Shown piece after piece: positions 1-64,000 of a DNA stretch of 64,000 bases (the first letter of the stretch is position 1; every line of letters begins with the position of its first letter). The stretch is from Thamnidium elegans. Lineage: Eukaryota > Mucoromycota > Mucoromycetes > Mucorales > Mucoraceae. Under the pieces are notes generated by a model. It was not told the origin of the DNA, did not search any database, and worked only from the letters and a program-made list of their open reading frames with translations. Location of the stretch: contig JAIXMG010000003.1 in the NCBI GenBank assembly GCA_025201345.1, forward strand, positions 1-64,000, given 5' to 3'. The translations under genes were made by a program, and so were the position numbers.

Positions 1-2
1 GT

Positions 3-590
3 ATCATTCTTTATGCTTTATCCTGTTCCTTCGCATATATCGCAGTATGGTGCGTATTTTATTTCCTGTTTAAAAAAGAGAGCAACATGATCGTGCGCTG
101 TCTTTTATATTTTGGTTGGATTTGGGCATTTGTAACCGTTGGTTTAGGTATTATTGTCGCGTTCATGCTAAGAGGAAACAATTATCTCCAATATCCTTCG
201 AGAAAAGGCAATCCTCTCTTTTTGTATGGGCTTTGCAATTGGGGTTTCATCTTGATGATTTGGTTAGCTATTGCATTCACTTACAAAAAAAATGCTTACA
301 GCAATAAAACTATGATTGCTTATGCAATACTTAATACTATTTCTGCTACGTTCTTTACAGTCTATACTTATTCTCAAGCAGCTCAAAAACTATCTGAATT
401 TGTGGCCTATTTTCTTGGTAATGCTACGGCGTATACTGCCACTACTATTGCTTCTTTATGTTGTTTAGATTGGATGACAGAAAAAATCGACGATATAGAG
501 TTGGGAAACACAAGTCCTGCTAATATAGAATGCGACAACGATTCTCAAGTCACTCTTACCGAAGACTGGATACAGCGAAGAAGCCGCTGA
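3..590 (+). CDS. C-terminal part of a multi-span membrane protein (5' end outside window)
   Basis: The reading frame is open from the left edge to a TGA at 588-590, giving 195 residues in the window. An ATG at 87 exists, but the 28 codons before it are open in the same frame and encode another hydrophobic stretch, so the true start probably lies upstream. About five membrane spans are visible: before residue 24, residues 30-57, 70-93, 103-126 and 132-152 of the visible part. The short C-terminal tail is acidic then basic and looks cytosolic. I do not recognise the family. The intronless end and clean hydrophobicity pattern make it a real gene end. Confidence 0.6.
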   Translation: MILYALSCSFAYIAVWCVFYFLFKKESNMIVRCLLYFGWIWAFVTVGLGIIVAFMLRGNNYLQYPSRKGNPLFLYGLCNWGFILMIWLAIAFTYKKNAYSNKTMIAYAILNTISATFFTVYTYSQAAQKLSEFVAYFLGNATAYTATTIASLCCLDWMTEKIDDIELGNTSPANIECDNDSQVTLTEDWIQRRSR

Positions 591-1039
591 CGATAATGCT
601 TTTACAAAAATGAAAAGAGTACCATTGACTACGCAATGTAGAATTACAAAATATTGTGACATTGTATAACTCAATTATAAAATAAAAATAGAAACTATGC
701 TAATTTTTTTTTTAAAAACAAAACGATGTATGAATATTTTTTTTTTACCGCAAAAAATGTGTAGCGTATGATTTTACAAGGTTACATATTTTTATTAAAT
801 TTTTAAAGGTATAGTAGTAGATCGTAAACTGCTATTGCTTATAATTTAGAGATTGTATTGGGCATATAGTTTTGGTTTTCAATACTTATGAACGTCACAT
901 TATTCTATATAGATTACTCACCAAAATATCAAACTAGGTTTCGTAGTTTGCATACCTATCATTGTAAGATTTATTAATACAAATATACTATCAAGCGTAT
1001 AAAGAGAGTAATCTTGTATTTTTGGTGAATTAATTACGA
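591..1039. other. Gene-free stretch
   Basis: AT-rich spacer with several A and T runs. I see no coding exon or RNA gene. It separates the membrane-protein gene from the decayed transposase. Confidence 0.5.
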
Positions 1040-2525
1040 CTGTCATCGATCTGGCAAAAAAGAAGAAAATGACTTCTGGCAAGTAACGTGAGTTGTAAAA
1101 AGCTAGTAAGAAGAGCAATCATCCTGCTCGCTTGAAGGTTACTTGCTTCAAGAGCAATCTTGATATGGTTGTCTTGGAAACAATCAAGGAGCACAACCAT
1201 TAGATCGATGGCTCTAAAGACATGAAACACTTGTCTTTGTCAAGAGAAGCAAGAGCTTATATTGAGGAGAGTCTTAACGAAGGTTATAGAAAGCATGGCA
1301 CCAAGCTTTCGATTCAAGTCTTATGTAACAGTTTTTCGGAAGCATCTAACGCCATCGTACATAGAGATCAGTCAGTACATGCTGACGAGGCTCACAAAAT
1401 TTATAAAAAAATCCAGGAAACCTTTTATAAGTATGTCAACGACCAAAAGGAGTCTTTTAAGATCAGATTGGATGAATTAGTAGCTAATGGCTATAAAACT
1501 TTTGTTGGTAATCACTACGATACTGCTTTCTCTTTCGGTTTCTCTTACCCCGGCAGCAAGTACTGTTGCTTGAAAAAGAGTCAATCTGTCTTGATGCAAT
1601 TCATTGTATTACCAACATTGATAAGAGTATATTATTTACACCATTGTGCTTCGCCACCCTTTAGTTGGAACTAATTGTCCTGTAGTATTTATGTTTACAG
1701 AAGACCGCTCTATGGTTCTTATTAAAGAGCTCTTAATGTTTCTTAGATTATTCGTTGTTTTTCAATGTATCAGAAAGATTACCATCTAAGTTAGCAGTAA
1801 TGATTATAGAACTATTCAGGTAGATTATCCCCAATCAACCGTACTATGATGTATATTCCATGTAGCAACAGCATGGATGGAAAAAATTAGACTTTTGACG
1901 AAATTGTGCAGTACAGCTCAGAACTTACAAGCTCATAAGTTAATTAACGCAAGCCTTAAGAGTATGATGTAGGAGAAGAATGCTAGTGCATTCACTAGAA
2001 AATGAGCTGAATGTTTTGTCAATAATGCTAACTTCCCTAAATTTCTTAATTAGTTCAAACACCATTACCTCGATGGCGACAAATATATTCAGTGGTATGC
2101 AGAATTTCGGCCTCAATATGGAAACAAACAACTTTGTTGAAAGTTGGCATAATCAGTCGAAGATCACGTACTTGGAAAGAAAGAGAAACGAAAGAGCGGA
2201 CCGTTTGATTTTCATCCTTGTAAACGATATTGAACCCGATTCTATTGAAAAAACCAATCGTATTCAGTTGAATGTAGGTAAAATGAATCCCGAAGAATAT
2301 GGAAGAAGAAGAAGAAGAGAGTTGGATGCGGAGGCAATTAACGAAGAATTACTGTCTTCGTTAATTGAAATATTAGAAGGCGCTGACGTTATGTATAGAG
2401 TAAAACCTTTTACAGCTAGAGGTTTTGTCTATGATATTACTGCTATCAATGAAGAAATGAAAGATTGTAGCTGTTCAGATTTTACATGGAATCATATTGT
2501 TTGTAAGTATATGTACTGGAATTAA
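1040..2525 (+). pseudogene. Decayed MULE-type (Mutator-like) transposase, relic 1
   Basis: Transposase-like peptides follow one another in the correct order but in different frames. Around 1115-1200 there is a FAR1/WRKY-GCM1-like DNA-binding piece ending in EHNH. Around 1222-1500 there is a helical segment. At about 1590-1740 comes a DDE-like core peptide (LVGTNCPVVFMFTEDRSM). Near 1850-1885 is the FHVATAWMEKIR segment. Around 2110-2160 is METNNFVESWHNQ. At about 2462-2512 lies a SWIM-like motif, CSCSDFTWNHIVCKYMY, whose last histidine is replaced by tyrosine. Stops and frameshifts separate these blocks, so no functional product is expected. Terminal inverted repeats were not found by eye. 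The order and motifs support a MULE; the subfamily is uncertain. Confidence 0.7.
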
Positions 2526-3322
2526 GGGTTATATATTGAAATAATCTCTATTGTTATATTCTGTAACCAACTCACAAATACCACCAAATAAATACTTTAA
2601 CAGCAAAATAAAATTTCCTGTTTTTATTTAAAATTTTTTAATGTCGTTCTGAAGGAGGAAAAAGACAGAAATGGAAAAATAAGAAAGTACTTTTTTTCAG
2701 CTATGAATTATCTCCTCCTACCGTTGATCCTGACAGCAAGTTGTCGAACTGGTTCCCCAGATAATAATGTAAGACTCTCTGATTACTCTAGTCTGATTTT
2801 TTTTTTTTTTCGAATAATTTTAAAGGTTTAAAAATGTGTGGGACTGGGTCTAGTTAGAGGTAAGAAAATTTAATGGCAAAAAAAAAAAGTCATTTTTGAC
2901 CTCCCTTGTCAGTCAAAAAAAAAAGAAAAAAGAAAAAAGAAAGATAATTAGAACACATAATTAGTTAGAATAGTATTACAAGACTTGGGTTTATAGTGAA
3001 AATGTTACAGGAAATATCCTGAAGATTAGATTTCAATCAGTTCGCCCATACAATGACTACATAATTCTGGAAAAAAAACACGTGAGTTTGTGAAACACCA
3101 TCTATTTTGCCCTTGTACCAACCTGCTGAATTTCTTTTAAATCTTTCTTTTAAGCTAATCAATCTTCGTTTTAAATCCTCAAAGATCAGCCTATATATAC
3201 GTATACATGTTCTAAGTAAAGATCAAATAGTTGATACGATTTTACCTTTCTTCCCTTTCATACGCATCTACAAGTATAAAAATAATCAGTATAAAGAAAG
3301 TCTCGTTTAAATCAGCTTCCAT
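2526..3322. other. Gene-poor stretch with purine/pyrimidine runs
   Basis: Contains a possible 3' remnant of the MULE element near 2650-2760 (a basic then Pro-rich reading frame) and A-rich simple sequence around 2880-2945. No convincing gene. Confidence 0.4.
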
Positions 3323-3683
3323 CTAACCCAAAGTACGATGATCTGAAAAAGTAATACTGTCCACGTCTGATAAAAAATCATGAGCAAATAATCTTTGTAA
3401 TTCACTATTTTTTTCACGTAAATGATCTATTTCATGTTGCATCAGTTCCACTTTTTCATTGGTTTTGAATAATTTTTCTTTTAGTCGGATATTTTCTTGC
3501 TCTAAACCACCTGTTAAATTCACTTTTTTGGATTGAAACTTATGCAGCTAAAAAAAAAAATCTTGATATATACATATAAAAAAGGGTCTTTTTTTTTTTA
3601 CTAGACACTTTTTCTTTTCTTCGTACCTTTTTCTTTGCTGCTATAGCTAACTTGTCCGATCGCTCATCTTGAGGTGAAAGCAT
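3323..3683 (-). CDS. Short bZIP-like protein, two exons
   Basis: Joining 3683-3627 and 3547-3323 removes a 79-nt GT-AG intron and gives 93 residues in frame. The N-terminal part has a basic-region-like segment (KLAIAAKKKLHKF), followed by a leucine-zipper heptad pattern from GGLEQENIRLKEKL to HLREKNSELQRL. This is the bZIP layout (ATF/CREB-like). The basic region is degenerate, however: the invariant Asn and Arg positions are replaced, so sequence-specific DNA binding is doubtful. It could act as a dimerisation-only partner. The chosen start is the first in-frame ATG. An AG lies just upstream, so an additional 5' exon carrying more of the protein is possible. Confidence 0.55.
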
Positions 3684-3840
3684 GTTCTATGGAAACGAAT
3701 AAGAAAATAAAAGGGGGAAAAAAAAAGAGGCATTTTTTTATGTGTAAAGTGAGGACAGAACTAAGCACACGTGATACAGATATAGTAACACAAAGGACAT
3801 TGATCAATGGGAGAAAAAAAAAAGATACATAAGTTTTTAT

Positions 3841-4335
3841 TTAACAAGTGAAGAAAAGAACACCCATCGCCAAGGCTAAGAGGCTGAGTTTTTGAATAGG
3901 TAAATTAGTAAGAGCAGCGCTGATATGGAGTATAATAGGGCTAGAGCGCATATTTAAACCAACTTGAGACTCCAATTCAGGTTTTGTTGTAACGGTCAAG
4001 TAAACAGTATCAGGAAGGCCCTTAGGTACAGTCCATTCATAAGTAGTATTTAAAAGGAATTCGAGCTTAGTACCTGCAGAGTTACCACTATCAACAGCAA
4101 CATCGGCAGCAATATCTTGTGCCAAGTCTTCAGCAGCATTATCCTTCCAAAGAGACAAATCAACCGTATAACTACCATTACCCATATTACCATACGTATA
4201 AAGAATTTGTACCTTGTCTCCTACACTGATTGTAGAATTGGCTTCAGGTGACAAGATTTTTGTACCTATTTGAGCTAAACATTGACAAAAGAATAATGCA
4301 AAAACGAATGCTTGAATAAAACGAATGGATGACAT
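3841..4335 (-). CDS. Secreted GPI-anchored Kre9/Knh1-like cell-surface protein
   Basis: Single-exon gene of 164 residues. It starts with a signal peptide (about residues 1-21, ending near CLAQ). A beta-sandwich-like domain opens with an ILSPEANSTISVGD stretch and later has TYEWTVPKGLPDTVYLTV, the pattern of the Kre9/Knh1-like (Ser-Thr-rich, membrane-anchored) N-terminal domain in fungal wall proteins. Several N-glycosylation sequons (NST, NGS, NTT) are present. The C-terminus is hydrophobic after a small-residue segment (SAALTN), as expected for GPI-anchor addition. Likely located at the plasma membrane or cell wall. Family assignment is by pattern; the exact role is unknown. Confidence 0.7.
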   Translation of the reverse strand: MSSIRFIQAFVFALFFCQCLAQIGTKILSPEANSTISVGDKVQILYTYGNMGNGSYTVDLSLWKDNAAEDLAQDIAADVAVDSGNSAGTKLEFLLNTTYEWTVPKGLPDTVYLTVTTKPELESQVGLNMRSSPIILHISAALTNLPIQKLSLLALAMGVLFFTC

Positions 4336-4665
4336 ATTAGCAATTATTTTATGTATATATATGTATATATATAAAAAAAAAAAATGAATAGAGAAGGAAA
4401 GAGTAAAGGATTTTTTTTTTCTCAGGAAAGTTTAAAGACAGTTATACTGTAACACGCTATATAACTTAATGTGGGAAAGGCATATGAATACCAAGAAGTA
4501 TATTAACTACGAATCACAAATTGAGATTTAATTTTTTCTTTTAATTTTTCTTTTTTCTTTTTTACTTACATTAATAATACACTATAATATTTATAAACGA
4601 AAAGAATTAATTCAAAGATATTATAATTATTATTTTTTGTATGTATGCATTACCTCCGTATAGTA
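4336..4665. other. Spacer holding the promoter of the GPI-protein gene
   Basis: A TATATA-rich block lies just upstream of the minus-strand start codon at 4335, together with A/T runs. No gene seen. Confidence 0.4.
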
Positions 4666-4948
4666 TTACTCGCCATCGGCGGTAGGCTGTGTAGCGCTTC
4701 TTTTAAGGAAGGCTACAGCTTTGTTGTTGAATTGCTCAGTATTGAATTGACTGGTTTTAGAAGAAAAAACAGGGAAAGTAACCCCGAAAAGAAGCATGGC
4801 AAGCCCTGATAAACCTATTGCGAGGGAGGACAACGCATCACGACCATGTGTTGCTTTTCCGGCTTTTACTGTGACGCATTCTTCATTGTAACAAACAAAC
4901 GCACCATTTAGGGACTTTTTTTTCGTTCCAGAATTGGTAATTGTAGTG
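4666..4948 (-). CDS. Orphan 3' exon of a small single-span protein (start not found)
   Basis: The minus strand is open for 93 codons to a TAA at 4666-4668. The start of this exon looks like a splice acceptor (CCTATTAG at 4956-4949). The peptide has one clear hydrophobic span (ALSSLAIGLSGLAMLLFGV) flanked by polar segments. Two cysteines lie in CYNEEC near its N-terminal side. No ATG exists in frame upstream, and no ATG at all is seen on this strand up to about 5288. The first exon is therefore unresolved: it may be very distant, or the gene is broken. I do not recognise the family. Confidence 0.35.
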
Positions 4949-5381
4949 CTAATAGGATGAAATAATTTTTTGAAACAATGTTAATCAATAGATAGTGTGG
5001 TAAAGTGTAAAAAGAGTATAATAAGATAATAGTAAGAAAAGTGAGCACCAGTTCCTGTTTTATAAGTAGAACGACTTAAGTAATAAAGTAGAATAAAAGA
5101 TTTAGGTAAAAAATACAATGGAAAGTAAGATCCAAGGGAATTCAAGTACAAAATAAAATAAAGGAATAAAGATAAAATAAAAGAGCTTGCTTTTAAAGAT
5201 CTTTTATAAAATAAGGGAAGTATAAGATTAAATTGTTTACAAAAAGTGAATTATATTTTATTAAATAAAAGTTGAAGGTATTTATATCATTTTTAGTTTT
5301 CTTAATTAGGTTTTTAAATTTATAACAACTATGGAGGTTTGATTTCTTGTGTTAGGACAACAAGGACGATCCTTGTTAACA
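4949..5381. other. Gene-free, AT-rich stretch
   Basis: Contains a TATAAAA-like block around 5056-5063 read on the minus strand, compatible with a promoter for the orphan exon. The right end abuts the truncated 3' end of the Fanzor-like relic. Nothing else supported. Confidence 0.35.
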
Positions 5382-8300
5382 TTATTTTATCAGAAAGAGG
5401 TAGTTTGTGTAACAATAAAAAATACAAGTCTGAGAGGAATTATGTTCATTTGTTATACAAACAGAACTATAAAGACTATGCTTTTTTGGCTTCCATAACC
5501 CTCCTTGTCTTGCATGACCTTTGATAGTTGATCCTATTCCGTATCCCCTATCACCGACAAACATTATCGGAATAGACTTACTGCCGGAAGTAACATAATT
5601 ACGTTCGTTTGAACAAAGTCTATCTACATATTTTCTCTTTTGTAACTCATACGTTCTTCTTCGCTTTATATGTTTTTGACTGTAGTAAAATGCTCGAAGT
5701 CTTGCACTTGCTTCTTTTCGTTTCTTGTAAAAGGTTTCAACATCATTAATGTTTCTGGAATCTGCCAATTTTTTTTCTTTACTTAATTTGTTTTCCAGAT
5801 CTTGAATTTCTCTTCCTAAAATAGTCTTCTTTTTTACTTCTTTGTAACTGCTCCCTTGCTTTTCTTTGTCCACTACAGTAATTGATATATTTTGAGTAAA
5901 TCTTAAAAGTAGTAGGTAGTTTCAAGTAAGACGAATCTTCGATGTTATTAGGCCCTAAATATTTTTATTTAATAAAAAATATCATTCTTCGAAATTTAAA
6001 CTTATCAGTTTCTTTCTGATCTAAAATGCTATATCTATTGTACAGATCTAGAGTAAACTCAAATCGTTTTAATGAAAATCTTCCAGTTTCTGTCATAGTA
6101 CAAAAGCCGTTGTCTGTTCCCGAGAAAGTAACTTCTTTCGATTCAATCAATTCTTTATCTACAGTAAGATTTTCCGTCTTATCAAGACACTTGTAATTCT
6201 TTTTATTGATAACATGTTTCTTTAATTCTAGAGATACTAGATGCGATTCTTGGTTACATGAATAAATTTTTGTCTGTATTATTGATAATGCTTCTTTTGT
6301 ATCGCCAATTTTCTTATACAACCCATTTCTAGTCTTTTTTTACTCTTCGATTTTTTGTACAAATCTTGATTGATCTTTAATCGATTATCTTTTGAGATAT
6401 TCTCCTGCGAATGTACCCATTAATTTTTTAATTGATGAATATTATAATGAGCCTTGCTATCCTTTAATTCAATGTATAGCTTTCGTAATTGGTTTCGTAA
6501 CTCTTCGGCCTTATGTCTCATGTCTTCTATTTCGATTTTCTTGTTATCAGTATACTTCTTTTTCAGGTTTTTATTAGTGCTTTCACACCCGACAAGAGAA
6601 ATCGTATTGTTAGCTACTTTTTTAATAAGAGAACATGTTATTCGTACAGTATTTACTCCCGGTAATAGCATCATGTTGTGACAAAACTTTAAATCATGCG
6701 AAGATGCAACTTCGTGAAGTTTTTTCATGTCGAAAAAAGAACTAAATATAGTATCTTTCAATTCTGTTGCTGTTTCACGACAAACTATAGAATTTCCTTC
6801 GAAGTTGTAAAGGTCCATTGGGTGTTGAAGGCTTTGCGAACTAAACATCGAAAATAAAGAGGGAGCATCGGCCTTGAAGCAATTTAAAGTACTTGGCTGA
6901 GGTGTGGGTAGTAGTGATATGCGAGACTTTTCGTATCCCGTATTGCTTGATATCATTGGCCATTAATGCAAATGGAAGTAGATACGCTACGTTATTCCAT
7001 TTCAATTTCTGGAGTATATACGGCATTATGAAGTTTGCCAGTAAACAACATACTTGGATTTCTTTTTGTGTGAATGTAAGGCGTGAGATATCAGTAAGTT
7101 CTGTAGCTGTAATTTTTTTTTCGTGATACTTAATAATAGCTTGGCGTATAGTAGATCTTAGTATAGTTAAGCGTCTTCTTGTTGTATCCGTATCCAATTC
7201 AGTTGTCAATTCATTCTCTTTTTCAATAGCTCTTTCAGCTATTTTAGGACTTAGAACCTCAAGAACTTCTAATTCTAAATTTGAAGTGTCATCATTAGGA
7301 TCATTATTAGTAGAAGGAAAATTAGTAGCGGCAGCCCTCTAAAATATAATTTAAACGTATAAATATTAACGATAGTATACAGTAATATATTTAAAATATT
7401 TACCTCACGCTTTAATACATTAGAATACGTTTCTATTCTAATATTGCATTGTGCTGCTTTATTCACCCATTTTTGCTTGTTTTCTCTGTCGCATTCTGAC
7501 TTTTTTATATACTTCTTATATTTTTTATTTTCATTTTTAAACAGGCGCCTTTTACCATTATATGATTTATTGATGATACTGATATGATTCGAGGGCGTTG
7601 TTTGGTGTTTTCTTATATTCATTTCCTTCTTTTGTTCTGCTTCTGCCTTTTTTTTTTTTAGCAAGATATAACTTGTACTTTGTTTCGCGCTGAGGAGCCA
7701 GATGAATTTTTAATAGTACATCTATTAAACGATTTAATACTTTTGTAGCTCTTTTTCCGTCCGACCACATATTTTCGAAATTTGTCATGTATGTAGATAA
7801 CGCCATTTTAATGCCATATGGGTCAGTAATAGTTACATCATTTAAATTTCTAGGCATAATCTTAAGGAATGATGCATGGAAAGGATGGCCTTTCATTGAG
7901 CCTTCTTTTATTCCTTGTGAGCCGAAGTAAGTCGAATGGATTAACTGAAGGTGCGATTTAGTGAAAAGACGACTAAATTCCCCTTCTTCTACTTTAGACA
8001 TCATACAACTATCATCCAAAGGAGGAGGTAAAAAATCATTGCTATTTTCTTCCAGTTGATAATTTACTGGAAGAATTTCTTGTATCATTGGGCCATTTCT
8101 TTGCCGAATTACGACTTCAGTACCATCTTTTACGAAAGTGGAGTTCTTCAGTAACGTTATCATCTGATATACTTGCTTGCTAAAATCAATAATATAATCT
8201 GTAGCTGAAGTCTGTTTTTCTTCCAGAGTTTTTATGAACGCTTCTTTTATGTCTTTTGGTACATCACTTCTGAGTAAACTTAAAAAATATGCACTAAAAT

Positions 8301-8904
8301 TTCTAATATCTTCGTCTTCTTCATCGTCTTCTCCGTCTTTTTTATTGTTCACTGCATCTTCTAAAGTGTTATCTAAAGATATTTCTATTTGATCAATTGA
8401 TTTAACTGGAACTATAGTTCTGGAAGAAGAAGCACCAAAAGGATCTTGTTGAAACTTACTCAGAGAGGAACTTTCAGTTTCTTTGCCCTTACCCTTCACA
8501 TCCTTTTCGTAACCAGTAGCAATTTTGTCAAAATCACTATCGACAAGATCAAACCAGCGCTGTAGGGGAGTCTTTTAAGCTCTTTTCCTTTTCAGAAATC
8601 TCTCTATTTCTGTAGCGCGAGCACCTATCCTTTGCTCTACATCCGTTATCGTCCCCCTATCCAATCTTTTCTTGTTTAAGCAGTTATTTTTTAGCTCCTC
8701 TAAATTACTTTTAGAGTCTATGCAATTCTTTATAGATTTAAAAAGGCGTTCTTGCATTTCAGTTTGAAAAGCTTCCATAGGCCCTTCTTCACTATATAAC
8801 CCCTTGGATTTCTTGCTATCATATCCGCTCTCTGACTCAGAATCGGAAACTATATTCCTAGTTCTCTTACGACCTTTCTCTCTCCAGGTAGGAACTTTGT
8901 TCAC
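5382..8904 (-). pseudogene. Broken Fanzor-like (eukaryotic TnpB homologue) gene, relic 1
   Basis: Fanzors are RNA-guided RuvC nucleases carried by eukaryotic transposons. Reading from 8904 down, an acidic/basic N-terminal part runs to an in-frame TAA at 8575-8577 and continues in the same frame to about 7660. There an A-run shifts the frame. A basic helical part (7650-7415) is followed by an intron-like gap (about 7413-7340, GTAAAT...TTTTAG) and a long helical region (7340-6900). Further shifts occur near 6890, 6420-6330 and 5950. A RuvC-I-like motif GTDNGFCTMTETG lies near 6110. A basic helix then leads to MFVGDRGYGIGS and TNEHNSSQTCIF near 5450-5420, the acidic residue plus first half of the zinc ribbon. 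The second zinc pair and the RuvC-III motif are missing: the gene is cut off at its 3' end. Assignment rests on motif order. Confidence 0.6.
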
Positions 8905-8975
8905 GTTTAAATTACTGTATTCAATATTTCGCTGTAGTTTTTTTTTTCCATTACAAAATAAAGAGATTCCTTGGA

Positions 8976-9045
8976 AAGAAAAAGAAAAAAAAAGAAGAAA
9001 AAAAAGAAGAAAAAAAAGAAGAAAAAAAAGAAGAAAAAAAGATAA
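8976..9045. repeat. Purine-rich 12-bp tandem repeat
   Basis: About four to five copies of a unit made of an A-run plus GAAG. In one frame it would read as repeated Lys-Lys-Arg-Arg, but this is simple sequence, not a gene. Confidence 0.8.
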
Positions 9046-9154
9046 AGGGGGTTTTCTGATTAATTTTCTCCACTGATATTTTCTGATACCTTCACAAGTT
9101 TAGACAAAAAAGTTTAAGTTGTCTATTAAAAGAATACAAAAGGTAGATTTTTTT

Positions 9155-9629
9155 TTAATATTTAGTGACATCGCCTTTGGCGGCTATAACTGTCCTACAT
9201 CTATCTGGTATACTTTTATATAATCTTTGAACATACTCAACACTCATTTGGTCCCAATCTGTCTTACATTCATTTATCAAAGTTTCAAGATTATAAATGG
9301 AGGACTTCTTGGCTTTTAATTTACGAATCAGCTCGCTCCATGCGTGCTTGATGGGGCTGAGGTCAGGGCTTTGGGAAGGCCAGTTCTCCACCAGGATCAA
9401 TTCGTGCGTATCTTGGTAGATATAACCATCCCCTTCAATATCGGGCAATTGAGTAAGGAAAAGGACTTAGCACTTTAGGGGAGCCATAGCTACCATGTAT
9501 AATGAATCTTGATTGATCGGACCAAATGCTTGATAAATACCAATCTATCTCGGGTAGACACTGCAGTTTCTTTTTCAAAAAATATCGGTTGATATCTTTC
9601 ATTTTCTTTCCTATAGAGCCATCGTTCAA
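9155..9629 (-). pseudogene. Tc1/mariner transposase fragment (DDE_3 C-terminal half)
   Basis: Two minus-strand pieces in different frames match the second half of a Tc1/mariner transposase. The first (9629-9435) has SSIWSDQSRFIIHGSYG, containing the second-aspartate region. The second (9448-9155) has ENWPSQSPDLSPIKHAWSEL, with the final catalytic acidic position (D or E) next to SPIKHAW changed or shifted, and ends in the typical VIAAKGDVTKY. A frameshift separates them, and the N-terminal helix-turn-helix half is absent. Both lie on the same strand as, and just upstream of, the Fanzor-like relic. Possibly both were part of one composite element; this is inference. Confidence 0.8.
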
Positions 9630-9793
9630 AGTGTTTTTTTAGTCACCTTCTTAGCATGCGTGTCTAAGAAGGCTTTGGCAAGCTTACCTCTTGGGTGAGG
9701 GTGTCTATCAATACCAAGAGCATATTGTTCATTATAAAGACTAACTAATGCATTGATGTAAGAGAGGATACATTCTTTGCCTAATTCATATTT
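9626..9793 (-). pseudogene. Fragment resembling an N-terminal piece of a tyrosine-recombinase element
   Basis: A 54-residue open stretch on the minus strand contains YINALVSLYNEQYALG followed by HPHPRGKLAKAFLDTHAKK. This resembles the N-terminal helical core-binding part of Crypton-like tyrosine recombinases that I associate with Mucorales genomes. The catalytic part (R..HxxR..Y) is not present. It ends where the Tc1 fragment begins, so one element probably cut the other. Assignment is tentative. Confidence 0.3.
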
Positions 9794-9960
9794 TTTTTTT
9801 TTTGTCTTTTTTTTTGTGCATCATACCATACTTTTTTTTATGTAATGCTAGCATTGTGATACTGATCATTATATTGTAACCTATCTATTCATGCTTCATA
9901 TGATATATCTTAAAAGAAACATTAAAAGTAAGACAACTCGGATCATATTTTTTGTCGTTT

Positions 9961-10116
9961 TTATTGACTAAACCGCGTTTCAATGGTGGGCTCCGTGTCT
10001 CCAAATATGTTAGGAGATGGAGATACACTGTCCACCACTGGCCCACTTTTATTCAGATACCGTAACATGAGTTTAATAGCCATATACGCTTTTCTTGTAT
10101 TCCCCACCGCTGACAT
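9961..10116 (-). CDS. Possible small protein, about 51 codons
   Basis: An ATG at 10116 opens a clean frame to a TAA at 9961-9963. The peptide starts with a basic helix (TRKAYMAIKLMLRYLNK) followed by a Pro/Ser-rich tail. An AT-rich GCATAAAATACA block precedes the start. The 9794-10516 interval otherwise holds only AT-rich sequence, and this ORF would be divergent from atg11. No family recognised; it may be chance. Confidence 0.3.
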   Translation of the reverse strand: MSAVGNTRKAYMAIKLMLRYLNKSGPVVDSVSPSPNIFGDTEPTIETRFSQ

Positions 10117-10516
10117 TGTATTTTATGCTTTTTGGCACTTTACTTTTTCATTCGTTTAGTTTCATACTCATCATCATGCAAAAAAACGATAGGGTTTATT
10201 TAAACCATAAACCCCTTTTTTATTGTTCAAATACACTTTATATATTATTGTAATAGCAATAAATGTTTAGGCACTAAATATATCCCCGAATATTTTACGC
10301 TGATGAATAGTTTCCATTGTTGCAAAAAGAAACGCATATAAATAAAAATATTCTGTCACTATATTCGCTTACTCTATAATTCCCTTATTAAGCAACTCAC
10401 CTGTGATCACCTATTGAACAGTCAAAGTCATTCCTTTTTTTGTTGTTATTTTTTTTTCTTCCTTTTTTTTCCCTCAATCTTTTCTTTAAAAAGATACCTA
10501 TTTTCTTTTTTATATA

Positions 10517-10589
10517 ATGAAATTATACAGAGCTGAAACCGGTGCACTTATCCACTGGGACGAAGGAAAAAATGTGGAGACGTAAGCTG

Positions 10590-10624
<35 letters not shown>

Positions 10625-13600
10625 TGTACCGATAAAAAAGTATTAACATTCCATTTAGCCTAGAGCAACTATACCGAGCAATTGAACGACGTACTGGTAT
10701 CCCACCAAACAGTCAAATACTAATGACGAGTCTTGGAATTATTGTTAAAAAGGAAAACATCAAACAGGTCATTGAAGCTACAAATGGGGTATGTAAAAAG
10801 AAAAAAAAATTGAGATAATGAAACTTATCATAATTTCAGAGGGAGGAGTTGGTTTTTTGCTACGACCGAGAGTATCTTGATGCACCTCCTGAGATTATTA
10901 GCGCCTTTGTAGAAAGAGAAATTCCAGGTTTGGAACCTGAAATTCCCTTCCACAGTAAGTTTACATCACTTATACCACCTTATTCAACTAAACTAATACA
11001 TTATTTATTTATTTATTTTTAAAAAAAGGCGCAATAGTATTAAATCGTATACGACAAACGTTTGATAAAAGTACGCTGGAAGATAATTGTTATCGCTATA
11101 TCGACTTTTTTGAGAAATTAGGAAGCTATAGTGATGTAAATATTGACAACATTTATCCTATACATTAGATAAACCCAACTGATTACAATTTGTTTAGTCT
11201 ATTTTAGAAACAATTTTCACTCATCAAACGTTAGCTAAAATATCTGTAGAAGAACAAAAAAATCAAGCAATGGCATTGAATGTGGCACTCCAAAATATGA
11301 TAGCACACATCAAATTGGGAAAAGATGCAACAAAGATATTTTTAAAAAATGTTAAAAAGGAGATAAACACACAAAATAATTTGCTAAGATATCTTGATGA
11401 AAACATACTGATTCTTCAAAACATGAATATTCATTCCCCCATCCTTGATCTCTTGGAGCCAGAATTTCGTAATAAAGTCAAGTTATTTGATTTTATAGAT
11501 ACTCAACTGATAGAATCAACAAAAGCTGATACAATCGAATTATGCAAGTATTTGAAATTTCACTCTTCTAAATTAAAATCAGATATAAGCGAAATTGAAA
11601 ATTTTGAGAAAGAAATTGTACAACATGTTGCTGAAAATAGCCATCTACTAACTTTGGATGATACCCTTTGCGACATCAAAAAGGTGGTCAATATCGCTCA
11701 TGTTTGCAACAAGGGGATAAAACCTAGTTTGAATAAAGCGTTTGAAAAATTAGCATCATTAAAGAACGAAGAATTAAGTGCTGGCCTTAACAGACTTAGT
11801 ATCAGTACGAATTCTAGAAGATCACCATCAGTAAAGAGAAGTTTTGAATCGCTCGATCATTTAGCCGAATATCAGCTGGATGATCCTGTTCCAAAGCTGC
11901 AAAAGTATGACGCTATCGTTCGTAAGAATGTTACAAAGTTGATAAACTCCAAACGAGATTCGGTCAACCATTTCTTTAAACATATGAATGTCATTTCGGA
12001 TATCCAAGGGTGTATTGCTAAATTAGACAGGGATTCAGCTGCCAATAGAGATTACTTAAAAGAGTTCAAAGAAAAATACGGAACAAATGATTTAAGGACT
12101 GTACGTCACGCTGTATTAGCATATGTAAGTAAAATCGCCATGATAAATCACGATCACATCATTCAAACTAATAATAATTATAATAACAATAAAGGGAGCT
12201 CTCCTTATCGAAATAGTACGAAGAAAAGAATACAAGCAGGTAAGTAAGCCAATACATTTATTTTTTGCGATACAATACACTAACAAAAATATTCTTTTAC
12301 AGATTCTTATCAAAAATTCCAATATAATTGCAGATATATTATCCGATTATCGCTTTAAAGAAGAAAAGAGACGAGATTACTTTCGCCATACAATAAGAAA
12401 CTTGCTCCCGTTTAAATTAGTTGGATTCGATAATACTTCTCCACAAAGTGAAATCACTATTAACGGTTTAAATGATCAAGACCGTATTCAACTCGATAAA
12501 AAGGACGTTGAAGAATATATCTCAATACTGGATAATGCTTACTGTCAACAAATACATAGCTCTTTAACAAGACAGCCTTCATTTGCTTCTCCTCGTACAA
12601 AAAAAATACAAAACTCGGTAAAAATTGTTGAAAGTGACGATATCATGTTACTCTTTAGTACTATGTCACAACAATTAAATGATTTAAAGTCTGACTTTTT
12701 AAAAACAGTCGAATCTAATTGTAAGTTATCTTTTTTTTTTTTTTTTTTTTTTTTTTTTGCATAGATTACGACTTTAACTCTTTGTTATTTAGTTTTTAAA
12801 GTAAATCAAATCGATCCAGCTCTTATACAAGAAATAGTTGATCAAAAGGATGAAACACTCCCCCCTTCCGTATCGCATTCTTCTAGTTCGTCTACTTTTT
12901 CGGTTGTAATAGATGACAAGAAGCTAATTTCTGCTACAATTGTAGAGAATAATCAGCTTAGAGACCTAGTACAAGAGATGACTGAAAAGCGTCAAAAGGA
13001 AACTGAGGAATTCCAAATATCATTAAAAAACGTAGGTTAAACCCCCCCCCCTCCCCCACAAAAGTAATAACAATGAAACTAATTAAATCTCTAGTTGGAA
13101 AGCGAAAAGGAAGAACTTGAGGCACAGGTTCAAAATTTTGATAATGAGCGACTGGCATTTGAACAGAACAGACAGAGCGTAAGTCCTCCTTCCCCCCCCT
13201 TTTTTTTCTTGTATAAACTCATGCCAACTTTCTGTATTATACAGTTTATCAACGAATTGAAGAATAAAGACAAAACCGCCGACTTTAGAATTGCAAGTGC
13301 GGAAGACGATTTTCAGTCTAAAGTAAGTTATTTATACAACATTTATTTTACTATAGATACTAAATCCCCCCAAAAAAACAATACAGATTTCCGATCTTCA
13401 ATATGCGTTAGAAGAAGAAAAACGTATGAAAAAGAATCTAGAAATTGAGCTCAATACTGTTAACGCGGATCATGAAGCTGAGATTGAAGAACTTAAAGAG
13501 CTTTTACGTCAAGAAAAACAAAAGACGCAGGACGCTTTGAATGAGAAATGGGAAGAAACCAGTCGTGCCAATCTTTTAACTGAAACTGTAACATCTCTGA

Positions 13601-15250
13601 AATCTAACCTACAAATAGAAAAGACTCATCATGAAGAGACCCAATCAGAGCGGGCTCTCTACAAAGATCGTTCCGATAAGTTATTGGTAAAGCTTGAAGA
13701 AAAAACCAAAGCAATCGACGAGATTAAAGTATTTCAAGAACATACTAAATTAATGGTCGCAAGAACACAACAAGACTGGATATTTAAAGATAAGGAGCTA
13801 AAGAAATGTAAAGAGGATCAAGAAGCAGTAAATACTGCAATAAAAGAACTCTTGTCTAGATTTAGCAATGGCAAATATGATAACGATCAGTTCGATTTGA
13901 AGAAAGATGTGAGATATTTCAAGGAAAGTTTGGAAAATCATTCTGTTCGAACATATGAACTAGAACAGGTATTATTTTCTCTTTTTTATACGTATAATCG
14001 ACAGAAATTTTAAACAATCCCCTTTTTATTAGTGTTTTAAAGACGTCAAGGACCTATTAAACAGTTACAAAAGAGAAGATTCACCAAAGAAAGATATAAA
14101 TTTGAAAACAGATATTAAAGCTTTTAAAGAATGTTTAGAAACCTTTCTAAAGCACCACTACGATCTCAGTAGTGTAAGTATCTTCTTAACGGACCTTTTA
14201 TTTTATTACTATTATTGCTATAAAAGTAACAAAACAAAAATTTGTAGAGCTATGAAACGATGACTGAAGAATTTGCTCAATTGTCCGAATCTCATAAAAA
14301 CTTGACGGATATTCAACTTGAATGGAGAACAATTGCAAGCCGTATGGCAGAAAAACTCGAAGAATTCAGAAAGAGTATACTTTATGAGATTGTTATTAAG
14401 CTACAATTACCGATGGATGAAGTAGAGTTGGGCTTACTCTCTCGAAATCTATCACCAAGCGATGATGATGCTGCCATTTGGAACGAAGTGCTCCAGCTTT
14501 CGTCTGCCATCAATATTCAAAGATTTGTTATGGCAGTTCTAGAAAATGCTAAAAATCTTTATGACAATTTTGTTGTTACGAAAAGTCAATTAAAGAAAAT
14601 GAAAGGTAAACCCAGTATCGCGTGGCTTCATATATTATTATTACAGTACACTAACAACGGAAGATCTTTTTTTTTTACTTTCTAATCTTATTATTAAAAT
14701 TAGATAAATATCGACATATATTGATCAGCAACTCTGAAAAAATCTCGTTCAGGAAGTATGTAGGCAGATATAAAGTGTATATTGAACGTTAAGTATAAAA
14801 AAAAAACTAATTTAAATAAAATCCTTGCTTCCAAACAGTTTTAAGGTGGGCGATGTTGCCTTGTTTCTACCAACTCGCAACTCTACCGGAAAACCGTGGG
14901 CTGCTTTTAACATTAATGCCCCACATTATTTTTTGAAAAGTAACGATACAACCTCTTCTCAAATGCAGAACAGGGAATGGATCGTTGCTAGAATTATTGA
15001 CATAACTGAAAACACTGTAGATGAAAATCTAAATCCGTATGGCTTAACTTTAGGCTTGAAGTACTATGATTTAGAAGTAGAGAACTGGAGAACCAATAGA
15101 CCTAATAACAAAAGTAAAAAGCGTTTAATTGAACCTGACTCTGGTTTAGCTTCGCTTGGTTCCGGAAACGCAACCCCTCCTAAACGGCCTTCGTTTAGTT
15201 CAGTCGCTTCCTCTTCAACTAATATTGTCCATAGTTATGTAAATAAATAA
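10517..15250 (+). CDS. atg11: Autophagy scaffold Atg11 / FIP200-like, 14 exons
   Basis: Atg11/RB1CC1 scaffolds the Atg1 kinase complex and binds cargo receptors in selective autophagy. Exons: 10517-10581, 10659-10788, 10840-10954, 11029-11135, 11198-12239, 12334-12720, 12793-13031, 13095-13178, 13245-13322, 13387-13968, 14033-14173, 14248-14605, 14704-14755, 14839-15250. Joined they give 1,263 residues without a stop, close to yeast Atg11 length. Residues 1-80 are the ubiquitin-like N-terminus (KLYRAETGALIHWDEGKN, ILMTSLGIIV). A helical Atg17-like region lies around 150-500 and coiled coils around 640-1000. The C-terminal claw (about 1127-1215) has FKVGDVALFLPT and EWIVARIIDITE. A Ser/Pro-rich tail follows. 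The gene is tail-to-tail with the MFS gene, 117 bp apart. Confidence 0.93.
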
Positions 15251-15367
15251 ACACTTTTCTTTTCTCGTTTATTTTATTGTATTAAAGCGAGAGAAGGAAG
15301 TTTTTTTTGAGTTTAATTATATATATTTCCATAAACAGACTTTTTTATTATTATTACTATGGTTAAA

Positions 15368-17511
15368 TTACTTTTTCTTGTTGGCAGATATTTTTGAAGA
15401 GAGCTCAAAGCTTTGAATAAAGAAAGAACTAGTAACGGAGAGACTTGCGATACCAGCGCAAGCAAAGAAAGTATAACGGAGTCCAATTTGATAAGCATCG
15501 AGTACAAGCTCAAGTACCTCAGCAGGCAAAAGTTCACGAACTTCGGTCATGGATTTACGAGCAATTTCAATATATAATTCGGCATCGGGACCTGTAATTG
15601 TTTTTGTCAAAATACTTTTGACAACACCTTGGAAAATGGCAGATGTCAGGGAGATACCGACAACGCCACCAATAGAACGGAATAAATATGACATGGATGT
15701 AATCGTTGCAATTTCTATAAAATATATTTAGTGAATAGTTTCTTCCTTTTTTTCCCTTTCTTCCTTTACCTGATGGCTCTACGCAAGAATGCATGGCAAT
15801 GAGTGTGGTAGTAAGAATAATACCTAATGATAATCCGTCGACTAATAAGCATACGAATTGAACAAGATAGATAGTTTGAGGTGTCCATGTACTATAACCA
15901 ACCATGGAGAAGAAACACATGAATGCACCAACGATTGTCAATTTACGGTATTCACCAGTCTTCGACATATATACACCAGACATAACAGAACCGATAGAAA
16001 CAAAAGCAACCTTGGGTAAGATATAAACACCAGCAAGAGAAGGACTGTAACCTAATAATGCCTATTCCGAAATAAAATGTTACATGATACTTCGTATAAA
16101 TAGAATTTTTTTTTTAAAAAAAAAAATACCTGATAAAACAAAGGTGTGATATAAATTATAGAGGTGGTAGCCATTAAACACCACATATTGGTAGAAGAAC
16201 AAGCCAAAGGAGTACGACTGGAGATAATCTCCCAGGGCATAAGAGGATGAACAGCATATTTAGCCTCAATAAGACAGAATGCAATACCAAGTACAATAGA
16301 ACTAGCAAAACATGTTAAAACAATAGTACTGGACCATGGCATAATATTACCGCCTAATGAAGTGGCCATCAAAAAGGCAATAACAGACAAAACAATGGTA
16401 ATTGCACCAGCATAATCAATTTTCTTCAATCTTTGTGATAAACTCTCTACATTGGGGTTTTCTTCCAAATTATAATTTGTTAAAAGTTTTGTAGATACAT
16501 AAATAGTAACGATGAGAAGGGGCAAGTTGATATAGAAACAGAAGCGCCATCCAAGACTATCAGTGATAAATCCACCTAAAGGGGCACCTAATACGGAACC
16601 AACCTTTAATTTCAAGAAAAAAGTTAGTGTTACGTCGTACAACAAGCACCATGTTTATTTATGGCATGTTCTCACTTACAGCATAAGCGATGTTGCCGTA
16701 GCCCTGGAACTTTCCTCTCTCTCTTAAAGGGACAAGGTCAGCAGTAATAACAGTGGTTAAACTTTTAAAATAAAATGCACGTTAGTTCGGTTAATATAAA
16801 GTAACAGTAGTGACACACTTTAACAAATACAATACCAATTAATACCTCCGCCACCAATACCTGCAATAGCACGAGCAATAACAAGAGCCCATAAATTAGT
16901 TGCCATACCACAAAGTAATGACCCAATAAAGAAAACACAACTAGCAAACAACATGGCTGACTTACGACCGAATACGTCCGAAATACGGCCATCTATATAT
17001 ATTTATTAATTTCAAAAAAACAAATTAATAGATAGAATGATTTACTTACACAAAGGTTGTAACGCTGTAAAACTCAACATGTATGATGTAGCAATCCATA
17101 CAATCTCGTTTGATCTTAATACATGAAAAAGAAAAGGTTTAGTTCGAAAAAATTAAGCTTTTGCTTGTTCTTTAATATTACCTTTTAAACTCAGTACCAA
17201 TTTGAGGGTAAATGGTTGCCACAATTGAAGAATCAAGAGAAGATAAAATAACAGCAATCCAGATACTATTAGAATGTTAGATAATCTTTTTTTTTCTTAA
17301 AAAAAAAAAGTAGAATAGAATATTACCCAGAAAATACAGCGTAGATGGAAGCACCGTTTAATCTTTTTTTGAGTAGTTGCTCATCGGCTTGAGCTGTACA
17401 GGTACCTTCAGAAGAAATGACAGCTTGAAGTGTAGATAAGTCATCGGAGGAATCGCTGGACTGATAAACAGGTGTTTTATTACTAAGTAACGGCGACGAT
17501 TCGTTAACCAT
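15368..17511 (-). CDS. MFS transporter, DHA2 type (14-span, Vba/Fnx1-like), 8 exons
   Basis: Proton-coupled exporter of drugs or vacuolar importer of basic amino acids; the two cannot be told apart here. Exons on the minus strand: 17511-17327, 17265-17182, 17114-17050, 16992-16836, 16761-16680, 16603-16130, 16061-15770, 15714-15368, giving 561 residues, the usual DHA2 length. An acidic/Ser-rich cytosolic N-terminus with ESSPLL (dileucine-like) precedes span 1 (WIAVILSSLDSSIVATIYP). MFS motif A is YGRISDVFGRKSA. DLVPLRERGKFQG and GAPLGGFITDSLGWRF (antiporter motif C region) follow. KKIDYAGAIT and PLMPWEII are typical of Vba/Fnx1 transporters. The dileucine motif favours a vacuolar location. 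Confidence 0.9.
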
Positions 17512-18995
17512 TTTTTTTTTATATATATTTTGTTTGTTAGTCTAAAGTAAAAAAAAAAAAAAAAAAAAGAAAAAATTAAAGAGAGAAAAGAGTTTTTTTT
17601 TTTCTAATGCAGTGTAATATGTATTGATATTTCGGAGCCCATAAACGGAATCTCATTCTAGGTTACATTGTATACCAGACCACCGAAGATTCGGACAAAG
17701 TTATTCCATATGGATAATATATTTGACAGTTTGTTGCGTTAAAAAAAAATACGTTTGTCTAATTAGCGCATCTCTCTCTCTCTTTTAACTAGAAAAAAAA
17801 TGTTATTAATTGTTTCTAAATTACAGGACTTACAGAACTTATTTTGGACGAAGGCATTATAGAGCCCTGGTCTAACTATTCTGCGTAATGCGATCAGTTT
17901 TATAGCACATATTGTAACTTAAATTAATGTTATCAAAACCTTATTGTTTCGCCCCCTGCTTACAGACCAAACGTAAAATTTTAGATAAAAAGTAACTAAA
18001 AATTTTGTACTTATCAATCGTATATACAATAAATTTTTTAAAGATACGTACTTTGAAGAATAAAAGTTATTTTGATATATAGTTCGTAACGACTGTTTAT
18101 TTTATGGTAGTATTCGTTTACTGTAAAACTCGAATGTTAAATCATATCAGTAATAAAAAAGAGAAATCTTAAAGAGTGACGTCTGAAACTGATATTTAAG
18201 TTAATCTTTTTTCTTATAATTTCAATGTAAATAGAAAATGATATTTAACTTTTGCTTCTATATTTCTATAGATTTTATTCGGCTTATTCTGAGAAGAGAA
18301 TAAAATAAATAAAAGGCATTGTTAGTAAGTAACTATGTTAAATATGCTTGAAAAAATTAACTAATATTCAATTGTATTGTTGCATCTAATAATAGAAAAT
18401 TAAATAATAAGCAATTGAACAGAAAATGTAGTAGCAACACAAAACCTTTAACGAAAGGAAAAATCGTTTAGTTCAATATAATTGATATAATTGATATAAT
18501 TGATCTTATTTATCTTTTTGTTTTAAAGAATAATTGAATAAATATCGCAATGCCAGCATCAACTAAAAAGAACCATACTATATCTGGAATTCTAACATCT
18601 GAATTGATTTTGTACAGAAAAATCCGCTAGATATGTTGCACGAATTACGAAAATTAAGCAGCTCTTTTTTTTTCTTTTGCTGCGCTAGTTTAGGAAGCAA
18701 AACTCTTTCTTTATTTTTCTCGTTTCGGTTTGGTAATTAAACAGGTTATAAAAGATTGAAATAGGTATTATGTTGACGTTTTCTCCTATAAACAACAACG
18801 GTCATGCTGTACTTTTTATACAATGGGGGATATTTTATACCCTAAAGTGTTACACACACTAATTCAATTAAAAAATCTAAGACAATAATTTCTCTGTCCT
18901 CCCAAAGCTCCTATTTTTGACGATTTATTTGTTCCTACTTTCTCTGTCGTTTCTTTTTCTCTCCCTTATCATTTTATTTTAAGAAACGTAATACG
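17512..18995. other. Divergent intergenic region (1.48 kb)
   Basis: Head-to-head promoters for the MFS and CSC1-like genes, with pyrimidine-rich blocks directly before both start codons. A 9-bp ATAATTGAT repeat (about four copies) lies around 18478-18505. A short open stretch near 17827-17889 recalls a retroelement reverse-transcriptase motif but is too short to call. No gene supported. Confidence 0.5.
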
Positions 18996-21900
18996 ATGAG
19001 TAGTAATTCCAGCAACAGTAATAAAACAGAGGATTCCCAGCTATCATTAACTGGTATGGCAACACAGTTGGGAATAAACGCTGCTATTGCAGTAGGGGTT
19101 CTAGTTCTATTTAATATTTTACGACCGAATAATTCTCGTAAGTTTGTACACAGATATAAAAAGCCAAGTGCAGATCAACTAACCAAAAAAATATATATAT
19201 GTATATATTTGCATAGTTGTATATGCACCAAAGTATAAATATTCAAGTAAAACGTAAGGGCTTAAAAAAAACATGTATACACATTGAATTTTATTCCACA
19301 TTTATACTTATTTCCAATGTTTTATGTGCCCATTGTAATACAGGAAACAACCGCCAGAAATAGGACACGGTATGGGGTTATTTAGTTACATAATTTCTGC
19401 GGCTTAATCAGGGAATTAATAAACGCAAGTTGATAGGTTTTTTTGCTTGGTTTAGACCAATTATGCATACACCAGACTCTGTACTAATCGAAAAAATTGG
19501 ATACGACGCAACATTTTTCATAAAATTTATTCGAATGATTCGAAGGATGTTGTATGTTATGACTTTGGTGGGCATTTGTGTTATTATACCAATTAATATT
19601 GTGGCCACATCATTTACTGGGTAAGTACTACACAACAAAATGTTTATTTTTAACCTCAGGAAAAGAATATATAAGGGAACCATTTCTAAAAAAAAAAAAA
19701 AAAAAATCTATTAGTGAATGGCCGCCAGCTACAGGTGTAGAATTCTTATCGATATCAACAATTAATTATTATGATGGAAAGTTTCATTTTTCAAATGGTA
19801 ATTTGAATTGGTATTGGTGTCACGCGGCAGGAACGTGGATATTTTCAATTGTGATTTATGTGTCACTATGGAGATTTTATGTAGACTATGTAAAATTTAG
19901 ACAGGATTATTTTGAAAGTGAAGACTATCAAAAATCAATGCATGCTAGAACTCTAATTATCTTCAATGTGCCTACTGTCTTGAGATCAGATAAAGCTTTA
20001 ACAGAATGGGTCAATTCAATGGGCTTAAAATACCCAGCTCAACAAGTTTGTATAGGTACTCAAAATTCGGATCTCGCAAAATATGTAGAAGAGCATGAAG
20101 AAGCCGTAAGGAAGCTGGAAATCATTTTATCAAACCATCTTAAAGGTATGTGCGTGAGATTACAATGTCAGCATTGTGTGTGTGTTTTTTTTTCTTACAC
20201 AGAAACTTTCTTTTGTATATTTAGATGGTACTGTAGTACAAGGCAAAAGACCTCTGGAAAGAATTGGCGGTAGCTTTTTTGGGTGTTGTGGAGGTGAAAA
20301 AGTAGATGCTATCAATTACTACTCGGAACGGGTTCAAGATCTTCAGGAAAAGATTAAAGTTGCTCGATCTCAAATATTTTCAATGAAAAAAACCAATTAT
20401 GGATGGATATCTTATGATAAAGTAGCTTGGGCACACGCCAATGCTAAACATTTAGCTTCTTCTTCCTCGCCACTATTATCTTTACCAAAAAGAACAGGCG
20501 ATGGAATCCAACCTACAATTGAACTTGCACCACAGCCAAAAGATATTATCTGGTCTAACCTGTCCATGAACGAACACATTAGAAGATCAAAAAGACTGAT
20601 TGCTTCGTTTATATTTTACGCATTTGTTTTCTTTTGGTTTATTCCGTCTAGTTTTCTCTCTGCTTCTTCCAACGTAAAGGACTTTTTAAGGCTTTTTCCA
20701 AACTCTAAAGTGTTTATGAAAGAACACCCCATGTTTATATCTTTACTTAGTTCTTGGTTCACACCTATTGTGATGGCAATCTTTTTTTTTATTTTACCAA
20801 AGATTTTAAGGTTCATATCTCAACAACAAGGTTATATGACTAGCACTAGTTTGGATAGACAAGTACTTGCAAAGCTGTTCGTATTCTTTATTATTAACAA
20901 TTTGTTGGTGTTTACCGTGTCTTCTACTTTGATCGCAGTTTATTCTGAAATACAGGAAGCTGTACAAAACGGTACTACATTGACGGTACATCAGTTTTTT
21001 TCGACGATGGGTGGTAATTTGACACAAGTAGCAAAAAACCTTAGTGGTAAGTACATGCTATGATTCATTGGCTATACGATAAAAAAAAATTAAAACATAT
21101 ATGCTTAGATGTCTCGACATATTGGGTAAATTATGTATCCTTGAAAGGCCTTGGTGTGATTGTCGATTTAGCTCAAATTGTTGTCCTTTTCTCTGTAACC
21201 CTAAGGTATTCATTAACACCCACTTCCTTATTTTTGTATTTGTTGTAACAAATATACTTTTATAAAATAGAAAATTATTTACCAGGCCAAGTCCACGTCA
21301 ATTACAGGGTAAGATTTTAAAACAAACATGATATGTTTATTCAGTTAAATTAACCTCTTTTTTTTGTTTTTTTTTAATACAGAATTCACTCGTCCTACAG
21401 CGTTTGATTTTCCATTGTTCTACAACGTCTTACTCTTCTTTTTTACTGTAGGTCTCGTCTACTCAGTTATTGCACCCTTAGTCTTACCTTTTACTATGAT
21501 GTACTTTCTACTAGCGACAATGGTTTTCAAATATTTACTCATGTAAGATATACATTTAATTCATACGAGCTAGAAAAAAAAAAAAAAAAAAAACCTTACC
21601 CTTTTTTTATTTTATTTGTAACCAGGTACGTCTATGTGACAAATGTTGAAACAGGAGGCCAAATATGGCGTTTACTATTCAACCGACTTCTAGTATCTTG
21701 TGTATTGTTTCAAATTGTCATGATTGGTGTTCTTAATCTAAAGAGTGCTCGAATTCCTTCTCTTGCTGTTGCTCCTTTACCTCTAATTACAATTATCTTT
21801 AAAGTCATTTGCAGTCGTAGATTTGATCATCGCGTGTATTATTATCAACCAAAGATCGATGGACCTTCCACTACGTATTATAATGGAGATAAGACAATGT

Positions 21901-22772
21901 CAGCAAAAGAAGGTAATAAGAAGGGTAAGAATTTCGTTGGTTTCAGGTTTGGTGATCCAGCCTTCTTTGCCGAGCTTCCTATCCCTATGGTACATGAAAG
22001 TGTTCGACATTTACTTCCAAAGTTATACGGTACAGGAAAGACAGCAAAGAAACCATTTATGAGTCGTATGACTCGTCAAAAAAGCGTTCGACATTTATCT
22101 GTGATTCAGTTACAAAATGCAACAGGTGGTGAACTTCAGTTTCAAAGTATAGCAAAAGAAGATTTAGAGTTGGATGACTCAACTGAAGGTGTCAAAGGGA
22201 TGTATAAATTTAACGAAGATGAAGAAAGTTTAAACGTGGTTGATCCACCAAAGACAAGTTATTACAGTAATGGTTTCTCTCCTACAGCTGGTAGTTTAAA
22301 TCCTTTAAAACGATTAAGTAACAGATTATCTACCTCGTTTAATAAGTCACATGCGAATAATAATACAACTGACATTTACTCTCCACAAAGACCCTTGGTG
22401 AATCCATCATCGATGATGGATATTGCAGACGATAACGATGATTTCTCCTCGTACTATCACGATACACACCACCATCAACCGTACAAAGCAGCAGAACCAC
22501 CAAAAACAAATTATGGCGTGAGTAATGATATGGAATATTTTGTTGCCGGACAAGCATATCGTACACACGATCCTCGTCAACTCGATAGTTCCAATGCAAT
22601 TGAAATGGCCAACATCTACCGGTCTCAGCAGCAACCTTATCAACCTACACAACATAATACAATGACAGATAATTATAACCAGTATATACGTAATCCTGTC
22701 AATACATATACTGGTTATGGGCGGGCCAAAAACTATCAACAAGATATAAATTATCAAGACCATCAAAAATAG
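18996..22772 (+). CDS. CSC1/OSCA/TMEM63-family channel, 10 exons
   Basis: Family members are osmo- or mechanosensitive calcium-permeable channels of the plasma membrane or endomembranes. Exons: 18996-19137, 19217-19253, 19344-19369, 19437-19620, 19715-20145, 20225-21046, 21109-21205, 21271-21308, 21383-21542, 21626-22772; 1,027 residues without a stop. An N-terminal span is followed by a loop and two spans (RSN1_TM). A cytosolic RRM-like domain starts near ARTLIIFNVPTVLRSDKAL (around residue 205). DIIWSNLSMNEHIRRSKR leads into the seven-span DUF221 region, including EFTRPTAFDFPLFYNVLLFF. A roughly 350-residue hydrophilic His/Asn/Gln-rich tail closes the protein. Exons of 37, 26 and 38 nt are unusually small but keep frame. 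Tail-to-tail with the Munc13-like gene. Confidence 0.92.
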
Positions 22773-22985
22773 ACCGCCTTGTAAATATAATTAGGCTTTT
22801 TTTTTAAAAAAATATATTTTACCTACTGTTTCAGGAACACAATTATAGTGAGGGTATTTTTAGTTGCTAACTTCATAAACATGTATTTTTTTTTATAAGC
22901 TGATATTTATAAGGGTATTTTTTTATTGAGTAAGAATAATGACGCTATTTTTGTTTTTATTACAGTGAAATACTTTCGAACTGTT

Positions 22986-25900
22986 TTAATCAGTCAAAGT
23001 AACACCTTCAGAGGGTATTGTACGATGAGATAAGTTTTCCTTTTGTTGATCGGTCAAAGAAGTTGGACTTTCAGGCAACTGATCCCTCACTACCAATTCT
23101 GACACATCTCCACCAGGCACGCCGTTCCTTTTTTCAAATTCCTGACTTAAGAAATCTTTTGCCTGTCGATCATGTCTCATACGAAGTAAACGTAAAATAG
23201 CATCACCTTCTAATTCGTTTAAATTACATTTACTTTTTTCTTCCTTCTTTATACTATTACGTCTACCATGTCGAATGGTATGTTTAGAATGATAGACGGT
23301 TTTACTACGGTCTGGACGTTTAGCAGTTAATTTCCAACTTGCACGAGGAGAAGACTTTTGATAAGTTAATTTGTACTCTTGAATTAGATTTTCGGTATCG
23401 AGGTTATATGATACATTGATGGCCAGTAACGCATGGTAAGTTTCGTTCTCTAAACTCTCCAAGGGTATAGCGTCTCCATCTTCTCCACCGTTAAAGAAAA
23501 TCTTTAATAGTTCTAGCCATTTAAAAACAACATGAAGTTGATACATATCTAAAGGCTTCACTTCAGATATGTATTCCGACAGAGGAGGTAATAAAATACT
23601 GTCCAACGTACGTAAAATTTCTTGCCATACTTTCAAGACGACTGTATGTATATTGACTTCAGACAAGTTATTGCTTAGAATCTTGAGGTTACTCTCAAGG
23701 AAATCTAGTAAAGGTGCAATTGCATTTTCACAGTCTTGAAGATCTGGGTCTACTTGCTTACTGGTAGCTCGAGTAAAAGCAGAGAAAAATCCTACGTTGT
23801 CTCTTTTTAATAGCTTGTCAATTACTTGACGAGAAAGACAACGACGAATATAAGGTCCCATCTATAATTTTTTTGGTTTAATATATATTTCTTTCTCTTG
23901 TTTTTTTTCGTACCTTATCGACAATTAAACCAGCTATATCATGCTCTGATCTTTTTAATGTACGGAACGCTTTACCAAACCAAAACTGAATATCATTTTT
24001 CTCTCCTTCCATGCTAATACGAAGTACCAGCGTACCTTGTGGAGACAAATCCAGTACCAACTCATGTGTCAAAAAATCGTCATAATACTCTGGTGAAAGT
24101 TTAAACCAAACCACACCACACTCTTCATCAGCCGTAATAACATCTTCATCATTGACAACAGCTAAAACCTCTACTGTACGTTCACCACTTAGCCAAATGT
24201 CAAATTCTTCATCCCATCGAGGGTTTAAAGTTTCATACACTGTTCTAGTTCTCATAACGGGCTTTCGATCAATTTCAAATGTCACGTATGGATCACTAAG
24301 GCCGTTTTTATCGAGTGGTTGCAGGTTTTCAGCACGGATAACTTTGATTGTATACAAATGATTGTTTTGTGTTGATTTGTAATTACTTTGAGATGTTAAG
24401 TTTTGTCGCATAAATTGTGCAATTTCATCGACGTGCATCACTTGATAGAGACGATCTAGTTTTCCTCTTGCTGCTTCAATATCATTTAATTTAACACAAA
24501 GCTTCAAGTAAAAAACATGTTAGAATATGTTCTTTTAAATATATATATATATAATATATATTTACCTCTGGTGTGACATCTTCAGGTACACCTTCTAATT
24601 TCTGTAACCCTCTACCACCCATAATTTGATATCTTGCCTTCTCCAAAATAGAAGCAGAACGTACTTCAGCAGGCAAATCCAAACTGAATCGATTAGAATA
24701 TAATTCATACTTGACTAAATCCTCCAACGCATAACAATAATGTTGGATACCCTCACCAATAATTTTTGATAGGAAAGTTTCGAATAAACAATGTTGAATG
24801 GTATTGGGCCATTCTAAATCAGTGACAAAATCAACAGCTTGGTTAAACATGGAGAATAAATCAATAATAGAAGAAGAATGAAGTGCGTTATCACTAACAC
24901 GTTGAAACTATTTGTAATAATATAAGTATACATGTAAAAGGGTATATAATTATAATTCAACTTACTTTATCTTCTGCAATTGCATTATCTACCCATTCAA
25001 TAGTAGACTCATTTGTTTTAATAAGCCATCGTTTTACATGAGGTAAAAACCACGATTCGACTTTGAATAAACTTTTTTTGTGCCTGAATAGAATAAAAAG
25101 GAGGGAGAAGTGATAAGTATTATTTAAACCAAGAAAGATACATATACATATATATATATATATATATACTTTACTCTGGGCCATATTGATCATATAACTT
25201 TTCAAGACTTAATACTTTTCTGTACAACTCAAATGCAATATCTACAGGGCATGATTTAGACTCTTGTGAATAAGACCAGTTTTCCATTTCTAATGCAAAG
25301 TACGGCATTTGTCTTGCCATAACAATACTAGGAATAAATAATGTTTCCATAATAGGCTCTCTGAATTTCTTTTCAGCAATGAGGAAGAGTTCTTTACTTA
25401 GGTTATCTGCCATATTTATCAAGTTGATTAAATCATCTGCTTCTGGATCCTTTGATTTTCCTTCTATTTTACTCCATCGTTCAACAGCAGCTCCCTAACA
25501 TAAAAGAAAAAAAAAGTGTTAATGTATTATACAGATCAATTGCGTATTGAGGAGAAAAATACCTTGACGATATCCTCTAGTAACGAAAACTCTGATTTGG
25601 GATTAGGATAAACTTCCAAGTAAATAGGGTGAGAATAAATCTTTTCTAATAAATCAACGATATCTTGAACCCAACCAGGACTAAAATAAAAAATGGTACT
25701 AAATTAACGTGTACTTAATGTAAGATGATGCGTTTTTTTTACCTGATTTTCCAATATTTTGATAATCCATCAGCCAATTGATGTAATAGTGAATTGTTTA
25801 AACTTTCTAAAACACGAACAAGATTATCACGCTATATAAAGAATGTTAGCATTTCTTTTTTCTTTTTCTTTTTTTTTAAAAAAAAATAGTGATAATAATA

Positions 25901-27396
25901 TAAATACTTGCGTCAACAATGGCCCATGAATGTATGTCAGATTCTTTCATAACTTTATCAAGTGAACGAATAGCTTCATTGATATCTTCAATAGAAAGTT
26001 CATCTTTATCGAATTTTGATTTTGCTAGTGTAAGGTACAAGATAGCTCTAAAAGGAGAAGAAAGTCTCCAAGTTTTCCAACACTCTCTCAATAATTCATC
26101 TGATGGATGAGTTAATACACTTGTTTTTGATCTCTCCGATTCAGGTACAGACGAAAAATTCTCGATATCACGATCAAGACATGCATTCATCAAGAAACGA
26201 AAGCAGTTACGAGGATCAGAAGGGATAAATGTAAAGGAAAGAGTATCCGAGTTTTGACTTGATAGAGAGTTATAAGAATCATTGCTATTTTGTCTCGATA
26301 ATAAGTTTGTATAATCAATTTCATTTGAAGGAGCAATACTTAGGTTTGGGTTCATCAACATCATTGAATTCATTAATTCAGTTAATTGCTTTAACTCTGT
26401 CTTTTGCCAGTTTTCATATGCTTGTAAAGTAGGGAAATCATCCTTTTTACTATTGGTATGAACATGATTAATGCATTTCTTTAAATCATTCAACAATGCC
26501 TAGAAATAAAAAGGAGTTAAGCACTAGAGACAATGAAATGTATATAATAATAAACTAACCGATTCAGTACAAATAGGAACTAGTTCTAACAACTTTTTAT
26601 AGTGTTCATCGTCATCCACTTGAAATAATTCTTTAATAAATACAATCATTGGAAAATTGATTATAGAATCAAGTTCACTTGTTGCTGCTGTTGTTGTACT
26701 ACTTGAAGATGATGATCTCTTGTCAATCACGACAGAACCTTTTTGGGAGTTGGGGGGAGTACAGAATACAGATAGTTTTTCTAATAACTCCGGTGTGGCA
26801 GCTGAAGGTGCATCTTGTTGAATAGTTTGTATCACTATTTCAACATATCTAGTAATAAATTTCTGTAAATCATCGTACCATAAAGCAGGTTTATCGGGGT
26901 CATTCTTTAATTGCGATTCACTTGATTTTAAAAAGAGTATAACTGTATCATTGATAGTCCCTGTTGGTCTGTATCGATGCTCACTTAAACTTTTCTTGAC
27001 TAGTTTACATACTGCTCTAAATCGAGTATCAACATATTCTACTTTGGATGTATCTCTTTCTTTATATACGTCCTCTAACCGTCTAATCAATCCTTTTACA
27101 ATTTCTCGGGTGAGTTTATCTGTTTGTTTAGTATCAGAAAATATATCTGTTAAACTAGAGAAACTATGGTGAAGTGAATGTCTCTCGTCCTTTTTCTTTT
27201 TTAAAGACGTAGTTGGTGAGATGCCAGATGTAGTATACTTGTTTTCTTGTTGTTCAAGATTAGCTCTTATAGCACAACGTAAAGCAAAGTCATATACTAT
27301 AGCTGGGTTTATTTGTCTACTGGAACTTCTTTTACTATTCTTGATCCCTCCTCTTCTTATGGTTGAAGCCTTTGTAGACTTTATCGAGTTGGTCAT
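22986..27396 (-). CDS. Munc13-homology (MHD1-C2-MHD2) protein, 9 exons
   Basis: Munc13/UNC13-type proteins prime SNARE-dependent exocytosis; the fission-yeast relative Git1 acts in cAMP signalling. Exons: 27396-26560, 26499-25912, 25831-25743, 25680-25563, 25494-25175, 25083-24966, 24907-24566, 24501-23914, 23861-22986; 1,291 residues. MHD1-like sequence lies around residues 660-780 (KVESWFLPHVKRWL to LHSSSIIDLFSMFNQ). A C2 domain lies around 850-950 (YTIKVIRAENLQPLDKNGLS, with NPRWDEEFDIW). MHD2-like sequence is around 1030-1150 (NIHTVVLKVWQEILRTLDS). A basic Ser/Thr-rich tail follows. In the C2 calcium loops an aspartate pair is visible (DKNGLSDPYV, NDEDVITADEE), so calcium binding is plausible. 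The second intron uses a GC donor. Confidence 0.88.
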
Positions 27397-27561
27397 GTTG
27401 AAGAAGAAGAAGCAGAGTTTGAAAGGAGCTAAAAAAAAAAAAGAAAAATCTATTTTTAAAGAATTGAACTCCTACTTTTTTTTTTTTTTTCTGTATACAT
27501 TACACGTGAGTCGATTTACTTTTTTTTTTTTTTTTTTTTTTTTGCTTGTTATTCTTTATAA
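27397..27561. promoter_or_regulatory. Compact divergent promoter region
   Basis: Only 165 bp separate the start codons of the Munc13-like gene (minus) and the rhomboid-like gene (plus). It contains an A-run, a 14-T run, a CACGTG E-box-like site at 27503-27508 and a T-run of more than 20 just before the plus-strand start. Shared regulation is possible. Confidence 0.5.
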
Positions 27562-28589
27562 ATGAGTACCAATAACAGCAATGCGACAAGTGTCTTTATG
27601 GACCATGTTAAACAAGTACTTACAACATTACCTCCTGTAACTAAATTTGCTCTCTTCTTTCCAACTTTTATGTATATACTCGATGCATTTACTTCTGTAT
27701 TCTCGTATCTCTACCTTGAATCAGATAAAGTACTTTACTACTTTCAAAGTAAGGTCATAAACACACTTTTTTTTTGTATGTGTATATAAAATTCTAAAAT
27801 AATAATATAGTTCAAAGAATTTTTCTATACCCTATTGCGTCAAAGTCTTTATTAGAAATGATTATTATCACCTTTTGGTTACTTCCAGAAATATACAAGG
27901 CAGAAAAGAGAATGGGAACACTACGCTTAATTTGGACACTCGCAAGTTTACTTACGATTATACCTGGTATTATTTATTGTATTGCCATTTATTTATTATC
28001 TGTATATTCTCCTGATTTTGGGTTTGGGATTGCTAAATATGTTGGTATGACTGGATGGGTTGTAGGTTTAGTTATTATCAATTATTTGAAACAAGAAGGC
28101 GAACCCGACAGAATGTAAGTTACACACGCATATGTACTTTGTGTGTGTATGTGTGCTGATATATACATGTAATTTTATTAGGATTGCTGGATCGATTCGT
28201 ATTCCTAATAAAGTATGGCCTGTCATTGTATTGGTCTTTTTCGTGTTCCTTGCTCCTGGTGCTTCCTTTATATTAAATCTTTCTGCGGCATTACTTGGAT
28301 TTGTCTGTAAGTTAAATATGCATAATATAGTACGAACATTTAAACCAATCCCTTTTTAGATATTGATGAAAAGTTTAGCAAGTATTTTACACTTTCTGAG
28401 GAAACGGTTAATAAATTGGAAGAAAAGGATTGGTTAAAGTGGTTAACAAAATCTTCCAACTTTGTATCTATTGATTCAAGTGGTATTTATTTACCTATTA
28501 ATAATCCACCTTCTGATAATCATCATACTATAACACCTAATAATAATGCTGGTAGCTTCCCTGGTACTGGTGTACGTCTTGGATCATAA
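27562..28589 (+). CDS. Rhomboid-like multi-span membrane protein, 4 exons
   Basis: Exons 27562-27748, 27811-28114, 28182-28306, 28360-28589 give 281 residues. About six hydrophobic spans fill residues 25-210, and a hydrophilic tail ends in FPGTGVRLGS. After the first span, YPIASKSLLEMIIITFWLLP followed by EIYKAEKRMGTLRLIW resembles the second span and GT-turn of rhomboids (normally HxSxxHxxxN, E...GT). The His/Asn residues of that motif and a GxSG serine loop are not seen, so if related it is more likely a pseudoprotease of the Dsc2/UBAC2/derlin kind, acting in ER or Golgi membranes. The family link is an inference from the layout. Confidence 0.6.
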
Positions 28590-28656
28590 ATAATAAATAT
28601 CTTTTTCTTAAGAACATGAACTTTTTTTTTATTATTATTATATTTTTTTATTATTA

Positions 28657-29975
28657 TTACAATTTGGTAGGCTTTACTTCACCCAAAAAGAGAGTTTTAT
28701 CAGTACTTGCACTCATAATAATGGGTTCTTTAGGATGCCAGTCAACATCATTAACACAACCCTTATGTCCAGGTAACTTGTAAAGAATTTTTCTACTTTC
28801 TACTTCCCAAATAACAACAGATCTATCAGCAGAACCACAAGCAATTTGACTACCATCTGTTGCCCAACAAGGTCTAATCAAATTCTTTTCATAACCGTGA
28901 GGAGCTCCTTCAAATATCTTGAGACAACGATCGGCTGCAGCAAATGGTTTAACATCCCATATACGTACTTTATTTTATATATGTAAGTATAAGACCCTTA
29001 TTATTACGATTATTATTTTATTTTACCTGTGTTATCCATAGAATTTGTCAACAAGTTATTTCCATCAGGACTAAGTGACATGCCTGAAACTGTATCCATA
29101 TGCCCCTTCATAGTATACGCTAATTGATTTTTACGTACATCCCAAACTTTAATGTCATTATCAAGACCAGCTGAATAAATCATATCACCAGCATCACTAA
29201 ATGAGACACTAGTGACTTGATAATCATTTTCAAAGGTACTGACAGCTTCCTTTGTTCTATTATCCCAAATCTTGACTGTACAATCGTCACTTCCAGATAC
29301 AACTAATTCAGGCCCTCTTCTAGCTACTTGACAACTGTTCACAATACCAGTATGTCCTCTCCATCTACGTGTACGTTCTCCTGTCTTGACATCAAATATG
29401 CCAACTGATTTATCGGCTGAACAACTGAATATTTGGTTCGAGTCTCTGGACCAGTGAATTTCCATAATTGCGTTGGTGTGTCCTTTTAAAACACCATAGT
29501 TCTTGACTTCACCGTATGTGTTCCATAATACTAGTACAAAATAGTGTTGGTTTTTTTTCTGTCGCAAGTGCATTTTTTTTTTTTTTTTTTACTTACGAAT
29601 TTGTCTATCAAAGCCTGCACTGGCAATGTTTTCTCCAGAACGATCAAATTCACAAGAAAAAATCTCGCCCTATCTTAGATATAAGTAACCTGTTTTTTTT
29701 TATATTTAGTAAAATACTTTACATCATGACCTATTAATTGCATAACAGGTGCTTCTAAACCAGATGTACGCTTAATCTAAACATGATAAAATTAACAAAT
29801 TGTCTTTTTTTTTAAAAAAAAAATACATGACGCGTACTGTTCCGACAATGGCATTCTTTGTTCCCGATCTTTCGTTTGATAAAGTGATAAGTGAACTGTT
29901 ATTTGATTCGTCATCTTGTTTTGCGCGCTTAATAAGTGCTCCAGCAACTGATGTATCTTTTCTTTTCTCTGCCAT
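28657..29975 (-). CDS. snrnp40: U5 snRNP 40-kDa WD40 protein (SNRNP40/Cwf17), 5 exons
   Basis: Spliceosomal U5 component that binds Prp8. Exons: 29975-29838, 29776-29723, 29669-29597, 29530-29027, 28967-28657; 359 residues, matching the human protein length. A polar N-terminus with KRAK precedes seven WD repeats. Recognisable stretches are LEAPVMQLIGHDGEIFSC, IASAGFDRQI, VKIWDNRTKEAVSTF, GLDNDIKVWDVRKNQLAYTM, MDNTVRIWDVKPF and ILYKLPGHKGCVNDVDWHP, all in the order of the U5-40K family. The first donor could be either of two in-phase sites (GTACGC or GTCATG), changing the product by two residues. Tail-to-tail with the rhomboid-like gene, 67 bp apart. Confidence 0.95.
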
Positions 29976-30079
29976 GTTTTATAATAATTCAAAAAAGATG
30001 AGCTATTTTTTTTTTATTTCTTTTTTTTTTTAAATGGCTAAAAAAAAAAGTGACTTCTTTTAAAGAGTAAAAAGACCTT

Positions 30080-30669
30080 TCAAATGGCTGGTGACTGCAG
30101 GCATAATGATGAATGTCTTGATCTTATATTGTATTGCGAGTTGATATAATCCATCATTATACCTTTGATATTTATGGCGGCGTTTATGTCTCTGTACCAA
30201 ATCCTCTTAATATCTAAGTAAGTTTTGCAAATTTTTAAACAGTAAACTATACATTAAATGATATTAGTACATGTACATAATTATTAGGGAGGTAGTTAGA
30301 CATACTCAAGGATTGGTAACTTTTATTGCCTTCTTTTTTCTTCCAAAAAAAGTAATTAGTGTCTGGAACTGCCAAAAAAAATAAAAGTAGACTTACTCTC
30401 TATATTTGTTTTCTAGAGTGCCGTGGCACTTTGAGCATGTTATATACGGAATTCGTCTAATAATACAACTAAAGATTTCCTCGCTATTTCAACCATTGTC
30501 TTCTTTTTATTAATAAAAAAAAATTATAAAGAGGTATATGCAGTATATGATTCACTATTACCTTGACAGGGGTTGGTGTATTATTTTTCATCGTACCTTG
30601 TATGCTAGCGTTTTCATGATATGATTGAAGCCTTTTCTGACAGGACAAAGGGCTGCTTGGCTCTAACAT
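30080..30669 (-). pseudogene. Fanzor-like (TnpB homologue) C-terminal fragment, relic 2
   Basis: Spliced minus-strand pieces spell the C-terminal half of a Fanzor. An exon at 30669-30562 ends in NNTPTPVK. After an intron, 30502 onward gives KSLVVLLDEFR, the RuvC-II-side acidic segment that precedes the zinc ribbon. A frameshift near 30445 leads to ITCSKCHGTLENKYRE (first CxxC pair), ending at a GTAAGT donor at 30396. After an AG at 30248-30247 comes YCLKICKT (a C...C pair) and then DIKRIWYRDINAAINIKGI near 30210-30165, the RuvC-III D-x-N-A-A-x-N-I signature. The frame ends with TGA at 30080-30082. The N-terminal half (RuvC-I) is missing, so it is dead. The stop lies about 105 bp upstream of the snrnp40 start codon on the same strand, so the element landed in or beside that promoter. 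Confidence 0.7.
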
Positions 30670-30710
30670 TCTTCCTCCTTTTTCTTCCTTTAGTCTTTAT
30701 TGACCGGTAG

Positions 30711-31439
30711 GCTAAAGGAAAAAGTTCATTACAGTTAATTCTTGATACACCTCCAACATGGGCTGAATCATGTTACTTTGCTGATTATAAATCAATCGAA
30801 TCTAGCCTGCAGCATATTCCGTTGCACCCACTGGTTGGATTGCCATTTTTCCTAATTGGAAAATATCGATCATTGGTAATCAACCCATCACGTTCTGATT
30901 TAACAATACAAAAATTGTATAGTATTGCGAAAGAAATTTTCGAAAATCGTACCGCTGAATATGATAACCTTGGTGAATTCCTCGACGTGTGCCTGTGTGC
31001 AAATGACCAAATTAAACAAGGATTAACATTCTTGCGTGTTAACACGCTTGATACCAATACAAAAACTCAAATAAAACTTTCACTTATGGGAGCATCTTCA
31101 ATTTTATCAAAGTTTCAACAAAATCATGTACCAACGTTGTCAGTGGCATCGCCATTATCATAACCATCGCAGTCGCCACCTTTCCATCCTTCAGAAGTGA
31201 TTCGAGTAGCTTCTCTACAATTGAATAATGTACATCATCAGGAACTACGGGTACAAAGTTCAGTCGAAGACAACCAATGGACTTTTACCAAAAACTATAT
31301 CAATAACCATAAATCCAATACCCGTACTAATAACAGTGGAGAACCAATTCCATGGGAGGCAATTTATCGTGATGGACCAACTAGAGGATATTTTAGTACG
31401 TTTGCCAATGTCAACTCTACAAGAACTAGTTTTTACTGA
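30711..31439 (+). pseudogene. Unrecognised coding fragment with an in-frame stop
   Basis: After an AG at 30709-30710 the frame is open (start SSLQLILDTPPTWAESCYF) to a TAA at 31161-31163. It continues open in the same frame to a TGA at 31437-31439. The first part is helix-rich (DLTIQKLYSIAKEIFENR, KTQIKLSLMGASSILSKF). The second part (EPIPWEAIYRDGPTRG) overlaps another open frame at 31228-31578 that also looks protein-like, so which frame was coding is unclear. No start exon was found. Probably a remnant of a lineage-specific gene or element. Confidence 0.35.
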
Positions 31440-32312
31440 AAGAAAAATATCTAGCCATTGTCTACATCTTTTATTAAAAAATATACGAAATAATGCATTT
31501 TGTGGCGTTATATCGAAAAACAATAAAAATAACAATTTAGTTAAATACCATATTCAACAATGTCGAGGATACTCTTAGTAGAGTCATATTACATAATGAT
31601 AAATTATACCAAGTATAGGTATACCAATATTGCACTTAATATATGCCTCAATCTATTTCATTATAACTAAGACTAACAATAGTATTTCTTCATTAATTTA
31701 CGCCAAGACAAAATAATAGTTGTAGAGCAATTATATATTTATTATTTATTATATCTTTGTTATTATTACATGACTGGAGTTATATTATAATATTGACCTT
31801 GCACGAATACAATTTTTATCATTAGCCATCAGCGTATATGAGTGAGTCCATAAAATTGGTGTGGTACTATCAGGGGAAGTAGCAAGATTGTAGCCAGAAG
31901 CTGCTCAATTAAGCACAAGAAAGGTAACAAAATGCATAGTGTCTCTTTTTAATATCGAAAACTCTTATGCTGTAGTTCGAAAAAGTTTCTAGATATAACA
32001 TTATGTTAAATATTTTTATATGTGATAGTTATTTTATAATTATGAGCATAATTTATTCTGTAGATTTTGAGCGGCTCTTTCAGTAAAGTGGAAGCTTTGC
32101 ATTTTCTTGTAAAGTTGTACTTTTGTAAAGGTAATACACACTCTTCATCAACTTTTTTCATTTACTCTTTGAGGCTTCAGAGTCTTCAGATACTTCTGGG
32201 ACGTTAAGCACTCTTTTGGACATTCTATATGTTTTAAAAAGAGTCAATCATACGTAATAGCGAAATTTATAATATCTATATATAGTTTTCGGATTAAAGT
32301 AAAGTAACCTTT

Positions 32313-32314
<2 letters not shown>

Positions 32315-32353
<39 letters not shown>
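32315..32353. repeat. Homopolymer run of 39 T
   Basis: Uninterrupted T-run, likely hypermutable. Its exact length may be affected by sequencing. Confidence 0.9.
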
Positions 32354-32354
<1 letters not shown>

Positions 32355-32389
32355 GCTTTAGTAGGTGTAAACCACTTTTGCGTATCTTT

Positions 32390-32460
32390 GCGTTTCTCTA
32401 TCGCTGTAATTGGAAGTGATATAAGCGAATAAATAACGACGGTTAGAGCGATAGAGACGC
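32390..32460. repeat. Imperfect inverted repeat (hairpin-capable)
   Basis: The arm GCGTTTCTCTATCGCT at 32390-32405 pairs with AGCGATAGAGACGC at 32447-32460. The only difference is two extra T in the left arm. The spacer is 41 nt. It could be a small MITE end pair or a structured RNA segment. Confidence 0.6.
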
Positions 32461-32676
32461 ATTAAAACTATCAAGTGACGCTTTCGTATGTTACTTTCTT
32501 ATTGAATTTAAGCAAAGATGATTATAAAAAAAAAAGAAGGTTATTGTTGGTGCATTAAATAGCGTTTTAAATTATGACATAAGTATGAAATTATATCATC
32601 TGTAAGCCTAGAAACTAAATTGAAATATGTTCCTTGTCGCGATGTAGAAGAAGGAATAAGTTTTTTTTTTTTTTTT

Positions 32677-32958
32677 TTAATTTTAGAGCAAGATCTTTTT
32701 ACTAAAGAAAATCGCTATGATGTATATACCAGCGAAAGTGCTGTACTCATTTCCGGTCCATGCCACGACTTCATTTACTGCAGAGCTGATTATAAGCTTA
32801 TGTTTCACATACAGAGATTCATGTCTGCTTTGGACATAATCGACACTAATTTTAATACGGTGTGCAGCCAGCCCATCGAATTAAATCAAGTCGAATATAG
32901 CAGCAACAACAACAATAATAATGATAATAATAATAATACCGATAGACAGCAATATTGA
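32677..32958 (+). CDS. Possible terminal exon of an unknown protein
   Basis: After a pyrimidine run and TTTTAG acceptor-like sequence, an open frame starts with EQDLFTKENRYDVY. It contains ESAVLISGPCHDFIYC and ends in an Asn/Asp repeat tract and a TGA at 32956-32958. No upstream start exon could be fixed; the short frame at 32620-32676 contains a T-run. I do not recognise it. It may be a gene remnant. Confidence 0.25.
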   Translation, partial: LILEQDLFTKENRYDVYTSESAVLISGPCHDFIYCRADYKLMFHIQRFMSALDIIDTNFNTVCSQPIELNQVEYSSNNNNNNDNNNNTDRQQY

Positions 32959-33141
32959 TGGATATAATCATGTTGAAACTTATAATATTAATGATGATAT
33001 ATCTTTTTATTAGAATTTCAAAATCTGCTCTCTGTAAGCATCTCTTACATATAAAGATGTAATCATAAAAAATTGGGATGAGTTTTTGTTTTAAACCTCA
33101 ATGTTGGGACGTTTCGATAGTCACAAACGTAATTTTTTATT

Positions 33142-34059
33142 TTAAAAGAACCAAGACCCGATCTTCTTTAATGAATGATGATGATTAGGAGTATTACAAG
33201 TATCAGTATTAGCCTTTCTTGAGCTCTTTTTATACTGAACCCATTTTTGAAATCTAGAATGATGATGTAAAGAAGGAGTAGGTGTACTTGCTTCTTTAGG
33301 TGGTGGTATAGGTCCTGTTAGACTTTCAATCGCAATTTTGGTTTCCGATGTAGACATCAATGCATCCTGCGAGCCAATAGTTGTCTTTTCGGTTAAATTA
33401 AGGCAACCCATCGAATCTCTTAATTTTGTTGTCGTAGGCTGATTATAACTGTCAAATTCTCTCTTATGTCCTGCTTTGGATTTAAGTATCTCTCGCATAG
33501 CATATAATCCTACTGTCTTGACATGAGCTGATGTAACTGAATCCATCAATGGTAAACATCGCATTAATGTACACCAATGTGTATACTGTATATCTAAATA
33601 CTCTTGCCAATCTCTGTCACTACCTAACGCTGCTTGAAAGGGTTCAATAGGTCTTGGCCAGGGTACTCCATCTGCTGATGCTACTGTACCTGCAGTTGCA
33701 CAACAATCATTAGGACACTTTTGAAGACTTTCAATATCTTGTAGCCTTTGTAATAATGCGCCATAATTTTGAGGTACATAAGATGCCCAAGGATCGATCA
33801 CTGTATGTAACCGTAAATCTACCGGATGATTAAAGCTATTTTGTCTAGTATGGTTTGATTGAGGTACCGGTGGTGGTAATACGGTCTCGATTGATGTAGA
33901 ATTACGCTTTTGTTTCTCTTCTACCAAATCATCTACCTGTACCGACAATCTCTTTACTAGTACAGCTAAATCATCTAAGGATACATCTCCTTTTAAAGGT
34001 TCTACTTTGGATTTCTTTTTAGAGATCAAGTTTCGAAACGAATGACTGTTAGATAACAT
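33142..34059 (-). CDS. Hypothetical 305-residue protein, single exon
   Basis: Long clean frame from an ATG at 34059. The N-terminal 60 residues are basic then coiled-coil-like (DDLAVLVKRLSVQVDDLVEE). A Pro/Ser/Thr-rich linker follows. The central ordered region, about residues 85-175, includes IDPWASYVPQNYGALLQRL and DRDWQEYLDIQYTHWCTL. A CPNDCC cysteine cluster lies in between. The C-terminal 100 residues are low-complexity (PPPKE, HHH). No membrane span or signal peptide. Family unknown; the length and sustained frame make it a real gene. Confidence 0.65.
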   Translation of the reverse strand: MLSNSHSFRNLISKKKSKVEPLKGDVSLDDLAVLVKRLSVQVDDLVEEKQKRNSTSIETVLPPPVPQSNHTRQNSFNHPVDLRLHTVIDPWASYVPQNYGALLQRLQDIESLQKCPNDCCATAGTVASADGVPWPRPIEPFQAALGSDRDWQEYLDIQYTHWCTLMRCLPLMDSVTSAHVKTVGLYAMREILKSKAGHKREFDSYNQPTTTKLRDSMGCLNLTEKTTIGSQDALMSTSETKIAIESLTGPIPPPKEASTPTPSLHHHSRFQKWVQYKKSSRKANTDTCNTPNHHHSLKKIGSWFF

Positions 34060-34409
34060 ACTGTAAAAAGTAATTTAAAGAGTAAAAAAAAAGATGGTTT
34101 AAATTTACTGTTGAACTAATATATAAAAAATCGGAGACATCAAGAATATGATCTACTACCATTTTTCTTCTATACACATATATATTACTTCGGAAAATTA
34201 TATATACATTCTCATCTTTTTTATACGTGTATTATATAATGTGCCTTTGCTAATTATTATATACTTTTTTTTTTTTTTACCGAACTACTAACCAAATGAC
34301 GGGGATATATAAAGCTATTTTTTTTTTACCGCATATTGTTAAAGAAGAAGGAGGAAAACGATTTTTATTTGTTTTACAAGAAATATATAAAAAGGAGAGG
34401 ATATGTACA

Positions 34410-34459
<50 letters not shown>

Positions 34460-34475
34460 AAAGAAAGAGAGAGAT
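34060..34475. other. Promoter/terminator spacer with a 47-A run
   Basis: Lies between the hypothetical gene (upstream side) and the 3' end of the secreted-protein gene. Contains TATATA blocks and the A-run listed separately. Open frames across the A-run are artefacts of simple sequence. Confidence 0.5.
34411..34457. repeat. Homopolymer run of 47 A
   Basis: Longest homopolymer in the window, 19 bp past the stop codon of the minus-strand secreted-protein gene. On that gene's strand it is poly-T, so it is not a copied poly(A) tail. Confidence 0.9.
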
Positions 34476-35338
34476 TTAGGTGCTGAAAGCAAGATCTTCA
34501 AAGATACTTCTAGATAACTCATAAACACGCGAGTACATTTCAGATTGAATATCAGCTCTTAAATCAAAGACGTATTTTCCCATAAAGCCAGACTTTTTAG
34601 GTTCAATATTAGGGTTTGAAAGACTAAGGGAGACCAAGACAGCGTTCCAGAGGGTTTCAGTTAAAGTAGACAATGTATCGACTGGTTTAATATTTTCATC
34701 AAACATGACTTGACATTGATTTAAAGAGACCTTTAACTTTTGGAGCATATTGAATCTATCCAGAGTAGAAACAATAGCATCTGTAATATCCATATTTAAA
34801 ATCTCTAATTCATGAATCAACTCATCCAAGATATCTTGTTCCCAAAGTCCTTTATCGATAGCACTGACAATAATATCACGATAGTAACCATCTTTTTGAT
34901 TCCATTTATCAGAGACTACAGATTCAACACTAGAGTAGATTTGATTGCTGAGTTCATGAATATGATTAGCAATCATACCAGGCATTTGTGCAACACAAAC
35001 ATCTAAATACAAAAACATTTAGTTTTTAAACTCCAAAATATATAAACAAAAATAAAAAATTTACCTTGGATTGTATTGGTATGATCAAATAATAAATCAA
35101 CTTGAGGTTTCATTACAGAATACATTTGTTGAGGGTCCTTGATAACAAAGGATAATTCGGTCAAGATACCCTCATTGTGTTGACTGAGTATATCATCAAT
35201 AATGCTTTCATAATGAGCTTGTACAGTGTCCTTAATTAAACCTTCTTCTTGTTGATAACTTGTTGACTTGAAAGAAATTTGTGATGCTTGAGCACCAAAT
35301 AAAAAGACAAGTGTAAGTATGAGTAATGTAAAATGCAT
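34476..35338 (-). CDS. Secreted helical protein of unknown function, 2 exons
   Basis: Exons 35338-35065 and 35002-34476 give 266 residues. A signal peptide occupies about residues 1-19 (MHFTLLILTLVFLFGAQAS). The rest is helix-rich with repeated spacing of hydrophobic and acidic residues (ELSFVIKDPQQMYSVMKPQV, DELIHELEILNMDITDAIV). Two cysteines remain in the mature part. The last residues FMGKYVFDLRADIQSEMYSR look like a final helix. It resembles small secreted helical proteins of Mucorales, but no family is recognised. The start was chosen because it gives a complete signal peptide; an upstream in-frame ATG would add an unrelated hydrophobic stretch. Confidence 0.7.
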
Positions 35339-37004
35339 TTTGTGTGTGTGTATATATATATATAGTATGAGCAATTGACCAGCAACTGTTTTTGTGTATG
35401 TATAAAAGAAAAGTGTAATTAAAAAGAAAAAGAGAGAAAGATACAGATACGGGGGTACATTATTTATACCTATCATAATCATAGACGCACAGATCTCGTG
35501 ATAACAGAGAAAAATAAATAAGGGGGGAAGGGTGTAAATATTATTGGACGCATGTATTCCATTTGTTAAACAAACAATAAATATTAAAGAACGCTTTTTT
35601 TTTTTTTAGTGTTTATTGTTTTAAAAAAAAAATAGGGAGGTTGAACCGGGTCTCTTTTCAAGCGTATTATTATGTCCTTTATTGCATCATCAGGTATTTT
35701 ATTGACAGTATTGTTTACCAAGAAGAAAATTACCATGCTTCATAGTTGTTCCCGAACCTTAATTGAATAGATACCTTAATTGGCTTATACCTTTTTGATT
35801 GGTAACCTTCTAATTAACAGGAGAGTCTCGGTCCATTTTGAACACAAAATCCGTTTCCGCCCATTGTTTGAAAGTTTTTCTAGTTACACTGGTATTACAT
35901 CCTATCCCACTAATTAAAATTTCTATCAAAAATAAAAAAAATAAATTCCTTAGTAACCTGTACGTATATATATTTACAAAATATGCCTCTATGTAAAAAA
36001 AAAAAAAAATCGCTTTATACATATACAACATATGATTTACAGTTTAAAAAAGCTTTTTTTTTTATGCTAGCATCCTTTTTTTTAAATCTCAGTTTCCAAT
36101 ACGCTAGCATATTTAATCACCCAAAAGAAATATAAGCTACTGTTGTATTTTAACCGCATTAGACCAATAATTTACTAACAAAAAAAAGTTCTCTTTCTTA
36201 TTAAGATGTTGATTTCTACATTACCCATTCCGTTTTTTGACGATAACTTACTTATCTGTAGTGTAACAGCACTTTCGCTGTTTAAACATCTTTTTATCGT
36301 ACAAAAGGGAGAAGGGTACTTTACCTGCAGTTTTTTTAATAGTTGCATCGTAACAAAAAAGAAGGATCCGTTTTGCCTTCCAATATTAAACGTGTAACGG
36401 TTGGTAAGTCTGTGGGCCCTTATTTACCAGCTTTTTTTTTCTTTTTTTTACGCTTGGATATATATAGAGACGAGTCTACTGTCGTACCATTTTGTTCAAA
36501 TACGGTTGATTAAAACCAATCGGAAGGTATGTTTGCAACGCCAGTGCGCGGTTTTTAAATTAAAAACTCTCCTGATAAAGGAAAAAATTGCAAAATCAGA
36601 ATGCTTCTTCTGGAAAGGCATTTCACACGAAATGGCCAAGTTTATCGTCAATGACATTCTTTTAAATTACCAAAGTGATAAATAAATAATTTTTTCTCTT
36701 TAATTATGTTTGTAAGTATTAAAAATGTTGACAGAATAACAAAAAATACTGTTAAAATAACGTGGCCACTTTACTCGTGTGAGCTGTTTACTCGTAATGA
36801 CGTTTTTATGTTGCAATTTGCTTCATAATACTCGTACTTATACATTTCTATACACATATAATGTTATTACCACTCGATTCATGCAAGCTCCCCCCCCCTT
36901 TTTTTTTGTGTTTCATCTTATTTAATGTGGATAAAATAAATCACACTTTTTGTATGAATAGAAGGTGTGCCTGATAAAACAACTCTTTTTCTGCAACTTT
37001 TAAC
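35339..37004. other. Gene-poor stretch with unassigned open fragments
   Basis: Short open stretches occur at 35810-35900 (minus; ends FKQWAETDFVFKMDRDSPVN) and at 36510-36685 (plus; contains AVFKLKTLLIKEKIAKSECF and ends at TAA). Neither has a clear start or splice context. They look like scraps of repeated elements. The rest is AT-rich. Confidence 0.3.
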
Positions 37005-38918
37005 ATGTCTTGGAAAGACGAATCACTAAAAGAGTATATCAAGAAAACCCAAGAAGCAGTTTCGTATGCCCATTGTTTGCATCGCATAAAGCCGACCATT
37101 ATGAACAACATTACTTCCAAAGAAGATCTTAAGAAACTTGATGCCCAACTATACGGCCAATACAAAAACTTACTACGGAAAGACGCCCCTGGAAGCGCAT
37201 TTAGACGTTTAAGCTCTAATAAGTTCTGGGAAAACGTTTTATCTGAATGCACAGCCAAAGAACAATTAGCTAAAACGAATACCATATCTAAAAACTTCCA
37301 AGAATCCGCGCTTGACTTACTTGATGAAGCGAGGGAAGTATCTGTATCAAATATTAAAAAACGCCTCCGAAATACCACAAACGAACTATCAACCAGCACC
37401 TCTGTCAAAAATACTGGCATTTTTAACAATGAACATACCATACAGGATATTGACAATCCTTTCTTAGATCATACACCAGCAGAACGCGTTCGTTCACAAA
37501 TATTAAAATACAGATCCGAAGCTGACCGTGTATCTGAAATACACAAACAAGAGTAAGAAAAAACAATTGCAAATAACAAATATTAACATATAATATTAGC
37601 CTCTTGTATTATGGAATAATTGACTTAGTACCTTCTTCATCGACGAAGCTAAGAGTTATTATTAAAGAAGCATACTTAAACGAGATTATCGATATGGCGA
37701 AAAAAATCGATTCTTCTGGAAGAGTAGCCCGAAATCCGGATGGTGGTACATATAAAGATGCAAAGAATTTCGCAAGCGAAGTACTTGGACCCGCTGTAAG
37801 CTCATAAAGTGATAGCCTAACATATATATCGTGATCTAAAGCCATCCGTTTTGTAGAACAATCAATCTGAGATACAAGCTGCCATAAAAAAAGCTAGAAA
37901 GGCTATTCGCGAAAGGAAAGACGAGACTTACAAGTGGAAGAAAAAGGCAATAAAACTTATGAAATTAATGTAAGAAATCTAGCCACAAAGATTTTTTTTT
38001 TTTTTTTGACTTGGATATTTTATAGACGTGATGTATACTCCTCTGACGGATATTGTTCCCTTTATAATAAGCAAGGAGAACTGCATTTCATTGCTACTTT
38101 TTTGGCATCACTTTTAAAAGAATTATTCAAAAGCCATTCCTGTCAGTTCAGTTTGCAATGGTAAGACCAAGTTTTACTTTGGTACCTTAAAATTAAAATA
38201 ACAAGTTTTTATTTTAGGGGAGACCAGGCCCTTCAAATAGACAAAGAGGTTAAACAAAGAAATCAAAAGGACGATGAAAGACGAACTCCCGGAAAAATTC
38301 CTGATGCCATTTTGAGTTTGAAGGATTATGATCTACCATTTAGTCTTGTTGAGGTGAGCGGCCCTCCCAACTAACTTAACCACCAGCATTATGTAGGAGA
38401 CAGAATCAAACTAGCAAAGCACCTGAAAGCGAGCCTGAAAAAAATTCGCAGAACGATAAAATCAGGAGATGAAGACTTGTACGAAGATATCAAACTTTTT
38501 GGCATACAAGTGTACTGTGAGTATTATAGTGTAGGGTCTTTTAAACTGAAATATCTTTGCTAACTACTTCGATAGTGAATAAAGTATACGTTTACCGTTT
38601 ATATCAAGTAACCAGAGGAATCTACATCTTTGACACTGCCCTCTCATTTGACTTAGCCTGCTCCGCTGGATTGATTTCGAGCTTTATGCCAAGACTAGTG
38701 AAAAATTTATGGAAAGTAAAGGTTTGTACATGATTTATTGCTTTTGTTGTCCAATACTTAATAAAAACGTGTTTTGTTAATAATAGTCTCTGGTTGCCGA
38801 TAGCGCTCGATCTGTGGATGATTATCTGAACAGCGATCATGGTAATGACTCTTCTGACGATTCGTTTGATTCTCGCGATACTGTCAATATTTCTCCTAAG
38901 AAACAAAAAATGAAATAA
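37005..38918 (+). pseudogene. Multi-exon gene with possible PD-(D/E)XK-like core, interrupted by one stop codon
   Basis: Exons 37005-37552, 37600-37795, 37857-37969, 38026-38160, 38218-38516, 38576-38721, 38787-38918 join in frame with good splice sites. One in-frame TAA at 38372-38374 breaks exon 5. The N-terminal 180 residues are helical. The middle (GKIPDAILSLKDYDLPFSLV then EVSGPP) has the D...E-x spacing of a restriction-nuclease-like fold, followed by GDRIKLAKHLKASLKKI. The tail is acidic and ends in PKKQKMK (NLS-like). I believe this is a repeated Mucorales family; the nuclease link is inference. The sequence on both sides of the stop remains protein-like, so the lesion is recent or the stop is bypassed. 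Confidence 0.55.
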
Positions 38919-39686
38919 ATAATATAGTATAGTAAATTACTTTATTTTCGAAAATTATGATATATAGTTCTACGTGGGTAATAGGTTTTTCGGTTTATGG
39001 CTTGCGTATAACTATACTTTTGATCAAATATTGCTTTTGGATATGAACAACTGTATACTTATTTAGCATTTTGTTTTTATTTAAGCGAAACTATCAAATA
39101 AAAGAAACCCACTCATAAAAAGAAAAGAAAAATTGTATTGATGATATCTCTCGTAGTTAGATACAATACATTAAATTGTCAAATATAGCATGTCTACGCT
39201 TTGCTAGCAGATTATAGAACATAAACTTTTGCTATTACTTATCAATATTTTTAGCATTCAATTTCGTAAGTTTTTTAGGAGCATTGTACATATTAATGTG
39301 GTATATGTTAGAAGCGGGCGAGCTTTTTATTTTTGATATTACTTTTATTTACATAACCGTTACTATCACATCTTCCTTTTTTATAAGTCATTTAATCTAT
39401 AATCGATAAAAAAGTAAGTCGATTAAGCTAATTGATAAGTCACTAACAAAAACCTTGCTGTTGATTAAACGGTTTTTTAAGCTAGTAAAAATGAAATGAG
39501 ACGATACACAATCTAAGCTAGTGTCGCTGGTGTATTCGTATTATTTGATAGTTTCAGTGATAAATAGAATAATGATGAGCAGAGTAAAAAAAAAAAAAAA
39601 AAGAGACATGGCCAAACAGGCAGATTTTTTTAGATTGCCTAAAGACGTTAGTTATTCTAAATATTATATTGAAACAGATGAAACGA
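38919..39686. other. Gene-free stretch
   Basis: AT-rich sequence, 3' flank of the previous gene. A short open piece at 39608-39712 (KQADFFRLPKDVSYSKYY) leads into the tandem duplication but lacks a start context. Confidence 0.35.
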
Positions 39687-39944
39687 GCATTAAGCAGCGG
39701 ACTGCAATCTAGCCATTATAAGTGGGTAGAAGGAGTGCCCTGCTTGTCTTGTGCGGACATTTATGGAATTGTTGTCAAAACCAATCGTGTACACGCTCAG
39801 TCTACGTTTCTACCGGCATTAAGCAACGGACTACAATCTAGCCATTATAAGTGGGTAGAAGGAGTGCCCTGCTTGTCTTGTGCGGACATTTATGGAATTG
39901 TTGTCAAAACCAATCGTGTACACGCCCAGTCCGGCACTTCTGCT
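39687..39944 (+). repeat. 129-bp tandem duplication, two near-identical copies
   Basis: Copies at 39687-39815 and 39816-39944 differ by only a few bases until the end of the second copy. The period is a multiple of three, so the shared frame repeats a 43-residue block containing HYKWVEGVPCLSCADIYGIV and VKTNRVHAQS. No complete gene surrounds it. The high identity indicates a recent event. Confidence 0.85.
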
Positions 39945-40787
39945 TAAAGAAAAGTTACCTGGTTTCTTGACCATCTGTTCTTCTGATGAAGTTTTTTTTT
40001 TGTGTATAAATTCTTCTGATGAAGAACCTGCAAGAAAAAAAATACTTCAAAGCCAAATATTGATTGACAGTCACTTCTACGCACTTCCAAAAAGAACTTT
40101 ATTTTTGACCTTAATGGAATGGTATGTGTTATAAGTAGCGTTAAACGACCAGTAGAACCTTCAGTATTTCATTTTATAACCAAAATATTTTACTTTTTTT
40201 TTCAAAAATTAAAGAGGCATCGATGATGCAAGTATCTCCCCTTTTTTACGTTAAGCACCAATAACGTATCTATAATGATGTCTTTTGTTTGCAAGACGTT
40301 ATACGTTTTCTTTTTTCTCGAGTAAACAAGTATATACAGTATTTTAACTTGATTGAGAGGATGAGGGGCTTGGGCGGAGGAGGTTGAGTTAATTAAATGA
40401 TACTTTTATTAGTAGGCCTTCCTTTCGAATACTTAAATACGAAATAAAGTTTTTTTTTTCTTTACTTTGCTAAATGCTAAGACTATTTTTTTTTTTTAGG
40501 GTTCTTTGGTATTTTGATATATCCCTTGAACACTGATGTGGTATTTCTTAAGGTATAACTTTTATTTATTTATAATATATCACTTATTGATACTAACTAA
40601 AAATATCGCTGAAATGAGTCAAATGAATACTGAATAAATAAACTCCTGATTCATATATGTAGTAGTTGTATCGGAACCTAAATAACCAAAGAAGAAAAAA
40701 AAAAGGTCTTTTTTTTAACAGGTGAAAAAAGATTTTTGTTTACACCTTTTTCTTTTTTTTTTTTTTTTTAAGAAAAATATACACAAA
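39945..40787. other. Gene-poor stretch upstream of thoc7
   Basis: An open fragment continues to 40134 (EEPARKKILQSQILIDSHFY) without clear boundaries. From 40140 the sequence is AT-rich with homopolymer runs and contains the thoc7 promoter. Confidence 0.35.
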
Positions 40788-40801
40788 ATGGAAGAAGGTA
40801 C

Positions 40802-40832
<31 letters not shown>

Positions 40833-41801
40833 CACTACAGATGCGAGATACTAGACCCTAACTTATGACTGTATAGAGACTTATTTAAAAGGAAGATTGG
40901 CACTAGATGATCGTGCAGTAAAGATGTTAGAAAAAAAGATCATTTATTTTTTAAAATCTTTACATAACGAACCTACCGATTCAGCGTAAGTGCATTCCTT
41001 TAATAAAAAAAAAAGAGAAAAAAAAAAAACTTACCCATCGTTCAAATAGACAGCATCAGTTTGAAAACTTGTTAATTCAACTTGTCAATTACCAAACTCA
41101 TCTTCAACGCCACCCACCTATCCAAGTCGCCAACGATAAAGATATTGAAAAATACAAACACATGATTGAAAACACAAAGTCAGTTCAGTCCAAAGCAACA
41201 GTCGATATCGTTTCTTTAAAACAAGATTTAACAAAGGCTCAAAAGGCCAGAGACCATAAATTGGAGTATGATCGCGTTGCTAGAGATATTATGAAATTAA
41301 ATACCAGAGACATGTACAAGGAGTAAGAAAGAGAGAGAAAATATTTATGTAAGCAAAGGGATCATTTACTTTTTTTATATCTCTCTTAGGTCTATTCAAA
41401 GTCTTGAAAGTGATATCGAATTATTACAACGGGAAAAGATAAGTAAAGCAGCTGCTTTTGAAAGCCGTTATCAGAATTTGACAACACTCGTTCAAAACCT
41501 CAAGAATTTACAACAGTCTGTTGAAGAAGAACGTAATATCAAGGTAAGAAAAATGACTACTTTTTTTATGCAGATATAAAAATATTTACACATATACACG
41601 TAGAACGATGATAGCGAAAGATTAATGGTAATGGAAAGAGGATATGTTTCATCTGACGATGAAGAGGATAGTGGATTTTCCGATGATGAACCGGAAGAAG
41701 AAGAAAAGATTATGCCTGCAGTCAACCATAGATTTCAAGAACGTAATGATGAAGAAGATGAAGAAGAAGGAATTGTATCTGATGCAATCATGGTCGAATA
41801 A
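40788..41801 (+). CDS. thoc7: THO complex subunit 7 (THOC7), 5 exons
   Basis: THO couples transcription to mRNA export. Exons 40788-40797, 40877-40985, 41050-41322, 41390-41543, 41604-41801 give 247 residues. The first exon is only 10 nt (Met-Glu-Glu plus one base). The phase-1 join to TYLKGRLALDDRAVKMLEKK removes an intron with several stops. The Tho7 pattern is clear: YQTHLQRHPPI, then a long coiled coil with DHKLEYDRVARDIMKLNTRD and TTLVQNLKNLQQSVEEE. The acidic C-terminal tail (DDEEDSGFSDDEPEEEE) is disordered. Length fits the family. Confidence 0.88.
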
Positions 41802-41900
41802 AAAAAACGTTAGATATTTTTCGCAAAAACTGTATATATATATAAACATTTGTTTTCTTTCACAAGTCTTTTTTTATGCTAAATATGTTTTAACCGGTAA

Positions 41901-41934
41901 TTGATAAATGATAAATGATAAATGATAAATGAAA
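41901..41934. repeat. Heptamer repeat (TGATAAA-type), about 4 copies
   Basis: Perfect 7-bp repeats between the thoc7 stop and the next gene. Simple sequence. Confidence 0.8.
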
Positions 41935-42010
41935 ATTGGGAAAAGTGATGACACCTTTTTTTGTGAGCTCCAATAAAACTTTCCTTCGCATTTCTTTTAC
42001 ACATCTAAAA

Positions 42011-42688
42011 ATGATTACAGTCAATGTAGAAGCATGTCATGTCATTGCGAAGCCGCTTGTCGTGATCGAAGAAGACGGCTTTATCAGAGCCGAAGGGACT
42101 ATTAAAATTGAAATTGAAGAAACATATGTAGAATATGATGAAGAAGAAGAAGGAGAAGTTATCGACATTTTCAAAGTGCATTCTTACAACGCCAACATGA
42201 TTTTATTTATGTTGCATCATTTACTGCCTCACAATACGGTGGGAATTGCTGGTAAATTTCATTCTTCTCTTTTATTATTGACACTTATAATTCGACACTA
42301 GGTGAAATTGATTGGAAAACAGACTTTGATAAAGAAGGTGTTAGTTTTATCAATGTAATAATAACACCTCAAACTGTTATGCATGGTCCAGATAGTTGCG
42401 CCACATCTGAAGACATCAACTTGTCTGCAGAATACATGGTACTGGTCCACATTCTTCGCCATTATGATAATAACGAGCATATTTCAACATGTGTATCATA
42501 TGAAGTCCTTGAAAGAAAATTAAAAACGCTTCACTCAAGCCTCTGTAAGTATCCGAAACCAATAATCGACCTAACTAACATGTTATACATACTATTTAGT
42601 TCCTACTGTTCCTTATGAAAACGTACCGCCTGAAGTCAATATCAATGATGACTACAATGACAATGACGAAAATATTCCTATTAGATAA
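42011..42688 (+). CDS. Unknown 190-residue protein, 3 exons
   Basis: Exons 42011-42251, 42302-42544, 42600-42688 join in frame with standard splice sites. The protein begins MITVNVEACHVIAKPLVVIE, has an acidic stretch (EEEEGEVIDIF), then a mixed alpha/beta region (VSFINVIITPQTVMHGPDS, EYMVLVHILRHYDNNEH) and a short acidic Asn/Asp tail. No signal peptide or span. An in-frame ATG at 41948 would extend it by 21 residues; I prefer 42011 because the extension lacks conservation-like character. No family recognised. Confidence 0.55.
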
Positions 42689-43056
42689 CAGAGGATACAA
42701 TAATTAGGATATAGGGATAGGATGGGGCGGGCAATAGTTCTTTAATTGCTTAAAAGTATAATAAAAAGAACTTACTTTTTTTAAAAAAAACCCCCCTCCC
42801 CATAGGTATTTCTGTTTAGATTAACAATCTACGAAATCAAAGTATACAGTTGCCTTTCTATCTGAGAAAGAACTATTCTTTTTTGTACTAATAAATATTA
42901 TCCCCATTAAACACCTACCCTAAGAAACATGTTCATAATAAACCTATACTGACGAATTGTATGTATGTAAACAAAACCTGTCAAAAAGCGTCTCCGCTAC
43001 AAAAAAGGCTGGATTACAAAAAACCGAGCTTTGCATATCTATACAGCAGCTCCACT
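42689..43056. other. Gene-free stretch
   Basis: AT-rich spacer with A and C runs (around 42784-42800). No feature supported. Confidence 0.4.
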
Positions 43057-43140
43057 CCCAAAGTTCGCTTTTTGATTGGTCAAAGTTCGTTTTTGTAAAT
43101 CATCCAAATTCGCTTTGGCATCACCCAAAGTTCGTTTTTA
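43057..43140. repeat. Four degenerate repeats of a CCAAAGTTCG-type motif
   Basis: Units start near 43057, 43080, 43103 and 43123. Each has a (C)AAAGTTCG(C/T)TTTT core, the third being altered. They lie directly upstream of the transposase relic and may be subterminal element repeats. Confidence 0.65.
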
Positions 43141-43153
43141 CATTTTTATTTCA

Positions 43154-43452
43154 ATGAGTAGCAGCTTTTATTATGAAGATGGACCCATTCACAAACCTGC
43201 AACCATTCGAAAAATCATTGAAGATCGTGGATATAAATGTGTTTATTTACCACCATACCCTTCCTCAATTCAATCGAAGAGTTTCGGTCCAAGGTTAAAG
43301 CTGGAAACAAAAGAAATCCATTGGATACTATTGATCGTTTGACTCCTCGTATAATGGATGCAGTAACCCACGCTACTCTTAAAGATTGTCGTGGTTGGAT
43401 AAAGCACTCTGTAAGCTTTTCCCTCGATGTATTTCTAAGCTTTTCTCAATAA
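43154..43452 (+). pseudogene. Tc1/IS630-type transposase C-terminal fragment
   Basis: The frame contains APIHKPA-like sequence (DGPIHKPATIRKIIEDRGYK) and CVYLPPYP, the second-aspartate and LPPYSPxLNPIE regions of DDE_3 transposases. A frameshift near 43265 moves to FLNSIEEFRSKVKAGNKRNP and MDAVTHATLKDCRGWIKHS. The Asp of the usual D-N-A triplet is shifted to D-G-P. The N-terminal half is absent, so it is inactive. It belongs to a different subfamily from the 9.2-9.6 kb fragment. Confidence 0.8.
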
Positions 43453-43465
43453 ATCTGGGAAATCC

Positions 43466-43512
43466 AGTATTGTCTCGGTCTCGGTCTCGGTCTTGGTCTC
43501 GGTTATGGTCAC
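43466..43512. repeat. CTCGGT-type hexamer repeat
   Basis: Five to six degenerate copies of a 6-bp unit, which would read as Arg-Ser in one frame. Simple sequence between two element fragments. Confidence 0.75.
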
Positions 43513-43541
43513 GATTTATTATTTTTTCTTTTCTTATCACT

Positions 43542-43808
43542 GAACCTTTGACAGGAACAAAAGACGATTATTTTATTGGAAATTGCGAATGGAACGATGG
43601 TACACGTTCTGATATGGTTCTTGAGCCAAAAAGTGCTCTCTCAGACCTCCCTCCCTTAATATTGGAGATTCAACATACAATTAACATAGCATTTATGAAA
43701 AGGGCTGTTAATTATTGCATACAGGCGTATACCAGATATGATAGTGAACCTATGATATTGGTTATTTGTGTTGAGAAGCTACACCAAGATATATATTTTA
43801 GCATGTGA
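43542..43808 (+). pseudogene. Fragment of a PD-(D/E)XK-like repeated Mucorales protein
   Basis: Open frame ending at TGA 43806-43808. It contains YFIGNCEWNDGTRSDMVLEP and then LPPLILEIQHTI, followed by FMKRAVNYCIQAYTRYDSEP and MILVICVEKLH. The D (SDMVLEP) then E-x-Q spacing with a following R...Y helix recalls PD-(D/E)XK enzymes. No start; the left end abuts the hexamer repeat. Nuclease character is inferred from the motif spacing only. Confidence 0.45.
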
Positions 43809-44175
43809 AACCAAGTACGGTCCCAAGAGTTTTCTCATACTTTTTCCAGCCATAGCTAGATCATTTTAAGTTTGCACTAAACCGCCCTCCTATTCAATAT
43901 ATGATGCCAGCGAAATGATAAACGCTAGGTATATCGCTTGTACATATATCAACCAAATGTTTTGTTTAAAAAGATTCAATGGTAAAAAAAAAGAAATCGT
44001 ATGACTATACTCCTTAATCTGAAGGTAACAAAATATCCAAGAGACGCATATTGCAGTAATAAGAAATAAATTGGGTCCTGCAAGATGATGTTACCTACGA
44101 TTTCTCATAAACAATGAGTGTTGCTTTTGATTTAACACGGTCAACAATTAGCCTGATATTGTTTTTTTTAAAAGA

Positions 44176-44183
44176 TATAAATA
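44176..44183 (+). promoter_or_regulatory. TATA-like box of the following small gene
   Basis: TATAAATA lies 71 bp upstream of the ATG at 44247, with a long pyrimidine tract between, as at other gene starts in this window. Confidence 0.4.
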
Positions 44184-44246
44184 TCTCCCATTCTTTTCCC
44201 AGTGTTTTTTTTTTCTCTTTTCTTCCAAAAACTTTTTACTTTATAA

Positions 44247-44669
44247 ATGGCAGGTAAGTTTCATAAACCCTCTATAATAACTATATAATGAAACCGTTTG
44301 TCTTTATTTTTTAGCACTAAAAAGTACATCTACTGCCAATAGACGGAAGAAACGGAGAAATTTTTCAGAAGGAGCATCTATTAGCATTTTTAGTACCTGT
44401 TCAAGTAAACTATTTTTTTTATTCGTCGTTTTCTCTCGTATTTAATTTCTTTATCACTCTATTACGACAACCTCGCGCTACTTGCTTATTGAAACTATAT
44501 CCCCAGTGTCCAGTAGGTAATTACGCTGACGTACTGGTATGTACTATAATCATTATTTGGAATATACACTCATTAACCACAAATTATTTATTAGTACTTG
44601 GACAGCGAAGCTCTTAGCTCTCCAAAAATATTTATGAAACGAAGAAACAGAAAAGTTTCATTAGTGTGA
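44247..44669 (+). CDS. Possible small basic protein, spliced (middle part unresolved)
   Basis: ATGGCAG at 44247-44253 is followed by a perfect GTAAGT donor, and exon 2 (44315-44404) gives a basic peptide (STANRRKKRRNFSEGA). A last exon from 44595 reads YLDSEALSSPKIFMKRRNRK and stops at TGA 44667-44669. A candidate middle exon (about 44507-44536, CPVGNYADVL) fits the last exon in phase but not exon 2, so the structure is uncertain. TATA box and pyrimidine leader support a real transcript. No family recognised. Confidence 0.4.
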
Positions 44670-46157
44670 AATATTCGCCTTTGATCACTTAGTTGCGTAA
44701 AACCAATTGAAGTAAGGCATTTTTTTTTGTACTCTTATGCTGATGTCCTCTTTATCCAATCACCTTACTTTGCTTATTCTGTGGCAAAATAAGGAGGTTC
44801 AAAAATAAAAAATTGTTACACAGCATTTTTCTCACCTTTGACAAACTATATAATTTTGACGATCACCGAGAAGACACCAAACACCAGAAGAGTAATCTTG
44901 TTACCATAATAAGAAGAGCCACCAAAATGAAAAGACTGCCAAAAGATAAGAAAGAAAAATAAAAAAAGAAGGGAAACCAGAAAGTAACGAAATCAAATCG
45001 AAAGGTTTATTAAGGTTGAACCGAGAAGAAAATACACAGGTTAATTAGAGAACAATTTTGGGGTGATATTAGTGCAAACAGAGATAGGTAATTATATGAT
45101 ATAATATTATATAATATGGTATATACATAGAATACATTTTTTTATTTGGCTTCTTTATCAAATAAAATAAACACCAGTTTGTCATCCATAAACGTTTTCT
45201 CAAGGATATCAAACAAATTAATAAACAAGTCATTTTATTATACAAAGAAAAATAGTGACTGAAGAAAAGCAAATGAGAGACACATTAGCCAATTTCTTTT
45301 TAAATTGTTTCCAGATCTGACTACGTGGAAGTTTGTCTCTATGCAAACCCAAAAGTGATGTTTTCCAAGGAGAACGTCTTTTTTGTCATAAAGGAGCTTT
45401 TACACCTCATCAAGACAAAAAGATGGTAATAGTTAAACACTATACCAAATTGTAACCATATGAAAGGGAAAAAACCTAGTAAACCCGGCATACGTTAATA
45501 TGAGGGCGTCATGCCAGAGTTATATCAAATAGCACGATCATACACGGATGAGGAAGAAAGTAAGTGACCGTAACCGCGATCCCAATTTTTCCAATCTCCC
45601 CCACGCATGCCTTGCTGCTGCAGTTTTTCCAACCAGTTATGAAAGAAAAATATATTAGTGAAGGCTCTACTTGCAATATTATTATTCATGAAGATACATA
45701 CCAATAAGTTCCATGATGGCATATGGCTATCTTGATCTCGTTATAACTCCTTAACGCTTCAAGTTAGCCATACAGATCTTTTCACCGATTAAACTACTAT
45801 CATACACGAGTAGTCCTCACCCTCCCCATCCTCATCCTCAAACCTAGCGTATAACTATCTTTTATGTCACCACTATAAGACGACCAGTTTTACTTTTGGT
45901 AGACATTCACGAAGATTATCAGCTTGGTAAGCCGTCACCATACCAACTACCTACTCTTCTAGTATATATTATAAATAACATATTTAACAATGACGGGAGG
46001 TCATCATCTTGATAGGTCGCTACCCTAACAACTACCCTGTTCTCCATAAATGATCAATATAAGCGAATTTGTGAATGGCTCCAGTTTTAAAAAAGTCGAG
46101 CTATTTCCAAATATTGATTTTTTTTTTTGTAGACTTTGAAAGCCATGGGTATAAATA
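44670..46157. other. Gene-free stretch (1.5 kb)
   Basis: Contains scattered short open frames (for example minus 45722-45525, ending SSSSVYDRAI) but no start, splice or family evidence. A 19-bp word at 44774-44792 recurs with one change at 50793-50811. Confidence 0.35.
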
Positions 46158-47560
46158 ATGTTATTAAAAAAAGACATACAGAATATCCAAGCTTTATTTC
46201 TCAAAGACGACGACGGAAAAGTAATGTATTCTTTAATAACTAATTTGGAAAACTTAAATTACGTGGTTAGAATTCAAGTAAAAAACAGCAATGATAAAGC
46301 TATGGATGAAACTGGAGCCAAAGAGGTAACCAGTCTTTTTTTCATCAAACAAACGGCTATTGAAGATGTCAGACGCTGGCCGGAGGCTGTTATTATAGAT
46401 GCGACATATAAAACCAACGCCCATAAAATGTCGTTGATTAATATCGTTGGAACAGGTAATGTCTCTTCTATCAGAGTTGATAATCGATTGGAAACATTTC
46501 CTATTGCTGCTGCTTTTGTTAGCTCAAAAATTGAAGATGATTATACTTGGGTCTTAAAGGAGCTGAGAAGTGCTGTTTGGGACGATAGCGAATTGCCATC
46601 TGTCTTTGTTACAGACAACGAACAGGCTTTAAAAAATGCCATCGAAAGTATATTTCCTGAAAGTCGTCATTTACTCTGTCGTGGCATTTATGGAATACTA
46701 TGGCTACAAAGCTATCTGTAGGTAACGTTACCAAAGAGGAATACAATCTTCTTCTGGCCGAAGCCGAATTTGCATTTAAAAATGCTATGACTTGTTCCGA
46801 TGAAAACACTTTTCAACGTTCTTTGCTTAAATTTCAAACAATTGTTACCAAACAAGGGAATTTTGCAAAGAACGGCGAAGCTGCTAAGATGTACTTAAAA
46901 AACATGTAAGTGAATTGCAACTTTTATTACTTTCTATTTATTTTTATTGTATCTTGTATTAAATGTTTTTACAATTAAAAGATTATTACAAGTAGATGAA
47001 ATAAAACGCTGGGCTGGAGTACTTGATAATAGGCACTCTCATACGGATAATAGAATATCTGGTGGAGCTGAAGGCTTCCATTCTGGTCTGAAAAAAGTCC
47101 TAGGTCATCAATCTGCTTCACGATTAACTCTTACCACTAAGCGTATGGATGCCTATTATAATCAGAAGGTAATTTTACCAATGCTAAGACAAAGATTTTA
47201 TTCTGGCTCAACTTTTTTTTTTCTTTTTGTAGCGATCTGAACGTAACGGAAGGTTAAGAATATATTCGCTTAGTTAGGATTCTACCTTGTTCAATAAGAA
47301 AGAGAATATCGATTTGTCAACCTGAGACACAAAATTGTTCGATTCGCTATGGATAAAAGCATTTTGAATACAATTACCACTACTCGAGATGACTTCAAAA
47401 TAAAGGTGACGACTGTGATTGCTCTGATAGGATCGTGTAAAAACTACCTTGCCCATGTATGGTTGACTCAACCTCTGATATATTTCATTTGGATATTGTT
47501 GATAAACGTTGGTATTTGGAACTCGAGTATAGTAAGTTTTGGATTTTATATCTTATGAAG
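46158..47560 (+). pseudogene. Decayed MULE-type transposase, relic 2
   Basis: The frame at 46158-46721 holds the MULE DDE core: VIIDATYKTN (first Asp), ETFPIAAAFVSSKIEDDYTW and SVFVTDNEQALKNAI (second Asp), then ESRHLLC. A deletion/frameshift near 46680 moves to KLSVGNVTKEEYNLLLAEAE (46700-46909). After an intron-like gap comes WAGVLDNRHSHTDNRISGGA with EGFHSGLKKVLG (third acidic residue; 46947-47170). The C-terminal zinc-knuckle region near 47440-47560 is broken, with STSDIFHLDIVDKRWYLE in another frame. The N-terminal DNA-binding part is missing. It is a different subfamily from relic 1. Confidence 0.75.
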
Positions 47561-48366
47561 CGTTTCTTCAGTAGACTATCCTTCATCAGAAAGATGCGCA
47601 GATACTCGAGGTTTTGTATTCATCAAGTAGATAAACATGGAATCCTTCTTTTCTTAACATTTTTCTCATTCCTTTCCCTCGAATTGGTTCTTGAAACTTC
47701 GTATGACAGGCAGACTAATTTCCTAAAATAAGGTTCTCTACTATATCAGTCAAGTATCCACGCTCCCAAAAGGCTGTTTTAGTGTCGGTTTTTTAGTTCT
47801 ATTGACCCCTTTTTTTTTTTTTACAAAATATTAGCTATTCCTGCAAAGTTAAGGTTTTTTATTTTAAAAAAATAAAGAATGCACAATAGTTGGGGTTAAT
47901 TTTGATCTTTTAATAATGTTTTATATATTGATAAAAACAAAAAGGAACGGGTACATAATATATTTATCTATTAAACTGCCTATAAAAATATATCAAACTC
48001 AAATAAAAAAGGTAGTTACCATTCGTTATTGATCGGGGAGAAAGAAAGACCTTGACTTCAAAGTATAATTCGGTAATATTTGCCATTGCAGACGTTTAAG
48101 CTCGAGAGGGAGAGAGTAATGAAAGGAATCTATTGATCTATTCATATCTTCAACAATTACTATCTTTTTACCTCATCCTTTACTACTTTCATATCGAACT
48201 CTTCGCCTTATAAGCGTTGATTGGATAGAATATACGCTTTTGAATTTGTGACCGCCGTCTTCAACGTCATATATATATTTTTTTTCCCTTTCCCAACTAC
48301 AACAACAAAAAAGTTTATACTAGTCTTTTCTGTTTAGTTTCCAAACAAGACATACATATATATAAA
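47561..48366. other. Spacer with the rbm8a promoter
   Basis: No gene supported. TATATATATT and a T/C-rich leader lie within 100 bp of the rbm8a start codon. Confidence 0.45.
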
Positions 48367-49081
48367 ATGTCTAGATCCCCTGAAAGAATGAATATTGATG
48401 ATGGTAAAATAGATGCTTTTAATATTAAAACGCGAAAATATGTTTCTAAAACAATAAACTACTACAGACATCCAGATTAGAGGAAGAGGATCAAATCATG
48501 ACAGTACGTGCCATAAATAAAAATAAAAATAAAACCCCCTTGAGCAGAGATGAATAATATAAATATATTTATAATAGGCTCGTTACGAAGCGCAAATAGA
48601 TCAAATACAATGGAAGAAGATATTGAACCTGTTCGTTGTAAGTATAAAATTTTCAATCTAAAAGTTTAAAAGATTCTGATCATTATATAAGCTATTGAAG
48701 GATGGATCGTTATTGTTCGTAACCTTCATGAAGAAACAGATGAAGAATCATTAGGAGAGAGATTTATGGAATATGGAACAATCAAGAACATTCATTTAAA
48801 TTTGGATAGACGTACAGGTTATGTCAAAGTAAGAAATAACAGAGACAATGGCGTTGTTGTAGTATATACTTAAAAACAATAATTTGTAGGGTTACGCATT
48901 AATTGAATACGAAGCACGTAAAGAAGCTGAACAAGCTATTGAACACGCAAACGACACAAAATATCTTGGTCAAATGATTAAAGTAAACTATGCTTTTGTT
49001 AAGGGTCCTACAGCTAATGGTAATGATCGTGATAGACGTGATCGTAGACGTGATAGAAGTCTGAGTCCCACAAGGGATTAA
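48367..49081 (+). CDS. rbm8a: Exon-junction-complex protein Y14/RBM8A, 5 exons
   Basis: Y14 binds Mago in the exon junction complex deposited by the spliceosome. Exons 48367-48403, 48468-48503, 48578-48637, 48692-48828, 48890-49081 give 153 residues. After an N-terminal Ser/Arg-containing part, the RRM covers about residues 46-128: [40 protein letters not shown] and [18 protein letters not shown]. The tail is Arg/Asp-rich and ends in SLSPTRD, like the phosphorylated RS tail of Y14. RNP-like motifs are degenerate as in other Y14 proteins, which use the RRM for Mago binding. Confidence 0.93.
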
Positions 49082-52000
49082 GCATTACTCTTTTTCGAAA
49101 AAAGAGTAAGATGAAAATGGTTAACAGTAATAATAAAAAATGTTTTTTTTTTTTTTTCTTTTTTTTTTTTTTTAGTAAAACCTTTATAAGTGCAAAATAA
49201 AGGCGACGATAATATGTTTTTGTATAATTGATTTTTTTTTAAAAAAAAAGAATTTGGTTCAAGTGTGTCTTTGGATAAAAAGTGCTTTCCTTGACAAAGC
49301 TTAAACTCTACTTGTTTTATATATGACTAACAATTGGCTTTTATTTTTTTTTAATAAAATGATAAAAGTATATGCGTGTCTTTAATGTTCCTTTGTAAGC
49401 GCAAAAAAAAAGGGGGGGGGGTGGAAGCTACTGACATGTTTCGTATATGATCTAAAATTGACAAATTTTACTTTATTTCATATAATAAACATATCCTTTA
49501 TAATATTTAAAAAGGTTACCAGAAAATAAAGTAATACGTTTTATTAAATAACGTAATGGAAAATGAATAGATTATGAAAAGACCTTTAAAAACGATATGA
49601 AAATGATTATCGTTTGTAGTACAAAAAGTTTAAACTTATAAAAACTTGTTCTAGCTTTTTAAAGACTTACCGGTAGCCGAACCTGCGGCAAAGAAAAGAG
49701 ATGTATTTTTTTGAACAGATCTGTATCACCCAGCAACTCAATCTTTTTGTTGTTTTCTTTTGTAACTGCTTGTCAAAAATATCTCTGACGACAAGAACCC
49801 AAAAGAAGAAGAAAGATTGTACCTTTTTAATTCGACCTTTGATCGAAATATAGTCAAAGTATGATAGGTTTATAGAGGGTTTGTCAAGTCTAAAAGATCC
49901 GGTTAAATATCATACACCCGTAATTACTTTAATTGACTTTGTGCCATCACTACTAAACTTACTTTTCTTTCTTAATATATGCATCATTTCCTTTTTTTTT
50001 AATTGGTTTCCCGCATTCACTTTCATTGACATTTATTTCTCCCCACCAAATAAAATAAACTAGGTCGTACGAAAATAGTTTGATGATGGGGTGTCTTTAC
50101 TAAAACTAATTTTACACGGACTTCATGAAGGTTACCTTAACTTCTTTTTTTCAGTCTCAGATCAACCTGACATCATATTTTGAAGTTGCATAACTTCACT
50201 TTTTTTAGCTGTTTTTTTTTCTACAGCTGCATTCACGACATGTCTGTGCTGAGACCTTTATAAAGAAATAACTGTAATCAAGCAGTAGTAATTTCAATTC
50301 CAAAAATGCTGCAAAAAAAAAAAAAAAAAAATTCAAAGTACACTAGGACAGATACTAACTAGTACGCAAGTACGAGAATCAACTGTTTGAAATTGACCTT
50401 ATAGAATACTGACATATACATTTATTCAAGTCAATAAAAACTTCCCCTTCCAAAATAAAACAATTCTATCCATACCCTCGATTAAATATGTTAGACCAAT
50501 ATTTTTTTATGATTATTATTAAAAACATTTAAGGATATGTATAATCGCGACCCGGCCTAAAATAGCTTTTTGAACATGATAAGGTGACAACGTACTAGAC
50601 CACGTCTTAAATACGGCTCATTACATATGTATATCATTATGAAACATTTTCATTAATAACAAAGGGATAACTATATAGTAGTTTCTCATTATCCTCCCAA
50701 AGCTGGGAGTATAGATTGAGGGGAGGGAGATGTGCCCGTTTCCCATAAATTAAAGATTCCCATTTTACTTCGATAAAAATTACAACTCAGTTTTATTCTG
50801 AGGCAAAATAAAAAGAAAAGAGTCTGATCTGGTTACCATTTGATCTTGTCCCTTTTTCCAAATCAAATACCATGTGTCTTAGTGTGTGAAGAAAAAGTAC
50901 TTTTATTTTATTTTTGCATAGTAGATCTATCAATTGATCACTGACCCTTGTCGAGCTAAACAAAAAGACTACAAAAGTCTTTTTCTCTGTTTCGTTATCT
51001 CTCTCTTTTTCTTTTTTTTTTTATAGTTAACGTATGTACTACTACCATATTTCTCCTCTTAAATTTATATCTTGTTCGCTGACAAATTGATTTTTCCAGT
51101 ATGGATGTCTAGAATTCATTTGTTTGTACTTCAGGTTAACTCCGTACAGTATTTAATCCAATCTATTTACGATGTACGTAATCGCTAGTCAATTTTGAGT
51201 TCCAAAATTTACTATATACGAAATGATTGACATTTTTTATGATTGTTCGTAGAGAAACAAAATAACTTTCTTCTACATGAACAAATTAAGAAGACAATAG
51301 GTTTTTTTTTCAAACGTTGATAACGCTAGATTTTTAAACGATAAATATTGTCCTTTATTTTTTGATTTGTTGTATACAAAAAACAAAAAAACTTTAATTG
51401 TTCTAGCTATTTTTTTTTTATCAGATGGGGGTTACCCACTTGCCACGCTTATATTCGGTTTTTTTTTCAATCACAGTCGTTTACAAAATTTTCTCACTGG
51501 GAAAAAAAAAAGAAAAAAAGAACGGGTGCCAAAGAAGGTTTTGGTTAGTAGGGTTAGAATTGATTTTAAAAGCAAAAAAAAAAAAGAAAGAAAACCTTTC
51601 TTCAATAGTATCAAACTACTTCTTAGCGTTATATATTGAAAAAAAAAAAAGAAAGGATGTGTTCTAAAACTATACATTGATCTCGACATATATAGATACT
51701 TTTTGCCTTAATAACAGGGTGCATAAAAACAAGGTGGTACCTTTTTTTCATACCAGTTAATGTAGTGCTATTTAATATTGTTACAAGCGGGAAAGGAAAA
51801 TGTTGAACACAAAAAAATCCTATTTTAAAAAAACGAAGGATTGGGTTTTGATGTCGCGCACTTTCTTTTTTCTTGTTTAAAATACACCAATGAACTCAGT
51901 TTTTAGATCGACCTCTCGTCCTCTCATTTTCTAAATGATCAATCACAAACGCTAAATAAACTTTTTTTTCTACTAAAACTTTCTTGTCCAACATTAAACT

Positions 52001-52146
52001 TATTTCATATCTTTTTTCATTTCTTTTTTTTAATATCCTTCTTTTTTTTTTTTCATATATATTTATATAATATATATATTTTTTTCTCTTTTTTACATCC
52101 CTTTAACCTCTCTCTCTCTCCCCCCCCTTTTTTTTTTTATTTATTT
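49082..52146. other. Long gene-free stretch (3.1 kb)
   Basis: AT-rich with many homopolymer runs. I find no spliced gene, transposase motif or RNA gene. Polypyrimidine and TATATATATA blocks at 52010-52140 form the leader of the next gene. Possible decayed repeats include the 19-bp word at 50793-50811. Confidence 0.45.
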
Positions 52147-53874
52147 ATGAGCGCTGCTGATTTTCACTCACTAAGTCGAGTATGTGTCGATGGTGTTTGT
52201 CATTGCGATTGGAGATTGACAATTAAAGACTGTGTTGAAAGTGAAGCCATGACAATTATTCATGGTATTAATATTGGTATTTGTGGTGTAGCTGTCATTA
52301 CAGGTAAAAAAATATATATACATATTTTCAGTATATATGTACATATAACCAACATGTACATAATTATAGGTATTGGCCTTTTAGGTCATCGAGTGATCAT
52401 TAAAGGGCACAGACTGTTTGACAATAACTTATCAAAAGGTTGTTTTCGACCAAAGCCAATTGATTGTATGTTACTATTTATCATCTTTTTTAATTTGTGT
52501 AAGTAAACATTTATTTTTGATGTATGACAAAAGCTAATTATATCCTATAGTAAGATTAATATCAAGTACAGTGCTTATTGCTGACATATGTCCAGATATG
52601 ATTTCTCGTTCTTGTAAAGTATTAAAATTATTAAATTTTGAACATCATATGTTAAAACAAAACGTTTTTTTTTTTTTAGTCATGTTTGAATTTCCGTGGC
52701 AATTTGGTCTTGGAGCATTCGCTTTATACTTAATTGGTATCGCGCAAACCTTGGCAGATGTAAGTTTAACTGGATTCTGGCCACTTTAAAATGATTATAC
52801 TAACTTTTTTTTTTTTTTTTTTTAAAAAAAAAGAGCCATAAAGTACTTGCTAATAGTTGGTTACCTTCACCAAAACTAGTCGATTTTATTGGTTGTACCA
52901 TTTTTTTCTCTCCATTTCTTGTCAACAACTGTATGTCTTTAGCCGCTGGTATCTTGGCCGAAACAAATTTACCACTAGCAGAAACGTTCACTCGATTATT
53001 ATATATCTTTTGGTTCTTTCATTGTTTTAGTCTTTCTGTCACTGTTTTTTATTCTGGTTATCGCTTAATTCGAATCTTGGGAGCTCATATAAAAAAATTC
53101 AATCCCACCGGTCCACGTTACGTTTCTGTACGAACCGGTATCTTTAAAATCCGCGCTGTCATGTCAATTATCACCATTTGTTTAATGATGTTTGCCATCT
53201 TTTTATTGGTATTTGGAATTTTACGTGAACTCATTATTGTCAACAAACTAGGCTCGATTATTTTGGGTGCTATTTGGAACTTTTTAGGTGCTATAGCTAC
53301 TTTTAGTGTAGAAGTTGCTATTATTTTCAAGTAAGTTCTCTCTCTCTCTGTCTTTATTTAACAATAGAAATAATTAACCTTCTCTTTTTTTTTCAGCCCT
53401 AAAGTAGATGATTCTACTCGTCTCGGATTGAAATCTTCTAGTGCCGAAAAATCAGGACAAACCGGTGCCCAATTTGTTACATATTCCAACTTCTCTACAC
53501 AAGAATATTCAGCAACTAACAGTAACAATGCAGCACAAGGTACCTTAAGTCATAATGCATTTGACGAATTAAAATTACAGCAATTACAGTATCAAAAAGT
53601 ATTTCAAAAACACAATCAGCATCAATTACCTCATAATAGTAAAAACAGTATGGGCGATCTATCTACAGCAGAATCAAGACAGGTAAAATTATCTGCTGCC
53701 GGAATTCCTGTAGAAGATGATTTATTTGAAGAGCAAAAATCCTTTCATCGCAGTAAAACTCATCCCTTTCCAATAAGTCATCATCAACCTCACCATCTTG
53801 ATGATGATATGATCCTTTTAGACGATGGTGAAAATTCTCAAATGGACCTTGTAGAATATGCTGCTAAAAACTAA
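52147..53874 (+). CDS. Seven-span membrane protein with His/Gln-rich tail, 6 exons
   Basis: Exons 52147-52303, 52370-52498, 52551-52613, 52680-52759, 52834-53330, 53397-53874 give 467 residues. A short N-terminus with CVDGVCHCDW (paired cysteines) precedes about seven spans, for example IIHGINIGICGVAVITGIGL, FPWQFGLGAFALYLIGIAQT, LVNNCMSLAAGILAE and MSIITICLMMFAIFLLVFGI. The cytosolic C-terminal 160 residues are Ser/Asn/His-rich (SHHQPHHLDDD). The topology resembles a GPCR-like or Tom1/Tobamovirus-multiplication-like fungal protein, but no diagnostic motif is seen. A real gene, function unknown. Confidence 0.75.
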
Positions 53875-55214
53875 TTTTTTTTTCCTATTTATCTATTTAA
53901 TCCCCTTTATCTTCCATTTTGTACTATATCCTCTCTATCTTTTTGTTTTGTTTACTATGTATTATTTAAATAAACTAAGGCTCTAATATCGCCATCTATT
54001 TATATTCTTCGAGTTTTTAAAATAAGCCTATTTTAGAATCGACGTAGAGTCATCGGATTTCCTATTCTTATAAAGTATTTTTTTTTCGATATCTGCACCG
54101 ACTATTTTAGCATAAAACCGAATGGAGGAGGAATAACAGTTGGGAACAATAAGAATCATCACCGACAAATAATCACCTACTTTAGTGTTAATATTTTTTC
54201 AGATCAACACAAGAAAAACCAATACGTTCGGCCATGGTATCTTTTAACGAAAGTGTCCAGTCATGCGATGTATTAAAAGTATGCTAGTCTATTGTAGTAG
54301 AATTAGAAAAATGAGTTGCGAAATAATTTATAAAATATTACTTACAAATGAAGAAATGTCCATTAAGCTGCTTTTGTAATTTAAAATAAAATATTCTGTT
54401 CAGTTGAAAGCTACTTATAATATCCCCTTCTTTTATAAGTAGAAAGCCTTTATCTTCATCAAACGAAATGTAATTGGTATCCTCTCTTTCGTATTTTAAC
54501 GAGGAAACCCCGTTCATCCGAGAGAAAGAAAATCCATAACCGCAGCCGAAAACCTGACGTAAAGTACCTTCTAAAACCCTTTATAGAGAAACAGGGATCT
54601 CCCAACAACTGGTTGTAAATGCTTATTTGGCATGTTCTGTAGAACCAAACAATTTGTGTCAATTTTTTGCTCTTAAATAAAATCGTCACATTCCTCTTTA
54701 AGTATTCTCGTAAGAATCTTTTGTAATTGTTGGTTATTGCTGAAATATATAAACTTAAAAGTATACACAATATTTATATAGTCTCCAAATTGTTTCTTAC
54801 CTATCAACGAGGATAACATAATACTAGAAATATCCTGTAAAACTGGTTTAACAGAAATATCTACGATATCGTTCATTGTCAAAAGAGCATTGCGGCTACA
54901 AATACTACTAAAATTTATAGCTATTTTATCTCTTCTCCAATCTAAATATCTGTATATTTAATATGTACAGATATCAACATGTCGATATTTATAATAGTAG
55001 TAGATTAATTTTTTTACGTACTTACATTATTTGATAAATACTTCTTAAAATTGTCTGAGAAAAAATTTCTGCTTTCCAAGGAGAATATTTTAATCGTCTT
55101 CATGAAAACCGCATAATTGAATTTAATCACTGTTTTCCGTAAAAACGACTTTAATATCATGAGAAAGGAAATTGTAATATAAATATCACGATTATTAAAT
55201 AAATCCTTTTTATC

Positions 55215-55350
55215 ATAGTCCAATAAACCTCATTTTATCATAGTTGAATAAATCCCATTTTATCATGGTTGAATAAACACCATTTTATCATGATTAAATA
55301 AACACCATTTTATCATGATTAAATAAACTCCCTTTTTATCATGATTAAAT
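55215..55350. repeat. 25-bp minisatellite, about five copies
   Basis: Unit close to ATAAACACCATTTTATC plus ATGATTAA, period 25 bp (for example starts at 55275 and 55300). AT-rich; located inside the dead copy A. Confidence 0.85.
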
Positions 55351-56091
55351 CAACTTATTTGTTCCATCCTTTTCTTTTCCTTTTTTTTTTAACAATGAAT
55401 TCATATACAAGCAAGTACCTTTTATACAATCAAATGTCTAAATATTTCAAAAAGACCTTCCTTATGATATAGTGGTGTACCAGGAATTTCCGTAAATTGG
55501 CACTGGTGGTGTAAATGGTGGTGTGCCAAAAAAAAATAAAAAAAAATATGTATTGTAAAGCGTGACTTTCTTCTATACTTCACAATCTTAAACAGTGTAG
55601 TTTCTTTTTCAAATCCAATAGGATATCTTATCCATGCAAATCTTGAGTTTGATTACTGCTATTACTACAACAACTTCTGTGGAGGGATGTCAAAGGAACA
55701 AGTCGCGAACAAGTCTGAAATTTTTTTATAAAATGCCTTATTCAAGGTAACCAAGTGGATTCATGAACAACTTAACTATGATTTTCCTGTAATATTAGCT
55801 TCATTTTAGCTTGAATACTATAACACGGTTATCTAATATACATATTTTTTTCTATATTTCAAGTAGTTGATGAATTCTGGATCTTATACCAAGATAAAAA
55901 GCAGCACTATAAGAAGCTAAATCGACAACATAATTTGCAAGAAATATACACAAGGATCAGAGCCTCAAGTTCGAAAACCACAACGTCACGGCATCAAGAG
56001 GTCCACAGTCGCTCGCCAATCAAGTAGGTCATGATATTTATTTACAAGTACATATGTACTGACAACTTTTATTATTTATAGAATGTTGTTG

Positions 56092-56620
56092 AAGACGATA
56101 GCCTTATTTTTTTAACGGCCGCTCCATTTCATCAATATTAAAGTCCTATGGCAAACAGCTATATGAAATTTACGACTCGTTGTCAGCTGAAGAACAATCG
56201 CTTTGCGGCTTCTGTCTTAACGGTATCCTTGGGCTTAGTAACCAGAAAGAGTGTAGCTAAAAAAAGTTATTTACAAACGATCAATGGGACTATCTTATCA
56301 AGCACCTTGGATCAAAAAAAAAAAAAATGAAGCACCTTCCAAACCTATTTGATGCCACCAAAAAGAAAATAGGAAAGATAATAAAGGAAGTCAAAAGCGG
56401 ACAAGAAGAAGAAGCTATTGAAAGTATAAGAGGCGCACAATCTGCTGATAAGTGGATTTTTAAAATCCTTGGCCATATGTGTGTGCTTTGAATTTCATTG
56501 ATGATGATAACAGCAAGTACTGTAGCCCAGAATGGGTGACTGATACCTTTCTATCTCCCACAACCAAACCTGCCTTATTCCATAACTCCTTTTTTTGAGC
56601 TAGAAGGAGATCTGCTCGAC
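56092..56620 (+). pseudogene. Unknown protein fragment inserted in copy A
   Basis: A plus-strand frame reads KSYGKQLYEIYDSLSAEEQ, SLCGFCLNGILGLSNQKE and, after a stop, KKLFTNDQWDYLIKHLG; after an A-run it continues as SGQEEEAIESIRGAQSADKW. A shifted frame adds FIDDDNSKYCSPEWVTDTF. It looks like a conserved lineage-specific protein, now with stops and shifts. No family recognised. It lies on the opposite strand to the surrounding array. Confidence 0.4.
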
Positions 56621-56640
56621 GTAGAGAATGAATCTATAGC

Positions 56641-57249
56641 GATCTTTGTTTTTCTCAAGTCTAAATAATAGAAGAGAAAATCAATAAAGTCTCGATTATT
56701 TTTACCACCAATACTTACAAATAGCTGTGCACTGGCTATGTCGACGAAGATCATACGCTTAATATGCGTTAATATTCTCCTTTATTGGCATTTATCGTCG
56801 AAAAAAAAAGAAAAAAAAAAGAGAGAAAGGAAACAATCGTATGTTGAAGAAATATAAAACAAAGGAAACTTTATTCGTGCTACATTGGTTGTGTAAAAGA
56901 ATATAAAGTTTAACACATACCGCCATCCCCTAAGTACCGAAAAACGATATAGTTTAAAGAATTTGATCGCTTCGACTCGCGTAGTTTCCTTATAATTGTA
57001 ACTCGATGTACTCTTCTTTTTTACTTGAGCTTACTACTTTACTTCGACTTCGTTTTTTTTTTTTACTTAAACGTTTATAAAGATGAAGGTTTTCCTATTT
57101 GATAACCCGTTTTTAAGGTTGAGCGAAAAGCCTAACTATGATTTAACTACAGAAAAAAACAGTTACCGCCTTTCTTTCAAAAGATATTATACGTTTATTT
57201 TAACAATAATGTGAAGAAATATATTATAAAAACCGAATAGTAGTTATTC
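56641..57249. other. Paralogous 5' flank of copy A and 3' flank of copy B
   Basis: 56690-56790 resembles 60885-60960 upstream of copy B (shared CTATGTCGA and ATCATAC...TTAATA words). The rest is AT-rich without a gene. Confidence 0.45.
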
Positions 57250-60200
57250 TTAAAATAGACATACAGTCATCGGTTCTCCCGTTTCAGCTGGTCTATTGTT
57301 TTTAGTATTTTTACCCACTAATCTAATTGTTAAACGGAGAGAGGAAGAATAGTATTGCGGAACCATACAAATCATGACAGGAAGAACATTGCCTACTTTA
57401 ATTTCAGTCCGTCGTAACTCAATACTAAAAGAGCAAAGTAGTTCACTTTCATCAGCTTTTGAATTGAGGGATCCATTGCAATTTAAATCATCAAACGTTT
57501 TAAACTTGTGAATATCTGCAAAATAACATCAGCTGTTGTATTACAAATATAATTTCTTTTTTTTTTTACTTACGCACGTAGAGAAACTCAAAACCAGAAA
57601 TATTCTGTAATTCCAAATAGCATGTCTTATTCAATTGACCATCACCTATTCTATCCCCTTTTTTCATAAGCAAAACTGCGGTATAGCTTTCAAGTACGGT
57701 ACCATTTTTATCCGTTCTTTTACTCTTATACAAGAGCTTTTTATCTGGTGAATTAAACGTAACCGCATAATTACCGCTAAATACTTGATGCAAAATACCA
57801 ATTTGAAACCCTTTATACCAAGCATGCCTCTGTTCAAGAACAGGCCGTAAAATTTCACTTGGTAATTCCTGAAGAGTCCAAAAACATGTGTCAAACCCTT
57901 GTTCAATAGTAAAACGATCAAATTCTTCTTTAATTATACTTGCAAGAATATCTTTCAACTGTGTGTTGGTGTTAAAATGTATCAAATTGAAAAGATGCTG
58001 GAGGTCTGTATAGTGTCCAAAAAAATCCTTACTTAGCAGCGATGTTGACACGATACAAACAATATCTTGTAAAACTGGTTTTAATGCAATATCAATAATA
58101 TCATGGGCCGTCAAAACAACTTTGCAATCACAAAAGTTATTTAACTGTATAGATTTTTCAGTGGTATTTTTAATTGAACTTTCTTTAAAGATCTATATAT
58201 ATTATAACAAGTAAAGAACGTAAGTTAGTGGTTAGCACTACCAAAATAATAAATTTAAATATACTTTGTATTTACATTGTTTAAAAGGTTCTTCTTAAGA
58301 TTATCCAAGAATACCGTTTTTGACTTTACTGAGAGTAATTCCGAAACTTCAACTCCATCATGTTTATCACATGGTTGAATTAAGCTATTATCTACAATAA
58401 TACTATTCCATATATTCAAACACAAAGCCTTGTATATATTCTGAATATTAATTATTTTTTCTAGGATAATAACCACTTGCTGTCCCTCTTCTTCACTCGA
58501 CTCCGTAACGACTTCATTTAACGTCAACTGTACGTAATCTTCGTGTAATTGAGACAATAAAACAAAAGATCTGATTGGGAATTTTAATTTCAAACGCTTT
58601 TGAATTACAGGTAAATACCCTTCCCCTTGTGTAAGTATCCTTAATTTATTTGTACTACTATCCTTATCAACCAATTTACTTGCAGATACAAGCTCTTGAA
58701 AATCTTGTTTGGTGCCAATTACATTATTTAACAATCTCTTTTCTATCGAAATAGCGAATCCAATATTTGTATATATGCTATCGGAATCTGATTCGACAGG
58801 TAACTTGCTTGATATTATTTCTTTTATATAAGTCATGTACATCTGTATAAATGCCTTGATATATGTCTGTTGCGTTGTTGGTATTAATGTTTCTTCAGTA
58901 GAACTATCTATCGCGAGTATAGCTTCGATTTTAGATATGAATTTTTCTTTCATTACAGTGTCCCCTATCAAGGGAAAACTATTTAAGTCGTCTAGTAAGA
59001 ACTTTTCGGCAAATACTATAAACCTAAGAAGATGTTAATATTTTTTATGTAAGTAATAAACGTATCTATTAATTGACTTACTGTTCGTTTACAGTTAAGA
59101 TTGTTTCGTCTGAAATATTATAAAATAATCCCAATGAAGGCAAACTAGTACTATATTAGCTTAAAGATAAGTTATATATTTATATATCTTACCATTTATC
59201 AGCTGTAAAGTGATTGTGATTCAATATCTCTTTAATTACCCCATTCTCATTCAAAACCGAGCATGTCAGCAGCGTTGACTGGAGAGAGATATCTGTTCGT
59301 ATAATTGTACTTTTATTGAATATAAAGCGTAAAAAAAAAAAAAAAAAAATAGAGGCTGTTACAACTTACCAATGCTAAAAATGATATGTGGTCTTGAGTT
59401 TAGAAATACAGATGAGGGGATGGTATCTTCAGTAGGCAGAATACGAGGTTTACAATAAATATCCGAATTTTTAATACTTTCAAACACACAAAAACCGGCT
59501 CCAAACATGATATTATTGAGTGAAACCCGCATCTCACTTGAATCAAGTTTAATCAAAGAAAATGTTGAATTTAATAAAATCGTATTATGTTCCAACATAC
59601 ACTTTATCCATTTTAACAAAAGAATGTTTACTTTCACTTTTGAATTGATAGTTTCAATCAAAAATAATTTATACTCCTTAATAAAGTTGTTTGAAAGTAT
59701 GGTTTTCATATTGCAAAGTAGAGATTTACCAAGCTCAGTAAACATTTCGAATGAACCAAGGGATTTAAAAATCGATTTTTGTGTTTCGTTTAATGTCCAT
59801 CTCCCTGTATCGGTATTAGGTGCTACTAGTCTATCGTGTTCATCATACGTGTCCTATTGAAATATTAAAATCTAACCTTAAATTACTTTTATAATACATG
59901 TATTACCATATCAGACAAATCACCATTATATATCTCTTGCGCTATACTTTCAATAATCCAATCTTCATAAACAGAAACAAGTCTCTCCTTAACGAATCTC
60001 TTTAAATAGCTTTGATTACCAATAACAGGAAACAATTTGTTTTTTAAAAACAATTTTATGCAATCTTTGATATCTTGAGAGGTAATAGAGATTGAATTGG
60101 AATTGATAACTTTAGGAAAAAATTTAGATTCCGGAAAGTCAAATAGAGAATTAACAGTTTGGATAGAATCGAATTTAATTAATACCTCATTGGCTTTTAT

Positions 60201-60824
60201 ATTATATAGCCTACACATAATCGTATTCTGTCCTCTTTTGAAAGAGCAATCATTGCCTGAAGAATTTTGTATATAGTAACATATAGCTTCTATAGTGGAA
60301 AAAAATAAAACTCGATCTTTGTGATCACTCTCCAAAACTAGTTTTGTCCGAATAAAAATCTGTCGTATCAAATCTTCTCTAATTTTATCTTTCCATTCAG
60401 AAGGCGTAATAAACGAGTAATGAAGTTCATCGGTTCCTTTAATTTCTTTTTTGGAGTTTTTTACCAGTTTATTTATAGCAAGGCTTATAAAGTCGGATAC
60501 TGCCTTTAACAAAAATACGTCCTCTTCATTCCTCATATCTTCGTCCTTTTGAGATATCTGATGTAAAATATCTCCAAAATTATTAATTCGTATATGGTCA
60601 TTATTTTCTTTATCGAATTCAGGATCACCCCAACTTAAAACAATCTGTCTTTGTTTACAATATACGATACAAGTTTCCATGCTATGTATATATTAATGGA
60701 TTCAGTAACACTAACATTTAAGTTGCTATATATTTATATCTATGTACCTTAGATGATCTATCCTGGTAATAGAGGATCTAATCGACGTAGAAATAATTTC
60801 GATATCAATATCTGTTTCATTCAT
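57250..60824 (-). CDS. Divergent HSPA12/Hsp70-like ATPase-family protein, array copy B, 8 exons
   Basis: Exons 60824-60748, 60681-59907, 59853-59370, 59292-59193, 59150-59082, 59023-58276, 58192-57574, 57515-57250 give 1,045 residues without a stop. In exon 2, SFITPSEWKDKIREDLIRQI then KDRVLFFSTIEAICYYIQ matches the HSPA12 pattern (P..W......R...........EpEA..Y). The usual N-terminal phosphate loop (DFGTTxSG) is absent, so ATP binding is doubtful. The C-terminal half is not recognised beyond its paralogues: exon 6 has PTTQQTYIKAFIQMYMTYIK, exon 7 has DIIDIALKPVLQDIVCIV, exon 8 ends VVG-like MVPQYYSSSLRLTIRLVG. Probably cytosolic. An extra 5' exon is possible. Confidence 0.6.
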
Positions 60825-61310
60825 ATCTATATAATAATAAAGGAAAACTTAATAAACATAAACATATATCTATCTACTATATTATATCACTAACAAATAA
60901 GCGCACAAGCACTATGTCGATGGAAATCATACACTTTATCCATGTTAATAGAAAGTAAACTAAAAAAAAAAAGAGGGAGGGGAGATTTTTTTTAGACCTT
61001 TGGCTTAGTTTTCTGTATACTGAGCCACCCGTTAGTTACACAAACATTTCTAGAACTTGTGTGCCACATCTTTTGAATCATTGTCGAAACCAGAACCTTT
61101 ATTTTCAACATAGATACAGTATTTTCTATATCATAAGTAAACGCTATCTATTTTAAATAGCGTTACTAATTGTGTGAAAAAAAGAACGAGGTGAGCGTTG
61201 TTTGTCTAGATGGATGACGTCCTTTTTCTTTGAAAGACAAACCGTAACACAAAATACAAAGTATCAACTTTAGTTCAAAATAAGAGATTTATTTCTTAAA
61301 AATATAGTAT
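60825..61310. other. Intergenic region between array copies
   Basis: Holds the copy-B promoter (similar to 56690-56790) and the copy-C 3' flank. An inverted repeat AACGCTAT...ATAGCGTT lies at about 61139-61164. No gene. Confidence 0.5.
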
Positions 61311-64000
61311 TTAAAATCGCATTAAAGTCAAGGGTTCTGCTATTTCAGGACAGCGATTTGGATTAACGGGTTTACCATGCAATGTAATAAAAAACTTGAC
61401 AGAAGAGGAATAGGCTTGAGGCTTTATGGAAATAACCACAGGTATATTACAATGAGCCCTATACTCTTCCTGTTTAAAATAGACACTACTATCAAAGATA
61501 CTTTCAAACTGAGCGCCTCTTAAATCAAACTTTTCATACTCCAAATCATCAACCAATTCAATCTTATCAATCGCTATTAAAAAAAAGGGAATTAATATAC
61601 ACATATATAAAAAGTAATTTAAACTTTACCTATATTTATTCTATCCGGAAATATATCTTTATCCGTCTTAAAGTAAAATATTTTATCCGAACTAGTCTTA
61701 CTTATTTTTTCTCCTTTCTTTATTAGCAAAAACGATGTACAGTTATCCGTTTCGTTACTTTCTTCGTCCATCTTTTGATCCGAAAAAGAAAACTTTAAAT
61801 TCTGAAGTCCAGTATAATTGACAGATACAACATAACTTCCTGTATACACTTGGTGTAACCTACCCACTTGAAAGATTTTATACAATAAGGACCGTTGCTT
61901 GATAACAGGTCTTAAAAGGAGCTGAGGGAAATCAGGCACTATAAAAAAAGATATATCCGTAGTTTGGCTAAACTGATCTGCTTGCTCTTGTAATACGTCG
62001 ACAATAGTACTTTGAAGCTGCGAGTTATCATTGAAATAGATCAATCCAAAAATATACTTGATATCTGTATAGTTTTTAAATAACGTCTTGTTTACGACCA
62101 TGTCAGATAGAATGCGAAAGATGTTGCGTAAGACGGGCTTAATTGAAAAATTAATGATATCATTGATTGCCAAACGAACTTTACAGTCGCAGTAAGTACT
62201 CAATAGTATAATATTATCATCAGTACTTTCTATATCGGAATCTTGCGCAAAAATCTATATGGTTCATATTAATAAACGTAAATATATATTGAAATATTTT
62301 TACCTTGCTTGAAATATACTGCTTAAAATTACTCGAGAACCCCGTTTTAATATTTGACGAAAGCATTTTTGATATTTGCTCCTCATTACTTTGATCATGT
62401 AAATGACATAATTGAATTAAATCTTTGTCTTTAGTTAGCTTCTTCCACATCTTTGAGCTTAAAGAATTATAAATATCTGGTATCGGAACCATTTCTTCTT
62501 GAACAACAATAGACTCCTGCTCTTCTTCTACTTCTTTCGACTTAGTGACAGATTGTCTTAGTGTCAATTGAATATAATCTTGGTACAACTGAGCCACCAC
62601 AAAATAAGATTTAACTGGAAACTGAAATCCAAAAGATTCTTGAATTTTCGGTACCAATTCTTCTTCTTGCGTAGTGATGATCAATTTTTTACTTATTTCG
62701 TTCTTTTGTACCAAACCACTTGCAAACACGATATCTTTCAATTTCTCTGCGGATCCGATAGTTTTTTTCAATAACTTTTTTTCCATGGAAACAGCATATC
62801 CGACATTAACATCGATATCATCAGGCTTTACTTGACTAGGTGATTTGCTTAAAAGTAATTCTCGAATATAAAACAAGTACATAAACATAAATGCGTTGAT
62901 ATATTTTTGCTGTGTTGTAGAGACTAATACTTTTTTTCTAGAAAAGGTGTTATCCAATATTGTCTTAAATTGAGATACAATGCCTTTTTTATTTTTGGAG
63001 AGACAATCAACACCAGAAAAGTATTTATCTGCAAACTGGATGAAGCTAAAGTAAAAAAAAAGTTAAAGGTTTTATTATTGGTATCAAGTATATTATGTTT
63101 CAAAGACTTACTGCTTTTCTACAGTTAACGTTGTTTCTTCGGATATGTTAAAAAATAAACCTAACGATACCAACCTAAAATAAAGTTAATATTTAACTAA
63201 GTTAAATCACTGTTTATTTATCTTACGCTATATCATCTGTAAAATAATCACTGTCAAATATTCTTTCAATCACCCCATCATCATTAATTAACGAATAAGA
63301 TAACATAGTAGACTTGCATGAAATATCTATTAGCATAAATGTCAGTAAAAAATAAACTTATATAGGTATGCAACACTACCTATATTTATAATAGCATCTG
63401 GTTCCGAGTCTAAAAACATTGATGAAGAAGTAGATACATTTTTTGATTCAATAATATGTGGTTTTCTATACTTGCTAGAATTTTTAACAATTTTCATTGC
63501 TGCAATACTAGCTCCTGATACAATACACTCGAGAGAAATAGGATCTATATCGACACTAGGTTCGATAACAATAGTAGTAGAGCTTAAAGACTGCCTATTG
63601 TACTCCATCATAATATTTATCCAACCAAGCAAAGAAGACCTACGCTCTAACGGAAAATGATTATAACTTACTCTATAAGAGTAACTATCTTGTAAAACCA
63701 AGAGCTTGTATTCTTTTTCAAAGTAATTCGAAAGTAAATCCATCATATTGACGAAAAGAGTTTTGCTCATACTGTCACATAAATCAATTGGACGAATGGA
63801 CCTTATAATAGCTTTCTGAATGTCACTTAATTCTAATCTACCATACACATACTTTTCATAACTAGGGTCCTCATCGTATTTAAACTTATCCAAAGTGTCC
63901 TTTACACCAAAAAAAAAAAAAAAATTAATAAAAAAAACAACAGATTGAATTTTGAAATATAGTTACCAATTTAAGCAATCCAATATTAAACTTAAATTCT
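61311..64000 (-). CDS. Array copy C of the Hsp70-like family, 5' end outside window
   Basis: Exons 64000-63967 (partial), 63899-63380, 63326-63227, 63174-63112, 63045-62304, 62254-61630, 61573-61311 stay open with the same phases as copy B. Exon lengths are close: 100 versus 100 nt for exon 4, 742 versus 748 for exon 6, 625 versus 619 for exon 7, 263 versus 266 for the last. Matching landmarks are STTQQKYINAFMFMYLFYIR, SFGFQFPVKSYFVVAQLYQD, AINDIINFSIKPVLRNIFRI and a C-terminal PQAYSSSVKFFITLHG. The N-terminal ATPase-like part lies beyond 64 kb. The two copies differ at many residues, so the duplication is not very recent. Confidence 0.65.

Follow-up and report, generated by a model that had tools for sequence, protein, structure and literature searches.

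The 64,000-nucleotide stretch of Thamnidium elegans DNA analysed here (the window, the start of contig C23) contains, with a probability of roughly 90%, a dead and truncated copy of a MuDR/MULE DNA transposon that carried a multi-exon gene of the Fanzor1 type. The gene is a spliced Fanzor gene that lies in a repeated element and is now broken, and some of its relatives have flanking repeats and shared ends. The copy itself makes no nuclease. Its parts are listed in Table 1.

Organization of the decayed element

Three motifs had drawn attention to this region: LLDEFR, TCSKCHGT and WYRDINAAINI, which were predicted to lie on one strand at 30080-30669, with intron-like gaps between them. All three are on the minus strand, within 30502-30397 and 30246-30080, and the gaps are read as three introns. 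The distance of about 105 bp originally given between the stop and the start of snrnp40 is also accurate, as the stop codon (30080-30082) is 104 bases from the ATG (29973-29975) of an snrnp40-like WD40 gene on the same minus strand. Three other points of the original prediction require correction. The end at 30669 is too short, since homology begins at 30732; the copy has three frame changes instead of a single frameshift; and more than the C-terminal half survives, since a Fanzor N-terminal fragment is found at 32030-32223. The peptide matches of the N-terminal region lie within this last interval (protein P0011, E 1.4e-12).

Table 1. Features of the decayed element in the window (the 5' end of the element is at the high coordinate).
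Feature	Position	Strand	Basis or remark
Whole decayed element (~3.07 kb)	30041..33108	minus	blastn, 5'-end motif
5'-end remnant, CCCAACATTGAGG	33096..33108	minus	by eye; other copies have CGATTTACTTATTTCCCCCAACATTGTGGCTTA and similar
5' region common to L036 (71%) and partly L039 (70%)	32349..33047	minus	blastn
Decayed Fanzor N-terminal region	31813..32252	minus	80% DNA identity to L022 1483-1913
Single-copy segment in place of the element's middle (1,080 bases)	30733..31812	plus	genome DNA search
Fanzor exon containing the RuvC-II region (NASIQGTMKNNTPTPVK) and one frame change	30562..30732	minus	
Intron 1, GTAATA...AAAAG	30503..30561	minus	boundary 30503 set by eye; the pattern script gave 30506
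Exon containing LLDEFR and, after a frame change, the first zinc pair TCSKCHGT	30397..30502	minus	
Intron 2, GTAAGT...GGAAG	30340..30396	minus	other copies mostly GGCAG
Short exon KKEGNKSYQSL, frame change where the preceding exon joins	30306..30339	minus	also in gene models P0001, P0003, P0004
Intron 3, GTATGT, TACTAATA, TATAG	30247..30305	minus	ends TACTAATATCATTTAATGTATAG
Last exon: second zinc pair CKTY, RuvC-III WYRDINAAINI, stop	30080..30246	minus	
Remnant of the element's 3' end	30041..30079	minus	

The blocks that match other copies by blastn are 30041-30732, 31813-32252 and 32349-33047. The 3' terminus is lost: the window copy ends at about 30041, without the last ~20 bases of the family. 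A Pfam search on the reverse-strand frame of L036, one of the copies sharing the 5' region, gave no domain at E<=1.

The family in the genome and its splicing

The genome searched comprises 34.1 Mb in 64 contigs. A search for further copies, proposed in the original prediction, was successful: the 57-residue tail encoded by the last exon matches 33 other places at E<0.001, with 41-76% identity. The longest copy retrieved, L022, has 77 matching pieces genome-wide, its own included. Other family regions were examined in sets of 19 and then 20 more, one of which (L058) lies largely within another. At least three Fanzor subfamilies can be told apart in the genome by eye. At E<=0.001, the profile PF07282 (TNB) matches 21 places in the genome, none of them in the window. 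Several have open frames of 200-270 aa, and matches such as L001-L008 look like a separate Fanzor subfamily. A published genome of T. elegans has a GC content of 33.15% and contains MULE elements, as do all Mucorales sequenced there, according to the text consulted (PMC7928374).

Splicing was tested in nine copies by cutting out the three gaps with common splice signals. Two copies (L027 and L030) then yield a stop-free single frame from the RuvC-II exon to the C-terminus, while L022 gives one frame with one stop and L023 one frame with three stops. Frame changes persist in the other five, the window copy among them; those of L024 arise at least partly from the pattern misplacing an intron end. 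The NCBI models P0001, P0003 and P0004 have the same introns to within a codon, as judged by eye. Intron 1 is absent from the exon of L045, a subfamily A copy.

Intron 3 (window 30247-30305, minus; L022 4237-4292) carries AATAATTATGTACATGTACTAATATCATTTAA or a near variant in 10 of 10 aligned copies, by eye, with L039 lacking its last bases, and this motif contains the palindrome GTACATGTAC. It is kept, whereas subgroups differ from each other at 24-36% of third codon positions. Whole introns are often less diverged than third positions (17/167 versus 46/148 for L022 against L034), a difference for which T-runs may account in part.

The probable carrier transposon

The assignment to the MuDR/MULE class is based on the ends of the copies and on the proteins encoded between them. 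End repeats, suggested as a check on the original prediction, were tested in ten copies. Direct repeats flank both ends of four of them (L045, 11 bp; L029, 9 bp; L026 and L022, 8 bp each), but of none of the remaining six, which include the window copy with its lost 3' terminus. The repeat of L022 sits 8 bases beyond the point where homology ends on the 5' side. A match of only 8 bases is weak in itself, and it is the position that counts. Target duplications of MULEs span 8-11 bp. Terminal inverted repeats were not detected by blastn in five copies, and the inverted-repeat resemblance seen by eye in L045, over about 35 imperfect bases, is weak.

The 5' end is common to the Fanzor copies and to L042, L043 and L044. 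Of these, L042 contains in line a DNA-binding-like N-terminal region, a MULE core and the N-terminal half of a subfamily A Fanzor. Its core matches PF10551 below the cut-off (E 0.0047). A homologue of this core with 45% identity, at C23:412519-413148, overlaps a PF10551 match above the cut-off. The DNA-binding-like region has no Pfam match in L042 and a weak WRKY/FAR1 match in L022, and it is fused to a Fanzor C-terminus in P0005, a predicted protein from another T. elegans assembly. In L045, L026 and L029, a single unit extends between the MULE-like 5' end and the Fanzor 3' end, and L045 looks like a deletion derivative with an L042-type 5' end and the C-terminal half of a Fanzor. Neither the window copy nor L022 yielded a MULE transposase.

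Elsewhere in the window, 1126-2282 (+) holds a decayed MULE transposase with a DNA-binding-like region; it is related to L042, with E values of 1e-21 and 4e-31. A second MULE transposase occupies 46155-47240 (+), with PF10551 at 46389-46679 (75.4 bits) and frames of 188, 82 and 108 aa. On the strand opposite to the latter, a piece reading DEYKTSSICA at 47592-47687 (-) is the only other Fanzor-like match in the window at E<=0.05; with an E of 0.012, it scores no better than shuffled sequence. At a guess, this piece may be the other Fanzor relic to which the original prediction referred.

It is also conceivable, though unlikely, that the Fanzor element belongs to another or an unclassified class, like MCi-2 of Mucor, and that it came to have its 5' end in common with a MULE through recombination. 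The 3' ends of subfamily B are unlike the 5' end, and the 5' regions vary among copies, as they do in MCi-2, for which duplications of 11-12 bp and no terminal inverted repeats are given in the part of PMC3627910 consulted. However, three copies with flanking repeats (L045, L026 and L029) are each a single unit from one type of end to the other, and the same part of that source already records Fanzor1 in MuDR-type elements of Mucorales (PMC3627910). The MuDR/MULE assignment is judged the more probable.

A further question is whether the transposase and the nuclease belonged to one element. The odds are about even that T. elegans holds or once held a MULE encoding its own transposase together with a Fanzor1-type nuclease, of which the window copy would be a deletion derivative from a sister lineage. 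Such a unit would be a modest extension of the known MuDR-type Fanzor elements. It is not proven, because the sequence read of L042 stops at the N-terminal half of the Fanzor and no RuvC-II match is listed beyond it (C34:815.5-818 kb), where the C-terminal half may have been lost.

Decay and genomic surroundings of the window copy

The window copy is dead: RuvC-I is gone, the frame changes three times and one zinc cysteine is lost. The loss of RuvC-I results from replacement of the part corresponding to L022 1913-3813 by the segment 30733-31812. Three of the four zinc cysteines are kept (TCSKC, CKTY) and the last one is a tyrosine. Between the window copy and L031, differences are flat over codon positions 1-3 (22/140, 19/139 and 16/139). 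When subgroups are compared with each other, differences are mostly more frequent at position 3, as for L034 against L039 (22/134, 22/134 and 46/136), but in some cases only weakly so, as for L031 against L034 (28/140, 24/138 and 33/140). The pattern is read as past constraint followed by neutral decay.

A DNA search found no other place in the genome for the single-copy segment. It holds most of a plus-strand frame (30711-31439), which is broken, contains a stop codon and has no start at its head. Its protein matches 22 other genome places at E<0.001, with 27-45% identity. The NCBI model P0072 (BDF21DRAFT_459198, 251 aa, window 30174-31439, plus strand) begins antisense to the RuvC-III exon, with an ATG placed by eye at 30174, and continues into this frame; it has no Pfam match above a cut-off. 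Capture of the frame by the element is possible, because the frame is cut at the element junction and the genome offers no close parent for it (best match elsewhere, 45% identity). An equally good explanation is old neighbouring sequence brought next to the element by a deletion. Gene capture by MULEs occurs in plants. This tendency is named in the part of PMC6446971 consulted.

These surroundings bear on the idea that the host has kept the relic, either as the 5' flank of snrnp40 or as exons of the antisense gene BDF21DRAFT_459198. The 3' end of the element is ~65 bases from the snrnp40-like ATG, and the antisense model starts opposite the RuvC-III exon. Nevertheless, the even distribution of differences from L031 over codon positions, the stop and missing start of the plus-strand frame, the fact that P0072 may be a mere computer prediction, and the finding that genes downstream of 20 copies are not clearly biased towards the same strand make such a role improbable, more so than the alternative carrier class. 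An insertion preference upstream of same-strand genes, hinted at by the flanks of snrnp40, L022 and L025, was considered and rejected: over these 20 copies, the downstream open frame is 5692 aa (+) versus 4975 aa (-).

Identity of the encoded protein

The relic state, the splicing and the zinc ribbon proposed for this gene are supported. Nine spliced or annotated family members were scanned with PF07282 (cut-off 26.3 bits), the unrelated P0072 being left out. Four pass (L023, 29.6; P0001, 31.8; P0002, 31.0; P0005, 35.0 bits), aligned to profile position 59 or 60, and four relatives score below (L022, 24.0; P0009, 21.6; L045, 19.7; P0016, 19.3 bits). The original prediction depended on whether the RuvC-III region aligns to a TnpB/Fanzor profile, and with its exons joined the window copy does align to PF07282, over positions 18-60 and thus to the end of the profile, but with 15.2 bits (E 0.025) its C-terminal peptide stays below the cut-off. 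Unspliced, its exons have no TnpB match. In a set of 30 proteins from the family, 21 give a PF07282 match at E<=0.01 and 14 a match to the NCBI guided TnpB model at E<=1.

A profile of 30 family sequences searched against the PDB matches Fanzor1 of Parasitella (1.5e-9), the Spizellomyces Fanzor (1.8e-8) and Fanzor1 of Guillardia (2.4e-4), and these three Fanzors account for all matches at E<0.001. This result bears on the distinction between Fanzor1 and Fanzor2; the Spizellomyces protein is called an Fz1 in the part of PMC11423790 consulted. A smaller, 8-row profile finds Parasitella Fanzor1 alone (E 0.0088), and searches of the PDB with single sequences retrieved no Fanzor. For P0009, a relative from Rhizopus microsporus, the AlphaFold model is poor (pLDDT 54.6), and its top Foldseek matches, to SpuFz, are not significant (E 0.07 and 0.09).

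Two features separate Fanzors from typical TnpB according to the text of Yoon et al. 2023 consulted (PMC10711439): RuvC1 contains a DPG, and a glutamate precedes the zinc ribbon by six residues. Both features occur in the family (DEFRTSVTCSRC). The pattern E-x6-CxxC is present in 60 of 71 family proteins; DPG is found in 4 of the 71, many of which are short or partial models. The window copy has both the E and the CxxC, with a frame change between them. The RuvC1 motif reads VVGIDPG in L022 and IIGLDPGLRD in P0009 and is absent from the window copy, whose middle is replaced. Relatives have a C4 zinc ribbon between RuvC2 and RuvC3 (CSRC...CPTC), and the RuvC3 aspartate (RDxNAA) appears in the window copy as RDINAAINI. 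An alignment of 13 sequences at the 3' end gave no support for a guide-RNA structure, as 0 of 16 predicted pairs covary. The sequence evidence supports the view that the window motifs belong to the 3' half of a Fanzor gene that was spliced and is now dead.

Chance similarity in AT-rich intergenic DNA can be dismissed. Although each motif is short and the window copy scores below the Pfam cut-off by itself, the T. elegans protein model P0001 matches window 30733-30086 at E 1.1e-31 (tblastn), against a best E of 0.009 for 76 queries in dinucleotide-shuffled windows (n=12), and in blastn seven other copies align with the window copy over 493-697 positions at 77-80% DNA identity.

Comparison with known systems

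The closest described elements are ROr-4, PBl-3 and MCi-4. In the text consulted, Bao and Jurka 2013 report elements of the MuDR type that carry Fanzor1 in Rhizopus, Phycomyces and Mucor and have duplications of 9 bp; they describe these three as having terminal inverted repeats like those of confirmed MuDR elements and no MuDR transposase (PMC3627910). Compared by description, they and the T. elegans family are alike in the Fanzor protein, in their occurrence in Mucorales and, probably, in duplications of ~9 bp. In contrast, the T. elegans copy L042 has a MULE-type transposase in line with the Fanzor N-terminal half, and terminal inverted repeats are weak or absent in T. elegans. Among the matches listed, the openly readable main texts report no MULE transposase and Fanzor in one element.

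The Parasitella parasitica Fanzor1 (PDB 9CF0), the best PDB match of the family profile, aligns with the family over DEFRTS, the zinc ribbon and the RuvC-III region. It is a large nuclease of solved structure, and its FRI domain is reported, in the part of PMC11423790 consulted, in Parasitella and Rhizopus only. The Fanzor of Spizellomyces punctatus (SpuFz, 8GKH), also matched by the profile, is a single ORF between well-conserved inverted repeats, whereas the T. elegans gene has several exons; its authors report finding no transposase between the SpuFz repeats (PMC10432273). Prokaryotic TnpB has the TNB zinc ribbon and the order of RuvC motifs in common with the family, but the RuvC2 glutamate lies ~50 residues before the zinc ribbon in typical TnpB and six in the T. 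elegans family (PMC10711439, in part).

Biological significance

Fanzors, a class of RNA-guided nucleases found in eukaryotic transposons, may serve these transposons in some way. As judged by known Fanzors and TnpB, RNA-guided cutting would help an element persist. This role is discussed in the part of PMC10432273 consulted. For the family described here, a MULE transposase acting in cis or in trans would have moved the live element, with target duplications of ~9 bp. The Fanzor, guided by RNA from the 3' end of the element, may have cut DNA at sites without the element, and repair after cutting could then have restored or spread it.

The window copy itself is an ordinary relic, and what it adds is another Fanzor relic of an already known type; the transposase-plus-Fanzor unit is the only mildly new point. 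If that unit is real, cooperation in cis between a cut-and-paste MULE transposase and an RNA-guided nuclease would become testable in a eukaryote. With apparently at least three Fanzor subfamilies, one of them in line with a MULE-type transposase and one present in dozens of pieces, the genome of T. elegans offers material for asking whether a Fanzor helps a Mutator-like element to persist.
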